Source: Chloroflexota bacterium (GTDB lineage Bacteria; Chloroflexota; Anaerolineae; Aggregatilineales; J027). Taken from it: 64,000 nucleotides of DNA. The notes below the pieces were generated by a model. It was not told the origin of the DNA and searched no databases. It saw only the letters and a program-made list of their open reading frames with translations. Position numbers and translations under genes: made by a program. Location of the stretch: NCBI GenBank assembly GCA_024434115.1, contig QMIT01000003.1:62001-126000 (forward strand), in the 5' to 3' direction. Shown here one piece after another: positions 1 to 64,000 of this stretch (the stretch's first letter is position 1; the number at the start of each line of letters is the position of its first letter).

Positions 1-1976
1 ACAATTCCCTGCGGGGTAATCACAACGGGGCGGCTGTTCGTTTCGGGGGGAGTCAAGACAATTGGGCCATCATTCAATTCAACAGGTTCATTGCCCTGTA
101 CCACTGGATATTGCCCGATAATTTCAGCCGAGCAGTCCGTATTGACATAACTGCGTGATACCCATGCAAAATCACCCCCGAAGTTAATCCGCAACCACTC
201 ACGATTACCGTTTACCCCTGTGATCTGGGCGGTGTGGCCTGTGTCCAAAACACCAATCACCCGACCATCTATGGGGGCGGTTCGCACATTCAACGCGGTG
301 GTGCTGGTCGCCATACAGATCGGCAGGGTTCCAAAGGCTGATACTGCCGCATCAAATCCAACGGGTACGCTGTAGGTGACATAGGGTCTATCAGCAGATG
401 TGCGGGCCGCAAATATCAGATGTGTCCCATCCAAACTCCAAAACGGAGCCAGCGTTTCTTGGTCAATCGGCGATACACGGTGACGCTGTGACCCATCCGC
501 CCGCATCACCTCAATCACCCGACGCTCATCCGGCCTAATTAGCCCATCGCCATCTGTATCTACAATCGTCGTAAAGGCAATCCATTCGCCGCTGGGGTCC
601 CAAATTGGGTCTATATCGTAAGTGTCCGGCCCCGTCAACCGCGACAGCCGATTACCTGTCTCATCCACCACCCAGATGCTGGCATAATCAAGGTCGTTTA
701 GGATGCCGTCCTCATTGGTATCCACATCAAACCCATGAAAGGCAATTAATTTTAGGCGGGGCGGCTCAAGTCGAATATCTAGGACATTCCCCGGTATAAC
801 AAAAAGGGGTATAGGTGCGCTGGTCACGTCTTCCATGAGGGATACTTGGTTTTGCTGTGCAATCAGAAAGCGCCGTTCATCTACCGTACCCGGCAAAGGC
901 AGTACCGAAGCGTTTTTTATAGCATCTAATGGAGTCGAAATTTTGGCGATGAAATCATAGACATAGACACCGGAACCGGGTTCAGTTGCGGGATAATGGG
1001 GCAACACTGTGTAGGTCAAAAAGCCATCACCCCATTGGATGTTATCCGCATTTAATCCGGTAGGGCTGGCATTGGTCAGGCTGGCAACATCCAGATTAGG
1101 CCGATTTTCCGACCAATTCAGCCACCCCAGTTGAATACTGAGGACCCAATCATAGTTTTGGAGCGAACCGGTGGCAATCTGCAAGGCGATATGATCCCGA
1201 TTGACCGAAAACCCACTCAGCCAAGCCTCGGCACTAGCCTGAGAAAAAGCCGGAAGGGAAATCCCTTCATCATAAGTCGCACCTTGATCGGGTGAAAAGC
1301 CGATCCGGCGCAGTTCTACCACAGCTTTACGACCCGAACGCAGAACATCCGACGCCCCCGATTGCACCAAAATGTGATATTCACTGGATTCGGTAGGTGG
1401 GGTCACGAAATGGGCAAGGCTGGCAAATGTATTGGGTTGGGTAATGCGCGTCGCCTCACCTCCGGCACGATTGACCACATAAACATGTCCGTCATCACCG
1501 GGGCTTTTGGCTGTGTACAACAAATATTGCCCATCGGCAGACCAGTCAAGATTATAGATACGTGTCCCGGTTGGTGCTTCAAAAACTGATAGAACGCCGT
1601 GTGAACTGGGGTAGACAATAAAAATACCCACCGGATCAGTTGGGAACGGGCCTCCCTGTTCGCTGGGATCGTGAAAGAAGGCGATAAAAGCGATTTCATT
1701 ATGGCTAGGCGACCATGCCATTGCCTGTACATTAAATTGAAAGGGCGAAGTAAGCTCTACATATTGTAGGCCATCGCCAGAATTCACCTGCTGCGGGACT
1801 ATGTAAATCCCTGTTGAGTCGCCACGATCAATCTTGCCATCCGCATTGGTATCTTGGGTCTGGCCCAAAAACGCCATTGTGCTTAGGTCGGACACTTCAG
1901 CGGCATAGGCGGGTTGCGGGATATATGAACCCAACAAAATAAAGAAAAGGCAAAGAGTCGTCAGTTTTTTGAGCAT
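1..1976 (-). CDS. Secreted beta-propeller protein with SH3-like domain (3' end beyond window)
   Basis: The reading frame runs from an ATG at 1976 off the left edge, so the C-terminus is missing. About 658 codons are visible. The first 25 residues form a signal peptide (KK, hydrophobic stretch, then AYA-A). The body has repeated blade-like segments such as AMAWSPSHNEIAF, YNLDWSADGQYLL and APFWSLDGTHLIF, typical of TolB/WD40-like six-bladed propellers. Three calcium-loop-like motifs occur: DTNADGKID (about residue 42), DTNEDGILN (about 415) and DTDGDGLIR (about 471). Residues about 552-615 form a bacterial SH3 domain (TALNVRTAP...WVSRSYV). The likely role is extracellular, binding cell wall or sugar polymers. 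The substrate is unknown. The propeller fold is inferred from the repeat pattern. Confidence 0.75.
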   Translation of the reverse strand, partial: MLKKLTTLCLFFILLGSYIPQPAYAAEVSDLSTMAFLGQTQDTNADGKIDRGDSTGIYIVPQQVNSGDGLQYVELTSPFQFNVQAMAWSPSHNEIAFIAFFHDPSEQGGPFPTDPVGIFIVYPSSHGVLSVFEAPTGTRIYNLDWSADGQYLLYTAKSPGDDGHVYVVNRAGGEATRITQPNTFASLAHFVTPPTESSEYHILVQSGASDVLRSGRKAVVELRRIGFSPDQGATYDEGISLPAFSQASAEAWLSGFSVNRDHIALQIATGSLQNYDWVLSIQLGWLNWSENRPNLDVASLTNASPTGLNADNIQWGDGFLTYTVLPHYPATEPGSGVYVYDFIAKISTPLDAIKNASVLPLPGTVDERRFLIAQQNQVSLMEDVTSAPIPLFVIPGNVLDIRLEPPRLKLIAFHGFDVDTNEDGILNDLDYASIWVVDETGNRLSRLTGPDTYDIDPIWDPSGEWIAFTTIVDTDGDGLIRPDERRVIEVMRADGSQRHRVSPIDQETLAPFWSLDGTHLIFAARTSADRPYVTYSVPVGFDAAVSAFGTLPICMATSTTALNVRTAPIDGRVIGVLDTGHTAQITGVNGNREWLRINFGGDFAWVSRSYVNTDCSAEIIGQYPVVQGNEPVELNDGPIVLTPPETNSRPVVITPQGI

Positions 1977-2076
1977 AGCATTTCAGATGTTGCATGAGAT
2001 AGGAAAACGCCGCCAATCTTAACAGGCAGTGACCCATTCAGCTACAGGTGACTTGTCTACTCCTGCTAAATGCGGT

Positions 2077-3087
2077 CTAGTCGGGGCGTTTTTTGTGATA
2101 TGGGATGTGTAGCAATCCAGCGGCGCGGCGTTTGGTTTCTTCGGGGCGGCGATCATAACGGGCGGTGGTTTGGATATTGGCGTGACCTGCCATGCGAGCC
2201 ACTGTCGCAATATCCGCCCCCGCATCCAATAGATCGCTAACAAATGTGCGGCGGAGGTCGTGCGGGCTAAATTCACGCAGACCCGCTTCATCGCCACGCT
2301 TGCGTAGAATATGAAAAATCGCTTGGGTCGTCAGACGGCGATTGATCAACTTGTCGGCTTTGTTGATATGCCAAAATAATGGGCCATCCTCATCCCCCCG
2401 CACCGCCAGCCATTCCGATAACACCGCGTTTGCCCCGTCATTCAGCCACGCAATTCTTTCTTTTTGACCCTTACCCCGCACCACCAATTTCCCTGTGTCG
2501 GGTACATAATCCGCCAGATCCAATTCGACAATCTCGGCCCGGCGGAGACCTGCCCCATATAAAACGGCAATCAGCGCAGCATCCCGAACCCCAGCGGGTG
2601 AATGATCTAGTCCACAGGTCATCAACAAAACACTAATTTCACCCATCGAGAGTTCACGGCCTGCTGGCAGGGTCGCATTTTTGATGCCCCGAATATCTAC
2701 CGCATTGCTGTAGGCATCAGGCGGCATCTGCCCTAAATTTTTGGCGGCTTTGAGGACACCCCGTAACGCCGAGAGCATCTTATTGACCGTCCCCGCCTTA
2801 TAATGGGCCGCGAGTTGGGCACGCACCGCCATCACATGCTGATAGCGCACCGCACCCCAATCACAGGTAAACGCATCGGCCTGCCCACCGCTCAAAATAG
2901 CGGCAATCGTATTCAGGGCTTGTAGCATGGTGCGTCGGCCCTGTTCGGTATTTAGGCTGGCTAAATAGACCGCTGCTGGATTTTGGTCAAGGGGAAGAGA
3001 ATGGACTAAAGGCGCAAGGGATAATTCCAATGATGGTATACCTCTCACAGTGGGGAAACGATCTCTGACCTTTGTTAGGAGTTGCAT
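2077..3087 (-). CDS. Tyrosine recombinase (XerC/XerD-like integrase)
   Basis: This 336-residue DNA strand-exchange enzyme cuts and rejoins DNA through a covalent tyrosine link. The N-terminal half (about 30-130) is a SAM-like core-binding domain. The catalytic half has every expected residue: R182 in GAGLRRAEI, K206 in GKGQKE, H276 and R279 in SPHDLRRTF, H302 in GHANIQTT and nucleophile Y311. Length and motif spacing fit chromosomal Xer-like enzymes as well as small element integrases. No flanking direct repeats, tRNA target or phage genes are visible, so there is no evidence that it mobilises anything here. It lies 65 nt downstream of the deacetylase-like gene on the same strand. Confidence 0.88.
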   Translation of the reverse strand: MQLLTKVRDRFPTVRGIPSLELSLAPLVHSLPLDQNPAAVYLASLNTEQGRRTMLQALNTIAAILSGGQADAFTCDWGAVRYQHVMAVRAQLAAHYKAGTVNKMLSALRGVLKAAKNLGQMPPDAYSNAVDIRGIKNATLPAGRELSMGEISVLLMTCGLDHSPAGVRDAALIAVLYGAGLRRAEIVELDLADYVPDTGKLVVRGKGQKERIAWLNDGANAVLSEWLAVRGDEDGPLFWHINKADKLINRRLTTQAIFHILRKRGDEAGLREFSPHDLRRTFVSDLLDAGADIATVARMAGHANIQTTARYDRRPEETKRRAAGLLHIPYHKKRPD

Positions 3088-3152
3088 CAGCCATCCGAAA
3101 GCCAGAGATCATCTTAGGATAACCATACCGTTTTTTTGAATAGAATGCAAAA

Positions 3153-4052
3153 TTAGCCATAAATTCGATGGGCTTCGCGGTGAGTAATCGCGTGCAAATC
3201 AGCCGTCATCTCCGGTGTCTTGGCATACCCCCCAGAAAGGGTCAATACGACAGGTAATCCGAGACGATGCAGGGTTTGCAGTACATAACAATCCCGTTTA
3301 TGCAGGCCGTCCCGTGTCAACAATAATCGCCCAAAACGATCCCCAGCCATCGGGTCAACCCCACCCAGATAAAACACGAGGTCGGGCTGTGATTCGCGCA
3401 GTGCCAATGGGAGATGAGTCGCCAGAGTGCTGAGATATAAATTGTCATTAGTTCCGTCAGATAGTTCAACATCATGCGATGACGGCGTTTTATGAAAGGG
3501 ATAATTGCGTGCGCCGTGCATCGAAAAAGTATAGGCGGTTGGGTCACTGGAAAAGATGCCCGCTGTACCATTACCTTGATGCACGTCCAAATCAATCACA
3601 AGGGCGCGTTTGATAATTCGCTCGTGGGTAAGCCGACGAATGGCAATGGCAACGTCATTTAACACACAAAACCCTTCGCCATGATCGGGAAACGCATGGT
3701 GTGTACCACCTGCTAAATTGGCTGCAATACCATCTTCTAAGGCCATAAACGCGGCATTGATACTTCCTTGTGCCGCCAATCGTGAACGCCTAACCAATCC
3801 TTTTGACCATGGCAACCCCAATTTGCGTTCCTCCGCTGAGTCAAGTGTGCCATTTTTGAGGCTATTCAGATATTCATAGGTGTGGACACGCAACAAATCC
3901 TCCCAATCAGCCTCGTAGGGTTCAATAACCTCCTCCGGCTTGACCAACTCCTCGCGCAGCAAAATCTGATGAAGCGCGGCGAACTTGCTCATTGGGAAAG
4001 GATGTCGTTCGGGTAATGGAGCAGAATAACCGGGACTAAAACTCACGCGCAT
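3153..4052 (-). CDS. Histone deacetylase family protein (zinc amidohydrolase)
   Basis: This 299-residue member of the arginase/deacetylase fold removes acetyl groups from lysine, polyamine or small-molecule amides. In bacteria the substrate is usually unknown, with acetoin-utilisation (AcuC) and acetylpolyamine hydrolases as relatives. The active site is complete: the charge-relay pair H118-H119 in GGTHHAFPDHGEGFC, zinc ligands D156 and H158 in DLDVHQGNGT, the third ligand D233 in GGVDPMAGD, and Tyr276 in LSGGY. The start at 4052 is the only one that keeps the family N-terminus (SFSPGY...HPF). It is transcribed divergently from pepA across 118 nt. Confidence 0.9.
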   Translation of the reverse strand: MRVSFSPGYSAPLPERHPFPMSKFAALHQILLREELVKPEEVIEPYEADWEDLLRVHTYEYLNSLKNGTLDSAEERKLGLPWSKGLVRRSRLAAQGSINAAFMALEDGIAANLAGGTHHAFPDHGEGFCVLNDVAIAIRRLTHERIIKRALVIDLDVHQGNGTAGIFSSDPTAYTFSMHGARNYPFHKTPSSHDVELSDGTNDNLYLSTLATHLPLALRESQPDLVFYLGGVDPMAGDRFGRLLLTRDGLHKRDCYVLQTLHRLGLPVVLTLSGGYAKTPEMTADLHAITHREAHRIYG

Positions 4053-4170
4053 AATATCATGTTTCCATCTAAAACGACCCGCGAAACTGTACCACCAAAA
4101 CCCAAAAGCATCTACAATTAGGCCGCATGATAAATTTTTGAACTATTGCCATGTATTGGAGATAGTGATT

Positions 4171-5676
4171 ATGGAAGTAAAAGCAGTTGTCGGTCAGCTT
4201 CAATCTATTGAAGCCGATGCCATCATCGTAAATCTTTTTGAAAATTCGGAATTGAGCGGGGCGACTCGTGCAGTAGATGAGGCCATCGGTGGCGTGATTC
4301 AAGACCTTGTTTCGGCGGGTGACTTTTCTGGTAAGGCGGGGCAGATAACGGTACTGTATCCACGTGGGGTGATCCCAGCCCGTCGGGTGATAGTGGTTGG
4401 GTTGGGAGATCGAGAAAAATTTAAGGTCGAGACGGTACGCCGTGCCGCTGCTTCTGCCATCCAAAAAGTCCGTGACCTCAAAGTGAATCATGTCGCCAGT
4501 GTGATTCATGGCACAGGGGCAGGTGGCCTGACTATTGAGACCGCTGCCGAAGCGATTACTGAAGCGAGTTTTATGGCCCTCTATGGGTATTATGAGCAGA
4601 AATCCAAAGAAGCTCCCGAAGCCTTTCCTAAAATCTTTTCATTGGTTGTCCTTAATGAAGCCGATCTAGCGTCTGCCGAGGCGGGTGTTCATTCCGGCCA
4701 AGCCATTGCCAGCGGGGTCAAAATTACGCGGGATTTGGTCAATATGCCGCCGAATTTTTGCACTCCGATTCACATGGCGGAGGTTGCAAAACAGGTCGCT
4801 GCCGAGGTAGGCCTTAAGGTGACAGTCTTGGAACAAGCCCAAATGGAAGCCTTAAAAATGGGGGCATTATTGTCCGTTTCGCAGGGCAGTGATACCCCGC
4901 CGCGCTTCATTATTTTAGAACACCATGCGGATCGCGCTCAGGAACTGGAAACGATGGTGTTAATCGGCAAAGGTGTCACCTTCGACACTGGAGGCTATAG
5001 TATCAAGGCCGCCGAGGGCATGGAAAGTATGAAAAATGATATGGCGGGTGGGGCAGCCGTGATTGGCGCGATGCGAGTCATCGGCGCACTGAATCTGCCT
5101 CTCCATGTGATTGGCATTGTGCCGTCAGTGGATAACATGATTAGTGGCAATGCCTTTCGCCCTTCCGAAGTCATCACCGCCAGCAATGGGGTGACGATTG
5201 AAATTATTAGTACCGATGCGGAGGGCCGCATGATTCTCGCGGACGCACTCGTTTTCGCAGAGCGCTTTAAGCCAACCGCGGTTGTAGATATTGCGACACT
5301 GACGGGTGCCTGTGTCACGGCGTTGGGTGGGATGGCCGCTGGGCTTTTTTCTACCAGCGACGTGCTGCGCGATGCGTTAATGGCAGCAGGCGAGACCACC
5401 AATGAAAAAGTCTGGCCCATGCCCTTATTTCCCGAATATGACAAACTGATCGAATCGAATACCGCCGACATCAAGAACACTGGCGGACGCTTTGGGGGTG
5501 CCTGTACCGCCGCCGCCTTTCTCAATCATTTTGTATCCTATCCGGCGTGGGCACATATTGATATGGCTGGGATGGGAATGGATGCCAAAGATAGCAGTCC
5601 TTATCTACCCAAAGGTGCGACGGGTTATGGGGTACGTTTATTTGTAGAATTGGCCCGCCGTTGGGGTCAAGCATAA
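4171..5676 (+). CDS. pepA: Leucyl aminopeptidase (M17, cytosolic)
   Basis: This 501-residue two-metal M17 exopeptidase releases N-terminal residues from peptides in the cytosol. The ATG at 4171 is chosen because GGAG (4158-4161) lies 9 nt upstream. An upstream in-frame start would add 11 unlikely residues. The metal-site motifs are GKGVTFDTGGYSIK, the NDMAGGAAV helix and STDAEGRMILAD. The last is the family signature, normally NTDAEGRL, here with Ser for Asn and Met for Leu. The N-terminal half is the alpha/beta regulatory domain that drives hexamer assembly in E. coli PepA. The adenosine-specific kinase-like gene follows after 15 nt and is probably co-transcribed. Confidence 0.93.
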   Translation: MEVKAVVGQLQSIEADAIIVNLFENSELSGATRAVDEAIGGVIQDLVSAGDFSGKAGQITVLYPRGVIPARRVIVVGLGDREKFKVETVRRAAASAIQKVRDLKVNHVASVIHGTGAGGLTIETAAEAITEASFMALYGYYEQKSKEAPEAFPKIFSLVVLNEADLASAEAGVHSGQAIASGVKITRDLVNMPPNFCTPIHMAEVAKQVAAEVGLKVTVLEQAQMEALKMGALLSVSQGSDTPPRFIILEHHADRAQELETMVLIGKGVTFDTGGYSIKAAEGMESMKNDMAGGAAVIGAMRVIGALNLPLHVIGIVPSVDNMISGNAFRPSEVITASNGVTIEIISTDAEGRMILADALVFAERFKPTAVVDIATLTGACVTALGGMAAGLFSTSDVLRDALMAAGETTNEKVWPMPLFPEYDKLIESNTADIKNTGGRFGGACTAAAFLNHFVSYPAWAHIDMAGMGMDAKDSSPYLPKGATGYGVRLFVELARRWGQA

Positions 5677-5691
5677 CACAGGAGTGAAACA

Positions 5692-6180
5692 ATGGAACTT
5701 TCGATGGTGACGGTCCAAAAACCGGATGCGATTAATTTCATTTTGGGACAAAGCCATTTCATCAAAACGGTTGAGGATATGCACGAAGCACTCGTAACGG
5801 CTGTCCCCGGCATCAAATTTGGCCTCGCTTTTTGTGAGGCTTCGGGCGCGTGCCTCATCCGTTGGAGTGGGACGGATGACGAGATGATCGAGCTTGCCAA
5901 ACAAAACGCGCTGGCGTTGTCGGCAGGTCATTCATTTATTTTGTTTTTGGGAGAAGGGTTTTTCCCGATCAATGTGCTTCATGCCGTCAAAAATGTGCCA
6001 GAAGTGGTACGAATTTTCTGTGCAACCGCCAATCCTACACAGGTGATTGTCATTGAAACCGAGCAAGGGCGTGGCATCTTAGGCGTGGTGGATGGCTTTA
6101 AGAGTAAGGGCATAGAGGACAGCGAAGGCATTAGCTGGCGGAAGGGCTTCCTGCGGAAGATTGGCTATAAACTGACCTAA
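5692..6180 (+). CDS. Adenosine-specific kinase family protein (PF04008)
   Basis: This 162-residue protein matches the small, highly conserved family known from archaea and thermophilic bacteria as adenosine-specific kinase (formerly DUF355). Recognisable blocks are NFILGQSHFIKTVEDMHEA, VPGIKFGLAFCEASG, AGHSFILFLGEGFFPINVL, FCATANPTQVIV and the near-invariant QGRGILGVVDGF. The family name rests on a structural study of an archaeal member, and physiological proof of activity is thin. A strong AGGAG lies 9 nt before the ATG. It follows pepA by 15 nt, and a hairpin with a T-rich tail ends the pair. Confidence 0.88.
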   Translation: MELSMVTVQKPDAINFILGQSHFIKTVEDMHEALVTAVPGIKFGLAFCEASGACLIRWSGTDDEMIELAKQNALALSAGHSFILFLGEGFFPINVLHAVKNVPEVVRIFCATANPTQVIVIETEQGRGILGVVDGFKSKGIEDSEGISWRKGFLRKIGYKLT

Positions 6181-6197
6181 TGTGAGCCTTTTGCGGA

Positions 6198-6230
6198 GAA
6201 CAGGGGTAAAATAAATACCTCTGTTCTTTT
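6198..6230 (+). terminator. Intrinsic terminator after the pepA operon
   Basis: An 11-bp stem (6198-6208 with 6216-6226, one G-T wobble) with a 7-nt loop is followed by TTTTATTT. It sits 17 nt past the stop codon of the kinase-like gene and overlaps the stop of the convergent ParA-like gene. The T-tract is on the plus side only. Confidence 0.85.
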
Positions 6231-6966
6231 ATTTCGCCACACGTTCCCCCAGATGCCTGAGTTTCAGTGTAAAAGGATGGTTAGGATACGTCAGGGCAAA
6301 AAGATTGCTGCTGCTGGGGGCGACATCCGAAACATCTGGCAGTACCGTTGCCACTTCACAGCCATAGGCCTTTTCAACCTGTGATTTCACTTGGCTGCTG
6401 TCAAATGAATGGTCCACGCGGTTAATAAGCAGCAGCAGCATTGGGATTTCTAACTTGCGGGCGATGTCAATGGCGACACCAGTTCCCTGTAAATCATCTT
6501 GATCTAGCCGCGAGACAAGCAGCAAGGCTTCCGCGATGGCTAGAAATGGCAGCGTAATTGGACTAAGCCCCGCGCCAACATCAAGTACGAGCGTGTTAAG
6601 CCGCAGGCTGTGGAACAATTCGCGGAAGCCATCAATCAGCAATTTTGCATCCAAACCATTAAAAGCTGAATTTTGTGGCAGATTGGGCAACAAAAAAAGT
6701 CGGCCACCCACATCGTCAGCGGCATAAGGCGTCACGTCGAGAACTGTGTCTTTGATGGAGGCTTGCCCATGTAGATAATCTGTGAAAGGGTGGGCAATAT
6801 CGCTTTCAGAAATTCGAAAGACTGTATGAAGGTCTGGCGATAGCAAGTTGCCGTCCAGAAGCCCAACGCGATTGCCTTGCAGTGACAACAGGGCTGCAAG
6901 ATTTGCCGCAATCAATGATTTTCCTGCGCCGCTGTGAAATGAATGGATGGCAACCACTTTGGGCAT
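6229..6966 (-). CDS. MinD/ParA-type P-loop ATPase
   Basis: This 245-residue SIMIBI-class ATPase resembles MinD, FlhG and CpaE-type positioning proteins. The P-loop is FHSGAGKSLIAANLA near residue 10. It keeps the GKS of Walker A but has His-Ser where classical MinD/ParA has the signature Lys-Gly, so the deviant Walker A is only partly conserved. Switch and Walker B-like segments follow (GLLDGNLLSPDLH, LNTLVLDVGAGLS). A partner protein such as a kinase, pilus or flagellar component would normally define the role, but none lies adjacent. The nearest upstream gene on the strand is a small 2TM protein 71 nt away. Confidence 0.8.
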   Translation of the reverse strand: MPKVVAIHSFHSGAGKSLIAANLAALLSLQGNRVGLLDGNLLSPDLHTVFRISESDIAHPFTDYLHGQASIKDTVLDVTPYAADDVGGRLFLLPNLPQNSAFNGLDAKLLIDGFRELFHSLRLNTLVLDVGAGLSPITLPFLAIAEALLLVSRLDQDDLQGTGVAIDIARKLEIPMLLLLINRVDHSFDSSQVKSQVEKAYGCEVATVLPDVSDVAPSSSNLFALTYPNHPFTLKLRHLGERVAK

Positions 6967-7037
6967 CGAACACTCCTACATAGCTGATTCAATCTAAGCT
7001 AGGCATAGTGTAGTATAAAATAACGGATTGCGGAAAT

Positions 7038-7343
7038 TTAGGCATCAATTTTGCGTTTGGGTTTTTCAGGCATATCTTTCGCCATCAATTCTTGTATCTT
7101 CCGTTCTTCCCAGTCCTTGCCGAAGAACCTTTCAGCGCCATAGACATTATAGGCATGGGCAACCACGCCAATACCCCAGAAGAAATAGACAAAATAGGCC
7201 CAGTCTATGCCATCCCCTGTTACCAAGTCAATAATGGTGAGAAGTGTGCAAATGCCAATGTACCACGCCAGATGCGACCAGAACTCTTTAATATCTTTGA
7301 CCCGCTTCTTGGCTTTTTCATATGCTTCCGATTGAGTATCCAT
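7038..7343 (-). CDS. 2TM domain-containing small membrane protein
   Basis: This 101-residue protein starts with a charged amphipathic helix (SEAYEKAKKRVKDIKEFW). Two hydrophobic helices follow (about 24-42 and 49-68), separated by a short TGDGID turn, and the tail is Lys-rich. This is the layout of the 2TM domain family, often seen alone or fused to LytTR/histidine kinase modules. The function is unknown; it should be an inner membrane protein with both ends in the cytosol. It is divergent from the GNAT gene. Confidence 0.75.
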   Translation of the reverse strand: MDTQSEAYEKAKKRVKDIKEFWSHLAWYIGICTLLTIIDLVTGDGIDWAYFVYFFWGIGVVAHAYNVYGAERFFGKDWEERKIQELMAKDMPEKPKRKIDA

Positions 7344-7426
7344 GTGTTAGCTCCAGTGAACTTCACTTAGACGCGAATGATAGTATAACAAGAGACGACA
7401 GCTTTTTTCATCAAGGAGACCCCATT

Positions 7427-7978
7427 ATGGCCTACGAACTAGAGACCCATCGTGCCTTGCTGCGTAACATTACGTTAGATGATGCCCAAGAGTATTACGA
7501 TCAAATTTGGAGTCAACCCGATGTGATGCGTTATCTACCGGGGGGTGCGCCGCGTGTCCGAGAGCAGACCGAAACCTACATTAATTATTTCTCCAATCAT
7601 TGGGCTGCACATGGTTTTGGATTGTGGGGGGTGGTTATCAAAGAGACGGGCAAATTTATCGGGCATTGTGGTATCCAAATTATTCAAGAGACCCAAGAAA
7701 TCGAAGTAGCCTATGCTTTTGGAAAGGACTATTGGGGGCGAGGGCTTGGCTCAGAAACTGCCCATGCCAGTCTGCGGTTTGGCTTTGAGGAGCTTGGGTT
7801 AGAACGTATTATTGCAATTGCCGTCCCCGAAAATATGGCCTCGCGGCGGATTATGGAAAAAAACGGCATGAAATATCAGGGAGAAAAACGGATTGTCGGG
7901 TTTGACCTTTCGTACTATGTGTTGATGCGTCATGAATTTGTCCCCAACAACGAACCCTACCTTTTGCGAAAATTGTAA
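7427..7978 (+). CDS. GNAT-family N-acetyltransferase (RimJ/RimL-like)
   Basis: This 183-residue acetyl-CoA-dependent transferase belongs to the Acetyltransf_3 (RimJ/RimL) branch. Typical blocks are LETHRALLRNITLDDA at the N-terminus, GHCGIQIIQETQEIEVAYAF, the acetyl-CoA pyrophosphate loop YWGRGLGSE, and AVPENMASRRIMEKNGM near the C-terminus. Enzymes of this type acetylate ribosomal protein N-termini, antibiotics or small metabolites, and the substrate cannot be told here. The ATG at 7427 is preceded by AAGGAG (7413-7418). An upstream in-frame extension lacks a ribosome site and would overlap the divergent 2TM gene. Confidence 0.85.
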   Translation: MAYELETHRALLRNITLDDAQEYYDQIWSQPDVMRYLPGGAPRVREQTETYINYFSNHWAAHGFGLWGVVIKETGKFIGHCGIQIIQETQEIEVAYAFGKDYWGRGLGSETAHASLRFGFEELGLERIIAIAVPENMASRRIMEKNGMKYQGEKRIVGFDLSYYVLMRHEFVPNNEPYLLRKL

Positions 7979-8041
7979 CCTGCGACATGGTATCATGTCT
8001 GTGTGAAATCGCTTGAAACATTACACGGAAGGATTTCCTCC

Positions 8042-9169
8042 ATGTACACATTTCGCTTTTCCCAAAAATTGTTGCTTGCGGTGGCTAGTGTTTTGATTGG
8101 TTTGATATTGGGTCTTAATTGGCGACCTATGACGATTGATGCCGCACCGCCGCGACAAGACCCCCATAATGCCTTGACACTGATTGAAGCAGAAGAAGCC
8201 CTTGTCACCGATATTTATGAACGGATCAGCCCGTCCGTTGTCCATATCACGACCCGTAGTTCATCAGCGATCAGCTACTTTCGCGGGGTTGAACCTGCTG
8301 AGGGAACGGGGTCAGGGTTTTTCTATGACACACAGGGACGGATTATCACCAACTATCATGTCATTCAAGCGGCAACTGAAATCGAGATTGTGCTAGAAGA
8401 CGGCACACAGTTTCCAGCGCGGGTGGTTGGGGCGGATGCCTATTATGATTTAGCTGTCCTGAGCATTGATTCTGATAAATATGATGCAGTGCCCATTCCA
8501 TTTGGCGACGCTTCCATTTTGCGCGTAGGGCAGCGCGTCTTAGCCATTGGAAATCCCTTCGGCCTTGATCGGACGTTAACTACCGGGGTCATCAGTGCAC
8601 TTGGGCGTACCATTGAATCCGAGTCGGGGCTTTTAGTGGGGAACGCGATTCAAACCGATGCGGCGATTAACCCCGGAAATTCTGGCGGGCCATTATTGGA
8701 TATTCGAGGCCAAGTTATCGGGGTCAATACTGCGATCCAGACCACAACGGGGGGTTCGGTTGGGATAGGCTTCGCCGTGCCTATTGATATTGTGAATCGG
8801 GTCGTCCCAGAGCTTATCTTAAATGGGCGTTATGCACACCCCTCGCTTGGGCTACAACTGGGTGAACTCGGATTTGAAATTCAACCCGCCGAGAATGGCC
8901 CGCAACAAGGACTGCTTGTGGTGGGTTTTGATCCAAACAGTACGGCGGCGATAGCAGGCATTCAGGCGGCCCAAGCGACTCAGACACGTCAAGGGGTTGT
9001 TTTTCAAGGTGGGGACATCATTTTAGCGATCAATGGAGTCTCTATTTACACTCGCAACCAATTAACGCTCTATCTCGAAAATAATACCCTTCCGAACGAT
9101 GAGGTCACGTTAACGGTATATCGCGGCGGCGAAACACTTGACATCCTAGTAGCTGTGGGCGTGTACTAG
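8042..9169 (+). CDS. HtrA/DegP-like trypsin-family serine protease with PDZ domain
   Basis: This 375-residue, membrane-anchored or secreted quality-control protease has an N-terminal hydrophobic segment (residues 9-25). The trypsin-like domain carries the full triad: H106 (TNYHVI), D136 (YYDLAVL) and S214 (NPGNSGGPL). A C-terminal PDZ domain (about 280-375) includes GGDIILAINGVSI. HtrA proteins degrade or refold damaged envelope proteins and use PDZ domains to sense exposed C-termini. The ATG at 8042 has GGAAGGA 8 nt upstream (8027-8033). An earlier in-frame start would add 13 residues without a ribosome site. A terminator hairpin follows at once. Confidence 0.92.
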   Translation: MYTFRFSQKLLLAVASVLIGLILGLNWRPMTIDAAPPRQDPHNALTLIEAEEALVTDIYERISPSVVHITTRSSSAISYFRGVEPAEGTGSGFFYDTQGRIITNYHVIQAATEIEIVLEDGTQFPARVVGADAYYDLAVLSIDSDKYDAVPIPFGDASILRVGQRVLAIGNPFGLDRTLTTGVISALGRTIESESGLLVGNAIQTDAAINPGNSGGPLLDIRGQVIGVNTAIQTTTGGSVGIGFAVPIDIVNRVVPELILNGRYAHPSLGLQLGELGFEIQPAENGPQQGLLVVGFDPNSTAAIAGIQAAQATQTRQGVVFQGGDIILAINGVSIYTRNQLTLYLENNTLPNDEVTLTVYRGGETLDILVAVGVY

Positions 9170-9174
9170 AATCG

Positions 9175-9210
9175 AATTCCCTGTGGCATTGTCCATCGGG
9201 GAATTTTTTT
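9175..9210 (+). terminator. Intrinsic terminator after htrA-like gene
   Basis: AATTCCC (9175-9181) pairs with GGGAATT (9199-9205), with an inner TGG/CCA pairing, and is followed by a run of T. It begins 6 nt past the protease stop codon. Confidence 0.85.
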
Positions 9211-9232
9211 GTATCCTTAGTGTAACATAAGT

Positions 9233-9478
9233 CTATTTTCGAGACTTAGGGGATCGTTCGTTCCCGCGTTTGAAATTACCTGTCACTTTGGCTAAGGCAA
9301 GCTGAATTCCGTCGTCATCTAACCCGTCAATGCCAGCGATGAGTTTTTGAGCGGCCTTGCCTGCTACAATCTTTATCTGTTTACCATGCCAATAAATCAA
9401 CACCCGTTGATCCTTAGTAGTTTGAAAATCAAAGGGCGCCTCTTGAAGTTTTTGGCGTTTATCAATGTTGTCGCTCAA
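9233..9478 (-). CDS. Small conserved hypothetical protein
   Basis: This 81-residue protein starts with TTG at 9478, supported by GAGGA 7 nt upstream. It is soluble and mixed-charge with no cysteines or membrane segments. The middle (RVLIYWHGKQIKIVAGKAAQKL) reads like a small beta-strand pair plus helix, and the tail is basic (KRGNERSPKSRK). I do not recognise a named family. The composed sequence, ribosome site and tight fit between a terminator and an inverted repeat argue that it is real. It might bind nucleic acid through the basic tail, but that is a guess. Confidence 0.55.
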   Translation of the reverse strand: MSDNIDKRQKLQEAPFDFQTTKDQRVLIYWHGKQIKIVAGKAAQKLIAGIDGLDDDGIQLALAKVTGNFKRGNERSPKSRK

Positions 9479-9561
9479 ATGTCTGTCCTCTTTCTGCTAA
9501 TTACCCAACAGAAGAGTATACAATTTCCGGGGATTTTTGCGGTAGTCATCTGTGAGGGGTT

Positions 9562-9605
9562 TTTATCGTGTAAGGCAATCACCGGTATGATTGCCTAGTG
9601 ATAAA
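9562..9605. repeat. Long interrupted inverted repeat
   Basis: TTTATC (9562-9567) pairs with GATAAA (9600-9605), and inside it AGGCAATCA (9573-9581) pairs perfectly with TGATTGCCT (9588-9596) around a 6-nt loop. It lies between two minus-strand genes. There is no T-tract on the minus side, so it is not a standard terminator. It could be an operator, an RNA processing site or a repeat remnant. Confidence 0.6.
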
Positions 9606-9654
9606 CCTTCTTATCGCAAGTTATCTTATGTTATATATCGAGGTGAAATAAAAA

Positions 9655-10386
9655 CTAGCGCATCTGACGTAGCACTTCTAAAACGGTTGAGACGAGTTGT
9701 GCATCTAATTCCTCAGGGTGATTTTCGCCAAAGAAAAATTCTGGGAGGCTACCAGAACTTGGGACATACAAAAACCACGCTCTTTCGTTATAGTCTACAG
9801 TCTGAATACTTGTCAGCGGAAATGACCAATCTTGTTTATGGCCTAACAAGTGAATTTGCTGGTCGGTCACAAAAAACGACCCCGTGTCCTTTATATTGAG
9901 TCGCCCTTGTGCAAACGCCCCAGTTTGACCTTGATAAAAAGTAACGTATCGGAAAGTCATATATATTTTTTCATCTGGATGTAACAGCGGAGGCGGCGGG
10001 ACTAGTGAAACCGGTTTAAGCCATTGTAGATTACCTTGCTGAGACTGTCGTACTCGCTGCCGTTGGACATAGGAGCGGGTACTGATTTCTACTGCGTCGT
10101 CCGCCGACAACCACCCTCCCTTGCCGAGATACAATCCAGAAAAATAATACTCGCGGTTGTGGTTATAACGTCGGTAGCGTATGCCCCAGTGATCGGCGGC
10201 GCCATTTTCAGGTTCATAGTCAAAGGAAGCAGTCGAGCCGCATTGATTACAAATGAGGAGGGGGTAATGTCCCCCTATCCACAAAAATCTACGCGGCTCA
10301 GTCAATACCATTGCCCCTTCTGCGTGGCAAAAAAGACACCCAAGAAGCGGTACTGGTAAATCGTCCGGCGCAGGTGCAATACTCAT
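9655..10386 (-). CDS. Hypothetical protein with zinc ribbon and PH-like C-terminal region
   Basis: This 243-residue protein has an N-terminal CxxC...CxxC pair (GCLFCHAEG and LICNQCGS) that should form a zinc ribbon. A central segment is rich in Trp and Tyr. The C-terminal half (DTGSFFVTDQQIHLLGHKQDW...IQTVDYNERAWFL) matches the strand pattern of bacterial PH-like domains that report a stored constant value. No catalytic motif is seen. It begins only 5 nt after the trpS stop codon, so it is probably co-transcribed with trpS, but a functional link is not evident. Confidence 0.65.
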   Translation of the reverse strand: MSIAPAPDDLPVPLLGCLFCHAEGAMVLTEPRRFLWIGGHYPLLICNQCGSTASFDYEPENGAADHWGIRYRRYNHNREYYFSGLYLGKGGWLSADDAVEISTRSYVQRQRVRQSQQGNLQWLKPVSLVPPPPLLHPDEKIYMTFRYVTFYQGQTGAFAQGRLNIKDTGSFFVTDQQIHLLGHKQDWSFPLTSIQTVDYNERAWFLYVPSSGSLPEFFFGENHPEELDAQLVSTVLEVLRQMR

Positions 10387-10391
10387 AAGTT

Positions 10392-11429
10392 TTATCGGGC
10401 TGAAGCAGCCATCAATTGACTAACGGGCATAAATCCCATGTTGCGATAAGCCGCCGCGAGTGTTGGGGCTGCAAGGTTACGGGCACGTTCCGCCCCTGCG
10501 GCCAAGAGTTCATCCAGATAGCCACCATCAGCGGTAATTTCGTTATAACGGGCTTGGATGGGCTTGATCGTTTCCAGCACAACTTCGGCAACCTCTTTTT
10601 TCAAGTCACCATAACGCTTCCCTACGAAATGGGCCTCAACCTCAGCTTTTGTACCACCGGCCAAAGCCTGATATATAGTCAGTAAATTATTGACTCCGGC
10701 GCGTTCTGGATCATCACTGAAAGTCACCGAGCTACCGGAATCGGTAACGGCACGCATGACGGATTTGCGGATTTGGTCAAGATTATCCAACAGATGAACC
10801 GCGTGGTATTGAGAATTTTCACTCTTGCTCATCTTTGCTAATGGATTATCCAGACCCATCACCCGCGCCCCTTCCTGTGCCAACCGGACTTCGGGAATCG
10901 TGAAAGTCTCCCCGTATAGGTGGTTAAATCGTTGGGCGATATCACGGGTAATTTCCAGATGTTGTTTTTGGTCATCACCAACCGGTACAACCTCTGTGTG
11001 ATAGAGCAAAATATCAGCGGCCATCAACGTCGGATAACACAGTAGCCCACTGGACACCGAGGCCTCTTCAGCTTTAGCCGATTTATCCTTAAACTGGGTC
11101 ATCCGATAGAGCCAACCTAAGGGCGTAACACACGTAAGCAGCCAACCAAGCTCTGCATGGGCTGTCACATGAGACTGCACAAAAATGATAGATCGCTTGG
11201 GGTCAACGCCACACGCAATATACAGCGCCGCTACCTCACGGGCTTTAGCCGCCAGAATAGCGGGATCGTGCCCTGCGGTGATGGCATGTAAATCTACCAC
11301 ACAATACAGCGGGTCAAACTCCTCTTGATACTGTACCCATTGACGAATCGCGCCAATGTAATTACCAATCGTTAAATCACCGGATGGCTGGATTCCGGAA
11401 AATACGCGCTTACGTTTCTGATCTGTCAT
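10392..11429 (-). CDS. trpS: Tryptophanyl-tRNA synthetase
   Basis: This class I aminoacyl-tRNA synthetase of 345 residues charges tRNA-Trp in the cytosol. The HIGH-type motif is in PSGDLTIGNYIGA and the KMSKS loop is explicit (LAKMSKSENS). Length is normal for bacterial TrpS. The ATG at 11429 is preferred over an upstream in-frame ATG because GAAGGG sits about 6 nt upstream and the protein then starts with the family-typical KRVFSGIQPSG. The downstream hypothetical gene follows after 5 nt. Confidence 0.96.
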   Translation of the reverse strand: MTDQKRKRVFSGIQPSGDLTIGNYIGAIRQWVQYQEEFDPLYCVVDLHAITAGHDPAILAAKAREVAALYIACGVDPKRSIIFVQSHVTAHAELGWLLTCVTPLGWLYRMTQFKDKSAKAEEASVSSGLLCYPTLMAADILLYHTEVVPVGDDQKQHLEITRDIAQRFNHLYGETFTIPEVRLAQEGARVMGLDNPLAKMSKSENSQYHAVHLLDNLDQIRKSVMRAVTDSGSSVTFSDDPERAGVNNLLTIYQALAGGTKAEVEAHFVGKRYGDLKKEVAEVVLETIKPIQARYNEITADGGYLDELLAAGAERARNLAAPTLAAAYRNMGFMPVSQLMAASAR

Positions 11430-11553
11430 GGAAGACCCTTCATCGAAAAAAGGAACTAACTTGTCATGGCATTTTAACATTGGCTTCAATCAGGTCGCAA
11501 TCCCCACTCAATGTATTATGTCACATCAAAGATCGCTGCGGTTTAGATTATTC

Positions 11554-12609
11554 CTACCCCAGACTTTTGAAGACCTGTGCTAATTTTTGAGCAATGATAG
11601 GCTGGCTGAAATGAAGTTCGACAATCCGTCGTCCGTTTTCACCGTAAATAGAACCCATCTCGCGCTGCTGATAAAATGTCATAAGCCCGTCAAGCCATTC
11701 TGTATGACTGGAGGCGGCAAGTCCGACCTGCCCCATGTTCAGAACCTCTTGATTCATACCAACAGGCGAGACAACGACAGGTAGGCCTGCCGCCATATAT
11801 TGGAGCATCTTGAAACTGCATTTTCCACGAGTCCAAGCAGTGTCGGGTAGTGGCATAATCCCAACATCCATTTGATTCACATGATGGGCCGCCGTTTCGC
11901 GTTGCCACTTCACGAAGATCACCCGGCTTGAGTCAATATTTCTAAAAGTAGGTGGCTCACTGCTGATAATCATTAATTTGGCTTCAGGCGCTATGGAGAA
12001 GAATTCGCGGAGAGAATCTTCAATGGACTGCAAATAAGCGAGATTGCCGGATGTGCCGAGCCAGCCAACTACAAAGTATTGTCTCGTATCTTGAGAAGCA
12101 GCAGGGACAAACTCCAAAGTATCTATGGCTGTCGGAATAATCTCGATATGATCTGTATATTGGCTAACCCATTCTGCTAGATAATTGTTGCCTACAATCA
12201 CACAGGTTGCTCGTTTTACAATATATCGAATCGCCTTTTCACCGAAGGGTCTTACCAGCCAAATTGCATCATCCATATCAAATACGAAGGGCCTTTTCAG
12301 CAGAGGTTCGAGGGTTAAATAGCCGGGTAAAATAGACCGCTCAAGCCATGTAATGTGGTTGCGCCAACTTCCCACCAAACCCGGTATTCTCATGCCCAAT
12401 TTTGCGCCCTGCCATGCAATAGAAACTGGGAAAATATATCGCTCTTTGATATTTTTGGGCCAGTATGGAATAGGATAATATTTATTTATAAATGGCTGAA
12501 ATTCGGTAACATCTACCCCAAAAGGCCTCAGAGAAGAGATATGTTGCTGGACCCGAAACAAGGTAGATGGAATGTTCTTACCAGAGGTTAATGCGGCAAC
12601 TTCGATCAT
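11554..12609 (-). CDS. Glycosyltransferase family 4-like protein
   Basis: This 351-residue predicted glycosyltransferase has a GT-B fold. The C-terminal nucleotide-sugar half shows VVGWLGTSGNLAYL, IMPLPDTAWTRGKCSFKMLQYMAAGLPVV and PVGMNQE, the usual acceptor/donor-site pattern of GT4 enzymes. An internal FDMDDAIW segment is typical of a subgroup in surface-polysaccharide loci. The start at 12609 is chosen because its ATG overlaps the TGA of the upstream methyltransferase (ATGA), which implies translational coupling. An earlier in-frame start would overlap by 97 nt. It likely adds a sugar to a lipid-linked glycan, donor unknown. Confidence 0.82.
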   Translation of the reverse strand: MIEVAALTSGKNIPSTLFRVQQHISSLRPFGVDVTEFQPFINKYYPIPYWPKNIKERYIFPVSIAWQGAKLGMRIPGLVGSWRNHITWLERSILPGYLTLEPLLKRPFVFDMDDAIWLVRPFGEKAIRYIVKRATCVIVGNNYLAEWVSQYTDHIEIIPTAIDTLEFVPAASQDTRQYFVVGWLGTSGNLAYLQSIEDSLREFFSIAPEAKLMIISSEPPTFRNIDSSRVIFVKWQRETAAHHVNQMDVGIMPLPDTAWTRGKCSFKMLQYMAAGLPVVVSPVGMNQEVLNMGQVGLAASSHTEWLDGLMTFYQQREMGSIYGENGRRIVELHFSQPIIAQKLAQVFKSLG

Positions 12610-13595
12610 TGAGTTTTTCTCGCCCATATAGACATGCGCCCTGTCTGACCGAACAAGCTCATCAAGAAAGCTAAAGGATAGGCCATTTGCTGCTTTCGCC
12701 ACGAACCTGTCTCAAAATTGAGTAATGCATGTGTTAAGCGGCTGTTTGGATAGCCCCAGTCTTGCATTTTGTAGCCAAGACTAATCGCCAAATTACACAC
12801 ATTGCGATGATGTAAAATCCGCTCAACATTCCATCCAGAGCGTTGCAGTATCTGCGTGATCGTTCGGGGCGTAAAATGACTGATATGCGTTGGAACTTGC
12901 AGTGCAAACCAAGCATCTTTAAATATTTGGAATTCCAAAGAAGCCGCATTTGGGACGGAAATAGCAAGCCATCCTCCCGGCTTAGTCCATTCATGCAATT
13001 TTCTCAATGATGCGACTGGGGCGTGAAGATGTTCAACCACCATCCAACCAACGACCAAATCATATTGCAGAGGTGATTCTGGCGCATCCTCGAGGGTTCC
13101 GGTATAGACAGAATAACCTAGCCCGCGTGCTCTTTCTGCCGATTTGCTGTCGGGTTCTATACCAGCAACTTGCCACCCCTGTTGCGCCATCATGTGCATA
13201 AATCTCCCCCCCGCGCAACCAACTTCTAAAAGATGACCGGGGGGAATAGGCGGGACAGGTTCAAAATTGTATTTGATAACTGAACGAAAGACTCTTTTCC
13301 ATAGATCATAGGATGTATTGGGTCTTTGGGGTTGAATGCCCGTTTGAAAAGGACCGTATTCATCTGGGTAATAATAACCTATCGTCTCTCGTGTAGGGCG
13401 AGGGTTTGTACGTATAAGGCCACACGTTTTACACTGGACAACCGAAAACTGGCCCGGTAATTGATGCAGTCTGTCATATCCAATAAACAATACATCATCA
13501 TTCGATTCACACCCCATCGGGCAATTCCAAGATTCCAACTGGACTTCTGGTGGATATTGCACGGTCCACTTCCCTTTCCAAAAAAACAAACTCAA
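12606..13595 (-). CDS. Class I SAM-dependent methyltransferase with N-terminal zinc-binding segment
   Basis: This 329-residue protein starts with a cysteine motif (NCPMGC ... VQCKTCGLIRTNPRP) typical of sugar C- or O-methyltransferases in polysaccharide loci. The SAM-binding Rossmann domain follows: LLEVGCAGGRFMHMMAQQGW, then GIEPDSKSAERAR and LVVGWMVVEHLHAP. It probably methylates a nucleotide sugar or glycan terminus. The listed ATG overlaps the upstream flippase gene by 89 nt. A GTG at 13562 preceded by GGAAG is a possible alternative start. Its stop overlaps the start of the downstream GT4 gene by 4 nt. Confidence 0.85.
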   Translation of the reverse strand: MSLFFWKGKWTVQYPPEVQLESWNCPMGCESNDDVLFIGYDRLHQLPGQFSVVQCKTCGLIRTNPRPTRETIGYYYPDEYGPFQTGIQPQRPNTSYDLWKRVFRSVIKYNFEPVPPIPPGHLLEVGCAGGRFMHMMAQQGWQVAGIEPDSKSAERARGLGYSVYTGTLEDAPESPLQYDLVVGWMVVEHLHAPVASLRKLHEWTKPGGWLAISVPNAASLEFQIFKDAWFALQVPTHISHFTPRTITQILQRSGWNVERILHHRNVCNLAISLGYKMQDWGYPNSRLTHALLNFETGSWRKQQMAYPLAFLMSLFGQTGRMSIWARKTQ

Positions 13596-14814
13596 CTAAG
13601 GCGTTGAAAAAATAGTATGAGGTCGTGGCTACAACAATACCCGTTAACCCAAAAAAGACGAAACCAACGAGTTTGAGGATAGCACCTATTGTGAAGCCGA
13701 TGATCCCAATTTGGGTGGGGGATGTTGTATTTCCTTTAGCATAAAATGATGAGGCCAATATCTGCCCTAGAGAGCCACCAACTGGAAAACCAATCAATAG
13801 AATCATGAGCCACCATAATTGCTGAACATTATCCGTCGTAACCTCACCATAACCGACAACTCGTTTTAGGAGCATACTTCCAATCGTTAGCCACAAAATA
13901 AGCCCAGTTACGGATAATCCCGAAATTAGCAATAGTCTAAATCGGTAGGTATGGCGAAATTGAAGCCATTCATCCGATTTAGCGTGCCTCGCTAATTGCG
14001 GTACCATCGGGGCAGCAATTGCACTATTGATAATCATGAGGGGAATAGAATAAATCTGCTGTCCAAGATAGAGTAGCGATAAATTACCCCGCGTTGTCAT
14101 AGATAATAAAAAGCGATCAATAATCGGGTCCGTCTTATAATAGGCTGTTCCCAGAAGTAAAGGTCTGATTTTCCGCCATCCATCCCCTAGCCGTGGGGAT
14201 TTAAAGTTCGGCTTCTGAAAATGTGAAACCCCAGTGAGCAATAGGATAACTTGAATCCCAACCCGTATGACCATCACCCACGATGCCGTGATGATTCCAT
14301 ATCGAGGCAAACCCCACCAGAGCAGACCCAAACCTACTAACGATCCAAGCAACGGGGTAAACTCTGCCCGAATGAACCTTTGCCTCGCATGATAGATGCC
14401 TAGCAGCACAGTGGACACGGCAGTCAGAACCATCGTAATCAGTTGGATACGAGTAAGTCTGACGGTAAGCGCCTTGCCATCTGCTGAAAATCCCGGAACA
14501 AGCAAAGGTATCCAGATGGGTGCGAGAACAAACAAAACCAGAGCAAGTAGGCCAAATAGAATCACAACGATAAACAAAAAGCTCCACGCATCTTGCCAAA
14601 ATTCATCTTCCCCAAGTCCGGTCAATAGTGGAACCAGCACGTGCATTAATGACTGACTGATGACGGTCAAAACAAATTGTGGCAAGGTTAAACTGGCAAA
14701 TAGCGCGTCCGTTTGCTCCCCCGGCCCAATAACAATCAGGATATACCATTGAATCAAAAAGGTAATAACCAGATTAAATCCAACCAATACCCCGATGGAG
14801 AGGCTAATTTTCAT
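13507..14814 (-). CDS. MurJ/MviN-like lipid-linked oligosaccharide flippase
   Basis: This 435-residue integral membrane protein has about 12-14 hydrophobic helices. It belongs to the MOP exporter superfamily that moves lipid-linked sugars across the inner membrane. The sequence near QTDALFASLTLPQFVLTVISQ resembles the conserved first-helix region of MurJ (D-AFxxA...P). A second pattern (GQQIYSIPLMIINSAIAAPMVPQLARHA) fits helix 7-8 of the family. Set among glycosyltransferases it is more likely the flippase of a local polysaccharide than the essential MurJ, but this is inference. Confidence 0.85.
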   Translation of the reverse strand: MKISLSIGVLVGFNLVITFLIQWYILIVIGPGEQTDALFASLTLPQFVLTVISQSLMHVLVPLLTGLGEDEFWQDAWSFLFIVVILFGLLALVLFVLAPIWIPLLVPGFSADGKALTVRLTRIQLITMVLTAVSTVLLGIYHARQRFIRAEFTPLLGSLVGLGLLWWGLPRYGIITASWVMVIRVGIQVILLLTGVSHFQKPNFKSPRLGDGWRKIRPLLLGTAYYKTDPIIDRFLLSMTTRGNLSLLYLGQQIYSIPLMIINSAIAAPMVPQLARHAKSDEWLQFRHTYRFRLLLISGLSVTGLILWLTIGSMLLKRVVGYGEVTTDNVQQLWWLMILLIGFPVGGSLGQILASSFYAKGNTTSPTQIGIIGFTIGAILKLVGFVFFGLTGIVVATTSYYFFNALVEFVFLEREVDRAISTRSPVGILELPDGV

Positions 14815-15014
14815 GATGATGGCTCATTCTGCGGGCAAACCCTGATAAACTGTTATTTCTGAGCGGCGTGTGCCAACGTATTATGGTACAGTTTATCCAT
14901 AGGGGATAGTGGAGCGACGCGTGAGCGAGAATCGAGTGGATGCCTGAAGTTTGCATGACGTATGGACAATCAGCGGCGGCAGTGTTTTCTAAAGAAAGCC
15001 TTTGAGATCAGTGC

Positions 15015-16157
15015 TTATGGTATCGGGATAGTAATCAAACGTTGATAAAGTTGTTCATAATTATTGACCATTCGCTCCATTGAAAAATCAGCGGCTCGTA
15101 CTAGACAATTTTGCCGCATGGCAGTCAAGGTACTTCTAGGCAAGTTCATAACATGGTAGAGCGTCCCAGCCAGATGATCCACATCGCCTGTATTGACCAC
15201 CCAACCAGTTTCATTATGACGAATAACTCCGGCAGCGTTAGCACCATCAAAAATAATGACCGGACGGCCTGTTGCAAGGGATTCAAGCGCCACATTCGGC
15301 ATTCCTTCGGCTAGGGACACCAAAATGGTAACATCTGTCGCATGATAATAGGCTTCTGGGCAGTCGGTTTGATGATACTGCTGAAAAATATCATGCAATT
15401 GATAGCGCTGAATAGCCTCGTCCAATGTAGCTTGAATGGCCTCATCCTCTTGCTCACCAACCAAAATGACCTTAAGCCGAGATGACAGTTTCCCCTGTTC
15501 ACGCAATTGTCCAATCGCTTGTGCTAGCAAGTGTGGCGCTTTGGGATATGCCAATCTTCCAACCATAGTCAAAACTAGTGTTGCACCACTGGCGATTTTT
15601 TCGCGTAATTCCGGCTGCGGATTGTGCTCAAACCGCCCCGTGTCCACTCCATTAGGAATCATCAGCACCCGCGAGGCAGGTACTTTAGCTTGTTCAACGA
15701 GTTGCCTTTGCAGATGAGGACTGTTACAAACAATTGTGGAGCATAATCTCCAACTTAAATGCTCATAACGTAGTTGCTTGGCGGTATATGTAGCGCGAAC
15801 CGCCCCAATCAGTTTAAGGCGTGGGTGCATCAATGGGCGAGCCAACCGTGATAGCAAATTACTATGATAATTCACAGCATGGAAAATATGTGGGCGTAGT
15901 TGCCAAGTTAGGCCTGCCAATGCCTGCCATCCCCGCAATTTGTCTTTCGCGCTCCACCCTAAATCCAATAGATGTACCGGAACATTGGCGGCCTCAATGC
16001 GCGGTAAAAAATGGAGACTTCGCCCTGCGTTTGGGCCATAAAGACAGATAAGATGGGGTTCAAAACGGGTGCGGTCAAGTCGGGTGACGAGTTCAGTGAT
16101 CTGCCGTTCGACGCCACCCGACATGAGAAAATCGGTGCAATAGAGAACGCGGATCAT
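15015..16157 (-). CDS. Glycosyltransferase family 4
   Basis: This 380-residue GT-B enzyme starts with the family-typical IRVLYCTDFLMSGGVERQITELV, an acceptor-side glycine loop. The C-terminal donor domain has LTMVGRLAYPKAPHLLAQAI and SLAEGMPNVALESLATGRPVI with the E-x7-E pattern of retaining GT4 enzymes. It would add a sugar from a nucleotide donor to a growing surface glycan. It begins 3 nt after the asnB stop, so the two are one transcription unit. The following 200 nt before the flippase gene hold no gene. Confidence 0.9.
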   Translation of the reverse strand: MIRVLYCTDFLMSGGVERQITELVTRLDRTRFEPHLICLYGPNAGRSLHFLPRIEAANVPVHLLDLGWSAKDKLRGWQALAGLTWQLRPHIFHAVNYHSNLLSRLARPLMHPRLKLIGAVRATYTAKQLRYEHLSWRLCSTIVCNSPHLQRQLVEQAKVPASRVLMIPNGVDTGRFEHNPQPELREKIASGATLVLTMVGRLAYPKAPHLLAQAIGQLREQGKLSSRLKVILVGEQEDEAIQATLDEAIQRYQLHDIFQQYHQTDCPEAYYHATDVTILVSLAEGMPNVALESLATGRPVIIFDGANAAGVIRHNETGWVVNTGDVDHLAGTLYHVMNLPRSTLTAMRQNCLVRAADFSMERMVNNYEQLYQRLITIPIP

Positions 16158-16160
16158 GGG

Positions 16161-18029
16161 CTAGGCCGCATATTCCTGTGCCCATAACTCAAAACACAAC
16201 AAGGCCCACAGCCGTTCACGATGGTCGCCTGCCCCGCTGGTGTGTTCATCTATCAAGCGACTCACCACAACAGGATTAAACAAACCCCGCTGGCGTGCAT
16301 TTTCGCTGGTTAGGGTATCCCGCATCAAGCCATTGAGCGGGCCAGCCAACCATTCTTTGAGCGGAATTTCAAACCCCTTTTTACCTCGTTGATGAATTTG
16401 CGGAGGCAGTAAATCACCCAATGCTTTTTTGAGGATAATTTTGGTACCACCCCATGCCAATTTATAATGAGAGGGTACCCGCGCCATAAATTCAAAAACT
16501 TCGTGATCCAGTAGCGGGGAGCGCACTTCCAACGAAGCTAACATACTGGCCCGATCCACTTTGACCAAAATATCACCGGGCATATAGCCGCGCACATCCC
16601 CATATTGAATACGGCCCAACCAGTCCAATTCATGCCCCTGCTGCAAAATCACCTGTTTAATCTGCTCGGCTTGATAATTACCCAGTTGATGCAAAGCGTT
16701 GGGGGTATACAGTTCAGCCCGACGGTCAGCCGTGAAAAAGCTGCCGAGATCGTGCCAGCGGTCAGTCGGCTCATTGACCACCGAAAGATAAGGCCGTAGT
16801 TTGGTAAATTTTGGCATAACTCGCCCCATACTTTCCGCCGGGGAACGGAGTGGATGGGGGATATACCGCTGCAATAATTGATGGCGATAGGCATAGAGAT
16901 AACGGTGATACCCGCCGAATACTTCGTCACCTGCATCCCCACTGAGAGCCACCGTTACATGCTGACGCGCTGCTTGAGAGACATAGTAAGTGGGTATCAT
17001 TGAAGAATCGGCAAATGGTTCGTCCAATTGATGGATAATTTTGGGCAAAATCGCTACTACGTCAGGTCGTACCACGTCGCGTACATGGTCAGTATGACAG
17101 TAATCCGCCACAATTTGCGCATAGGCTGTCTCATCGTAGACTGATTCATCAAAACCAATGGAAAATGTGCGCACAGGTTGGGTGCTTACTTGACTCATTA
17201 ACGCTACCACCGCACTACTATCCAGCCCACCGCTGAGAAACGCTCCTAGTGGTACATCGCTAATCATTCGTAGGCGCACCGCCTCTTTCAAAATTTCACG
17301 CAGCTCGGCGGCTTGATCTTCCAACGGACGCCGATCCCATTGGTCAGGGGGCAACATCGTTGGATGCCAATATTCCTGCAAAGTCGCTTGACCATCGGCA
17401 TGGATGATCAGGGTGTGACCGGGGGGCAGTTTACGAATGGATTTAAAGATGGAACGCGGTGCAGTGATATAACCATAGGCTAAGTATTCATCGAGGGCCT
17501 CGCGGTCAAGTTCCCTTGAAATATGGGGATGTTCCAAAATGCACTTGAGTTCACTGGCAAAGATCAGTTTTTCATCGTCCAGATAGGTATAAATGGGTTT
17601 TTTGCCAAAGCGATCCACCGCCAGCATGAGGCGATTTTCACGGGCATCCCAGATGGCAAAAGCGAACATGCCCCGCAATTGTTTTACACACTCCACGCCA
17701 AATTCCTCATAGGCATGGACAATCGTTTCGGTGTCGCCGCTGGTATAAAATTGATGTTTCTCAACTAGGCGGGAACGCAAGGATTGAAAATTATAGATTT
17801 CCCCGTTAAAGACAATCCACACAGACCCATCTTCATTGTGCATGGGCTGATGACTGCCTGCCACATCAATAATGCTGAGACGACGAAATCCCAAACCCAC
17901 CGACCCCATCAATTGACTACCATCTTCATCCGGCCCACGATGGATGATTTGGTCAGTCATACGACGAATAAGCGCGGCTTCAACTGAACGACTTTTGTCA
18001 AAATACCAAACCCCACAGATGCCACACAT
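16161..18029 (-). CDS. asnB: Asparagine synthase (glutamine-hydrolysing)
   Basis: This 622-residue two-domain enzyme hydrolyses glutamine and uses ATP to amidate aspartate or another carboxylate. The class II glutaminase domain begins with nucleophile Cys2 (MCGICGVW) and contains RGPDEDG and FNGEIYN. The synthetase domain has the PP-loop LSGGLDSSAVVAL and ALSGDAGDEVFGGYHRY. Length and layout match AsnB. The copy leads a polysaccharide cluster, where AsnB-like enzymes often amidate sugar acids, so a role in glycan amidation is as likely as asparagine supply. The start is exact because Cys2 must follow Met. Confidence 0.93.
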   Translation of the reverse strand: MCGICGVWYFDKSRSVEAALIRRMTDQIIHRGPDEDGSQLMGSVGLGFRRLSIIDVAGSHQPMHNEDGSVWIVFNGEIYNFQSLRSRLVEKHQFYTSGDTETIVHAYEEFGVECVKQLRGMFAFAIWDARENRLMLAVDRFGKKPIYTYLDDEKLIFASELKCILEHPHISRELDREALDEYLAYGYITAPRSIFKSIRKLPPGHTLIIHADGQATLQEYWHPTMLPPDQWDRRPLEDQAAELREILKEAVRLRMISDVPLGAFLSGGLDSSAVVALMSQVSTQPVRTFSIGFDESVYDETAYAQIVADYCHTDHVRDVVRPDVVAILPKIIHQLDEPFADSSMIPTYYVSQAARQHVTVALSGDAGDEVFGGYHRYLYAYRHQLLQRYIPHPLRSPAESMGRVMPKFTKLRPYLSVVNEPTDRWHDLGSFFTADRRAELYTPNALHQLGNYQAEQIKQVILQQGHELDWLGRIQYGDVRGYMPGDILVKVDRASMLASLEVRSPLLDHEVFEFMARVPSHYKLAWGGTKIILKKALGDLLPPQIHQRGKKGFEIPLKEWLAGPLNGLMRDTLTSENARQRGLFNPVVVSRLIDEHTSGAGDHRERLWALLCFELWAQEYAA

Positions 18030-18162
18030 GCTGCCATGTCCCTATCTAGCATTAAGCGAAACTGCAATTCAGTGTAACACACTCGTATCTCTTTATTAAA
18101 TATTTATTTTGTCAATATCGGCATCCGACAGTCTTTATAGCCCCATCTGCAAAACGTGATTT

Positions 18163-18189
18163 TCGACTAAATGAACTTGCCTCTATAAT
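18163..18189 (+). promoter_or_regulatory. Candidate sigma70 promoter for the LysM/M23 gene
   Basis: A perfect -10 TATAAT lies at 18184-18189 with a weak -35 candidate (TCGACT, 4 of 6) 15 nt upstream. The start codon is 42 nt downstream, leaving a short 5' leader. Support rests mainly on the -10. Confidence 0.45.
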
Positions 18190-18230
18190 GGTACAGTGTT
18201 TAGAAAAACCAAATTTTGTTGAGGCTGCCG

Positions 18231-19445
18231 ATGATAAGTTATCTAAAACAAAATCCAGTGGTAGCATCATTCCTTGTAGGGGGTGTGGCTGTAGTGGTGG
18301 CAACCGCCGTCGCCGTCGCTATCATTACTTCTGGTGACGACGAAACACCGCCGCCATCCACCCAACAAGCCAATGTTGTCACAACTACTGAAGGACCATT
18401 TATAACGTTGGAGACACCACCTAGCACGGTGGACGTTGGGATAGCTGCGCCGCTGCGTATCCGTGTCGAAGATAGTCAAGGGATTAGTTTTGTATCGGTG
18501 ACTTTAGGTGATGAAGTCGTATGGCGTCCAGATGTGTTAGAAGGACAAAAAATCATTTACACCACCTACCCTTGGATACCCGAAACGACTGGTGAATTTT
18601 CCTTCATGGTCAATGCCCAAGCGGTAGATGGACGCGCCGCCGCCGAGGGATTTACCGTAACCTCTGGTTGCTGCCCACCGGAGGGAAATGTCAATTTAGG
18701 TTATACCGTACAGCCGGGGGATGATCCGGTCAGTATTGCCGCGCAGTTGGGGGTCTGTTTTAACGAGCTATTGGCTGCCAACCCCGGCCTTGCCCAAATT
18801 CAGGAAGGCGATATTCTGACCATTCCCTATCGTCCCAGCGACGAGACTGAGGAGGAATTTGACCCTGATTCGTGCGGAGATGCTCCAGATGGCTTTTTTG
18901 ATGATCCTGCTATCCAAGAGATTGTGCAGCAGGTTGCTGAATCTGAAGCCGCCAATGGCCCGCAGCCCTATCGAAACAGTCGTGTCCCAGTCGAAACTGT
19001 TGACATCACACGCGGGTTTGGCTGCGCTGAATTTTATACGGGGTATCGCGGTACGGATTGTCCCGACAATATGCCGTGGTTCCACACGGGAATTGATTTT
19101 TCCATTCGGCAGGGATCGCCCATCACTATATTAGATGGTGGGACGGTCACCCACGCTGGGCCAGATACTACCAGCAATGCCGATTGTTCGAGTACACGTG
19201 GTTCACAGCCCCCTCACAACGGCTATGGTCGGCATGTCCGTATACAACTGGGGGATTATATGTTCCTCTACGGGCATCTCAGCGGGTTGAATACCGGAGT
19301 TGGGCGGGAATATGAAGGCCCTGGTTGGATTATTGGCTATGCGGGTTCTACAGGCTGTTCAACGGGATCACATCTACATTTGGAAGTGCGGCTCGACAAT
19401 AAGCCTATTGACCCGGCAATCTATATCAATCAGGATGCGGAGTAG
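18231..19445 (+). CDS. Secreted LysM and M23 (LytM) peptidoglycan peptidase
   Basis: This 404-residue membrane-anchored cell-wall hydrolase or LytM factor starts at ATG 18231, with GAGG 6 nt upstream. An N-terminal membrane helix (residues about 10-33) is followed by an Ig-like segment (TVDVGIAAPLRIRVED). A LysM repeat (YTVQPGDDPVSIAAQLG...GDILTIPY) binds glycan strands. The C-terminal M23 zinc endopeptidase has HTGIDF, YGHLSG and TGSHLHLEV, carrying the metal and catalytic His/Asp residues. Such enzymes cut peptide cross-links or activate amidases. The stop codon lies within a few bases of the left end of the IsrB element. Confidence 0.88.
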   Translation: MISYLKQNPVVASFLVGGVAVVVATAVAVAIITSGDDETPPPSTQQANVVTTTEGPFITLETPPSTVDVGIAAPLRIRVEDSQGISFVSVTLGDEVVWRPDVLEGQKIIYTTYPWIPETTGEFSFMVNAQAVDGRAAAEGFTVTSGCCPPEGNVNLGYTVQPGDDPVSIAAQLGVCFNELLAANPGLAQIQEGDILTIPYRPSDETEEEFDPDSCGDAPDGFFDDPAIQEIVQQVAESEAANGPQPYRNSRVPVETVDITRGFGCAEFYTGYRGTDCPDNMPWFHTGIDFSIRQGSPITILDGGTVTHAGPDTTSNADCSSTRGSQPPHNGYGRHVRIQLGDYMFLYGHLSGLNTGVGREYEGPGWIIGYAGSTGCSTGSHLHLEVRLDNKPIDPAIYINQDAE

Positions 19446-19446
19446 A

Positions 19447-19672
19447 AACCGTCAATTACCCCACGCCTGAGGGTAGGGGCTTGTGGGAAGGGAAGGCCAA
19501 TCGCCGACTCACAACGTAAGTGTTGACTAGCCAGTTAGTAACTAGCTGTCTGGGCGTGGCAGCCCAAAACATAGGGTGGATGCTTCCCTAGTCTGCCTTC
19601 TCTGTGACGGCCAGTGGCGAAGGGATCAGTTGCTCAGTCTGTAGAGACGTTAAATACTGTAAGGAAGAATAG
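19447..19672 (+). ncRNA. Omega RNA (HEARO-type) scaffold of the IsrB element
   Basis: This 226-nt non-coding stretch directly precedes isrB on the same strand, where IscB/IsrB guide RNAs are encoded. Visible pairings are a long-range 9-bp helix AGGGAAGGC (19489-19497) with 19595-19603 (one wobble), TCGCC (19501-19505) with GGCGA (19616-19620) as a possible pseudoknot, a hairpin 19525-19550 (GAC/GTC, AGC/GCT, AGTTA/TAACT), GGGC/GCCC (19552-19565), TAGGG/CCCTA (19572-19590) and GTCT/AGAC (19637-19648). A 5' C-rich hairpin lies at 19459-19479. By family rules the guide is the sequence just upstream of the scaffold, here the 3' end of the M23 gene. The isrB ribosome site AAGGA (19661-19665) is inside the 3' end. 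Confidence 0.75.
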
Positions 19673-20716
19673 ATGCCCCAACAATTTGTCCCAGTGGTGG
19701 GCCGTACAGGTAAACCATTAATGCCCACTACCCACAAGCGAGCCAACAAACTGATTCCCAAAGGACGGGCCGTTCGTAGATTTGACAGGGGGTTGTTCTA
19801 CATCCAACTGCTTGACCGTGAGGATGGCTATACCCAACCGATAGCCGTCGGGATTGATCCCGGTTCCAAAAAGGAGGCGCTGACGGTCAAATCAGAATCG
19901 CACACTTACCTCAATATCCAAGCTGATGCGGTGACATGGGTCAAGGAGGCTGAGGAAATCAGTACGAGAATGCGGCGGGGACGGCGTTATCGCAACACCC
20001 CCTATCGTCCATGCCGTCCTAATCGTCGGCAAGGGCAGTTTCGCTTGCCACCGAGCACCCACGCTCGATGGGGGTGGAAATTACGCCTATGCCGTTGGTT
20101 AGCCCGTTATTATCCCATTCAAGTCTTTGTGGTGGAAGACATCAAAGCTGCCACCCGACAAGGACAACCCCGTTGGAACACCTGTTTTTCACCGCTTGAA
20201 GTGGGCAAGCAGTGGTTCTATGCTGAACTTGGGAAACTCGCCGAAGTGCGAACGGTGCAAGGCTACGAAACTAAACAACTGCGGGATACGCTTGGACTTA
20301 AGAAATCCAAAAACAAACTGTCGGATAAGTTTGAAGCCCATTGTGTGGATAGTTGGGTCTTAGCCAATAACTACGTTGGCGGGCATACTACAGTAGACAA
20401 TCCTGCCATGCTCAACATCACTCCCTTACGTTTCCATCGGCGACAGCTTCATGCCCTCCAATATAGCAAAGGCGGCGAACGGCGTCCCTATGGCGGCACC
20501 TTGAGCATGGGCATCAAACGCGGGACATGGGTCAAACATCCCAAGTATGGGTTGTGTTATGTGGGTGGGACCAGCAAGGGACGGATTAGCCTGCACGACA
20601 TGGATTCGGGCCAGCGGGTGTGTCAAAACGCCAAACCAGAAGATTGCATTATCTTAACGACTGCCAGTTGGCGAATAAAAAAAGAAAGGAGTAAGGCGCT
20701 GACTCCCCATGGCTGA
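19673..20716 (+). CDS. isrB: IsrB: RNA-guided RuvC-only nickase-type nuclease
   Basis: This 347-residue protein has the IscB/IsrB layout without HNH. The N-terminal PLMP domain has GKPLMPTT (13-20) and an RRxR segment. RuvC-I has Asp62 in VGIDPGSKK. An arginine-rich bridge helix follows (about 98-145, RMRRGRRYR, RPNRR). RuvC-II has Glu155 in VFVVEDIKA, and RuvC-III has His223 and Asp226 in EAHCVDSWVLAN. The C-terminal PLMP/target-interaction region has KRGTWVKHPKYG. Only 68 residues separate Glu155 from His223, too few for an HNH insert. Characterised IsrB proteins nick one DNA strand under omega RNA guidance, and the intact residues suggest this copy is active. Such proteins are commonly annotated RRXRR domain protein. 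Confidence 0.88.
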   Translation: MPQQFVPVVGRTGKPLMPTTHKRANKLIPKGRAVRRFDRGLFYIQLLDREDGYTQPIAVGIDPGSKKEALTVKSESHTYLNIQADAVTWVKEAEEISTRMRRGRRYRNTPYRPCRPNRRQGQFRLPPSTHARWGWKLRLCRWLARYYPIQVFVVEDIKAATRQGQPRWNTCFSPLEVGKQWFYAELGKLAEVRTVQGYETKQLRDTLGLKKSKNKLSDKFEAHCVDSWVLANNYVGGHTTVDNPAMLNITPLRFHRRQLHALQYSKGGERRPYGGTLSMGIKRGTWVKHPKYGLCYVGGTSKGRISLHDMDSGQRVCQNAKPEDCIILTTASWRIKKERSKALTPHG

Positions 20717-20725
20717 AGACAGGGG
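20705..20725 (+). repeat. Right-end hairpin of the IsrB element
   Basis: CCCC (20705-20708) pairs with GGGG (20722-20725), extended by TG/CA and C-G pairs around a TGAA loop. It spans the isrB stop codon (20714-20716). A matching CCCC/GGGG hairpin begins the left end, as expected for subterminal hairpins read by Y1 transposases. Confidence 0.6.
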
Positions 20726-20744
20726 TATCCGCGCTGAATTTTCG

Positions 20745-22664
20745 ATGAATTTGCAACGGTTGAAACAACGCGCTCATGCTTTTGCGACGACGCCCATTAG
20801 CACCACATTACGGGTAGCAATTGGTTTGATGACGGTAATTGTCACCCTCGTTACCCTCTCAGATTTAATGCCTGCTCCTTTGGCAGGCGTTTATCTGGTG
20901 GAAGCCTCATGTGCTGCGATTCCGGGGGCGTCGCTCTATCAGCAAGATGAAGATGATAAAGTCGAATCCTTCACCATTCGGCTGACCCTGCCAGATGGTA
21001 CACCTTTAGCGGGTGTCTGCCTCACCTTCACTCGTGATCGCGGCCCCGGCGAAGCCCCCGAAATCGTGGCCCAATGTACCACTGATGCCGATGGCAAATG
21101 TACCGTCATGATTCCCGGCGGCGTCATTACGGTGAATTTTGGGAATACCAAGATCGGGGGTGTCCAAGTAGACAGTTCGCAAGGCCAAAATACATCCGGC
21201 CTTAATGATGCTTCATCAGGCGGACTCACCTATTATTTCCCAGCGGATCAACCCGCCGATGAGCCTGTCGTGGCTACACCCGGCGACGGAGGCACCATTA
21301 CCGTAGACCACGCCACCACGAATGAAGACGGTGGATTAGAACCTTTACCCGGCAGCCCCACCACCGATTGGCCCGATCTTCCGCCCGATTTTGACGGCGG
21401 TACAACAGGTGGTGTTGACCCATTCCCATTTGGTGATTTACTCCCACTCCCCGAAGGCACGGTCACGGTACGGTTTACCCCGATCATTTTGCAGACCATC
21501 GAGTTTTATAATCGTGCCTACTGCTACTATGCCACCCGCGCTGGAGGATATGCCCGTGCCCCTGCCGATAGCGGTTCGTTCCTACCGGGAGGTGGGCAAT
21601 ATTTCGATCTAGGGGCGGTGCTCAGTGGTGACAGTCGGCCTGCCCAAATTCTAATCGCCGAGGAACAACCATTTGACATGGTGGTGCAGTGTTGGGGATG
21701 GCAAGGCACCGAACTCAAAGAAATCGGCACCAATACCCTATCGCAAGTTCGGGACAATTGGCGAGGACAGACCTTGAGCGTTGCAGGTTCAGGCTTCAGT
21801 CTCAGCTATTCACTGCCCTACGACCTACCTGAAATCCAACCCCAAAATCCGCGCCTGCCAGACATTGCGGTACTTTCGGATTTATCAGCCATTGCGGATT
21901 TGCCTGATAGCGCAAATTTGGGTGGTGTTGTGGCGGTACCGCGTGCCCGATTTAATGACGCAATCTTTGCACCCCGTAATTTGCAGTTAGCAAACAATCA
22001 ATTGACATGGAGTTTTGACGGGGAAAACCCCATTGGCGGATTCCGAATCTATCGCAACGGCTATCTTATTGGCTCAACGCCCCCCGAAGCCCGGGGCTGG
22101 ACAGGTGATGGGCTTGTGGTGGCGGAATGTGGTGAGAATACGGAATTTACGGTGACAGCCTTTAGTGGCGGTCAAGAATCTTTACCCTCTAACGTCGTAA
22201 CGGGTGAATCTCCGGATTGTGCGGCCCAAGTCACCGTCACTTTCGATCAATTGATTTTGAATGATGTGAACGATTGTGATGGCGAACAGTGTGGCACACT
22301 GCCCGAAATCTACGGCTATCTTTTGGTTAACGATTCAGCGGTATTTTTCGGTGGGGCCTCCAGCAGTCCACAATATGCCAAGTTGAATTCGGGAGAGGGC
22401 TTCAGTTTCAACCAAATACTAGCCCCATTTGGCGCAACAAATCAGCTTACCGTCGGCCTCAGTTCCGATGAGGGATTAACCATCGAAGTCGCTTTGTTTG
22501 ACCATGATGCCGAAACATCTGACGACCTTCTGTGCAGTTGGCAAGAACTTCTCCCCTCGCGGGATGCAGCAGGTTGGCAATCGCAAAATGGTCGTACCAT
22601 TAGCCGCGATGGAGTGGCAGGCGAAGCAGCCTGTAATTTTAGTGTGGTTCTGACAGTGGAATAA
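20745..22664 (+). CDS. Secreted, membrane-anchored surface protein with Ig/FN3-like domains
   Basis: This 639-residue protein has an N-terminal membrane helix (about residues 20-43), then a carboxypeptidase-regulatory-like segment (FTIRLTLPDGTPLAGVCLTF...TDADGKCTVMIPGG). A Pro/Asp/Gly-rich linker (about 160-230) leads to a Trp-rich region and an FN3-like segment (APRNLQLANNQLTWSFDGENPIGGFRIYRNGYLIG). The C-terminal beta domain is Asp- and Cys-containing. No catalytic motif was found, and a structural or adhesive envelope role is likely. ATG 20745 is chosen because an earlier in-frame ATG at 20709 lies inside the IsrB right-end hairpin. No good ribosome site precedes it, which may be a result of the insertion. 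Confidence 0.7.
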   Translation: MNLQRLKQRAHAFATTPISTTLRVAIGLMTVIVTLVTLSDLMPAPLAGVYLVEASCAAIPGASLYQQDEDDKVESFTIRLTLPDGTPLAGVCLTFTRDRGPGEAPEIVAQCTTDADGKCTVMIPGGVITVNFGNTKIGGVQVDSSQGQNTSGLNDASSGGLTYYFPADQPADEPVVATPGDGGTITVDHATTNEDGGLEPLPGSPTTDWPDLPPDFDGGTTGGVDPFPFGDLLPLPEGTVTVRFTPIILQTIEFYNRAYCYYATRAGGYARAPADSGSFLPGGGQYFDLGAVLSGDSRPAQILIAEEQPFDMVVQCWGWQGTELKEIGTNTLSQVRDNWRGQTLSVAGSGFSLSYSLPYDLPEIQPQNPRLPDIAVLSDLSAIADLPDSANLGGVVAVPRARFNDAIFAPRNLQLANNQLTWSFDGENPIGGFRIYRNGYLIGSTPPEARGWTGDGLVVAECGENTEFTVTAFSGGQESLPSNVVTGESPDCAAQVTVTFDQLILNDVNDCDGEQCGTLPEIYGYLLVNDSAVFFGGASSSPQYAKLNSGEGFSFNQILAPFGATNQLTVGLSSDEGLTIEVALFDHDAETSDDLLCSWQELLPSRDAAGWQSQNGRTISRDGVAGEAACNFSVVLTVE

Positions 22665-22672
22665 ATGGACGA

Positions 22673-22696
22673 TGGGCCGACCTAAAAATCGGCCCA
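22673..22696. terminator. Hairpin between convergent genes
   Basis: TGGGCCGA (22673-22680) pairs perfectly with TCGGCCCA (22689-22696) around an A-rich 8-nt loop. It sits between two converging stop codons. T-tracts are weak on both sides, so it is probably a bidirectional terminator of modest strength. Confidence 0.6.
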
Positions 22697-22702
22697 ACTT
22701 GT

Positions 22703-23833
22703 TTAATATCCTTTTTCGAGGTTGAGCGCACTTATATCATCACCCACCTCGGTTTCAACCATCCGGCAGTTCATCGCCCCGGCAAACGTCACCGCGACGG
22801 AATAGGCCCAATCCCTCGAGGCCTCAAATTGGCGCTGATCTTCCTCATGCTGCCGATAGTAGTCCACTGCCGCATCATATTTTTCGCCGATCTTAGCCCC
22901 TCCCGCCACATCCTGTACCCGCTGACGCGACATACCACTTTCTCGGCTGTGCAGGGTGCGGGCAATCAAAATCGCTTCGTTTGCAGTGGTAACATAAACT
23001 TCCCATGCATCTTGATGGGTCAAAATCTCGACCATCAAGCCATCCTCTTCGCTCTTTTGCATACGGGAGCTTTGCTGCATCAGATGGCGAAATTCAAAAT
23101 TGCGAACCTCGTCGAATTTGAGATTTCGTCCTGATGCACCCCCAAAAAAGGCACCCAGCAAACCCGTCGCCGGGGTCAAGCGCAGGACATGACGATCTAC
23201 GTCCACTTCACAAATCTGGAAGGCAGGCGCGACTTCTCCCCCTTTTGACGAGGTGGCATCTTTAGATAACCGCGTGGTTAACCCTTTGTTCGTTACGCCA
23301 AGCCACATCCCCGGAATTTGCTTGGGCAATTGTACCTGTTGGGCACGCGCCTTTACCTCGCTTGGTTCAACATCAATGCGCCGATGTGAAACCACTGGCC
23401 CGGTAATCGTGGCGCGGGCTGCACTTGGCGTTTTTGTGACCCCAAAAAGTTTTAGGGGGCACATCACATATTCGGCAAGGATACGACCTGCTCTTTGGGC
23501 AGCATCGGCGTATTCCCGATTTTGACCCGTCGGCCAATGCACTAATTCTGACCACTGGGGTTTTTGATCATCTTCGTAGGCTACATAGAGGCCCAGACGC
23601 CAGCGATTTGTTTTTTGGTCAAACCCAACGACCACCGACTTAATATAATGCATGGCAAGTCGTGTACCGGGCAGACCATGTTTTTCACCAAACGTCGCGG
23701 AGTAGCTGAGGATACCACTGCCTCGATTGACCTCAAACATCGCGGACATCGAATCAGGGTTATTACTGTCGTAGAGACGCCAACGACCTTCCTCAATTTG
23801 CAGTTCCGCATTTTCTGCAAGTATGACAGGCAT
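22703..23833 (-). CDS. Hypothetical protein, unknown family
   Basis: This 376-residue soluble protein has no signal peptide or membrane helix. The first 150 residues have a beta-rich pattern with many short hydrophobic strands (RWRLYDSNNPDSMSAMFEV, HYIKSVVVGFDQKTNRWRLGLYVAYED). The middle (ICEVDVDRHVLRLTPATGLLGAFFGGASGRNLKFDEV) resembles a second PH-like or OB-like strand set. The C-terminus is helical (KYDAAVDYYRQHEEDQRQFEASRDW). I recognise no named family or active site. GAGGA lies 8 nt before the ATG. It converges with the surface-protein gene and diverges from the two-component pair. Confidence 0.6.
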   Translation of the reverse strand: MPVILAENAELQIEEGRWRLYDSNNPDSMSAMFEVNRGSGILSYSATFGEKHGLPGTRLAMHYIKSVVVGFDQKTNRWRLGLYVAYEDDQKPQWSELVHWPTGQNREYADAAQRAGRILAEYVMCPLKLFGVTKTPSAARATITGPVVSHRRIDVEPSEVKARAQQVQLPKQIPGMWLGVTNKGLTTRLSKDATSSKGGEVAPAFQICEVDVDRHVLRLTPATGLLGAFFGGASGRNLKFDEVRNFEFRHLMQQSSRMQKSEEDGLMVEILTHQDAWEVYVTTANEAILIARTLHSRESGMSRQRVQDVAGGAKIGEKYDAAVDYYRQHEEDQRQFEASRDWAYSVAVTFAGAMNCRMVETEVGDDISALNLEKGY

Positions 23834-24016
23834 GATAAAGTCCTCTATCTTTACAACTTTTATCTATCACTATAGCATTAAACTACTGCCCGATGCCAAA
23901 AAACTAACCAAAATATAATAGGTCTCCTACGGATCGCATTGTTTTGAGGAGGCATCTGGTGATAAACTTAGGCATAAGGCAGAATAAATAAATCACACTA
24001 TGCAGGATGGGTCACA

Positions 24017-24712
24017 ATGAAAATCCTTATTGTGGATGACGAAGAAGCTATACGCGACTCATTAAGCCAAAAGCTAACACGTGCCGGATTTCAGGTAAGC
24101 ACTGCTGCCAATGGACTAGAGGGACTTCGTACTTTTCACACGGAACGACCAGACGTAGTGGTACTCGACATTGCCATGCCAGAAATGGACGGCTTGACGG
24201 TCTGCCAACGGATCCGTGAGGTGGCTGAAACCCCAATTATGATGTTAAGCGCACAGGCCGTCACCGAAGTGGATATTATCGAAGGGTTAAATGCGGGTGC
24301 CGACGAATATTTGATGAAACCCATCCGGGGCAATGAATTCGTCGCCCGTGTACAGGCTTTGCTGCGTCGCGCCCAAATGACCGCTGTCGAGGCCGAAAGT
24401 GGCTATAACGACGGCTATCTGAGTGTGGATTTGCAGCGCCGTCATGTCCATGTCAACGGTGAAAAGCGTCATCTAACCCCCACCGAGTTTAAGTTATTGG
24501 CCGTCCTACTCGAAAATTCGGGCCGCGTCGTGCCACAGCGGGAGCTTTTGGAACAAGTCTGGGGCAAAGAATATATAGATGACATTTATTATCCGCGTGT
24601 CTACATCAGCCAGTTGCGTCGTAAGATTGAACCGGATGCTGCCAATCCCACTTATATCCAGACCGAGCATCGTGTCGGCTATCGTTTTGAGAAACAAAAA
24701 CGACAAGGGTAG
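24017..24712 (+). CDS. OmpR/PhoB-type response regulator
   Basis: This 231-residue transcription factor has a receiver domain (1-120) with acidic pocket D8-D9, phosphoacceptor Asp51 (VVVLDIAMPEMDG) and conserved Lys (YLMKPI). A winged-helix DNA-binding domain (about 135-228) contains LTPTEFKLLAVLLENSGRVV and YPRVYISQLRRKIEP. Phosphorylation by the adjacent kinase should promote dimerisation on direct-repeat operators. The target genes are unknown. The kinase gene starts 17 nt downstream. Confidence 0.95.
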   Translation: MKILIVDDEEAIRDSLSQKLTRAGFQVSTAANGLEGLRTFHTERPDVVVLDIAMPEMDGLTVCQRIREVAETPIMMLSAQAVTEVDIIEGLNAGADEYLMKPIRGNEFVARVQALLRRAQMTAVEAESGYNDGYLSVDLQRRHVHVNGEKRHLTPTEFKLLAVLLENSGRVVPQRELLEQVWGKEYIDDIYYPRVYISQLRRKIEPDAANPTYIQTEHRVGYRFEKQKRQG

Positions 24713-24729
24713 TTTAGTCTAGGGGCATT

Positions 24730-26931
24730 ATGCTCACCCTCATCACCGTCACCCTGATAACCAATGGGCTAATGTTGACTCTCGCATTAGCCGCATTGTT
24801 TCTCATCCTTTGGCAAAACGCCCGCCGTGAGATCAATATCTATTTCAGCCTATTTATGCTGGCGATGGTTACATGGTCGGCGGGGTCGCTACTCAGTCGA
24901 GCAACCGCACTCGTCACGGTAGATGAAGATTTGACGGTAGTGGGGCTAAACCTGTTGGAAATCGGGTTCGGGGGAGCGTGCATTGCGCTGTTTCTTTTGG
25001 TTTCGGCGCTCACGGATACACGCAACCTTTTTACTTGGTCGCTGGCAGTTGGCAGTGTTGCCGTTTTTATCCTCAATAAGACCACCCTCAGCCTATTTGA
25101 TGTCTCTTTCCAATACACCGTTTCTAGTACAGGCATTCTTAATTACACCTTCCCGATTGTAGACACCTTAGTATATTTGGTAGTCGTATCCGCAACTCTG
25201 ATTAGCGTTTGGCAGAATCTTCCTAAAATCAAAGAGACCTCCATGATTTTAGGCTTATTGGTCTTTTGCTTGGGTCAATTGGTGGTGCTGATTAGCCCCC
25301 GCTTGCGGGCATTGGGTAGTGCCGAACATACCGCCACCCTCGCCGCCCTAACGATTAGTTATGCCATTGTCCGCAGCCAAGTTATGGAACCGCTCATTGG
25401 TCGCGCCAAAGAACTTGAGGCCGTCCAAAAAATCGGTTTGGCGATCACAAGCAGCTTGAATCCGCGTGAAGCCCTCCAAACAATTGCGGCTCAAGCAGCA
25501 GGATTGCTCCGGATTGATGGCAGCCTGATTTTCCTGCGCCGCGACAATGAACTGATCTTGGAGGCGGTCTATAACATCCCTGAAAAATTCTTAGGCGCAC
25601 GCTTGACACTTCAGGAGGGCGTTGCTGGAAAAGTCGCTAGGGAGCGTCGTGGGTTCATGTTGCACGATTATCGGCGTGAATGGCATGGTGTTCCTGATAT
25701 TCCCATTGCCCAAAAAACGTTTGGGTCGGTGTTGGGTGTCCCCCTGATGTTCCGTGAAGACGTTGTGGGCGTCTTAGTGACAATTGAGGGAGTGGAGGGA
25801 CGCCTTTTTACCAATGACGACCTTCACCTGCTGCAATTACTAGGCCCACAGGCGGCGGTTGCCATTACTAACAGCTTCTTGTTTGAAAAAGAACGCGCTG
25901 TCGCTAACCAACTTGAGACCGTTTTAATCAGCACCGAAAACCCGGTGATTTCGGTCAGCCACGACCTTAAAATCGTTTTCGCCAACCCCGCCGCGACCAA
26001 CCTCATCACCAACGACCCCTTTCACGGCAGCCTTATCGGGAAATCCTTGCTGGATTTCATCCAAGCCGATCTATTGCCACAGAATGTGCGTGGTTTGTTA
26101 CGTGATCTTCGGAAATCCCGGTCGCATATCTACGAAATTCACCTCCAAGATCATGACTATCTATGCCACATTGCCCGCTTGGAGAAACCGAATCGCGGCT
26201 GGGTAGCTGTCCTCAATGATGTCACCCAACTCAAAGAGATTGATCGCCTAAAAAGTCAAATGGTACGCATGACCAGCCATGATTTGAAAAATCCGCTCTT
26301 TGCTACCATGACCTATATGCAATTGCTGGAAGAAGATGTAGAGGGGGTCGAAAGTGCCCAACGCAATATTGCCTCTATCTGGAAACAGTTGGATCGTATG
26401 GAGCGTATTGTAAGTGGTATTTTGGATTTGGAGAAAGTGTCCAGCGGTGCGCCACCTTTTGAACTCTGCAATTTACATCAGTTATTGAATAGCGCCGTTC
26501 GTTCCTACGAAGATATAGCCACCCGACGCAATCAATCGCTGAAACTGGAATCGAATTTGACCGAAGCCTATGTGCTGGGGGACGCCCCTCAATTAGAGCA
26601 GGTCTTTTCTAATCTAATTGATAACGCCATCAAATTTACGCCTGAGGGCGGTTCTATTCGAGTGACGGCTGAGACCCAAGAAAGCAGCGTGATTATCTCT
26701 ATTGAGGATACCGGGATGGGGATTCCGGTAGATGCCCAAAGCCAAGTGTTTGACCGCTATTTCCGCGTCAATGGGATCAAAGATAAAGTCCCCGGCTCAG
26801 GCGTAGGCTTGAGTCTTGTCAAAGCAATTGTAGATCGCCATCGTGGACGAATTTGGCTGCGGAGTGAGGAAGGTAAAGGTTCCACTTTTTTTGTGACCCT
26901 ACCACTGGCTGTCGCTGAGCCGATTCTATAG
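24730..26931 (+). CDS. Sensor histidine kinase with 7TM input, GAF and PAS domains
   Basis: This 733-residue membrane kinase begins with seven hydrophobic helices (about 1-220) typical of a 7TM-type sensor head. A GAF domain (about 235-390, LNPREALQTIAAQAAGLLRIDGS) and a PAS domain (about 395-500) follow. The HisKA domain holds phosphoacceptor His517 (MTSHDLKNPLF). The HATPase domain has the N box (NLIDNAIKF), G1 (EDTGMGIP) and G2 (GSGVGLSLV). It should phosphorylate the upstream OmpR-type regulator. The stimulus is unknown, and 7TM heads often bind small molecules or lipids. Confidence 0.92.
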   Translation: MLTLITVTLITNGLMLTLALAALFLILWQNARREINIYFSLFMLAMVTWSAGSLLSRATALVTVDEDLTVVGLNLLEIGFGGACIALFLLVSALTDTRNLFTWSLAVGSVAVFILNKTTLSLFDVSFQYTVSSTGILNYTFPIVDTLVYLVVVSATLISVWQNLPKIKETSMILGLLVFCLGQLVVLISPRLRALGSAEHTATLAALTISYAIVRSQVMEPLIGRAKELEAVQKIGLAITSSLNPREALQTIAAQAAGLLRIDGSLIFLRRDNELILEAVYNIPEKFLGARLTLQEGVAGKVARERRGFMLHDYRREWHGVPDIPIAQKTFGSVLGVPLMFREDVVGVLVTIEGVEGRLFTNDDLHLLQLLGPQAAVAITNSFLFEKERAVANQLETVLISTENPVISVSHDLKIVFANPAATNLITNDPFHGSLIGKSLLDFIQADLLPQNVRGLLRDLRKSRSHIYEIHLQDHDYLCHIARLEKPNRGWVAVLNDVTQLKEIDRLKSQMVRMTSHDLKNPLFATMTYMQLLEEDVEGVESAQRNIASIWKQLDRMERIVSGILDLEKVSSGAPPFELCNLHQLLNSAVRSYEDIATRRNQSLKLESNLTEAYVLGDAPQLEQVFSNLIDNAIKFTPEGGSIRVTAETQESSVIISIEDTGMGIPVDAQSQVFDRYFRVNGIKDKVPGSGVGLSLVKAIVDRHRGRIWLRSEEGKGSTFFVTLPLAVAEPIL

Positions 26932-26977
26932 TCCGTCTATCTATTCTTCTTCCTAGCCGGATAAATCCTGCTAGTCT

Positions 26978-28018
26978 TCATTCTGCTTCCCCGGCCAGAT
27001 AAAATGAACGAATCGTCTCCACGGACCGATGCCCCAAATATTCCTGCACCTGTTCGGGCGTATAACCTGAATGAATCAGTTGTAAAGCCCGCCAATGTCG
27101 AAAATCCTGTGGCGAAATATCTGGCAAACCGAGCGCTTTAGCGGCGCGATGCACAACCCGCCATGCTACAATCCGGCTCATACGACTGCCTCGATAGCGT
27201 GGGTCATGGCTGATAAACAGCGGGAGACTGGATCGCCATTCATCATTGGTCTCGCGTGCCTTCAAATAATCATAGATGGCTGGCAGAGTTGTATGGAGAT
27301 GTAAGACATGCTGATGTCCCCCTTTGCCTATCACTGTCAATTGCATTGCCTCAGATTTACCGCGACTATTCTTCGAAAAAGTGTCGGCATTTAAGCTGAG
27401 AATCTCGCTGACACGTCCCCCCGTTTCAGCCAGAGCGTGGAGCAAGGCCCGATTGCGCAGTCGTTTCGTTTCCCACAATTCCGGGCGAGATGGGTCAGTG
27501 GCTGCCCGTATCGCGGGTGGCATGGGTTGGGTATCAAAAAACATCACAACAGCATTCAGGTCAGGCACGGGGTCAATTTGCTTTTCACGTTTGGTCTGAT
27601 GATCCCGCCAGTATTCCCGCAATACGTGGTTGGCATGGTGCAGCCAATAGGGGTCGGGTAGCCATCGCTGGGTATCCATGTATTGGAACCAATGCAGCAC
27701 CCCGGCCACTCGTAATTCTACAGTTGCATGGGCATAGGGTCGCTTATCGCCGGACTGATGACTCGCTGGTGCTTGCAGCCACTTGGCGAAGTTCAGGAAA
27801 ATCGGTTGATCGGCTTGACTGAAATCAGCCAGTTCGATTTCTTCAGCAGTGGTAAGAAACGCCTGTTGGACGGGGAGTTGGGGATCAAAACTTCGGTCAG
27901 CCAGATATTGAAAAAACAGGTCAATAGACCGTGCATATGCCGACAGCGTATGGGCAGATCGGAGGTCGGCGTGATTAAGATAGTGACGGTAGCTTTCGCC
28001 GAGGGTGTCTGGCTTCAT
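26978..28018 (-). CDS. Tyrosine recombinase with variant catalytic box
   Basis: This 346-residue site-specific recombinase has an N-terminal core-binding domain (SYRHYLNHADLRSAHTLSAYARSIDLFFQYL). The catalytic domain has Arg in AETGGRVSEIL, Lys in VIGKGGHQHVLHL, Arg in the second box, His in LGHRSVETIR and the C-terminal Tyr in SFYLAGEAE. The second box reads SPQDFRHWR where SPHDLRHTF is usual, so Gln replaces the first His of HxxR. The ATG at 28018 has AAGGGAA about 10 nt upstream. A longer start would overlap the neighbouring gene by 65 nt. It follows the propeller gene by 25 nt, an unusual pairing. Confidence 0.85.
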   Translation of the reverse strand: MKPDTLGESYRHYLNHADLRSAHTLSAYARSIDLFFQYLADRSFDPQLPVQQAFLTTAEEIELADFSQADQPIFLNFAKWLQAPASHQSGDKRPYAHATVELRVAGVLHWFQYMDTQRWLPDPYWLHHANHVLREYWRDHQTKREKQIDPVPDLNAVVMFFDTQPMPPAIRAATDPSRPELWETKRLRNRALLHALAETGGRVSEILSLNADTFSKNSRGKSEAMQLTVIGKGGHQHVLHLHTTLPAIYDYLKARETNDEWRSSLPLFISHDPRYRGSRMSRIVAWRVVHRAAKALGLPDISPQDFRHWRALQLIHSGYTPEQVQEYLGHRSVETIRSFYLAGEAE

Positions 28019-28043
28019 CACAATCGAATTCCCTTGTGCAAGT

Positions 28044-29072
28044 TTAAGATGGTAGAATTCGCGGATTGAGGTTTTCGGGAAGTTGTGCCCAGTAAATCTC
28101 TGATCCAAACATGGTGTGAACGAATAGGCGCATATCGGGTGTAACGGTTAATCCGGCCAGTGGCGCGGAGAGTTCTGACCACAAGACGATCTCCACATCC
28201 GCGTTAATGCACCCGCCTTTTTCGTGGCAGGTGTCGGGATTTACACGGCCTACGATTCCGCGCGTTCCTAATGAATATGCGAAGTAGAGCCAGTTATCCG
28301 GGCCAACCACCATCGTCGTCACATTTTGCAATCCACTGACGAGGGGCTTCAAATCCTGTTCACCGACTGGGACTCCGCCAAGTTCAAAATATTCAATCGC
28401 CCGCCGCGCACTGCCATTGTTGCCAACATAAATGTACTCACCATCCACTACAATCCCTGTTGGATTACGGAAGCCTGTGGCGACGACGTTTAATGTACCA
28501 TCGCGTTTGATATTGACCACATCATCTGTTGCAAATTGTGTAACATAAAACGAACCATCCTCAGCAGGTGCAAGGCCCCAAGGCGACCCCAGCCCCTGTT
28601 TGACGTTTTCGAGAGCCCGGGGTTCGGTCTGAATATAGGACAAGGCATTCCGCTGGAAATCTGCAACCCATACCACTGGCCCCGCCGTACCCTCTTCCAC
28701 ATACAAAGTGTGTGTGTTTTGTACCCCGGCGATATAGGTCGTGGTGTCACCCGTCGTCGCGTTCAAGCGATACACCGTAAAGTCACCCGAACAAGAGGTG
28801 TACAAATAACCATCATAGAAGGTAATTCCGTTCGGGCGTTGCACATTGCCCGAAAGAATTTTGAGGTCGCTTTGCAGCATCGGCGTCATGGTAGCAGCAG
28901 CGTCGGGAGTTGGCGTTGGGCCATCTTGCCAAGCAAGGGCAAAATCATAGGAGTTCGATTCAACGGCATCAGCGCGATGAGTTGATAAAAGAATGCTTCC
29001 GACCAAAATTACCAAAACTAAGCTAATTCCAATACTTCCCAGAAAAAACGAGTGGCGCATGTTCCGATACAA
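28044..29072 (-). CDS. Secreted NHL/SMP-30-like beta-propeller protein
   Basis: This 342-residue exported protein starts with TTG at 29072, chosen because AGGAGG (29079-29084) lies exactly 6 nt upstream. The ATG at 29060 is too far from it. An N-terminal hydrophobic anchor is followed by a Pro/Thr linker (GPTPTPDAAAT). Repeated strand motifs follow: RPNGITFYDGYLYTS, SPWGLAPAEDGSFYVTQF and NPTGIVVDGEYIYVGN, typical of NHL/SMP-30 propellers. A C-terminal CHEKGGC pair may form a disulfide. The role is probably a binding scaffold outside the cell. Confidence 0.78.
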   Translation of the reverse strand: MYRNMRHSFFLGSIGISLVLVILVGSILLSTHRADAVESNSYDFALAWQDGPTPTPDAAATMTPMLQSDLKILSGNVQRPNGITFYDGYLYTSCSGDFTVYRLNATTGDTTTYIAGVQNTHTLYVEEGTAGPVVWVADFQRNALSYIQTEPRALENVKQGLGSPWGLAPAEDGSFYVTQFATDDVVNIKRDGTLNVVATGFRNPTGIVVDGEYIYVGNNGSARRAIEYFELGGVPVGEQDLKPLVSGLQNVTTMVVGPDNWLYFAYSLGTRGIVGRVNPDTCHEKGGCINADVEIVLWSELSAPLAGLTVTPDMRLFVHTMFGSEIYWAQLPENLNPRILPS

Positions 29073-29188
29073 GATGATCCTCCTAAACCGTTGTCGGGTT
29101 AAAACGAGTTCCACATTTCCGAATACTACCACCGACCCCTTGAGTTAGCCACGTGAAAATATCTACGAGTGGCTGACGTGAATCGGCA

Positions 29189-29216
29189 TTGACAGACCCC
29201 TGTTCGTCGGTATAAT
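29189..29216 (+). promoter_or_regulatory. Consensus sigma70 promoter of tRNA-Leu
   Basis: TTGACA (29189-29194) and TATAAT (29211-29216), both perfect consensus, are separated by 16 bp. The tRNA begins 13 nt after the -10, so little 5' leader is transcribed. Confidence 0.92.
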
Positions 29217-29229
29217 TCTCTACCAATCA

Positions 29230-29313
29230 GCCCCGGTGGCGGAATTGGTAGACGCTGCAGGTTGAGGGCCTGTTGACCTCACGGTCGTGAAGGTTCGAGT
29301 CCTTTCCGGGGCA
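29230..29313 (+). tRNA. tRNA-Leu (anticodon GAG)
   Basis: This 84-nt class II tRNA has a 7-bp acceptor stem (GCCCCGG with CCGGGGC, discriminator A). The D arm contains GGAATTGGTAGAC. The anticodon loop TTGAGGG sits on GCAGG/CCTGT, there is a long variable arm (GACC...GGTC), and the T arm has the TTCGAGT loop. Anticodon GAG reads CUC and CUU. CCA is not encoded. Confidence 0.95.
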
Positions 29314-29317
29314 CACC

Positions 29318-29347
29318 AACACATGGAAATTTACCCATGTGTTTTTT
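29318..29347 (+). terminator. Intrinsic terminator after tRNA-Leu
   Basis: AACACATGG (29318-29326) pairs perfectly with CCATGTGTT (29335-29343), with an 8-nt loop and a following T-run. It starts 5 nt past the tRNA. Confidence 0.9.
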
Positions 29348-29451
29348 GTTTGACGATATTTTGCCATTTACTCCACCAGACTTGCTCAAAATGTCGCCTC
29401 TCAGTAAACTCATTCTATAGTTTGTCTTTGTGACCATCCGAGGGGCCTTAT

Positions 29452-30807
29452 ATGAAACAGCAATCGCGCTCTTTTAAAATGGTAGTTTTGATTGCTTTAT
29501 TTTTGATTTCTTTAAGCACCGTCACCACCGTTCGCGCCGAGAACGGCATCCCGTTACAAAATCTGCACGAGCGACAGGGTAGCGCCTCCGCCACCGCCAA
29601 CATCGCCACGAATATTCATGCGGGGCCAAGCACGGCATTTTGGATTGTCGGCACGGTCAACCGATTCGAAACACTCCCCGTATTAGCCATTAGCCCGGAT
29701 GGGGCATGGTGGCTGGTGAATGGGCGTTCCGGTCAAGGTTGGGTCGTGGGTACAGCGCTAACCGTGAATAACGGCAGCAGCGTGGTTGTACAAGACCCCG
29801 GCGCGTTTATCACCGTGACCGCCTCATTACTCAATGTGCGCAGCGGCCCCGGCCCCACCGCCGCGATTCAAGGGCGGCTCTCGGCGGGTCAGCGTGTTTA
29901 TTTGATTGGGCAGAGCAACGACGGCACATGGCTCAACATTCGCTGGCAATATGGCAATGGTTGGGTCCAAGCCCGTTTCACCTCGGCTGGTGACGCTGCC
30001 CCAACCACCGATGCCAGTGGCGCTCCAGTAACGGAACTCAGCGCCTCCGGGGTGGTCAATGCTGGCAGTTTAAACGTCCGGAGCGGTCCCGGTGTCAACT
30101 ATGAAATTATTGGCACAGTCGTTGGCGGCGAATTACTACCTATTATAGGCCGCAGCAGTGACGGTTCATGGTACAACGTCCAGACCGTCTTTGGCACTGG
30201 ATGGGTATCAGCCCGTTATCTGATTACACGTAACGAATTTGGTAATGCCCCCGTCACGGAAGATACAGTTGACGAAAATACCTATGTCGGGCCAGTAGCG
30301 ATTGTCAATGCAGGCGCACTCAACATTCGCAGCGGCCCCGGCGCAGGCTATACCATTCTCGGACGAGCCGTCGGTGGCGATCAGTTTGTCATTCTAGCGC
30401 GTGATGCGGCCTTCCTGTGGATTCAAATTGATACCGATTTTGGCGAGGGCTGGGTTAATCGGAATTACATAATCATTCGCGGCGATGTCAGCAGCCTACC
30501 TACCGCCGACGCCACTACCGCCATTACTGTACGTGACCCCGCAACTGGAGATACGACCGTATCAACACCTACCCTAATCGGCCCGGTAGCATTTGTGGGG
30601 ACAGGCGCACTCAATATTCGCAGCGGCCCCAATATCAGCTTCTCCTCGCTGGGTTCTGTACTTTCAACCACCCGGATGCCGATTATTGGTCAGAGTCCAG
30701 ACCGCCGCTGGTGGAAAGTGGATAGCCCATTTGGTGCTGGCTGGGTCAATAAGAATTACGTGCTGGTCGAAGGTGATGCCAGCAATGTTCCAGTCGTCAG
30801 CCAATAG
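29452..30807 (+). CDS. Secreted protein with five SH3b repeats
   Basis: This 451-residue protein has a clear signal peptide (MKQQSRSFKMVVLIALFLI...VRA). Five bacterial SH3 repeats follow, each of about 60 residues with the marker N(I/V)RSGP near the start and GWV near the end. The first repeat is divergent (NIHAGPSTAFW), and the others carry LNVRSGPGP, LNVRSGPGV, LNIRSGPGA and LNIRSGPNI. SH3b domains bind peptidoglycan peptides, so it is likely a cell-wall-associated scaffold. It heads a short operon with a TPR protein (38-nt gap) and an M1 peptidase. Confidence 0.88.
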   Translation: MKQQSRSFKMVVLIALFLISLSTVTTVRAENGIPLQNLHERQGSASATANIATNIHAGPSTAFWIVGTVNRFETLPVLAISPDGAWWLVNGRSGQGWVVGTALTVNNGSSVVVQDPGAFITVTASLLNVRSGPGPTAAIQGRLSAGQRVYLIGQSNDGTWLNIRWQYGNGWVQARFTSAGDAAPTTDASGAPVTELSASGVVNAGSLNVRSGPGVNYEIIGTVVGGELLPIIGRSSDGSWYNVQTVFGTGWVSARYLITRNEFGNAPVTEDTVDENTYVGPVAIVNAGALNIRSGPGAGYTILGRAVGGDQFVILARDAAFLWIQIDTDFGEGWVNRNYIIIRGDVSSLPTADATTAITVRDPATGDTTVSTPTLIGPVAFVGTGALNIRSGPNISFSSLGSVLSTTRMPIIGQSPDRRWWKVDSPFGAGWVNKNYVLVEGDASNVPVVSQ

Positions 30808-30845
30808 CTGGCCGCAGCGAAATCAACCAAGAGGAGTAATTTTTT

Positions 30846-31880
30846 ATGGCTGACAATCTACAAAAACAACTTGAGCGTATTTATGCGCTAATCCAGCGGG
30901 AACAAACGGATGAGGCAATACAATTGCTGCGACCACTGCTGGAGGAACACGGCGATAATGCCGATGTTTGGTGGTTGATGGCAAACACGGTAGATGACCC
31001 CCGCCAAGCCCGCCGCGCGTTGATTAATGTCCTTAAAATCAATCCACGTCATGGGCGTGCCCGAAGCCTACTGGATAAACTCAACGAGAGCTTCCCGCCG
31101 CGCGACGACGAACTCATGCTGATGATGGAACTTCCCGAAGCAGAAGACCGATTTGCGGTGCCTACGGCTGAAAGCGACGAAGACGAAATCAACTTTGATG
31201 ACCCCTTTGCCGAAGGAGCCGAGGACATCAGTTTTGATGATGACGACCCCTTTGCCGAACTGTTACAAGAGGCCGAGGACGGCAAAAGAGGTAAAAAGGG
31301 CAAAAAAGCGAAGGCACTGGGGACTGAAAAACGCCGACGCTCACCTCTCCGCACGCTTCTGCTGCTATTGGTCATTGTTTTGCTGGCCGCCGTTGGATTG
31401 TTCGCAGCAATGGGTGGCGGCGAAGGTGACAAAGGCGAGACGGATGCTGCCGCGATTACCGCTGTGACCGTTGACCAAATCGAGCTACAGGACATCCTAT
31501 CGGCTACGTCCACCAGCGTAAATAGTTCCACCAGTCCCAATTTTGGCCCAAATAGTGGGGCGGTTTATGCTGATACCAGCATTGGACGAACACTGTTTGT
31601 ACAGGGCTGTGTCTGTACAACCGCTGATTGTCAGGGGCCGCGTCCCGATGACCTCGCGTCTTTGGCGTTTGAAGGGATTAATTTGGCGGCCAGTCGCATC
31701 AGCAATGCCCCCGAAAGCATTCGTAACCAAATCCAAGCAGTGGGTGTCAATATCACCAGTTGTGTGGCGGGGTCTACCGACACACTCTATCGGGCGTTTG
31801 TTGACCTTGTAACGGTGAATGAATTTACCGGTTCCGGTGATCGAGCCGCTTTCCAAGCCCGGTGGGTGAAGGAAGGGTAA
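30846..31880 (+). CDS. Membrane protein with cytosolic TPR and extracytoplasmic C-terminal domain
   Basis: This 344-residue protein begins with TPR-like helices (about 1-80, LERIYALIQREQTDEAIQLLRPLLEE...ADVWWLMANTVDDPRQARRAL). A strongly acidic linker with two similar stretches (FDDPFAEGAED, FDDDDPFAELLQE) and a Lys/Arg-rich patch follow, then one membrane helix (about 163-182). The external C-terminal domain contains CVCTTADC and a later Cys, likely disulfide-bonded, and is of unknown fold. The design suggests a signal or scaffold bridging cytosol and cell surface. GAGGAG lies about 9 nt upstream. The peptidase gene starts directly after its stop. Confidence 0.75.
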   Translation: MADNLQKQLERIYALIQREQTDEAIQLLRPLLEEHGDNADVWWLMANTVDDPRQARRALINVLKINPRHGRARSLLDKLNESFPPRDDELMLMMELPEAEDRFAVPTAESDEDEINFDDPFAEGAEDISFDDDDPFAELLQEAEDGKRGKKGKKAKALGTEKRRRSPLRTLLLLLVIVLLAAVGLFAAMGGGEGDKGETDAAAITAVTVDQIELQDILSATSTSVNSSTSPNFGPNSGAVYADTSIGRTLFVQGCVCTTADCQGPRPDDLASLAFEGINLAASRISNAPESIRNQIQAVGVNITSCVAGSTDTLYRAFVDLVTVNEFTGSGDRAAFQARWVKEG

Positions 31881-34505
31881 GTGCGTCTTTTCTCGCTGGG
31901 TTTGTTGAGCATTGTCATCGTCATCTCAACGTTAACACCTCAACCCGATGAACGAAACACCAACCCCCTTTCCGTTTCTGGCGAGGGGGTTCATTCACGT
32001 CGTCCTCAAAGCGCGACACCATCAGATTCAGCCGTCGTTCTCACTGATGCAGCGGGCGATTCTTTTGGGGGTGTCTATCTTGGCGAAGGTTTGATACTCA
32101 CCTCGTGGCAGGCGGTGGCGGGTGAGCGCCTTTTATGGAATGCCGAAGCGGGTATCGCCGCGCAGTTACGCTATCAACTTCCCTCCTATATAGACGATGG
32201 CATCACACAAAGCTGGGAGCAGGCTATTGACCTAACCTTATGTCACGCCGGTGAGAATTACCGCGTTGCCTCGACAGTCAATTCCGCACCTATCGAACAG
32301 GTCAAAGCCGAAAACCGCTGTCTCTCCTACGATCTAACACAGGGTATGACTGTTACCCATCGCGGCAGTGCGACCAACATCCCAGTTGAACGACTGTTAT
32401 ATACAAATCGCACGACGGATATAGCGCTTTTGGAGGCCGATGGCGCGGCGCTTCTTGCGGCTTTTCCTGATTTAACACCTGTTGAGTTGGATGTTCGTCC
32501 TTTGCAACTTGGTCAAACGCTGAGTACGAGTCAGAATCGCAATTACTACGAGTTCGATTCGCTCTTTGGTGTCTTAAATGCCCTTCCCGCTATTGAGACT
32601 CAGCCACGACAGGGTGATTTTGATGGGAGTGCTCAACAAACTGCCGTGATTCCGTTGAAGCCGACCTTGCCGCAGCGATTGGGCCAATCTCGACCAACGC
32701 TTCTTATTGGTCAGGGCTATTATTCGGGCGATGGGGGTCTGGTAGGACTTCATTGGGGTATTTCTTCGGATGGCTACACGATGTTTACCCCTACCACTGA
32801 ATGGTATAACCAGTTGTGGCAGGTCAATGAAACCCTCCAAAATGAGCACCTAGAACGGGCGCTGAACAATGCCCTTGTGCCCGACGCCGTGCCGGGGCTA
32901 AATACCATTGGCGATTCATTTGCAACCGAGTTGGGCAATACAGGCTATGATGTCCTCCACTACAATCTTGATCTCACCATTGACCCGTTTATCCATGCTA
33001 TTCAAGGGACGGCCACTTTACAGATCAAGGCCCTATATCATCACCTTGCCAGTTTCACGCTCGACCTCCGCACAATGGTCGCGGATGACGTAGAAATCAA
33101 TGGTGAGTCGGTATCCTTTACTCAATACGAACGAAAATTGCTCATAGAGTTATCCGCCCCAGTAGGCTATGGCACAATCCTAGAAACCGCTATTCACTAC
33201 AGCGGCGTTCCTGTCCCAACGGATACCCCCTATAGCAATTTTTTCACAGTCGGATTGGAATATGTAGACAATCAACCGCGCATGGCCTTCATCAATCAAC
33301 CCGACGGTGCCAATACGTGGTTTCCATGCAATGACCACCCCCTAGACCGGGCCACTTATGAATTTCACATCACGGTGCCTTCAACCCTAATGGCCGTTGC
33401 CAATGGCATCCCCGACGAACCCACCCCATTGGCCGCCACCCAAATGACCTATCATTGGAAAATGGACGTGCCGATGGCAACCAATTTGGCGGTGGTCGCA
33501 GTCGGCGATTACAGTTTGATCATGGATACCAGTGTTGATGACCTTCCGATCCGCAATTACGCCTATACCGGCACCGAGGCCAAAGTCGAGGAGTTACTTA
33601 GTTCGACTGACCTCGCCTTTCGCTATTTACAGGTACTTTTTGGGCCATATCCTTTTGAAAGCTACGGCCATGTGGTGACACCTCTGCCCAACGGGGCCGT
33701 CGAAACCCAAACCATGACCATCATGCCGCGTAGCATGGTGCAGGCCGACAGTGAAGAAGCCCTTTTTACATTGGTGGTACACGAACTATCTCATCAATGG
33801 TATGGCAACACCGTGACCCTCGGCTCATGGCGCGATATTTGGTTGAATGAAGGTTTTGCGACCTATGCCGAATGGTTGGCCCTCGAGCTACGCTATGGCC
33901 CAAACCGCGCAACCCGTGCCCGATCTGCCCAAGAACGTGCCATCAGAGGCAGTCGCCGTGAAACGCCCTTAGCCTATCCTCTCACCAGCCAGATGTACGA
34001 CAGCGATAGTTACGTCAAAGGGGCATGGGTGCTGCACATGCTGCGCGAGGAACTTGGCAACACCGTCTTTTCTGAAGTCCTGCATCAATGGGCTGTTGAA
34101 TACGTCAATTACCCGGTCACGACATGGGATTTCTTCCGCCTAGCCGAGCAAGTCAGCGGGCGCGACCTGACTCAATTCCGCCGCCAATGGCTAGAAAGCC
34201 CCGGCATCCCCCAATATCAACTGGTCTGGACGTATGGCAAACGCGGACTTGAAATCGCGGCCTGTAATCAGCGCGATGTGCGCTATGATTTGCGCCTACC
34301 CGTCGAGGTTCAAGGAACGGGCCTCAATGGGGAAGTTGCCACCACCACGATTTATATCGAGCTTGGTTCACCCGCCGTTCAGCAGTTTCCGCTTGGCTGG
34401 ACACCTTCGGCCCTGACCGTAGATGTGAATCAGCAGGTCTTGGAAAATGTGACTACCTTTTATACCGAAGGCCAAGCCAGTTGTTTGTTATCCACTTCTT
34501 CCTAA
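31881..34505 (+). CDS. M1-family zinc aminopeptidase with N-terminal pseudo-trypsin domain
   Basis: This 874-residue exported protein starts with GTG immediately after the upstream stop codon. A signal-like N-terminus is followed by a trypsin-fold-like region (about 48-295). Asp180 (TTDIALLEA) is kept there, but the His site reads LTSWQAV and the Ser site reads SGDGGLV, so it should be inactive. The M1 domain has the NGAVETQ exopeptidase motif (GAMEN-like), the zinc site H634-E635-x3-H638 (HELSHQWYGN) and ligand Glu657 (WLNEGFATY). It would trim N-terminal residues from extracellular peptides. A palindromic repeat lies inside codons 28-37. Confidence 0.9.
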   Translation: MRLFSLGLLSIVIVISTLTPQPDERNTNPLSVSGEGVHSRRPQSATPSDSAVVLTDAAGDSFGGVYLGEGLILTSWQAVAGERLLWNAEAGIAAQLRYQLPSYIDDGITQSWEQAIDLTLCHAGENYRVASTVNSAPIEQVKAENRCLSYDLTQGMTVTHRGSATNIPVERLLYTNRTTDIALLEADGAALLAAFPDLTPVELDVRPLQLGQTLSTSQNRNYYEFDSLFGVLNALPAIETQPRQGDFDGSAQQTAVIPLKPTLPQRLGQSRPTLLIGQGYYSGDGGLVGLHWGISSDGYTMFTPTTEWYNQLWQVNETLQNEHLERALNNALVPDAVPGLNTIGDSFATELGNTGYDVLHYNLDLTIDPFIHAIQGTATLQIKALYHHLASFTLDLRTMVADDVEINGESVSFTQYERKLLIELSAPVGYGTILETAIHYSGVPVPTDTPYSNFFTVGLEYVDNQPRMAFINQPDGANTWFPCNDHPLDRATYEFHITVPSTLMAVANGIPDEPTPLAATQMTYHWKMDVPMATNLAVVAVGDYSLIMDTSVDDLPIRNYAYTGTEAKVEELLSSTDLAFRYLQVLFGPYPFESYGHVVTPLPNGAVETQTMTIMPRSMVQADSEEALFTLVVHELSHQWYGNTVTLGSWRDIWLNEGFATYAEWLALELRYGPNRATRARSAQERAIRGSRRETPLAYPLTSQMYDSDSYVKGAWVLHMLREELGNTVFSEVLHQWAVEYVNYPVTTWDFFRLAEQVSGRDLTQFRRQWLESPGIPQYQLVWTYGKRGLEIAACNQRDVRYDLRLPVEVQGTGLNGEVATTTIYIELGSPAVQQFPLGWTPSALTVDVNQQVLENVTTFYTEGQASCLLSTSS
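31962..31991. repeat. Palindromic repeat inside the M1 peptidase gene
   Basis: AACCCCCT (31962-31969) pairs perfectly with AGGGGGTT (31984-31991). The right half, GGCGAGGGGG, is also present in the hairpin near 55.4 kb. It encodes part of the linker after the signal segment and keeps the frame open. Confidence 0.6.
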
Positions 34506-34511
34506 AATCGG

Positions 34512-34532
34512 CACGGCGGCTTTAGCACCGTG
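34512..34532. terminator. Hairpin between convergent M1 and P450 genes
   Basis: CACGG (34512-34516) pairs with CCGTG (34528-34532), with GC/GC pairing inside around TTTA. It lies 7 nt past the peptidase stop. No T-tract follows, so terminator status is uncertain. Confidence 0.4.
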
Positions 34533-34546
34533 TTCGAAGCGGTCAA

Positions 34547-35932
34547 TTAACGTGGCTCAATCACAACATTTATCCCATTTCGGGGACGCAGTGTAACAAG
34601 GGCCTCCGGCTCAACCTTGCACCCCTCCACCAGTTTAATCCGATACGATTGAGCCACCGTCGCCAGTACCAATTGGGCCTCCATCATAGCAAAATTCATG
34701 CCGATACACTGACGTGCCCCGCCGCCAAATGGAAAATAACTGTAATGGGGTCGCCATTGCAAGCTGTCGCCGAGAAAGCGGGTGGGGGCAAAACACTCAG
34801 GATTTTCCCAGTAATTCGGGTTGCGGTGCATCACATATGGACTCAAAATCACGGCGCTCCCAGCAGGAATGGGATAACCTCCAATTTCATCGTCGCCAAT
34901 AACTTGACGGCTAATGACCCACGCAGGTGGATAGAGGCGCATGGATTCCTGTAAAACGGCATGTGTATAGGGCAGCACATCGTCTATGGCGGGCAATCGC
35001 CCACTGACAACACCATCCAATTCTGCATGAAGCTGATCCGCCGCTGCTGGATTTTCCGATAGCAGATACCATGTCCATGCCAGTGCGTTTGCCGTCGTCT
35101 CATATCCTGCCAAAAATAGCGTCATTACCTCATCACGCACTTGACGGTCATTCATCACCTCCCCTGTATCCGCATCCGTCGCCATCATCAGCAGGGTGAG
35201 TAAATCGCTTGTCCCATCAGCTTGTGGGTGCTGTCGTCGTTCTTGAATAAGGCGATAAACAATCTCATCTAGTTGGCGAATCGCGTTTTTCGCAAGTTGA
35301 TTTCCCGGTGTAGGCAGTTTTCCCATAAACGACGGGCGGGTCGCGTTTTTGATGCCAAATTGCAGAACCACTTCCATCGCCTGTTTGACAGCACCCTGCT
35401 CTTGCTCAGTGATAGTGGCCGAAAACAGGGCCTTACACACGATATTCAACGTCAACCCCATCATTTCCTCCGCCATGTTCAACGGTTGGCGGGCTTCGAC
35501 ATAGGGCTGCCATTGGGTCATCATATCGAGCGTACAATCGGCCATGATTTGTCCAAACGTCGTAATCTGCTTGCCATGAAAGGTGGGTTGGATCAAGTGT
35601 AGCCAGAAATCCCCTTCGTTGGTCACCAGACCTTCTCCGAGCAAAATTTTGGAGCGTACCAGCGCCATCCCTTTGCGATAATTGCGGCTATTGGTCTGAA
35701 GCACGTGCTGAATATAGTAGGGGTCGTTAAGCAGGAAGATTTCACGCGGGCCAACGCGAAAATGGACAATCTCACCATAGGCGCGGGCAGATGTCTCCAA
35801 CAGGCCCAAAATGTCGCTGCGGAACTCCCGTAGATTTCCCATGATCGGCTTTCCACGTGGGCCGGGGGGAATTTTCCGCCTAGCATTGACGGGAATCTGC
35901 GAATCGGGTTGATCTGAAAACACGACGCTCAT
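34547..35932 (-). CDS. Cytochrome P450
   Basis: This 461-residue soluble haem monooxygenase has the Pro-rich start KIPPGPRGKPIMGN. The oxygen-binding I helix is LAGYETTANALAWTWYLL, the K helix ExxR is QESMRLYPP, and the haem-thiolate loop is FPFGGGARQCIGMNFAMME, carrying the cysteine ligand. The sequence resembles the CYP102/CYP110/CYP4-like branch acting on fatty acids or alkanes, an inference from motif style only. No ferredoxin or reductase gene is adjacent, so electrons must come from elsewhere. It stands alone between convergent and divergent neighbours. Confidence 0.93.
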   Translation of the reverse strand: MSVVFSDQPDSQIPVNARRKIPPGPRGKPIMGNLREFRSDILGLLETSARAYGEIVHFRVGPREIFLLNDPYYIQHVLQTNSRNYRKGMALVRSKILLGEGLVTNEGDFWLHLIQPTFHGKQITTFGQIMADCTLDMMTQWQPYVEARQPLNMAEEMMGLTLNIVCKALFSATITEQEQGAVKQAMEVVLQFGIKNATRPSFMGKLPTPGNQLAKNAIRQLDEIVYRLIQERRQHPQADGTSDLLTLLMMATDADTGEVMNDRQVRDEVMTLFLAGYETTANALAWTWYLLSENPAAADQLHAELDGVVSGRLPAIDDVLPYTHAVLQESMRLYPPAWVISRQVIGDDEIGGYPIPAGSAVILSPYVMHRNPNYWENPECFAPTRFLGDSLQWRPHYSYFPFGGGARQCIGMNFAMMEAQLVLATVAQSYRIKLVEGCKVEPEALVTLRPRNGINVVIEPR

Positions 35933-36054
35933 CCGACTGTTGCCCTTTACAATACACCTTCAACTCACTATCTTGACAGATAGCTGTGAAAAGGGGATTG
36001 TCCGGTTGTAAACAATTTGCAAAATCGAAACTATTTATTCAACAGGAGAAATAA

Positions 36055-37953
36055 ATGAACGGTATGGTGCTTCTCAAACAATCCCAAAAAATAATGGCGG
36101 CCTTAACTCTCGTTCTCCTCACAATATGGGGCATGGGATTATCGTATGCCAATAATTCGCCCCAATCATTACAGCAGATTTCAGGTCAAACAAATTATGA
36201 TGAAGTCAGTGTTTTGGGGCGTGGTAGTGCCAACAGCATCGCATGGAGTCCTGATGGAGCAAGCCTCATTGTGGCAGGCAGCTTAGGTCTCTGGCTTTAT
36301 GAGGATAATTTTCAAGTTGTTACACACTTGGTTTCAACCTCAGAAGAAATTCTACTAGCCGCTTGGAGTCCCGATGGAACACGGATTGCTGGTGCAACGA
36401 ACAGCAATGGAATAAAGATATGGGATGTAGCCACTGGATTACAGTTAACCACCATAGCAAGCGATACCTTCGACACCTTCTCACTAAAATGGAGTCCTGA
36501 CAGTAGTAAGTTAGCAACAGCCAGTTACGATCAAATCCGAGTGTGGGATAGCGTGTCTGGACAATTTTTAGCGGCACTACCTGAACAAGTGAATTCAGTA
36601 TCCACTCTTGTTTGGAACCCTAGTGGTTCACAACTTGCAGGTGCTTGGGATGGAACAATCTACATCTGGGATACTACCACTTATGAACAGATGAATACCT
36701 TTAGTCTGCAAAGTGGACGATTTAAAAGCATTGATTGGAGCATAGCCAATAAGATTGCCGTCACCAATCTAAATGCTCAACAAATACTACTTCTTGATGG
36801 GGCAACAGGGAAATTGGAACAGAAATTCGATGGAGAAGTCAGTCAAGTAGCATGGAGTTCAGATGGTAATCTATTGGCAGGTACAGCAAACAGTGATGTC
36901 CAAGTCTGGGATGCTATGAATTTCTATAGAAAATCTACCTTAATTGATCATTTAGGGGCTGTTCGGGAAATTAAATGGAAACCCAATTCTAAAGTATTGG
37001 CAGCCTCTAGCATGGATAACAATGTCCGTATTTGGGATACATTGATAGGTCAAGTCATGACACATATTGACGACCACACCAGTTCCGTTGAAAGTGTCAC
37101 ATGGATGTCAACTGAATCCCAAATTGGGGCTGGTTATAAGAGCGGAGAAGTCCGGTTATGGAATTTCCAGATCAATAACTTAGTCAATATTATTCATCTC
37201 GATGGAAGAACCAGCACATGGAACAATGACCAAACTCTCCTTGCAGGAAATACAGATTCAGAAACCTTAACGGTTTGGAATTGGGCTGATTTACTTAATG
37301 ATAGTCTCAATCAGGAGACATCATCAGAATTGGATATTATTTATTACAAGGCAGTAAGTTTTAATGACATCACAGCGATAGGTTGGAGTCCTGACGACCA
37401 ATTTTTGGCTATCAGTTCCAATGATTACTTTGCCAGAGTCATAGATGCCGCAACAGGGGATGTGATATTTGGTATAGAACACGAATCACAAGAAGTTTTT
37501 CAGATTATTTGGAGTCCAGATGGTCAACAGGTGGCAACAGCAGCCGATAATGTCAGAATTTGGAATGCTAGAAATGGAACCTCAATCGCCACGCTGCCAT
37601 CAATATCACAGACTGTGTGGCGAATAACATGGAGTCCTGATGGGCAGAGAATCGCGGGTGGCTCATGGGAAGGGTGCATCGTTTTATGGAACGCCACAAC
37701 ACACGACATAGAATTCGTGACATCGGGACATGCTGATAGTATTACTGCACTAGCATGGCATCCGAGGGGCAACATTCTTGCCAGTGGGAGCGACGATGGC
37801 ACAATTATCTTGTGGGATGTAAATACCGGAGAGGTAATTGAGACCTTGACAGGCCATAATGGGCCAGTGACAGCGTTAGCATGGAATTCTGACGGTACTC
37901 AATTGGCGAGTGGGGGCGAAGATGGCACAATTCGGATTTGGGCAAATGAATAG
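36055..37953 (+). CDS. Secreted WD40-repeat protein
   Basis: This 632-residue protein has a signal peptide (residues about 12-32, ending SYA-N) and then about 13-14 WD40-type repeats. They are marked by W(S/N/K)PDG or close variants and by closing (V/I)WD or LWD/LWN. Two seven-bladed propellers would account for the number. The last repeats are the cleanest (GHADSITALAWHPRGNILASGS, GHNGPVTALAWNSDGTQLASGG). WD40 proteins are interaction platforms. Export to the cell surface is typical of Chloroflexota and some cyanobacteria. AGGAG lies about 9 nt before the ATG. The partner is unknown. Confidence 0.9.
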   Translation: MNGMVLLKQSQKIMAALTLVLLTIWGMGLSYANNSPQSLQQISGQTNYDEVSVLGRGSANSIAWSPDGASLIVAGSLGLWLYEDNFQVVTHLVSTSEEILLAAWSPDGTRIAGATNSNGIKIWDVATGLQLTTIASDTFDTFSLKWSPDSSKLATASYDQIRVWDSVSGQFLAALPEQVNSVSTLVWNPSGSQLAGAWDGTIYIWDTTTYEQMNTFSLQSGRFKSIDWSIANKIAVTNLNAQQILLLDGATGKLEQKFDGEVSQVAWSSDGNLLAGTANSDVQVWDAMNFYRKSTLIDHLGAVREIKWKPNSKVLAASSMDNNVRIWDTLIGQVMTHIDDHTSSVESVTWMSTESQIGAGYKSGEVRLWNFQINNLVNIIHLDGRTSTWNNDQTLLAGNTDSETLTVWNWADLLNDSLNQETSSELDIIYYKAVSFNDITAIGWSPDDQFLAISSNDYFARVIDAATGDVIFGIEHESQEVFQIIWSPDGQQVATAADNVRIWNARNGTSIATLPSISQTVWRITWSPDGQRIAGGSWEGCIVLWNATTHDIEFVTSGHADSITALAWHPRGNILASGSDDGTIILWDVNTGEVIETLTGHNGPVTALAWNSDGTQLASGGEDGTIRIWANE

Positions 37954-38049
37954 CACCGGATGTGCCAAATCTTCATGCTGTAGTTTATCCACCAACTAAT
38001 GCTACAATAGGTCTCTAGTGCCTGAGACGAAAACCGATTGAGGATCATA

Positions 38050-39258
38050 ATGAAACAACGGGAATACACCCGAATGTGGTGGAATCAGCTTTGGCGTGGC
38101 ATCATCATAGTGGCGTTGGTTAGCGGGGGCTTTCTCGCTGGTTTTATCGCACGCGGACATGAATCTGCCACTGCCCAAGAATCAGGCGATTCCGAGTTTA
38201 AAATTCTGAACCAAGTGGATCAGTTGGTGCGGGACAACTTTGTACGTGACCTTCCGCCGGATAACACATTGGAATATGCAGCAATTCGTGGCTATCTGGC
38301 CTCGCTGAATGACAACTACACCTTTTTTAACGATCCACCCGTCGCCAGCAGCGAGAGTGATGCCCTAGCAGGTCGCTATGGAGGCATCGGCGTGGACGTG
38401 GTACGCAATGAAGCCGGGATGATAGTCCTATATCCTTATCCCGATAGCCCCGCCGCCCGTGCTGGTGTTTTAGATGGGGATATTTTTCTGGCAGTGAATG
38501 ACCAGCCGCTTGACCCCAATGAACGGCTGGATGTGGTGCGCCAGATGACACGCGGCGAGATTACGGAAGAGGGTGCGGGCGTCAAAATTACGGTGCAGCA
38601 GCCCAATACAACCGAAACGCGCACCTATGACATCCCATTTGAAGAAATCATCATCCCGTCCATCGCATGGCGGGTACTGGCTGAGGCCCCAGAATTGGGC
38701 TATATCCAAATTAAGAGTTTTACATCGTTAACCCCCGAAGAAGTAGAGAATGCGATAGCCGACCTGCGAACAAAAAATATCACAGGCCTCATCCTTGATT
38801 TACGTTTTAATTCAGGCGGCCTACTACAGGAAAGCATTGACGTTGCCGATGAATTTTTGAATGGCGGCACGATTGTGGTTGAACAAAGCCGCACGACGGG
38901 TGAAATGGTGCATGAAGACACCCCCGGTGGAGTCGTCACCGACTTGCCAACCATCGTCTTGGTAAACGGGGGAACTGCCAGCGCCGCAGAGGTCGTGGCG
39001 GGAGCGTTGCAGGACAATGGTCGAGCCATTATCATCGGGCAGCGCACTTTTGGCAAAGGCTCGGTTCAATTTATTTTTGGGCTAGAGGACGGCTCATCCG
39101 TGCATATTACCGCATCGTTGTGGTTGACCCCCAGCCGCACCCCACTGGACGGGGTTGGCTTGATGCCCAATATCGAGATGATTCCTGACCAAAATGGGCG
39201 TGATGTGGAGCTAGGGGAAGCGATTCGCCAATTACGACAGATGTTAGCAAATTCATGA
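38050..39258 (+). CDS. S41-family C-terminal processing peptidase with PDZ domain (copy 1)
   Basis: This 402-residue protein has one N-terminal membrane helix (about 14-34). A PDZ domain follows (GGIGVDVVRNEAGMIVLYPYPDSPA...GVLDGDIFLAVN). The S41 serine-lysine dyad is in NGGTASAAEVVAGAL (Ser) and GQRTFGKGSVQ (Lys). CtpA/Prc enzymes cut the C-termini of envelope proteins. ATG 38050 has GAGG about 6 nt upstream; a TTG 12 nt earlier is less likely. The second S41 gene starts 34 nt downstream. Confidence 0.9.
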   Translation: MKQREYTRMWWNQLWRGIIIVALVSGGFLAGFIARGHESATAQESGDSEFKILNQVDQLVRDNFVRDLPPDNTLEYAAIRGYLASLNDNYTFFNDPPVASSESDALAGRYGGIGVDVVRNEAGMIVLYPYPDSPAARAGVLDGDIFLAVNDQPLDPNERLDVVRQMTRGEITEEGAGVKITVQQPNTTETRTYDIPFEEIIIPSIAWRVLAEAPELGYIQIKSFTSLTPEEVENAIADLRTKNITGLILDLRFNSGGLLQESIDVADEFLNGGTIVVEQSRTTGEMVHEDTPGGVVTDLPTIVLVNGGTASAAEVVAGALQDNGRAIIIGQRTFGKGSVQFIFGLEDGSSVHITASLWLTPSRTPLDGVGLMPNIEMIPDQNGRDVELGEAIRQLRQMLANS

Positions 39259-39292
39259 GATGGGATGTATTGGAACAACGTGGAGGCCAATT

Positions 39293-40576
39293 GTGAAAGA
39301 CGAATCATTGGAGATGAATAATCTGGAGGTCGGGGAAAAAGAACCCGCTCGATCTCTGACAAAAACTGCCTTGCCTCAGACACGGGCACGATTAAGTTCA
39401 TTCCAAGTATTGACCATCATGGTCGCATTGGTCATGACCAGCACCGTATCTTTTCTAGGGGGGGTCATTTATGACCGTCGGACAGGCGATGCCTATTCTG
39501 ACGAATTCCAAGTATTCTGGGAAACATGGAACACAGTGGATAAGGAATTTTATGGGGATATGCCCAACCGCCAAGACCGCGTGTATGGTGCGATTCAGGG
39601 TTTTATCAACACGCTGAATGACCCCTTTACCGCCTTTGTGGTGCCAGAGCAGGCCGATATCCACCGTCAATTTATGTCGGGTAAATTCGGCGGCATTGGC
39701 GCATCGGTCAGTATTGATGCCAACGGCGAACCCTATATCACCCGTTTGTTACGTGGTAACCCAGCCGAAAAAGCGGGCTTGGAACCGCTCGATGTGATTA
39801 GGGGCGTAGACGGCCAATCGGTACAGGGGTTGACATTGGACGAGGTGGTAGATTTGATTAAGGGCGATGTCGGCACAGAAGTGGTCTTGACCATTTACCG
39901 CCCCTCGCAAGATACCACCTTTGACCAACCGATTATGCGGGCCGTGATTGAGGAATTGACCGCCTATTCTGGCATGATTGGTGATATTGGCTATCTGAGA
40001 TTATCTAGTTTTAATGCCGTATCTTCCAGCCAGACCGAACGGGAACTCCAAAGTCTACTTGACCAAGACCCACGTGCGATTGTCTTTGACCTGCGGGGCA
40101 ACGGCGGCGGCCTATTAGATGAAGCGGTCAAGATTGCCGATATGTTCCTCGACGAAGGGCTGGTTTTGACCGAACGCAGCCGCAGCGGGGATGAAGAGCG
40201 CTATGTCTCGGACAGTGGCGATTTGGGCGAAAGAGTCCCGGTGGTCATTTTGATAGATGGTAACAGTGCCAGTGCATCAGAAGTGGTCGCGGGGGCACTG
40301 CAAGACCGTGATCGGGCCATCCTCATCGGGCAAAAAAGTTATGGCAAGGGGTCAGTACAACTCGTGCATGATCTCCCCGGTGGTGAACAACTGCGTGTCA
40401 CCATTGCCGCGTGGTATACCCCCGATGACCGCCGCATTCATGGCACCGGCCTAGAACCCGATGTGGTGGTTGAGGGCGATCAATTTGACGCGCAGGGCAA
40501 CGACCTGTACCTAAATGCCGCTATTGACTATATCAACGCAACTTATCCTCGTGACCCTCACATTTTTGGAGGATGA
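39293..40576 (+). CDS. S41-family C-terminal processing peptidase with PDZ domain (copy 2)
   Basis: This 427-residue paralogue of the upstream gene starts with GTG at 39293, supported by GGAGG (39282-39286) exactly 6 nt upstream. The earlier ATG at 39260 lacks such a site. A cytosolic tail of about 40 residues precedes a membrane helix (SSFQVLTIMVALVMTSTVSFLGGVI). The PDZ domain has GGIGASVSIDANGEPYI and GLEPLDVIRGVDG. The catalytic Ser is in DGNSASASEVVAG and the Lys in GQKSYGKGSVQL. Tandem S41 genes could have different substrates or form a hetero-oligomer. smpB follows 3 nt later. Confidence 0.9.
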   Translation: MKDESLEMNNLEVGEKEPARSLTKTALPQTRARLSSFQVLTIMVALVMTSTVSFLGGVIYDRRTGDAYSDEFQVFWETWNTVDKEFYGDMPNRQDRVYGAIQGFINTLNDPFTAFVVPEQADIHRQFMSGKFGGIGASVSIDANGEPYITRLLRGNPAEKAGLEPLDVIRGVDGQSVQGLTLDEVVDLIKGDVGTEVVLTIYRPSQDTTFDQPIMRAVIEELTAYSGMIGDIGYLRLSSFNAVSSSQTERELQSLLDQDPRAIVFDLRGNGGGLLDEAVKIADMFLDEGLVLTERSRSGDEERYVSDSGDLGERVPVVILIDGNSASASEVVAGALQDRDRAILIGQKSYGKGSVQLVHDLPGGEQLRVTIAAWYTPDDRRIHGTGLEPDVVVEGDQFDAQGNDLYLNAAIDYINATYPRDPHIFGG

Positions 40577-40579
40577 AAA

Positions 40580-41041
40580 TTGGCAGGAGAAGGTATCAAA
40601 ATCATCACCCGTAACCGCAAGGCCAGCCATGAGTATCATCTATTGGATACCTATGAGGCAGGCCTCGTCTTGGTCGGGTCGGAAATCAAATCCATTCGTG
40701 CGGGCCATGTCAATCTGCAAGAGGCCTTTGTTACCGACACCAATGGCGAACTATGGGTGCTGAATATGCACATCAATGAATATAAGCAAGCACATAAACG
40801 TGGACATGAACCGCTACGTCCGCGCAAGTTACTTTTGCACCGCAAAGAAATAAACAAAATCATCAGCGAGATGGCCCAGAAGGGGTATACTGTAATACCA
40901 ACGGCCCTCTATCTAAAAAATGGTCGCGCCAAATTGGAGATTGCGTTGGCAAAGGGCAAAAAACTCTATGACAAGCGCCAAGATATGCGGAAGAAAGACG
41001 ACCAGCGGCAGATGGAACGGGCCATGCGTGATTATCGTTGA
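40580..41041 (+). CDS. smpB: SsrA-binding protein SmpB
   Basis: This 153-residue protein brings tmRNA to stalled ribosomes in trans-translation. It matches the family along its whole length: ASHEYHLLDTYEAGLVLVGSEIKSIRAG, WVLNMHINEYKQAHKRGHEPLRPRKLLLH, ALYLKNGRAKLEIALAKGKKLYDKR and a basic C-terminal tail. The start is TTG at 40580, with GGAGG (40568-40572) 7 nt upstream; no in-frame ATG fits. It closes a unit with the two S41 peptidases, so ribosome rescue and envelope proteolysis may share regulation. No ssrA gene is visible in the window. Confidence 0.96.
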   Translation: MAGEGIKIITRNRKASHEYHLLDTYEAGLVLVGSEIKSIRAGHVNLQEAFVTDTNGELWVLNMHINEYKQAHKRGHEPLRPRKLLLHRKEINKIISEMAQKGYTVIPTALYLKNGRAKLEIALAKGKKLYDKRQDMRKKDDQRQMERAMRDYR

Positions 41042-41061
41042 GAATAAGATGATAGGCGGTC

Positions 41062-41868
41062 ATGAAACACCACCTCCCCGATAAATGGCCTCACACGATC
41101 CGGGAAATTAATGATCTGTCCGATGAGCAGAAATGCGCCATCTATCAGACATTGATCCCGGATTGGATTTATGATCAATTTGGCATTGATCGTGAAACGC
41201 TAACGATCAATGGTAAGTCAATTATCAAACTGCGCTGTCCGCATGGCAGCCGAGCAATGGAAATGAGTGTTTTTCATCAACCCGGCAGCCGCGACCCTGC
41301 CCTCTATCTAAACTTGGCGGATTCGTTCTTGGGCCAGTTAATGGTATTGTTGGTGATGATGAACGACCCCTATTCTCCTCGCTATAGCGTAGACATAGAC
41401 GAATTGGGCCATCCCACCAATCTGGGCACCTCTGGCCGCAATCATCACGAAGAAATACGCGCCTTTGAAGCAGGATTAGCGCCGGGTCAAATCCGCTCAG
41501 GCTTGCGTGGTTTTCGTCGGGCTGTGCCGGTGTTTGAGGAATTTGTTGGCCGGATGGGACATGACTTGTTTTTGATTGAGCCGCTGTCCTATCACAATGC
41601 GATTATTTTTGAACGTTACGGCTTTGGATATACGGTTGGACGACAGGAGATGGAGAATATCCATACCCAGTTTATGCCGGGGGGCAGTCTACACCAGCGT
41701 TTGGATAATCGCAACATTTTTAGACGTGAAAACGCATGGGAATCTATTCGTGGACGGGCATGGGCGATTCACGACGGCATTTTGGGACACCCGTTTACCG
41801 GATTCCATATGTATAAGCGCATCAATCATAATGCCGGAGTCAATACGTTCCCCGATGGGGCTTGGTAA
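41062..41868 (+). CDS. Conserved-looking hypothetical protein downstream of smpB
   Basis: This 268-residue soluble protein has no signal peptide. The first part (SDEQKCAIYQTLIPDWIYDQFGID, then LTINGKSIIKLRCPHGSRAMEMSVF) looks globular and mixed alpha/beta. A His-rich patch (GRNHHEEIRAFEAGLAPGQIRSGLRGF) and a segment EPLSYHNAIIFERYGFGYTVGRQEME recall the end of acyltransferase folds but are not diagnostic. I cannot assign a family. It follows smpB by 20 nt on the same strand and precedes the STAND gene by 31 nt, so it may share their transcript. Confidence 0.6.
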   Translation: MKHHLPDKWPHTIREINDLSDEQKCAIYQTLIPDWIYDQFGIDRETLTINGKSIIKLRCPHGSRAMEMSVFHQPGSRDPALYLNLADSFLGQLMVLLVMMNDPYSPRYSVDIDELGHPTNLGTSGRNHHEEIRAFEAGLAPGQIRSGLRGFRRAVPVFEEFVGRMGHDLFLIEPLSYHNAIIFERYGFGYTVGRQEMENIHTQFMPGGSLHQRLDNRNIFRRENAWESIRGRAWAIHDGILGHPFTGFHMYKRINHNAGVNTFPDGAW

Positions 41869-41899
41869 GTAATCTAGGGAGTGGTGCCGGGGGGCATCA

Positions 41900-44392
41900 T
41901 TGAAAAATAATAAAACTTCTCTGTATTATCCCTCGCTGGATATTAATACATTGCAGGCCAGCTATGATATGTTAGGGCGATGGGAAGATGAAACGCTCAG
42001 TCCGTTGGCGGGTCTCGTCTTGGTGCAACAGCGACTCACTGCGCCCCATGCCCTGCGCAACATCATCGCCTACAATGAGATCGTCTATGAAATTCTGTCG
42101 TCTCTTTTGCTCGACCAGTTTTCATTGCTCAGAAGCCAGAACAATCTACCCTCACTTCAAACTGACCGTACCTACGCGATGCAATCAGATGAGGCCATTC
42201 ACGATTTGCAGCAGTGTGGCACAAAAGACAATCGTTATCTCATCGGTTATGCCGCCTTGTATTACCGCTATATGCGGCCTGAGTTGGAACTATCTGTTGA
42301 GGAAATCAGCCAGCACCTCAATCAAACCGATCGCAATCTCCGCCGTCATGAAAAAAAATGTTTGGGGGTGCTGCTTAGTGAGTTAAATCGGCTTGAATTG
42401 GAGGCCCGCGCCGCTCAAAGGCGATTGCGTTGCCTGTTGGCGTTGCCCCAAGTCCGATTACTCGATTTGGACAGTCAGATCACACGCGCCCATGAGATTA
42501 CGGAGCGGATCGCTGGTCGCAACCCTGTCTCCCACTGGTACATCTACGGCCCAGCCGGAGTCGGCAAATCCAGTATAGCGCTCCAAATTTCCCGGCAGTT
42601 AGTTGACCGTGAGGTGATCGGGGATGTGATCTGGCTTGACTTGAGATTAACCCACCACAGCAGTCAATCACTGCCGAGTGAGGCGTTGGCGGACTTGGTT
42701 AGCGAAAATTTGCGCCTTCAAGGAAGTCACGAAGGTACCTCGTCCAGCCAATTGATTTATAACTACTTGGCTTATCTGGCAAACGACCATCAGCAGCTAT
42801 TACTGATTTTGGACAATGCCGATGGATGGCAGTCTATGATTGAAGCGAACTGGGCTTGGCTTCAACAAACCATTCTTATCATAACAGCGCGGGTTCCATA
42901 TGAAAATTGGCAGCAAGGCGAAGTAAAATGCCAAGAATTAAATGAACAGGAAAGTCTCGACTATCTGCAAAATCTTGAGCGGATATATCCCTTCCGGCAA
43001 GAGCCTCTCTTTGAAGAAATTGTCCAGCGAGTAGGGGGCAATCCCGCCGCTTTAAAACGCATATTCCGCTTTATGGAAGTGCTTTCTCCACAAGAAACAC
43101 TGGATGAAGCCGCTTTCATTGACCATCATCGTTTTCAATGGGAGCACTTACCTGAGTTCTCGCAAGAGGTCTACTGGTGGCTTGCTGGTTTCACAATTCA
43201 GCAGTATGTAAATAAAGAAAGATTACTGTTAGCAAAGAGATACTTTTTCGCGCCACAATCCATCACTCTAAACCAAAATCTTGAATACCTCGTGGCGAGT
43301 GGCTTGGTCGAATGTAACATAAGCCAAGAACGCCAAGCGTACCGTGTTCCAGAGGATAGTTGGCAAATCACCGCCCATATTGACTCGGCTGCCCAAAAAC
43401 TACATGAAATTATTCGCCACTTTCTAAGGATACCCCATGAAAACGCCGAGGAACGCGCCGAAATCGGGGTTAACTTCCTAACTCTGTTGCAATCCCTTGA
43501 TTTTGATTGGGTAGATGTTACCGTATCACTTGCGAAAGTGTCCCAGCCTTTGTTTATTTATACACGCCAATGGCGAAGATATTTGGGTTTATTGGACTGG
43601 ATCAATAAAAAAACACCCCCTTTAACCGAGGAAAAAATGTGGATTGGGATCGAGCGGGCGAGTGTTCTGCGCCGTCTGGGAAATTTCGAGGAAGCGAAGG
43701 CCCAATTGACATCGGTATTTTATACGGCCCAGCAGTTTGAGGACATGTTGACGCTTAGTGATGCGCTAATGGAACAATCCACCCTGCTTTTCTATCAGGA
43801 TAATGACCAAGCGGCATTTGAAAAGGCTCAACAGGCTTATGAAATTCTACGAGCGAGCCATGACAACACTCGCCTAGAGCGTAGTATCTATCTGGTAGCA
43901 CAAGCCCTCAGTCGCACGGATGCTTTAAAGGCACGTGAATGGGTGCAGGCGATCACCCGGCGTGATGCCGAAGTTTGGGATTTAATCGCCCGTATCGAAC
44001 TAAATTTGGATAGCCAAGCGGCGCTGAGTGCTGCCGAAAAAGCTATTGCCCTATTAGACCCGGACAATCCAGCGTATCCACGAAGTTTGGGGCTTTTGGC
44101 ACGTGCGCTCGTCGCCAATGGGAAAAACTCGGATGCTATTGAGAAGTTTCATCTTGCCATCAATCTGCTTCAGCGTCAGCACGACCCAGTGGGATTAGCC
44201 CGGATGCACAACAATCTAGGGGTGGCGTATTTGGAAAGCGATCAAACCGAATACTTGAAGTTGGCGCAAAACGAATTTGAACGCTCGCTCCAAATCGCCC
44301 AGACCATTCAGGACAAGCATAATGAAAATATCGCCATCCAGAATTTGGCGCACTTGCGAAGTCGGCCCACAGATCGGCGACGCCATCAATGA
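41900..44392 (+). CDS. STAND NTPase with HTH-like, NB-ARC and TPR regions
   Basis: This 830-residue signalling ATPase appears to start with TTG at 41900 after a G-rich stretch. Residues 1-170 are helical and include an HTH-like segment (LSVEEISQHLNQTDRNLRRHEKKCLG). The NTPase domain has Walker A GPAGVGKSSIALQ (about 215) and Walker B LLLILDNADG, followed by an NB-ARC-like helical region (VGGNPAALKRIF). From about 580 a series of TPR helices runs to the end (ALVANGKNSDAIEKFHLAINLL, ARMHNNLGVAYLES). Such proteins sense a ligand with the TPR array and oligomerise on ATP binding. Outputs include transcription control or defence, and no toxic effector domain is evident here. Confidence 0.8.
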   Translation: MKNNKTSLYYPSLDINTLQASYDMLGRWEDETLSPLAGLVLVQQRLTAPHALRNIIAYNEIVYEILSSLLLDQFSLLRSQNNLPSLQTDRTYAMQSDEAIHDLQQCGTKDNRYLIGYAALYYRYMRPELELSVEEISQHLNQTDRNLRRHEKKCLGVLLSELNRLELEARAAQRRLRCLLALPQVRLLDLDSQITRAHEITERIAGRNPVSHWYIYGPAGVGKSSIALQISRQLVDREVIGDVIWLDLRLTHHSSQSLPSEALADLVSENLRLQGSHEGTSSSQLIYNYLAYLANDHQQLLLILDNADGWQSMIEANWAWLQQTILIITARVPYENWQQGEVKCQELNEQESLDYLQNLERIYPFRQEPLFEEIVQRVGGNPAALKRIFRFMEVLSPQETLDEAAFIDHHRFQWEHLPEFSQEVYWWLAGFTIQQYVNKERLLLAKRYFFAPQSITLNQNLEYLVASGLVECNISQERQAYRVPEDSWQITAHIDSAAQKLHEIIRHFLRIPHENAEERAEIGVNFLTLLQSLDFDWVDVTVSLAKVSQPLFIYTRQWRRYLGLLDWINKKTPPLTEEKMWIGIERASVLRRLGNFEEAKAQLTSVFYTAQQFEDMLTLSDALMEQSTLLFYQDNDQAAFEKAQQAYEILRASHDNTRLERSIYLVAQALSRTDALKAREWVQAITRRDAEVWDLIARIELNLDSQAALSAAEKAIALLDPDNPAYPRSLGLLARALVANGKNSDAIEKFHLAINLLQRQHDPVGLARMHNNLGVAYLESDQTEYLKLAQNEFERSLQIAQTIQDKHNENIAIQNLAHLRSRPTDRRRHQ

Positions 44393-44394
44393 TA

Positions 44395-44423
44395 TTGCGA
44401 ACTCAGGGCAGTCGTGCTAAGAT
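44395..44423 (+). promoter_or_regulatory. Candidate promoter of tRNA-Arg
   Basis: TTGCGA (44395-44400) and TAAGAT (44418-44423) with a 17-bp spacer lie 11 nt before the tRNA. Each box matches the consensus at four of six positions. Confidence 0.6.
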
Positions 44424-44434
44424 AAACCATCATT

Positions 44435-44507
44435 GCCCTCTTAGCTCAGTGGTTAGAGCAGCGGTCTTCGGAACCGGAGGTCGGGGGTTCGAATCCCTCA
44501 GGGGGCA
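44435..44507 (+). tRNA. tRNA-Arg (anticodon TCG)
   Basis: This 73-nt tRNA has acceptor stem GCCCTCT/AGGGGGC (one G-T pair) and discriminator A. The D arm is GCTC...GAGC, the anticodon loop CTTCGGA gives UCG (reads CGA), and the T loop is TTCGAAT. The first pair of the anticodon stem is a G-G mismatch; the other four pair. CCA is not encoded. Confidence 0.9.
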
Positions 44508-44606
44508 TAACACGGTACATCTATTCCCCCTATCTATTGATCTCCCCCAATTTTTGCATGACGTGAACTCCATCATCTGACCTACTCACTCAGTGAGGTG
44601 AGACTT

Positions 44607-44625
44607 GTCATGTATTTAGCATGAC
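44607..44625. promoter_or_regulatory. Candidate operator (PadR-like inverted repeat)
   Basis: GTCATG (44607-44612) and CATGAC (44620-44625) form a perfect inverted repeat with a 7-nt AT-rich spacer. PadR-family sites are dyads of this general size with ATGT/ACAT-like cores. It lies 8 nt upstream of a possible -35 box, and a PadR gene ends the operon. The pairing of site and protein is inference. Confidence 0.45.
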
Positions 44626-44633
44626 CAACTAGA

Positions 44634-44663
44634 GTGACCACAAATTGCCGATGTCGGTATATT
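44634..44663 (+). promoter_or_regulatory. Candidate promoter of the aldehyde oxidoreductase operon
   Basis: GTGACC (44634-44639) and TATATT (44658-44663) with an 18-bp spacer are the best sigma70-like pair in the leader. A transcript from here would carry both downstream hairpins in a leader of about 190 nt. Confidence 0.35.
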
Positions 44664-44746
44664 GGTAAGCAATTTCGAGGTTTAGGGGGAATCGGATTAA
44701 TTTGCAGCCATAAGATGGCTTTTTTGAATGTTTTAAGCTAGGGTTT

Positions 44747-44770
44747 GGGACAGTGGAGACCGCTGTTCCC
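44747..44770 (+). promoter_or_regulatory. Leader hairpin 1
   Basis: GGGACAGTGG (44747-44756) pairs with CCGCTGTTCCC (44760-44770) with one bulged T and one G-T pair around a 3-nt loop. It is a stable RNA hairpin just upstream of the terminator-like hairpin. Confidence 0.5.
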
Positions 44771-44786
44771 TATTCAATTTCTACAG

Positions 44787-44837
44787 GCCGCCCAGTTGAG
44801 CACAAACAGATTGGCTCACTTACTGTGCGGCATTTTT
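44787..44837 (+). terminator. Terminator-like hairpin (possible attenuator) before the operon
   Basis: GCCGC (44787-44791) and CAG (44793-44795) pair with CTG (44823-44825) and GCGGC (44827-44831). Inside, TGAGC (44797-44801) pairs with GCTCA (44814-44818). A then TTTTT follow (44833-44837). It stands 25 nt before the first start codon, where read-through would decide operon expression. Confidence 0.5.
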
Positions 44838-44862
44838 GTTTGAAGGAGAAAGAAGGGCAAGG

Positions 44863-47598
44863 ATGCTAAAACGTACTTTCAATATCAATGGTGCTCTAAA
44901 GACCGTGATCGTTGACCCAGAGGCTACGTTGGGCGATGTGCTGCGTAAGCAATTAATGCTGACTGGCACCAAAGTTTCGTGCGATGATGGTCACTGTGGG
45001 GCCTGCTCAGTAATTGTAGATGGCAAATTGACACTGGCCTGCATTACCAAAGTCAACCGTGTCCCCGAAAATGCCAAAATCATCACGATTGAAGGCATTG
45101 GTCAACCCAATAACCTGCATGTCATCCAAAAAGCGATGATGGCACACGGCGCGGCGCAGTGCGGTTTCTGCACACCCGGTTTTGTCGTCTCCACCAAAGC
45201 CCTGTTAGAGAAAAATCCTAAACCTACCCGCGAAGAAGTCCGGGCGTGGTTTACCCAGCACCACAATGCCTGCCGCTGCACAGGGTATAAGCCGATTGTG
45301 GACGCGGTAATGGATGCAGCAGCGGTATTGCGCGGCGAAAAGAAAGTGGAAGACCTAGAATTTAAGATGCCTGCTGATGGCCGTATCTGGGGCAGCAAGT
45401 ATCCACGCCCAACCGCTGAACAAAAAGTTACCGGGACGCTGGATTATGGGCAAGACCTCGGTCTAAAGATGCCCCCCGGCACGCTGCATTTGGCGTTGGT
45501 TCAGGCCAAAGTTTCGCACGCCAATATCCTTTCAATTGACACCTCCGAAGCCGAGAAGATGCCCGGTGTATTTAAGGTTGTGACGCACAAAGATGTGTTG
45601 GGCAAAAACCGTATCACGGGCCTAATTACCTTCCCGACCAATAAGGGCGACGGCTGGGATCGGCCTATTTTGTGCGATACCAAAGTCTTCCAATATGGCG
45701 ACGCGATTGCGATTGTCTGTGCCGACACCCCGGAGCAGGCCAAAGCCGCTGCTGAGAAGGTACGGGTCGAGCTAGAAATCCTACCCGCCTATATGAGTGC
45801 CCCGGCTGCGATGGCTCCCGATGCGATTGAAATTCACCCCGGCACCCCCAATGTCTACTTTGAGCAGAAGATCGCCAAAGGCAAAGACACCGCGCCGATT
45901 ATGGAAACGGCCCCGTATGTGGTAGAAGACAGCTTCTATCTACAGCGTCAGCCCCACTTAACCATCGAAGGTGATATGGGGTTTGCGTATTATGACGAAA
46001 ACGAATGCCTGACCATCCATACCAAATCCATCGGCCTATATCTGCACCTGTATATGATCGCCCCCGGCCTCGGTGTTGAACCCAATAAGCTGCGTTTGGT
46101 GCAAAATCCGGCAGGTGGTACATTCGGTTACAAGTTCTGCCCGACGATGGAGGCCCTGCTCGGCGTGGCCTGCATTGCGACCAAGCGCCCAGTTTACCTT
46201 GAATATGATTATGAACAGTACATGACCTATACAGGCAAACGTTCACCCTTCTTCGTGGATTTGAAAATGGCCGCCGACAAGAACGGCAAGATCGTTGCGA
46301 TGGAGAGCGACTGGACAGTAGATCATGGTCCCTATTCCGAATTTGGTGACCTGCTGACGTTGCGCGGTGCTCAATATATCGGTGCAGGTTACAACATCCC
46401 GAATATTCGCGGCATGGGTCGTACTGTATGCACCAACCATGCGTGGGGTGCGCCGTTCCGTGCCTATGGTTCACCGCAGGCTTTCCTCGCCTCCGAGAGC
46501 TTGGTAGATGAACTTGCCGAAAAGATGGGCATTGACCCGCTGGAATTCCGTTACAACAACGTCTATCGCCCCGGTGACACCACCCCCACCGGACAGGCCC
46601 CCGAAGTCTATTCACTGCCCGAAATGCTGGACGCCCTACGTCCGCTGTATAAACAGGCCAAAGAGAAAGCTGCTCGTGAATCTACCGCCGAAAATCGTAA
46701 GGGTGTCGGCATCGCCATCGGTATTTATGGCAGCGGCCTTGATGGTGTGGACGGCGCGGAAGCCAAGATTGTTTTGGGTAAAGACGGCGTGACCGTTTAC
46801 GCCACATGGCAAGATCATGGTCAAGGCGCGGATGCAGGCGTGTTGGGGACAGCCCATGAATCACTGCGTCCCTTAGGACTGCGACCCGATCAGATTTACC
46901 TAGCACTGAATGACACCGGAACCGCCCCGAATGGTGGCCCATCAGGTGGTAGCCGCAGCCAAGTGGTCATCGGCAATGCCATCAAGAACGGCTGTGACCA
47001 ACTGATCGCTGCAATGCGTAAACCGAATGGTTCGTTCCGCACCTATGACGAAATGGTCGCCGCAAAACTCCCGCTGGAATATGTAGGCAAGTGGGCTGCC
47101 TCGGAAAACAGCAACTGCGATGCTAATGGTCAAGGGAATCCCTTCGCTGTCTATATGTACGGTGCGTTTTTGGCCGAAGTCACGGTCAACACCAAGACAG
47201 GCAAGACCACCGTTGACGGCATGACCATCATGGCCGACGCGGGTGTCATCAACAACAAACTCGTGGTAGATGGGCAAATCTACGGCGGTGTCGCGCAGGG
47301 TATCGGGTTGGCGCTGTCCGAAGATTTTGAGGACATCGAGAAACACAACAATATGCGTGGCGCAGGAATTCCATATGCCCGTGATATTCCAGATAAGATG
47401 GATATTTACTACTTCCAGACTCCACGTCCCAGCGGCCCATTTGGGGCAGCCGGTGTGGGTGAGCTACCCTTGACCTCGCCACACGTCGCGGTCATTAACG
47501 CGATCTACCATGCGACAGGTGTCCGTATCCGCCACCTGCCCGCCCGTCCCGAAAAAGTCTTAGACGGCCTCAAAGAAGTTGAGCCGATGCCCGTCTAA
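44863..47598 (+). CDS. Molybdenum aldehyde oxidoreductase (MOP type, xanthine oxidase family)
   Basis: This 911-residue single-chain enzyme closely follows Desulfovibrio gigas MOP. The plant-type [2Fe-2S] domain has Cys40/45/48/60, and the second [2Fe-2S] domain has Cys100/103/137/139, the same numbering as I recall for D. gigas. The rest is the molybdopterin-cytosine-dinucleotide domain, ending with GAAGVGELPL, where Glu867 is the catalytic base (Glu869 in D. gigas). There is no FAD domain, so electrons go to a partner such as flavodoxin or the neighbouring redox protein. Aldehydes are oxidised to acids, but the natural substrate is unknown. ATG 44863 has AAGGG 5 nt upstream. It is first and probably the most abundant product of the operon. 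Confidence 0.93.
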   Translation: MLKRTFNINGALKTVIVDPEATLGDVLRKQLMLTGTKVSCDDGHCGACSVIVDGKLTLACITKVNRVPENAKIITIEGIGQPNNLHVIQKAMMAHGAAQCGFCTPGFVVSTKALLEKNPKPTREEVRAWFTQHHNACRCTGYKPIVDAVMDAAAVLRGEKKVEDLEFKMPADGRIWGSKYPRPTAEQKVTGTLDYGQDLGLKMPPGTLHLALVQAKVSHANILSIDTSEAEKMPGVFKVVTHKDVLGKNRITGLITFPTNKGDGWDRPILCDTKVFQYGDAIAIVCADTPEQAKAAAEKVRVELEILPAYMSAPAAMAPDAIEIHPGTPNVYFEQKIAKGKDTAPIMETAPYVVEDSFYLQRQPHLTIEGDMGFAYYDENECLTIHTKSIGLYLHLYMIAPGLGVEPNKLRLVQNPAGGTFGYKFCPTMEALLGVACIATKRPVYLEYDYEQYMTYTGKRSPFFVDLKMAADKNGKIVAMESDWTVDHGPYSEFGDLLTLRGAQYIGAGYNIPNIRGMGRTVCTNHAWGAPFRAYGSPQAFLASESLVDELAEKMGIDPLEFRYNNVYRPGDTTPTGQAPEVYSLPEMLDALRPLYKQAKEKAARESTAENRKGVGIAIGIYGSGLDGVDGAEAKIVLGKDGVTVYATWQDHGQGADAGVLGTAHESLRPLGLRPDQIYLALNDTGTAPNGGPSGGSRSQVVIGNAIKNGCDQLIAAMRKPNGSFRTYDEMVAAKLPLEYVGKWAASENSNCDANGQGNPFAVYMYGAFLAEVTVNTKTGKTTVDGMTIMADAGVINNKLVVDGQIYGGVAQGIGLALSEDFEDIEKHNNMRGAGIPYARDIPDKMDIYYFQTPRPSGPFGAAGVGELPLTSPHVAVINAIYHATGVRIRHLPARPEKVLDGLKEVEPMPV

Positions 47599-47617
47599 GT
47601 GATTTAATGTGGAACAA

Positions 47618-47654
47618 CATCCGGGTAGAGACTCAGCTATACTCTATCCGGATG
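47618..47654 (+). promoter_or_regulatory. Intergenic 13-bp hairpin in the operon
   Basis: Positions 47618-47630 pair with 47642-47654 over 13 contiguous base pairs (one G-T) around an 11-nt loop. There is no T-tract, so it is more likely an mRNA processing or stability element that separates the aldehyde oxidoreductase message from the rest. Confidence 0.65.
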
Positions 47655-47674
47655 GGTATTTATCGAGATTAATT

Positions 47675-48403
47675 ATGGTCGCCATTGACGAATTATTGAC
47701 CCACGCCCTTGCTCGTCCACCTGATACCCTGTCACGTGAAGTGATGGTTGGCTTATACTGGACAGCGGTCTATGGTGAGCGCGTGGGCCTCGCCGCGACA
47801 TTAACCAATACCACTTGTTGCGATGCCACCGATGTAACAGGGGTGGGTCAACTACACCAACGCCCCATCCATGAACTCATTCCACTGCTCCATTCCACCC
47901 ATCCACTGGAAATCAGCATTGGCATGGCGGCGCTCAATTCAATTCTGCCCGTCCATGAGCAGGATGGGGTGGAGTTTAATGCCCGCGATTTAATTTTGGA
48001 ACGAGGACGCGATAAAACCGTCGTTACGGTGGGTCATTTCCCGTTTACGGATGCCATCCGCAAGGTTGCTAGGAAATTGTGGGTGCTGGAGCTAAATCCT
48101 GCGGAAGGGGATCAACCTGCCAGTGCCGCTCCCGAACTCATTCCACAGGCCGATGTCATTGGATTAACCGCCATCACCCTGATGAATGGCACTTTTGAAA
48201 CCTTACGTACATTGTTTCCGCTACATGCGCTGGTGGTCATGATGGGGCCGAGCACCCCTTTGAGCAAAGTCTTATTTGATTATGGGATAGATATTTTGGC
48301 GGGGGCGCTGGTGGATGACCCCTCAACCCTATTTCATTACGTTGGACAAGGCTCGTCGCTACACCGTGTCCCCGGCCTACGACGATTCACAATGGTGAAG
48401 TAA
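47675..48403 (+). CDS. DUF364/Rossmann-like domain protein (putative metal-handling)
   Basis: This 242-residue protein matches the DUF4213-DUF364 arrangement. The N-terminal part has a TCC pair (TNTTCCDATDVTGVGQL) and SIGMAALNSI. The C-terminal Rossmann-like half has TVVTVGHFPF, VLELNP and GPSTPLSKVLFDYGIDILAGALVDDP. Relatives are annotated as putative heavy-metal chelators and often lie beside molybdenum or nitrogenase-like genes; biochemical proof is lacking. The ATG at 47675 is preferred because a GTG at 47609 would force the 13-bp hairpin into the coding sequence. The ribosome site is weak (CGAG). Confidence 0.8.
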   Translation: MVAIDELLTHALARPPDTLSREVMVGLYWTAVYGERVGLAATLTNTTCCDATDVTGVGQLHQRPIHELIPLLHSTHPLEISIGMAALNSILPVHEQDGVEFNARDLILERGRDKTVVTVGHFPFTDAIRKVARKLWVLELNPAEGDQPASAAPELIPQADVIGLTAITLMNGTFETLRTLFPLHALVVMMGPSTPLSKVLFDYGIDILAGALVDDPSTLFHYVGQGSSLHRVPGLRRFTMVK

Positions 48404-48407
48404 CAGC

Positions 48408-50732
48408 ATGGATCAAAAAGAGTTATTTGCACTGGAACAACAGTGTATTCAAGAATGTGCCCCTCCCTGCGCCGCCGCTTGCCCGGTCCATGTGGATGTG
48501 CGGGCCATGCTTGCCGAAACTGCGCGGGGTGATTTTTCTGCCGCCCTCAAAATCTATCATAAAGCTGTCCCGTTTCCCCACATTCTCAGCCGCATCTGTG
48601 ACCAACCCTGTCAAAATGTGTGTCGCCGGGGTGAAATTGAAGAATCCATTGCCATCCGTGCCTTAGAACGGGCGGCGGTCAATCATGGCGAACTGTCCGA
48701 AGATAAAAAACGCCCGATGCCCAAGCGCACTGGAGATATTGCGGTGATTGGCGGGGGGATCAGTGGCTTAACCGTCGCCTATGATCTGGCCCGTAAAGGC
48801 TACAAAATCACCATCTACGAAGCGGGCAATGAGCTTGGCGGCGGGTTATGGAAAGCAGATCGAGACTACCTACCTGCCGAGGTCATTCGGGAGGATATTG
48901 AGGTTATTTATGAACTGGGGGTTGACGTTGATCTCAATACCCTGATAGATCATATTCATCTTTTTGAATTACGGAATGCGTTTGACGCGGTGTATATTGC
49001 GGTAGGGCCGCACGCCAGTGAGAACTTTGAACTGGAACGCGACCAATATGGGATTATCAAGGTTGACCCGATCACCTTTGAGACTAGCATGGCAGGGGTG
49101 TTCGCGGGTGGCGGTCTGCTGTGGGGCATCGAAATGCACTCGTCGGTGACATCCATTTCGGAGGGCCGTCGGGCGGGTATTTCGATTGATCGTTATTTAC
49201 AGAAAGTTTCGGTAACGGCTTCACGGGTCAACGAAGGGCCGTATACCTCGTGTCTATATACGGACATCAGCGGAATTAGCCCACGCCCTTTGATTCAAAT
49301 GGGCGATCCCGATTTTGGCTATGAATGGCACGAAGCCATCCAAGAGGCCAAGCGTTGCATCCAGTGTGAGTGCATGGAATGTGTCAAGGCGTGCGAATAT
49401 CTGCGCGAATTTGGCCGCTATCCACGCCGCTATGTGCGGGAAATCTACAACAACCTTTCGATTGTCAAAGGCACACGTTATGCCAATACCTTTATCAATT
49501 CATGCAGCTTGTGTGGATTGTGTGCCGAAATTTGCCCCGAAAATCTCGATATGGGTGCAGTCAACCTCAAGGCGCGGGAGGCGATGGTGGTGCAAAATCG
49601 GATGCCTGCCTCAGCGCATGACTTTGGCCTGCGGGATATGCAGTTTAGCAATAGTGACAAGTTTTTGATGGTGCGGAACGCCCCCGGCACAACCGCCAGC
49701 GATTATGTACTGTTCCCCGGTTGCCAATTGAGTGCTTCGTCACCAGAGCATGTGGAACGGGTCTATGGTGATTTGCAACGGGAGTTACCCGATCAGCGCG
49801 TCGGTTTGATGCTGGGCTGCTGTGGCGCTCCTGCAAATTGGGCCGGACGACCCGATCTATTTGAGGGCATTTTATCGGCATGGCGCACGCATTTACAGGC
49901 AATGGGTAATCCTAAAGTGATTTTGCCCTGCTCAAGCTGTTATCAGGTTTTCCAAAAACACCTCCCCGATATTGAAATCATCTCGCTGTGGGATTTCTTT
50001 GACGAAAATGGTCTACCCACCGAAGCCACCTCAGCCAACCGCACCGTCTCGATTCACGACCCATGCAGCACACGCTACGAAAGCCATCTGCAAGACAGCG
50101 TTCGGCATATTTTGGGGCGATTGGGGTATCAAATTGAAGAATTACCCCGCAGCCGCGAACGCACGACCTGTTGCAGCTATGGCGGCATGATGTGGTTAGC
50201 CAATCCCAATCTGGCCGAAAAAGTGGTACAGAAACGCATCCAAGAAGGTGAAGCCGATTTTGTGACCTACTGCGCCATGTGCCGCGATAATTTTGCGGGA
50301 CGGGGCAAACGGACGTGGCATATTTTGGATTTGATTTACAATCAAGGCAGTGATGAACATGGGGCGCGGCGCGGGCCAACTTATTCTCAACGGCATGACA
50401 ATCGCGCTCGGCTCAAGCGGCATTTACTGACCGAGATTTGGGGAGAAACGATGGACGGCTCGCAGCCTTATGAATCTATTCAACTGAGCATTGCGGAGGA
50501 TATACAGGCGAAATTGGAACAGCGCCTAATTTTAGTCGAGGACATCCAGCGGGTAATTGAATACGCCGAACGCACACGGCGCCGACTATTCAATCGCCAG
50601 ACAGGGCATTATTTGGCCTATCATAAACCCACCACTGTGACCTATTGGGTCGAATATCTGCCTAGTGACGATGGGTTTACCATCTTTAACGCCTACAGTC
50701 ACCGCATGGAAGTGCCGGGGAGCGGGTCGTGA
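48408..50732 (+). CDS. FAD/NAD(P) oxidoreductase with multiple [4Fe-4S] sites and CCG domains
   Basis: This 774-residue protein combines several parts. The N-terminal GltD-like cysteine domain has CAPPCAAACPVHV and CDQPCQNVC. An FAD-binding fold follows (IAVIGGGISGLTVAYDLARKG, then AGVFAGGGLLWG). Two ferredoxin-like cluster motifs come next (CIQCECMECVKACEY and CSLCGLCAEICPENL). The C-terminal heterodisulfide-reductase-like CCG repeats (LGCCGAPANW, TCCSYGGMMW) can hold an unusual [4Fe-4S] cluster. It would pass electrons between the aldehyde oxidoreductase, a nicotinamide or ferredoxin pool and a thiol or disulfide partner. It corresponds to what databases call pyridine nucleotide-disulfide oxidoreductase/dicluster-binding protein (from memory). 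The gap to the previous gene is 4 nt. Confidence 0.88.
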   Translation: MDQKELFALEQQCIQECAPPCAAACPVHVDVRAMLAETARGDFSAALKIYHKAVPFPHILSRICDQPCQNVCRRGEIEESIAIRALERAAVNHGELSEDKKRPMPKRTGDIAVIGGGISGLTVAYDLARKGYKITIYEAGNELGGGLWKADRDYLPAEVIREDIEVIYELGVDVDLNTLIDHIHLFELRNAFDAVYIAVGPHASENFELERDQYGIIKVDPITFETSMAGVFAGGGLLWGIEMHSSVTSISEGRRAGISIDRYLQKVSVTASRVNEGPYTSCLYTDISGISPRPLIQMGDPDFGYEWHEAIQEAKRCIQCECMECVKACEYLREFGRYPRRYVREIYNNLSIVKGTRYANTFINSCSLCGLCAEICPENLDMGAVNLKAREAMVVQNRMPASAHDFGLRDMQFSNSDKFLMVRNAPGTTASDYVLFPGCQLSASSPEHVERVYGDLQRELPDQRVGLMLGCCGAPANWAGRPDLFEGILSAWRTHLQAMGNPKVILPCSSCYQVFQKHLPDIEIISLWDFFDENGLPTEATSANRTVSIHDPCSTRYESHLQDSVRHILGRLGYQIEELPRSRERTTCCSYGGMMWLANPNLAEKVVQKRIQEGEADFVTYCAMCRDNFAGRGKRTWHILDLIYNQGSDEHGARRGPTYSQRHDNRARLKRHLLTEIWGETMDGSQPYESIQLSIAEDIQAKLEQRLILVEDIQRVIEYAERTRRRLFNRQTGHYLAYHKPTTVTYWVEYLPSDDGFTIFNAYSHRMEVPGSGS

Positions 50733-50929
50733 TGAGTGAGCAAGAGCAGGTTTGGATGTGTGATAACTGCAATGTCCCCTTGCAGCCGGATAAGGTGGAT
50801 GTGGCCTATATGGGCAATGCCTTTCCCGTTGAACTGCTGAAGTGCCCGAATTGTGGGTTGGTCTTTATTCCTGAGGAGTTGGCGCTCGGCAAAATGGTTG
50901 AAGTGGAAAAACAACTCGAAGATAAATAA
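50732..50929 (+). CDS. Small CxxC/CxxC redox or zinc protein (DVU_1557-like)
   Basis: This 65-residue protein has two CxxC knuckles (MCDNCN and LKCPNCG) spaced 27 residues apart. The tail is acidic and helical (LGKMVEVEKQLEDK). The fold should resemble a rubredoxin or zinc ribbon. If iron-bound it could carry electrons; if zinc-bound it could be structural. The start overlaps the TGA of the preceding gene (TGATG). It resembles the family I recall as DVU_1557 family redox protein, always in this neighbourhood. Confidence 0.8.
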   Translation: MSEQEQVWMCDNCNVPLQPDKVDVAYMGNAFPVELLKCPNCGLVFIPEELALGKMVEVEKQLEDK

Positions 50930-50933
50930 CTTC

Positions 50934-51668
50934 ATGATAACCGACCAGCGCATTCACCTCTACGAGCAAACTGCCCTGTTTGACGGTGTGGGAGAAGCCA
51001 TTCGTCCCGGTGGCATGGCACTGACTGACCACGCCCTGAGTCTATGTAACTTACCTGCGGGGTCATGCTTGCTCGATGTGGGATGCGGGCCGGGGGCGGC
51101 GATGGCCTACCTCAGCGACCATTATGATTATCAGGTTTTCGGGTGCGACCCATCCGCCCAATTGTTGCAGACGGCGCATCATCGCAGGGCGCGGTCTGTG
51201 GTTCAGGCAATGGGTGAACATCTGCCTTTCGCCGATGGACAGCTAGACGCCATACTGACCGAATGTAGTTTATCTGTCATGCAAAATGCCGATACCGCCC
51301 TGCAAGAATTCGCCCGAATTCTGCGTCCCGGTGGGTATCTGATTCTCAATGATTTCTATGTGCGGAATCCTGCTGGCATGGCGGCAATGTGCTGTTTGCC
51401 CATAGATTCATGTCTGGGTGGGGCGTTGCCACAGGCCGATATTATCCTGCGAATTGAACGACATGGCTTTAGGGTCATGGTGTGGGAAGACCATACCGAC
51501 GCGCTGCGAATCTTTACCGCGCAATTGATTTGGCAGCACGGGTCATTACAGCAATTTTGGTGTCGGGCCAGTTCGCACGCCGACCCGCTGCAAGCCCAAA
51601 ATGCTATTACCCTAGCGAAGCCGGGCTACTTTCTATTAATCGCGCAAAAAGGAGGCCGCGATGGATGA
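50934..51668 (+). CDS. Class I SAM-dependent methyltransferase (DVU_1556-like)
   Basis: This 244-residue protein has a Rossmann methyltransferase core: LLDVGCGPGAAMAYLSDH (motif I), VFGCDPSAQLL, LPFADGQLDAILTECSLSVM and ILRPGGYLILNDFY. A Cys pair (MCCLPIDSC) lies in the lid region, unusual for the fold. ATG 50934 lies 4 nt after the previous stop; a longer frame would overlap the redox gene. It overlaps the next gene by 8 nt. The acceptor is unknown. In this gene set it may modify a metabolite or cofactor made with the radical SAM enzyme. Confidence 0.85.
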   Translation: MITDQRIHLYEQTALFDGVGEAIRPGGMALTDHALSLCNLPAGSCLLDVGCGPGAAMAYLSDHYDYQVFGCDPSAQLLQTAHHRRARSVVQAMGEHLPFADGQLDAILTECSLSVMQNADTALQEFARILRPGGYLILNDFYVRNPAGMAAMCCLPIDSCLGGALPQADIILRIERHGFRVMVWEDHTDALRIFTAQLIWQHGSLQQFWCRASSHADPLQAQNAITLAKPGYFLLIAQKGGRDG

Positions 51669-52101
51669 TCGTATGAAAGAACTGTGGCGGCAGGGTTATT
51701 TTTGCAGCCAAATCTTGATGCGCATGGGTCTCGATTTGCAGGGCCGCGATAATCCCCAACTGCTACGGGCCATGAACGGCTTGGCGGGCGGTCTGGGATT
51801 TACGGGTGAATTATGCGGGGCACTCAGCGGCGGCGCTTGCCTATTGGGGCTGTACGCAGGCAAAGGCAAGGATGAAGATGAAGAAAACCTGCGCTTGAAT
51901 TTTATGATTGGCGAATTGGTGACATGGTTCAAAAACGGCTATGGTCAGGAATATGGCGGGATACGCTGCGATGAAATTTTGGCGGGCAGTTCCCAAAATC
52001 AAGCCATCCGCTGTCCTATTCTGGTGACGGGGACACTGCAAAAAGTCAAAGAATTATTGGTTGAAAACGGATTTGATCTAGCAGGGCCAGATGATGACTG
52101 A
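51661..52101 (+). CDS. C-GCAxxG-C-C family protein (DVU_1555-like)
   Basis: This 146-residue protein carries the family pattern: an N-terminal FCSQ cysteine, the central GELCGALSGGACLLGLYAGK and a downstream RCDEI cysteine, with RCPIL further on. Members have conserved cysteines presumed to bind a metal or cluster, and many lie next to redox operons; function is not established. It overlaps both neighbours (8 and 11 nt), pointing to tight translational coupling. Confidence 0.85.
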   Translation: MDDRMKELWRQGYFCSQILMRMGLDLQGRDNPQLLRAMNGLAGGLGFTGELCGALSGGACLLGLYAGKGKDEDEENLRLNFMIGELVTWFKNGYGQEYGGIRCDEILAGSSQNQAIRCPILVTGTLQKVKELLVENGFDLAGPDDD

Positions 52102-53488
52102 TACCCCCGTCGTCCTTTCCGCCACCGAAAGCGTTTGCCCGATCTGCCTAGCCCGTTTACCCGCCGAGCGTGTGATGCTCGGTGAGGATGTGTATCTGCG
52201 TAAAATATGCCCCGAACATGGCCCATTCCAAACCATTGTGTGGCGGGGGCAACACCCGGCCTATACCGAATGGGTCAAGCCCAAAATTCCCACTTATCCC
52301 GCGCACCCGGCTACGCAAAATAATCTTGGCTGCCCCTTCGACTGCGGCCTGTGTCCCGACCATCGCCAACAAACTTGCACTGTCTTGCTTGAAGTTACGC
52401 AGCGCTGCGATTTGCGCTGTCCTTTTTGTTTTGCTGACGCAGGGGTCAATCCACCACCTGACCCTGATATGGCGACGATTGAGGGGTGGTATCGGCGGCT
52501 GTTGGAACTCGGCAGTAATTCCGCCAATATTCAACTTTCGGGGGGTGAGCCGACCCTACGCAACGACCTACCCGATATTGTGGCGCTTGGCAAATCGCTG
52601 GGGTTCCCATTTATTCAGGTCAACACGAACGGCTTACGACTCGGACGCGATGCGGGTTACGTTAAGCGGCTAAAACAGGCGGGGCTATCCTCTGTATTTA
52701 TGCAGTTCGACGGCACCCATGATGATCTATTGGTGACGATACGGGGTGTCAAGCAACTAGACCGCAAAAGGGCCGCTATTGAACACTGTGCCGAAAATCA
52801 GTTGACAGTGATCCTTGTGCCGACGCTCGTCCCCCATGTGAACACAGACGACATCGGCCATATCATCGAATTTGCACTGGATTACTTCCCCACCGTGCGC
52901 GGTGTGCATTTTCAACCCGTCAGCTATTTTGGACGCTATCCCCAAGCCCCTACTGACGATGACCGCATCACCATTCCCGAAGTGATCCGCCTGATTGAAA
53001 CCCAGACAGGCGGTCAGATGAAAGCCTCCAATTTTACGACCTCCGGTTGTGAAAACGCCTTGTGTTCGCTGCATGGCAATTTTGTCGTCATGCCAGATGG
53101 CGAATTGCGGTCTTGGTCGGAACAACACACGAGCGGATGCTGCACGCCCCAACCCGCCGAGACCGGTGCGGCCAAGACCCGTCAATTTGTCGCCCAATTT
53201 TGGTCATCCAATGCCAACCTCATTTCGTTGGACAGTATTGGAGAATCCAAGTTGGGGGATTGGGATGTCTTTTTGGCGCGTACCAAGACCCATACCTTTT
53301 GTGTTTCGGGCATGGCCTTTCAGGACGCATGGAATCTTGATTTGGATCGCCTACGTGATTGCTGTATTCACGCCGTTAGCCCCGATGGTCGCCTTATCCC
53401 ATTTTGTGCTTATAATTTAACTGACCAGATGGGACGGTCTATCTATCGAAATCAACAGGCGACAATCCATGCGTATAACGCCCCTTGA
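52091..53488 (+). CDS. Radical SAM protein with N-terminal zinc-like cysteine modules (TrsS/MJ0619-like)
   Basis: This 465-residue protein starts with CPICLARL...CPEHGPF and GCPFDCGLCPDH modules. The radical SAM cluster motif CDLRCPFC (Cx3Cx2C) follows, then SAM-site features IQLSGGEPTLR and QVNTNGLRL. Cysteine-rich C-terminal parts (TSGCENALCSLHG, CCIHAVSPDGRLIPFC) may hold auxiliary clusters. The layout resembles MJ0619-type enzymes, some of which methylate pterin cofactors through radical chemistry. I recall a related (seleno)protein named TrsS; here CVSGMAFQD has Cys and no in-frame TGA. The substrate is unknown. Genes on both sides overlap it (11 and 20 nt). Confidence 0.87.
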   Translation: MMTDTPVVLSATESVCPICLARLPAERVMLGEDVYLRKICPEHGPFQTIVWRGQHPAYTEWVKPKIPTYPAHPATQNNLGCPFDCGLCPDHRQQTCTVLLEVTQRCDLRCPFCFADAGVNPPPDPDMATIEGWYRRLLELGSNSANIQLSGGEPTLRNDLPDIVALGKSLGFPFIQVNTNGLRLGRDAGYVKRLKQAGLSSVFMQFDGTHDDLLVTIRGVKQLDRKRAAIEHCAENQLTVILVPTLVPHVNTDDIGHIIEFALDYFPTVRGVHFQPVSYFGRYPQAPTDDDRITIPEVIRLIETQTGGQMKASNFTTSGCENALCSLHGNFVVMPDGELRSWSEQHTSGCCTPQPAETGAAKTRQFVAQFWSSNANLISLDSIGESKLGDWDVFLARTKTHTFCVSGMAFQDAWNLDLDRLRDCCIHAVSPDGRLIPFCAYNLTDQMGRSIYRNQQATIHAYNAP

Positions 53489-54737
53489 GGGATGGGGTGC
53501 TGAAAAAATCCAACACCCAAAATTGACCCGTGCGGCATTGGAAAAATATCAGCTGACCAAACTCCAAGCCGTAATTCAATTCGCCCGCACCAAAAGTCCA
53601 TTTTATCGGCATCTGTTGGCTGATATTCCTAACCTTAGCCAACTAAGCGACCTCGCCCAATGGCCTTTCACAACAGCCGAAGATATTCGCCAACAACCCC
53701 TGCAATTGCTGTGTGTATCCCAAGATGAGATTCATCGAGTGGTAACACTGGATAGCTCCGGCACAACGGGTCAACCCAAACGGCTCTACTTTACGCCCGA
53801 CGACCAGCAGTTGACGATTGATTTTTTCCGGGTGGGCATGTCCACTTTTACCAACCCCGATGACCGTGTATTGATTTTGCTGCCCGGTGAGAGCGCAGGC
53901 AGTGTAGGTGATTTGCTGGCGACGGCTTTACAGCAGTTGGGCGCAGTGCCGATCAAACATGGCCCAGTACGTGACCCACTTGCAACACTAAACATCATCT
54001 GGGAGGAGAAAATTACCGGAATGGTGGGGGTTCCGACCCACGTTTTGGCCCTCGCCCGCCAGCCAAATACACCGATGCCAAGCCTTAAAAGCGTTCTATT
54101 GACCACCGACCATGTACCCAATACCATTAAATACGCGGTTGAAGAAGCCTTTGACTGTACGGTTTACAATCATTATGGCATGACAGAAATGGGCTTGGGT
54201 GGCGGTGTTGAGTGTGAGGCACGACTGGGCTATCATCTGCGTGAAGCCGATCTCTATGTTGAGGTTATTGATCCGATGACGGGTCGTGTTTTACCAGACG
54301 GGGAATACGGGGAAGTCGTTTTTACCACCCTGACGCGACGTGGAATGCCTCTGATTCGATACCGCACAGGCGATGTGAGCCGATTTATGCCTGATGTATG
54401 TCCTTGCGGTACGTGCCTCAAGACGCTTGAAAAAATCACTCATCGGTTAAGTGGACAGGTAAAAATCGGGGACAAGATCATCACAATGGCTGATCTCGAT
54501 GAGATTTTGTTCTCATTTGAGGACGTGCTAGACTTTAGGGTAATAGTGCGCCGCGAGAATGGGGACGATATGCTTCAACTAGAAGTTAAAATGAGGAATG
54601 GCTCAAAGTTAGAGCGGGTTAATGAATTTAAGGTAGCGTTACTACCCCTAACTCAACACATAGCAATTCAAATTGTGCCCACCCTCCCCACCAGCATGGC
54701 AAAACGCGCCATTGTTGACACGCGGGGTCACGCATGA
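53469..54737 (+). CDS. AMP-forming CoA ligase / phenylacetate-CoA ligase-like (DVU_1553-like)
   Basis: This 422-residue adenylating enzyme belongs to the PaaK/F390-synthetase branch. The N-terminal segment YQLTKLQAVIQFARTKSPFYR is typical. The ATP loop is LDSSGTTGQPKRLYF, the A5-like motif is YNHYGMTEMG, and the hinge is RYRTGDVSRF. A CPCGTC motif, normal in PaaK-like proteins, is present. It would activate a carboxylic acid to an acyl-AMP and then a thioester or ester. Because the operon starts with an aldehyde oxidoreductase, it may activate the acid that enzyme forms, or release CoA from it, but the direction is inferred. Confidence 0.88.
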   Translation: MRITPLEGWGAEKIQHPKLTRAALEKYQLTKLQAVIQFARTKSPFYRHLLADIPNLSQLSDLAQWPFTTAEDIRQQPLQLLCVSQDEIHRVVTLDSSGTTGQPKRLYFTPDDQQLTIDFFRVGMSTFTNPDDRVLILLPGESAGSVGDLLATALQQLGAVPIKHGPVRDPLATLNIIWEEKITGMVGVPTHVLALARQPNTPMPSLKSVLLTTDHVPNTIKYAVEEAFDCTVYNHYGMTEMGLGGGVECEARLGYHLREADLYVEVIDPMTGRVLPDGEYGEVVFTTLTRRGMPLIRYRTGDVSRFMPDVCPCGTCLKTLEKITHRLSGQVKIGDKIITMADLDEILFSFEDVLDFRVIVRRENGDDMLQLEVKMRNGSKLERVNEFKVALLPLTQHIAIQIVPTLPTSMAKRAIVDTRGHA

Positions 54738-55297
54738 GCAAAAAACAACCCCCTGCCAGTACCATCTCGCCTGAATATCTGCTTTTGGGATTTCTCAATC
54801 AAGCTCCAACACATGGCTATGATTTGCATGAGCGCATCCATCGGGAATTGGGTCAGATTTGGCATATTTCACTGAGCCAAATCTATAATATCCTCAATCG
54901 CTTAGAAGCCGAAGGCTATATCAAAGGTGAGATGAAGGCCCAAGAAAAATCGCCGCCGCGCCACTATTTCCAGCTTACCTTGTCGGGACGCAAACGATTT
55001 GAAGAATGGCTAAACACCCCGACCAAACCCAGCATCCATGCCATTCGGGTCGAGTTTTTGACGCGCCTCTATTTTGTATATATGACTACCCCTCAAGCCA
55101 TCCATGCCTTAATAGAGTCTCAAATCACCCAAATTCAGTTGGATTTGGCGCATATCCAAATCATGCACCGGGAACTGGCCGCGGACCAAGTTTTTAATCA
55201 GCTAGGAGCGGAATTGCGCATTCGCCAGTTGACCTCGGTGATCGCGTGGCTAGAAGAATGCCACCTGCGCTTTGCTCCACCCAGCCAAGAAAAATAG
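54734..55297 (+). CDS. PadR-family transcriptional regulator
   Basis: This 187-residue regulator has an N-terminal winged helix with family hallmarks (SPEYLLLGFLNQAPTHGYDLHERI, SLSQIYNILNRLEAEGYI, RHYFQLTLSGRKRFEEWL). A C-terminal helical dimerisation domain (about 95-187) makes it a PadR-s2-like protein. PadR proteins are usually repressors released by aromatic acids or other small ligands. The start overlaps the ligase stop (ATGA). Being last in the operon fits autoregulation through the inverted repeat upstream of the first gene. Confidence 0.92.
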   Translation: MSKKQPPASTISPEYLLLGFLNQAPTHGYDLHERIHRELGQIWHISLSQIYNILNRLEAEGYIKGEMKAQEKSPPRHYFQLTLSGRKRFEEWLNTPTKPSIHAIRVEFLTRLYFVYMTTPQAIHALIESQITQIQLDLAHIQIMHRELAADQVFNQLGAELRIRQLTSVIAWLEECHLRFAPPSQEK

Positions 55298-55387
55298 ACC
55301 CCTCTTCGATAGTCATTCACTCGCCGACAGTTTTTTGCGAAAGGCCATCAGCAAGCTAATTTCAGACGGGTAGACCTCACCCCCCGG

Positions 55388-55411
55388 CCCCCTCTCCATC
55401 AGGCGAGGGGG
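55388..55411. repeat. GC-rich palindromic repeat downstream of padR
   Basis: CCCCCTC (55388-55394) pairs perfectly with GAGGGGG (55405-55411). GGCGAGGGGG is shared with the hairpin in the M1 gene at 31.97 kb. The surrounding 220 nt (55298-55517) hold no other gene. It looks like a dispersed REP-like element. Confidence 0.6.
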
Positions 55412-55517
55412 AGGCGAATCTGGCGTATGGAAGCCCCTCTCACGTGGGAATCGATAGTCAAGAGGGATATTTTCGGCTTTATAGACATCAGCATGGCACA
55501 AGTATCAAAAACTCGAT

Positions 55518-58500
55518 TTACGTAGCAGCACGAATGGGTTGATTGATTCTGACCGTTTCCTCACCCAACACCTGCTGCAAGGTCATCTCAAATTTCGCCA
55601 TCGCAATTTCTTGGCTGTTGTATTGCTGAATAAGTTCACGACCCTGGGCGGCAATAGAGTGCCACAAGGGATTGTCATAAAGCAGCGTGGTCATGGACTG
55701 GGCAAAATCACTGGCTGTGTCAGCGACCAAAACGTGCTTGCCGTGTTCCAAATTCATACCCTCAACCCCTACAACCGTCGAGACACTCGGCGTACCAACC
55801 ATTAAGGCTTGCAGCAGTTTCCGCTTGGTACCAGCCCCAACCTTTAGCGGCACAATCGTAATACGCGAGGCTTCAATGTAGGGAATGACCGAAGGCACCC
55901 AGCCAACCATATGCACATTCGGGATTTTCACTTGGGCCGATTTGCCGAGGAAACGCTGCATATCGTTGCCGACAATGTACAGAGGATGATCACGCAGCAC
56001 ATCCAAGTCCAGAAGGGGCAAAATATCTTGCATTAGATAATCAAAGGCCTGAATATTCGGTGGGTGGCGGAAATTCCCGACGAACAAGATGCCTCGCCGC
56101 TCCTCATAGGGAATAGGCGAAGTTTCCAGTGACTCCATATCGGGGATACAGAAGGCGTTCGGGCGCTGGATAAACATCTCGTTGAGCATATGGGCTTCTT
56201 TTTCCGAGACAGTCAAAACGCCATCCGCCTGTCCATATACGTTGAGTTCGCGGACAATATTTTCGCCCTGATCGGCGTCAAGCCCAATGTCCTCACCCTC
56301 GACAAATGCGCCTCGCACATTACGTACAAAATGCAAATCTACAGTGTCCACAACCAATTTGGGCGCAGGTGACAACTTTTCAACAAACTTCAACAGGTAT
56401 TCGCCAAATTCCCAGAAAACACCCATCACCAGATCAAAATGTCCATTTTCGAGGAGCATTTCGGGGTTGGTAAAGTATGGATACCCTCCAAAGACCGCGA
56501 CTCCCCGCTGACGCAGCAGGTGAGTGTAACGTTCGCCATGATTCGGATTCTGAATCAACAGAGTTACCGACCAACCCAATTCTTGGAACATATCTACAAA
56601 ATGGGCAAAGCGGCGTGAGCCACTTTCACGGTCAAATTCTGGCATCAGCGGCGCACAGATTAAGACCCGTTTTGTGCCAGTCCGAGAGCCAACCAGCGTT
56701 GTCCGCAGCACAGTCGCTACGGTCACATCAGGCGGTGAGGAGGGCTGCTCTTCCAGCATATCCTTCCATTTTTCAAGGAATTTCTCATGATTAAGCGCCT
56801 GATAGTGCTTCAATGTGCCTTTTTTGCTGGGGTCAGTCCCACTCGTAACGCCCTCAAAATGAATCACGCGGCAATCCGGCTGAAAATAGACTTCGTAGCC
56901 TGCTGCGCGAACAGCAAAACAATAGTCGGTATCTTCATAATAAATCGGGCGGAAACGTTCATCGTACCCGCCGATTTGGTTCCACAACCAACGCGGTGTC
57001 GCCAACAACGCCCCGGAGACATAATCCACCTTACGCACAAAGTTGTACTCAGGGCTGTTGGGGTCTTCCAAGCGACCCACGTTCCATGCGTTGCCAATGT
57101 TAAAGACCGCCGCACCCGCTTCTTGCAGACGACCATCCGGGAAAATCAACATGCCGCCAACAACGCCAGCATCAGGAAAATCCACAAAGGTGCGAGCCAG
57201 GGCTTGAATCCAACCCTCTTGGGGCAGAATATCGTTGTTTAATGTGACAACAATATCTTTGGTAGCTTTCGACGCCCCAAATTTGCAGGTCATGAGATAG
57301 CCCATATTTTGGGGATTTTGTAAAACCTGAATCCGAGGATCACGGGCTTCCCATTCCTTGATTTCCTCGTATACCCCTTCCTCAGTTGAACAGTCGTCTA
57401 CCACAATGATTTCGACATCCATATCAGGGGGGATGGTTTTGACCATTTGCTCTAGGCAATTGTTAGTATAATCGCGGTGATTAAAGCTCGGCAGCACTAA
57501 TGAGACACTGGGTAGTTGCTGTTGGGTAGTTTCGACTGCTTGTATAAGTACATTCGTCACCGAACCATCTTCTTCTAGGCAAATCACTCCATACTTGGCA
57601 ACCCGCCGTGCTTCCTCCATGCGCTCATTGCCCCGGACCACCGCCAAATCTGCTGTGCGATCCAGATAGGGCAAGCTGTCTTCCTCAACCGGTGGGGCAA
57701 AAACAGCATGAAGGGGCAGTGCCTCCGTTAAATCAAAATCCGCCGTCCAATTGAGGATAGATAAATAGCGATGGCTCGGCGTGACATATTGTTCTACCAA
57801 TTGCTCCAACTCGTGCCGGGTTTGTTCCGATAGCTTGGCGGTGGGAAACACCACATTCATGTACACAGGTGCGGTTAATGGAGGGAGTTCCCCGGACGGC
57901 ACAGACATTGCAATTGGCTCAGGCGCGGGATTGGAAGGCTCAACAGCAGGCATAAACGATTGACGTTCGCCCTTAAATGTCCAACGATACAGCCGTTTCG
58001 TTAAAGTGATTGGGCCTTCTTTACGCAAAAGATACTGCGAGGTCATCAACAAATGATAGAGGCGTTCTAGCCGTGACCCATCGGGCATCAAACGTCGTTT
58101 CCACCGATACCAACGTTGGATCATTGACCAAGCACGGGTATTGTGGAAGGCGGTCATTTGTTGTTCAAGCATCAACGCATAATGTTGCGCCGAGGCAAAT
58201 TGATGCTCAACCCGTTTGGCGTGCTCCTTAACCGAACCTAGTTCTAATTCTAGTTGTTCAATATGGAACTGTTGATGACTCAACAAAAGATCAGACTCGC
58301 GATTATCCAGCGCAAGTTCGCTGAGTTGTTTCGTCAAGGCTTGCTGTTCAGCAATACGTTGATCTAGCTGAGCTTCATATTCAGTTTGTAAGGTATGCGT
58401 TAGCGTAAGTAGGTCATTTTCGTACTTGGCGTGCAAGGCTTGTCTTAGAGTATTTAGGTCATTTTCATGCTGCCGACCAAGATTGGTTAAACCAAGTCGG

Positions 58501-59333
58501 TACCGCTCATCAATTGAAGCAAGTTCACTGCGATTGTGTTCCTCAGCCTTAACCTGAAGCTCTTGATAACCGCTTATCTGCTCTTGATAACCGCGAATTT
58601 CGTACCCATGTGTCTCTTGTAATGCGCGGCGGTCTTCGGCGGCACTGACTCTTTTACCTAATTGGTAAAAATATTCAATGACTGTCACTTTTTCGTCTTC
58701 GGTCAGTTCAATCAGCTCACGCAGGCCCGTCGGAATATCTGACCCAACGGCAACAACACCCAGTCCATAACCATAAGGAATGTCAAAAGTGGGGTACTGT
58801 TCCTGCAATTCCTCCCACAGTTTCCAAACCTCAAAACCGCCATCCCGCAAATGGGTATCATGAAACAGCACAACCCCGCGATTGCTGACTTTTGGCCGCC
58901 ACTCCATCCAATCTTGATACACTGCATCATAGGTGTGACAGCCATCAATATGCAGCAAATCAATCGAACCATCACTAAATTGATGCGCCGCTTCAGAAAA
59001 GGTCGTTTGCAAAAGTTGGGAAAATCCCCCATAGAGAGGATCGTGGTGCTGGCGCAGATTCTCCAAAACCTCAGGGCCATAGAAACCCGCTTGATCGTCA
59101 CCTTCCCATGTATCTACCGCATACGCCTGTGTCCCCGTCCCTAAGGCTTTAATGGCTTGGCAGAAGGCACAATAGGAAACCCCATGATGGGCACCCAGTT
59201 CAACCAAAAGTTCTGGGCGAACGGCGTCAATCAAATACATGGCAAACGGCACATGGTACAGCCACCCCGAGGGGGCAACACGTGCTGGTTCGGTCAGCGC
59301 AATAGGATAATTTAGCGGATTAAACTTAATCAT
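55518..59333 (-). CDS. Giant methyltransferase / coiled-coil / GT2 / GT4 fusion
   Basis: This 1271-residue protein appears to hold four units. A class I methyltransferase domain (1-210: LVELGAHHGVSYCAFCQAI, DLLHIDGCHTYDAVYQDW) comes first. A long coiled coil (about 225-395, rich in Glu/Gln/Leu) follows. Then comes a GT2 domain (about 605-860: SVSLVLPSFNHRDYTNNCLEQM, IIVVDDCSTEEG, LNNDILPQEGW, YEDTDYCFAVRAAGYEVY). Last is a GT4-like domain (about 890-1255: VLICAPLMPEFDRESGSRRF, ILFVGNFRHPPNIQAF, VPLKVGAGTKRKLLQALMVGTPSV). It would build and methyl-cap a surface glycan on one scaffold. The coiled coil likely sets spacing or oligomer state. It starts 18 nt after the upstream double-methyltransferase stop. 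Confidence 0.88.
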   Translation of the reverse strand: MIKFNPLNYPIALTEPARVAPSGWLYHVPFAMYLIDAVRPELLVELGAHHGVSYCAFCQAIKALGTGTQAYAVDTWEGDDQAGFYGPEVLENLRQHHDPLYGGFSQLLQTTFSEAAHQFSDGSIDLLHIDGCHTYDAVYQDWMEWRPKVSNRGVVLFHDTHLRDGGFEVWKLWEELQEQYPTFDIPYGYGLGVVAVGSDIPTGLRELIELTEDEKVTVIEYFYQLGKRVSAAEDRRALQETHGYEIRGYQEQISGYQELQVKAEEHNRSELASIDERYRLGLTNLGRQHENDLNTLRQALHAKYENDLLTLTHTLQTEYEAQLDQRIAEQQALTKQLSELALDNRESDLLLSHQQFHIEQLELELGSVKEHAKRVEHQFASAQHYALMLEQQMTAFHNTRAWSMIQRWYRWKRRLMPDGSRLERLYHLLMTSQYLLRKEGPITLTKRLYRWTFKGERQSFMPAVEPSNPAPEPIAMSVPSGELPPLTAPVYMNVVFPTAKLSEQTRHELEQLVEQYVTPSHRYLSILNWTADFDLTEALPLHAVFAPPVEEDSLPYLDRTADLAVVRGNERMEEARRVAKYGVICLEEDGSVTNVLIQAVETTQQQLPSVSLVLPSFNHRDYTNNCLEQMVKTIPPDMDVEIIVVDDCSTEEGVYEEIKEWEARDPRIQVLQNPQNMGYLMTCKFGASKATKDIVVTLNNDILPQEGWIQALARTFVDFPDAGVVGGMLIFPDGRLQEAGAAVFNIGNAWNVGRLEDPNSPEYNFVRKVDYVSGALLATPRWLWNQIGGYDERFRPIYYEDTDYCFAVRAAGYEVYFQPDCRVIHFEGVTSGTDPSKKGTLKHYQALNHEKFLEKWKDMLEEQPSSPPDVTVATVLRTTLVGSRTGTKRVLICAPLMPEFDRESGSRRFAHFVDMFQELGWSVTLLIQNPNHGERYTHLLRQRGVAVFGGYPYFTNPEMLLENGHFDLVMGVFWEFGEYLLKFVEKLSPAPKLVVDTVDLHFVRNVRGAFVEGEDIGLDADQGENIVRELNVYGQADGVLTVSEKEAHMLNEMFIQRPNAFCIPDMESLETSPIPYEERRGILFVGNFRHPPNIQAFDYLMQDILPLLDLDVLRDHPLYIVGNDMQRFLGKSAQVKIPNVHMVGWVPSVIPYIEASRITIVPLKVGAGTKRKLLQALMVGTPSVSTVVGVEGMNLEHGKHVLVADTASDFAQSMTTLLYDNPLWHSIAAQGRELIQQYNSQEIAMAKFEMTLQQVLGEETVRINQPIRAAT

Positions 59334-59351
59334 GCCTCTGCAATTCTTTCT

Positions 59352-61247
59352 TTAAGGTTTGCGCCGAATCCAAAAACTTCCACCACCCCACCATGGGGAG
59401 TTAGGGAAGGTCTTTTTCATAGCTGCTGGATACTTATTTGCAAGATAGGTATTGCCAAATATCACTTCAAACTCGTTATTCAATATCAAAAACGCTTGTA
59501 GAAGGTACTGTTCTGTCCAAAAACGATGCAAATTCAGAACCCAATCTTGCCGATATTCATATGGCAAAAAGATGTCATGAATATGCACAATCACGCCTTT
59601 GTTAAGGCGCGGCAGGACTTCTAGGAAAAGATAATTAACATCCCCACCTATTTTGACAACATGCGTCGTATCAATAAAGAAGATGTCTCCGGCTTGAAGT
59701 TTTTGGAAAACGCTTAAATCAACTGCCTCAATGGGTTTGACGATGAGAGATGAAAGCCCGGGAAAGCCTTTTTGCAAAAATTCATTCGGATAGGGTTCGA
59801 TGGCGATTACCTTTGTATTGCCGTTCAAAAGGGCCGCCTGTGCACTGATCCTTGTAGACATCCCCGATCCGGTTTCTAATACTAATTGGGGTTTATAATG
59901 CCTTATCATACAATACAAAGCAAGAGCATCTGTCCCCGAAAACATCGGATTATTGAAATAAAACAGATGGGGTTCAGAGGGTGGATCATGCGGTATGGCA
60001 TTATATTCATCGGCATAGGCGGGAAAAACTTCTCGTAAGAGGCGAAGTTGTTCCACATCATTCATATCCACACCGGGAAGCTCTGAATTGTGCTTCCATA
60101 ACGATTCACTTAATGTCCGGGTGTCTGGAATAGGTTCATAGTAATGATTTAGGGTGATATGAAAGCCCCGCTCTTGCCAATATTCAAAATGGTCATGTAG
60201 CTTCTGGTTGGAAACAAAATATTCGACAAGGGCAGATAGATAACCTGCAACCCACTTCTCGCCGTATTTTTCAACTAAGGCATTCGGGGAATCCACTTGG
60301 GCTTCTACATTGCCAATATTGGCATCTGGATACAACGTCGGAGCGGGGGCAGATGCGAAAGACCGTTTAGGCAGTTTTGAGGCCACATGCACCATTGCAT
60401 TACTACCCAAAATGCCCAACATCCGTGACCAAAGGTGATAGGTTACAAATTCACAATCGAGGGCCGTAAACCGTTGTTCCATCTCTCGTTGCGAAAAGAC
60501 CCGATAAACCAACACCCCTTCTTCAGGGCGCACCGGATCGCCATGATATTCAGGTGGCGCATGGTGAACGATATTCCCATCGCTATCAAGGCTGGCGCGG
60601 ATATTATCGTGTTCCGCATAGGGCGCAAAAGGAACGGTAAAACAATATATCCCGCCTTTTTTGAGGATGCGGATGATTTCGCGCTCGGCTTTTATCGCAT
60701 CGGGGATGTGTTCAAAAACCTCGGCGGTAAGCACGATGTCAAACGTTTCATCGGGAAATGAGGTCTGCTGTAAATCTTCATGTCGAACCCCGTTGACCAT
60801 CTGGCCTGATTGATATTCTGGGCCAAAGTATTCAGAGTAATAGAATAATTCTGGTCGTAGCAACCGCTTGAGATATAAAAAGAGCGCAGCATTCGCCTCT
60901 GCCGTGAAAAGTTTGAGGTTGTAGAAGTTAATATGAGCAGCGATTTCTTCAATGGTGGCATAGGGATGACCAAAAAGCCCGATGGAAATCGCACAGACTA
61001 ACTGACGCTGCCGATTATAGGAATTTGATGAGGTTGCGACTACGGTTTCGCGGAGATTATGATGGGCAATGCTAAATTCAGTTGGGGTCCCGCTGAGATT
61101 ACAAAGGCCAACAAACTTGCCGCTTTGCAGAATTTCGTGTTCCATGCCAGCCGCGTAGTCATTATAGACAGCGGACGGCAGATTAACATCAAGAGGCGAC
61201 CACGTAATCAGGACGTCATTAAATTTAAAGTTTCGAGTGGCTGTCAC
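59352..61247 (-). CDS. Protein with two methyltransferase domains
   Basis: This 631-residue protein starts with GTG at 61247. The first half has late-motif features of a Methyltransf_11-type domain (SFPDETFDIVLTAEVFEHIPD, REIIRILKKGGIYCFTVPF), but the motif I glycine loop is unclear (LRPELFYYSEYFGPEY in its place). The second half has a CmcI/Methyltransf_24-like domain (VLETGSGMSTRISAQAAL, VIAIEPYPNEF, GDIFFIDTTHVVKIGGDVNYLFLEVLPRL). A middle helical region links them. It is in one operon with the giant glycosyltransferase and likely decorates the same glycan. Confidence 0.82.
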   Translation of the reverse strand: MTATRNFKFNDVLITWSPLDVNLPSAVYNDYAAGMEHEILQSGKFVGLCNLSGTPTEFSIAHHNLRETVVATSSNSYNRQRQLVCAISIGLFGHPYATIEEIAAHINFYNLKLFTAEANAALFLYLKRLLRPELFYYSEYFGPEYQSGQMVNGVRHEDLQQTSFPDETFDIVLTAEVFEHIPDAIKAEREIIRILKKGGIYCFTVPFAPYAEHDNIRASLDSDGNIVHHAPPEYHGDPVRPEEGVLVYRVFSQREMEQRFTALDCEFVTYHLWSRMLGILGSNAMVHVASKLPKRSFASAPAPTLYPDANIGNVEAQVDSPNALVEKYGEKWVAGYLSALVEYFVSNQKLHDHFEYWQERGFHITLNHYYEPIPDTRTLSESLWKHNSELPGVDMNDVEQLRLLREVFPAYADEYNAIPHDPPSEPHLFYFNNPMFSGTDALALYCMIRHYKPQLVLETGSGMSTRISAQAALLNGNTKVIAIEPYPNEFLQKGFPGLSSLIVKPIEAVDLSVFQKLQAGDIFFIDTTHVVKIGGDVNYLFLEVLPRLNKGVIVHIHDIFLPYEYRQDWVLNLHRFWTEQYLLQAFLILNNEFEVIFGNTYLANKYPAAMKKTFPNSPWWGGGSFWIRRKP

Positions 61248-61425
61248 GCTTGATAACCTGTTCCAAAAGGCACAAGACCTTAACGATTAAAGAGGCTTAA
61301 TTGTATTGATCTATATATAAATCCGACTGGCTAGTATAAACGACAATAGGGCAGTTTGCTATGACAAAATTGATGCCGTCCGTCTTGCGGAGGGGAGAAA
61401 AATGGCACGCGCTTGAAAAGAAGAA

Positions 61426-61454
61426 GACCGCTATGGATTAACAGCATAGCGGCC
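61426..61454 (-). terminator. Intrinsic terminator after dcd
   Basis: Read on the minus strand, a 10-bp stem (61454-61445 with 61435-61426, one G-T) has a 9-nt loop and is followed by TTCTTCTTTTC. It starts 11 nt past the dcd stop codon. Confidence 0.8.
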
Positions 61455-61464
61455 TAGAGATTTG

Positions 61465-62019
61465 TCAAATGCGGGGTAGGGTAATGCTAATCTGATCTTG
61501 ATATTTGCCCTTGCGATCCCCATAGGAAGTTTCACACGGTTCATCGCTTTCAAAAAAGAGCAGTTGAGCAATGCCTTCGCCTGCATAAATGCGGGCTGGT
61601 AGGGGAGTCGTATTGCTAATTTCAAGGGTGAGGAATCCCTCCCATTCAGGCTCGGCGGGCGTTACATTTAAGATTATACCGCATCTCGCGTAAGTGCTTT
61701 TACCAACACATACAGCCATAACATTGCGAGGGATACGAAAGTGTTCGACGGTACGGGCAAGGGCAAAGGAATTCGGTGGCACAATACAAATATCACCCTT
61801 AAAATCTACGAATGAGGCGGGGTCAAAATGTTTGGGGTCAACAATCGCGCTGTTGACGTTGGTAAAAATTTTAAATTCATCGGCAACCCGAATGTCATAA
61901 CCATAACTTGACACCCCATAACTAATGACGCCTGCGCGAACCTGTTTTTCAACAAATGGCTCAATCATGCCGTGCTCAAGTGCCATCTTGCGTATCCAAT
62001 GATCGGCTTTAATACTCAT
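61465..62019 (-). CDS. dcd: dCTP deaminase
   Basis: This 184-residue trimeric enzyme deaminates dCTP to dUTP in pyrimidine deoxynucleotide supply. Family motifs are clear: [12 protein letters not shown], the nucleotide site [10 protein letters not shown] and catalytic Glu in [17 protein letters not shown], then [13 protein letters not shown]. It starts 16 nt after the glycerate kinase stop. The AGGAG ribosome site (62032-62036) overlaps that stop codon, so translation is likely coupled. Spacing to the ATG is rather long (12-13 nt). Confidence 0.95.
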
Positions 62020-62035
62020 AAGTGGATAAAATCTC

Positions 62036-63172
62036 CTATTTAAATTGCAGTGCTAATGTATTACCCAAATGAATCGCAAGCTCCGTCAGCCACGCCTCGC
62101 TGTTTTTTAATGCCTCATCGAGTGATGCTGGACGGGGTACAATGCTCCATGCCGAAGTAAACCCCCATGTCTGTAAATTTTCGGCGGAAGCAGTCACACT
62201 TCCGGCCAAAACAATCACGGGAATTCCTAGTTTGCTGGCGGCCTGTGCAATCCCCATCGGCCCCTTGCCACCACCCGTCTGATCATCCAATTTTCCTTCA
62301 CCTGTAATAACCAGTGCGATAGTCTCCTCCGCCAAGATTTTATCATAACCACAAGCCTGAATAACTACCTCTGCCCCGGAGACCAGTTCCGCCCCAGCTA
62401 CTGCATAGAGTCCAGCGCTCAAACCGCCCGCCGCCCCAGTACGTGGTACATCCCCGATCTCAATCCCGACATCCCGGCGCACAATCTCAGCATAATGGGC
62501 AAGGTTGATTTCCAACCGGTGTACTGCTTCTGGATCGGCCCCCTTCTGTGGCCCAAAAATCGGCGCTGCCCCTAATGGCCCCAGTAGCGGATTTTCAACA
62601 TCGCACAGCACCCGAATGGTGACACCCGCCAATTTTTCGCGCAAAGGGGTTGCATCAATCGTGGCTAGTTGACCCAGTGAGCCACCGCTGCCTTTGATGA
62701 GTTGCTTATTTTTATCAAACAGCCGTGCCCCTAATGCCAATAAACACCCCGCGCCTCCATCCACCGTTGCACTGCCGCCCACACCAACCAAGATTTCAGT
62801 CGCGCCGCGCTGAACAGCATCCAAAATCAACTGGCCTGTCCCAAACGTGGTGGTATGGAGAGGATTGCGATCAGTCGACTCTAATAATTCCACACCGGAT
62901 GCGCGTGCCATTTCAACCATCGCGGTTTTTCCGGCAAGGCCATATTGGGCCATCACTGTTTCACCCAATGGCCCTTGTACGGGACGTTGTATCCGCTGCC
63001 CTTGCACCGCGTATAGCCACACATCTAATGTTCCGTTGCCACCATCCGCTAAGGGCATCAATAAAGGTTCACATGGCAGGCGGCTCTTTCGCAGTCCTGC
63101 GGCTATTGCTTCGGCTGCTTGTAAGGCGGTTAAGCTCCCACGAAACGCATTTGGGCAAAGCGCGATTTTCAT
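62036..63172 (-). CDS. Glycerate kinase (GarK/GlxK family)
   Basis: This 378-residue enzyme transfers phosphate from ATP to D-glycerate, giving 2- or 3-phosphoglycerate. It starts with the family signature [22 protein letters not shown] and contains [42 protein letters not shown] and [17 protein letters not shown]. The ATG at 63172 is preferred, with AGGG upstream; a longer frame adds 23 residues not found in the family. It feeds glycerate from the glyoxylate pathway into glycolysis. The downstream dcd is translationally coupled. Confidence 0.93.
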
Positions 63173-63303
63173 TCCTATTTCCCTGTGCTCATGCAATTTT
63201 GACCAGTATAGCCTGTTTTGCAGAGCATATGCACGCTGCATGTTTGCTGTATACTAGAAACGGGGTACTCATTGTTCCATTAATTTACTTACGGGATATT
63301 CTC

Positions 63304-64000
63304 ATGAGCGATCAAAATGCAGGCCAAGTGATCGGCGATTATCAACTTCAAGATCTGCTGGGTGAAGGGGGTATGGGGTCGGTTTACCGTGCAATTGATA
63401 TTCAGCTTCAGCGTCCGGTTGCCTTGAAACTTATGCACCCGGAAATTGGACGCCAAGAAAAATTTCGGCAGCGCTTTATCCAAGAAGCCCGCGCCATTGC
63501 GATGCTCGACCACCCCAATATCGTGAAGGTTTTTTCGTTCCACGCCGAACAGGGCCTTTTGTATTTGATTATGGAATATGTAGCAACGGGCAGTTTACGT
63601 GGTTATCTCAATCGGATGTACCGCGAAAGCAAATTTGTCAGTCTCCTAGAGGCTGTCGCGCTTATCCGCCAGATCGCCTCCGCGCTGGATTATGCCCATC
63701 AGCAAGGCATGGTTCACCGCGACATCAAGCCCGACAACGTGCTGCTAAAACTTGCCACCAGCACAGGGATTGGCGATACGACTTTCAACGCCCTGCTCAC
63801 GGACTTTGGCCTTGTCAAAATGGCCGAAAACGCGATTTTGCAGACGCAGGGCGGGCATCCAATGGGCACGCTTCCCTATATGTCGCCCGAGCAGATTAAA
63901 GGCGAGGAGGTGGACGGACGAACCGACCTTTACGCGCTGGGTGTCATGATGTACGAGTTGATTGTCGGTAAGCTGCCTTTTATGCCACGCAACATTCTCG
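63304..64000 (+). CDS. Serine/threonine protein kinase (PknB type, C-terminus beyond window)
   Basis: The first 232 residues are visible. The Gly-rich loop is LGEGGMGSVYRA, the ATP lysine is K42 (VALKLM), and the catalytic loop is HRDIKPDNVLL. The activation segment starts at DFGLVKMA and ends with GTLPYMSPEQIKG. The Asp of helix F (GRTDLYALGVMMYEL) is also present. All catalytic residues are intact. Hanks-type kinases of this order usually continue with a membrane helix and an external sensor domain, which would lie outside the window. No strong ribosome site is seen before ATG 63304. Confidence 0.93.
   Translation, partial: MSDQNAGQVIGDYQLQDLLGEGGMGSVYRAIDIQLQRPVALKLMHPEIGRQEKFRQRFIQEARAIAMLDHPNIVKVFSFHAEQGLLYLIMEYVATGSLRGYLNRMYRESKFVSLLEAVALIRQIASALDYAHQQGMVHRDIKPDNVLLKLATSTGIGDTTFNALLTDFGLVKMAENAILQTQGGHPMGTLPYMSPEQIKGEEVDGRTDLYALGVMMYELIVGKLPFMPRNIL

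Follow-up and report, generated by a model that had tools for sequence, protein, structure and literature searches.

The window analyzed here, a stretch of 64,000 nucleotides (positions 62,001 to 126,000 of contig C14) from the genome of a Chloroflexota bacterium (G000), contains an element of 1,294 bp (19451-20744) inserted between a gene for a LysM/peptidase M23 protein and the gene for a secreted protein (Table 1). A first-pass annotation of the same DNA had placed the element at 19447-20727, which had to be corrected by alignment of its copies and by comparison with orthologous empty sites in congeners; the ORF of 347 aa it had reported is real, and the hairpins it had described as bounding the unit are present at both ends. 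The interrupted gene begins directly behind the element, and the start assigned to it by the mechanical ORF caller (20709) is wrong.

Table 1. Features of the element and its flanks (positions within the window).
Feature	Position	Strand	Evidence or remark
Upstream host gene, LysM + peptidase M23	18216-19445	+	stops 5 nt before left end
Predicted guide, 20 nt of host flank, CAGGATGCGGAGTAGAAACC	19431-19450	+	directly 5′ of left end
Left end and omega-RNA scaffold (HEARO-like), starts GTCA	19451-19672	+	HEARO match, 11-copy alignment
Terminal CCCC/GGGG hairpin of left end	19459-19479	+	
isrB, RuvC nickase (predicted) without HNH, 347 aa	19673-20716	+	ORF, profile searches, alignment, AlphaFold2 model, dN/dS
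AGGAG, predicted replacement Shine-Dalgarno, overlaps isrB 3′ end	20687-20691	+	conserved directly 5′ of right-end hairpin
Right-end hairpin, two-part, about 41 nt	20695-20735	+	
Last base of element (right boundary)	20744	+	copy alignment, empty-site alignment
ATGA, target-adjacent motif (TAM) of the empty site and downstream start codon	20745-20748	+	start codon conserved, four congeners' empty alleles
Downstream secreted protein gene (interrupted gene)	20745-22664	+	

Judged from its sequence and its modeled structure, the protein is an intact IsrB. It matched Pfam RRXRR (E 6e-30), and its best solved relative was DtIsrB (PDB 8dmb; E 2e-44 over residues 6-299; 38% identity across the aligned part). 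IscBs aligned with only the first ∼120-160 residues, and the NCBIfam IscB model was matched over its first half (RuvC) only, below its cut-off. The sequence motifs read previously were all confirmed: PLMP at residues 15-18, the arginine-rich bridge helix (R101-R107 among the conserved residues), the complete set of RuvC I-III catalytic residues (D62, E155, H223, and D226), which were invariant in an alignment of 88 relatives, and the 68 residues separating E155 (RuvC-II) from H223 (RuvC-III). The AlphaFold2 model built with 88 sequences (pLDDT 87, pTM 0.85) was used instead of an earlier prediction from 10 close sequences, which was poor (pLDDT 44); when the fold was searched, 8dmb ranked first (E 2.7e-27, TM 0.78-0.82), followed by IscBs and then by RuvC. 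Neither the model, for which a check for an HNH insertion had been proposed, nor the NCBIfam IscB match, nor the fold comparison revealed an HNH domain in the window protein, which thus has RuvC without the HNH nuclease that accompanies it in IscB. The profile searches (RRXRR, NCBIfam IscB, and 8dmb) agree with the initial assignment to IsrB and not IscB. Of the RNA-guided nuclease with intact RuvC that had been claimed, the intact RuvC stands; the enzyme is likely a nickase rather than a double-strand nuclease.

The IscB model matching over the first half only might also be taken to mean that the protein is a decayed remnant or a fragment of an IscB. This reading was rejected as having next to no likelihood: the match to DtIsrB is nearly full-length in both sequence and fold, full-length relatives are numerous, and dN/dS between isrB copies (0.05-0.12, that is, about 0.1) indicates purifying selection and thus a protein kept functional. 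Apparent in-frame stops in the isrB of Microcoleus lie upstream of the true ATG and are hence meaningless.

An RNA-like region 5′ of the gene had been noted as well, and a search with the HEARO covariance model had been suggested for it. The model (RF02033) matched over its full length at 19451-19632, that is, from the very first base of the element, with E 3e-4 for the search run and a score of 31 bits, which lies below the curated Rfam threshold (gathering score 83). An IscB relative in a member of the same family (G005) scored 109 bits with this model. When 11 copies from genus and family were aligned over 222 nt, they shared a fold of 39 pairs, 11 of which had changed on both sides with pairing kept. 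Because of these two-sided changes, together with the full-length albeit subthreshold HEARO match, the omega-RNA is judged to be real yet divergent from the Rfam model.

The genome of the window carries three isrB genes (84% DNA identity) at unrelated loci, and a fourth match in it comprises 51 bp of the right end alone. Further copies were present in two congeners (G001 and G004) and in the family member G005. Similarity among the aligned copies begins at GTCA and ends just before ATGA. Comparison with orthologous empty sites of congeners, located via the downstream genes, resolved five insertions of 1,288-1,295 bp, each exactly between leader and start codon and none with a target-site duplication. 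A solo right end (L010:1501-1562; G000:C9:481606-481667), consisting of AGGAG, hairpin, and spacer with no omega-RNA or isrB, immediately precedes the ATGA start of a gene for a PA14/SH3 surface protein; it may be a remnant or a ribosome-binding module that has been retained.

The lack of a linked tnpA, from which the first-pass annotation had concluded either mobilization in trans or domestication, is supported: no Y1 transposase was found in the genome of the window, and in G001 and G004 none exceeded the cut-off. One is present in most of the other IsrB hosts tested. Among the four Y1 loci examined, none was an autonomous partner with matching ends. Three hosts without Y1 transposase, and an element sitting in the leader of a host gene, would fit a domesticated IsrB, an immobile element turned host regulator of the neighboring gene. 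Against this, similar elements occupy different genes in the congeners, where the empty sites are clean and no locus is conserved, and both the catalytic residues and purifying selection have been retained, which makes domestication very improbable. As the insertion sites differ between species, the element is mobile rather than domesticated, and its movement would most simply be due to a transposase that acts in trans or has been lost since.

Within the predicted guide lie the last bases of the upstream M23 gene and what is likely the native Shine-Dalgarno sequence of the downstream gene. Three congeners have the identical 20 nt in their empty alleles, each time with ATGA next. Four of the five elements have guides without mismatch to at least one congener empty allele, and the guide of the fifth differs by two TAM-distal mismatches; ATGA follows in every case. 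Where the element is present, the sequence next to the guide is GTCA or GTAA, and the element should therefore not target itself. The guide of DtIsrB is 20 nt long and its motif, NTGA, lies on the 3′ side; the TAMs of IsrBs in vitro are NTGA, NTG, or NTGG (PMC9581776). The ATGA at the empty sites is compatible with an NTGA-type TAM for the RNA-guided nicking predicted for the window IsrB.

The position of the element relative to coding frames was determined across lineages. Within the genus, all five testable insertions directly abut the start codon of a conserved gene, and a start codon follows all seven right junctions, solo right end included; the genes behind them include those for a PBP2-type transpeptidase, a NifS-like aminotransferase, an ABC permease, and a hydrolase. 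A wider set comprised 80 genome loci and 42 viral-contig loci. A regex search located junctions for only 44 of these loci and an automatic hairpin search over all of them picked hairpins inside downstream genes; junctions were taken from lineage alignments, which fixed 41. All 22 cyanobacterial ends are at ATGA, and the 19 poribacterial ends are at ATGA (17) or GTGA (2), amounting to 39 ATGA and 2 GTGA, or 41/41. A frame of at least 50 codons opens at 33 of these 41 junctions and a short ORF at the remaining 8; the proportion for ATGA sites in the same flanks is 33%. Among the 33 frames are those for NadA, FabF, and thioredoxin-like and LpxC-like proteins, the last two named from reading of the translations only. 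Overall, the downstream families were PBP2, NifS-like aminotransferase, ABC permease, alpha/beta hydrolase, solute-binding protein, FabF, and NadA. Of 11 Chloroflexota junctions, two (L013 and L026) open no long ORF; L021 is rearranged.

Beyond these sets, G005 contains about eight IscB copies of 396-442 aa (L029-L036), and most of their readable right ends stop at ATGA or ATGG before a coding frame. As related Chloroflexota IscBs thus often end in this way, the start-codon rule extends beyond IsrB. About 40 IMG/VR viral contigs (L148-L189) encode an IsrB 45-66% identical to the window protein, and many of these elements end at an ATGA gene start. In a metagenome-assembled genome labeled Cyclobacteriaceae (L073, JALHRJ010000002.1), there is an IsrB that shares 70% identity with the window protein and has a right end like those of Chloroflexota, reflecting either inter-phylum transfer or binning contamination.

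In Chloroflexota and Poribacteria, the right end has a common layout: AGGAG, a two-part hairpin of ∼42 nt, 7-10 nt, and ATG. Pairing of the window AGGAG with the anti-Shine-Dalgarno sequence was calculated at −8.2 kcal/mol versus −4.6 for shuffled sequence. A Shine-Dalgarno-like motif precedes the hairpin at 8 of 10 Chloroflexota ends and 17 of 19 poribacterial ends, with mean pairing energies of −7.4 and −6.3 kcal/mol, respectively, compared with −3.4 and −2.2 for the shuffled controls; it was absent from all six cyanobacterial ends in which a hairpin was found (only six had one). The frame in which AGGAG is read within isrB differs between the two phyla (AAG GAG versus AGG AGC), which argues for selection at the nucleotide level. 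Going by these sequence features, the right end looks like a replacement ribosome-binding site for the invaded gene; alternatively, AGGAG could contribute to the RNA fold or be bound by a transposase.

The placement at start codons might also result from survivorship, that is, insertion at any TCAT/ATGA of which only gene-sparing copies remain, with a right end that plays no part in translation. ATGA alone is plausible as a transposase target motif. The window contains 641 ATGA on both strands, ∼39 of them non-coding and 12-16 at gene starts, so that, by chance, start codons would make up about a quarter of the tolerated sites. However, finding all seven genus junctions (solo right end included) at start codons has a calculated probability of ∼2e-4 under a null of 29%, and the succession of AGGAG, hairpin, spacer, and ATG is conserved in two phyla despite the different isrB frames of AGGAG. 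Survivorship is therefore considered a possible but rather unlikely explanation.

The reading preferred here, which we hold with good confidence, is that of a non-autonomous IsrB/OMEGA (HEARO-type) element at an ATGA start, with a guide from the host flank, nicking of the empty allele, and rescue of translation by the right end. It builds on the observed protein and RNA identity, exact boundaries, start-codon placement, agreement of guides with empty alleles, purifying selection, and occupation of multiple sites. The element has inserted exactly between the host 5′ flank and the ATGA start codon. Read-through RNA from the host would contain the host flank as guide and the left end as omega-RNA, and would also serve for translation of isrB. 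Around the element, neither promoters nor terminators were found above chance level. The IsrB-RNA complex would nick alleles with an uninterrupted site (guide, then ATGA), leaving its own site uncut since GTCA comes after the guide at that site, and nicking would favor copying of the element into the empty allele or its retention after excision. The right end would provide AGGAG, a hairpin bringing it close, and a short spacer before the ATG, and the downstream gene would therefore still be translated. Mobilization would depend on a transposase acting in trans. At one locus of G001 (L017:2815-2936, minus strand; contig C42), a SAM-I/IV riboswitch lies just upstream of an IsrB element before a NifS-like gene, and omega-RNA and isrB may therefore be riboswitch-controlled there.

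In more general terms, we lean slightly toward the view that IsrBs, and related IscBs, are specialized invaders of gene starts, for which the TAM is the start codon (ATG or GTG, then A), the guide is the host leader, the right end is a portable ribosome-binding module keeping the gene expressed, and guide RNA and isrB are transcribed from the host promoter. If true, this would explain the origin of the promoter for a 5′ guide that lies outside the OMEGA element and the ability of such elements to spread while sparing the genes they invade, and it would provide a natural reason for NTG-type motifs in the family, namely, their match to start codons. The open-access papers searched, which covered IsrB biochemistry and HEARO nucleases, contained nothing on start-codon insertion or a ribosome site at the right end. 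The original HEARO paper reportedly describes ATGA or GTGA beside HEARO elements, and the adjacency itself may thus already be known. The element type is known; what is new is the functional reading of its position.

The six IsrBs of PMC9581776 stem from Desulfovirgula, Crocosphaera, Dolichospermum, Calditerricola, a Burkholderiales bacterium, and a viral metagenome contig; none is named as Chloroflexota, which, as far as these six go, fits the earlier remark that no characterized member from this phylum is known. The window element resembles DtIsrB (Desulfovirgula thermocuniculi; PMC9581776) in size, domain order, catalytic residues, fold, and 5′ omega-RNA, and the NTGA-type TAM of DtIsrB is compatible with its ATGA; it differs by a protein only 38% identical over the aligned part, another phylum, and an activity that is predicted only. 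With HEARO RNA and IscB-HEARO systems (PMC9755519), it shares an RNA starting GTCAA...CCCC, most of the consensus layout, and an ORF 3′ of the RNA, and like IscB relatives of the same order, it ends at ATGA; unlike them, its RNA scores well below the RF02033 gathering score and its protein has no HNH. Subterminal hairpins at both ends, a fixed tetranucleotide at one flank, and no target-site duplication seen are also features of IS200/IS605-type non-autonomous elements, but neither the window element nor the genomes G000, G001, and G004 contain the Y1 TnpA of that family. Finally, as in the homing or retention of TnpB-type transposons (for example, ISDra2 TnpB; PMC8612924), the guide is taken from flanking host DNA, so that the empty site is the target. 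In contrast to these, the guide of the window element lies at the 5′ end and the TAM on the 3′ side, the enzyme is predicted to be a nickase, and the TAM is the start codon of a host gene.
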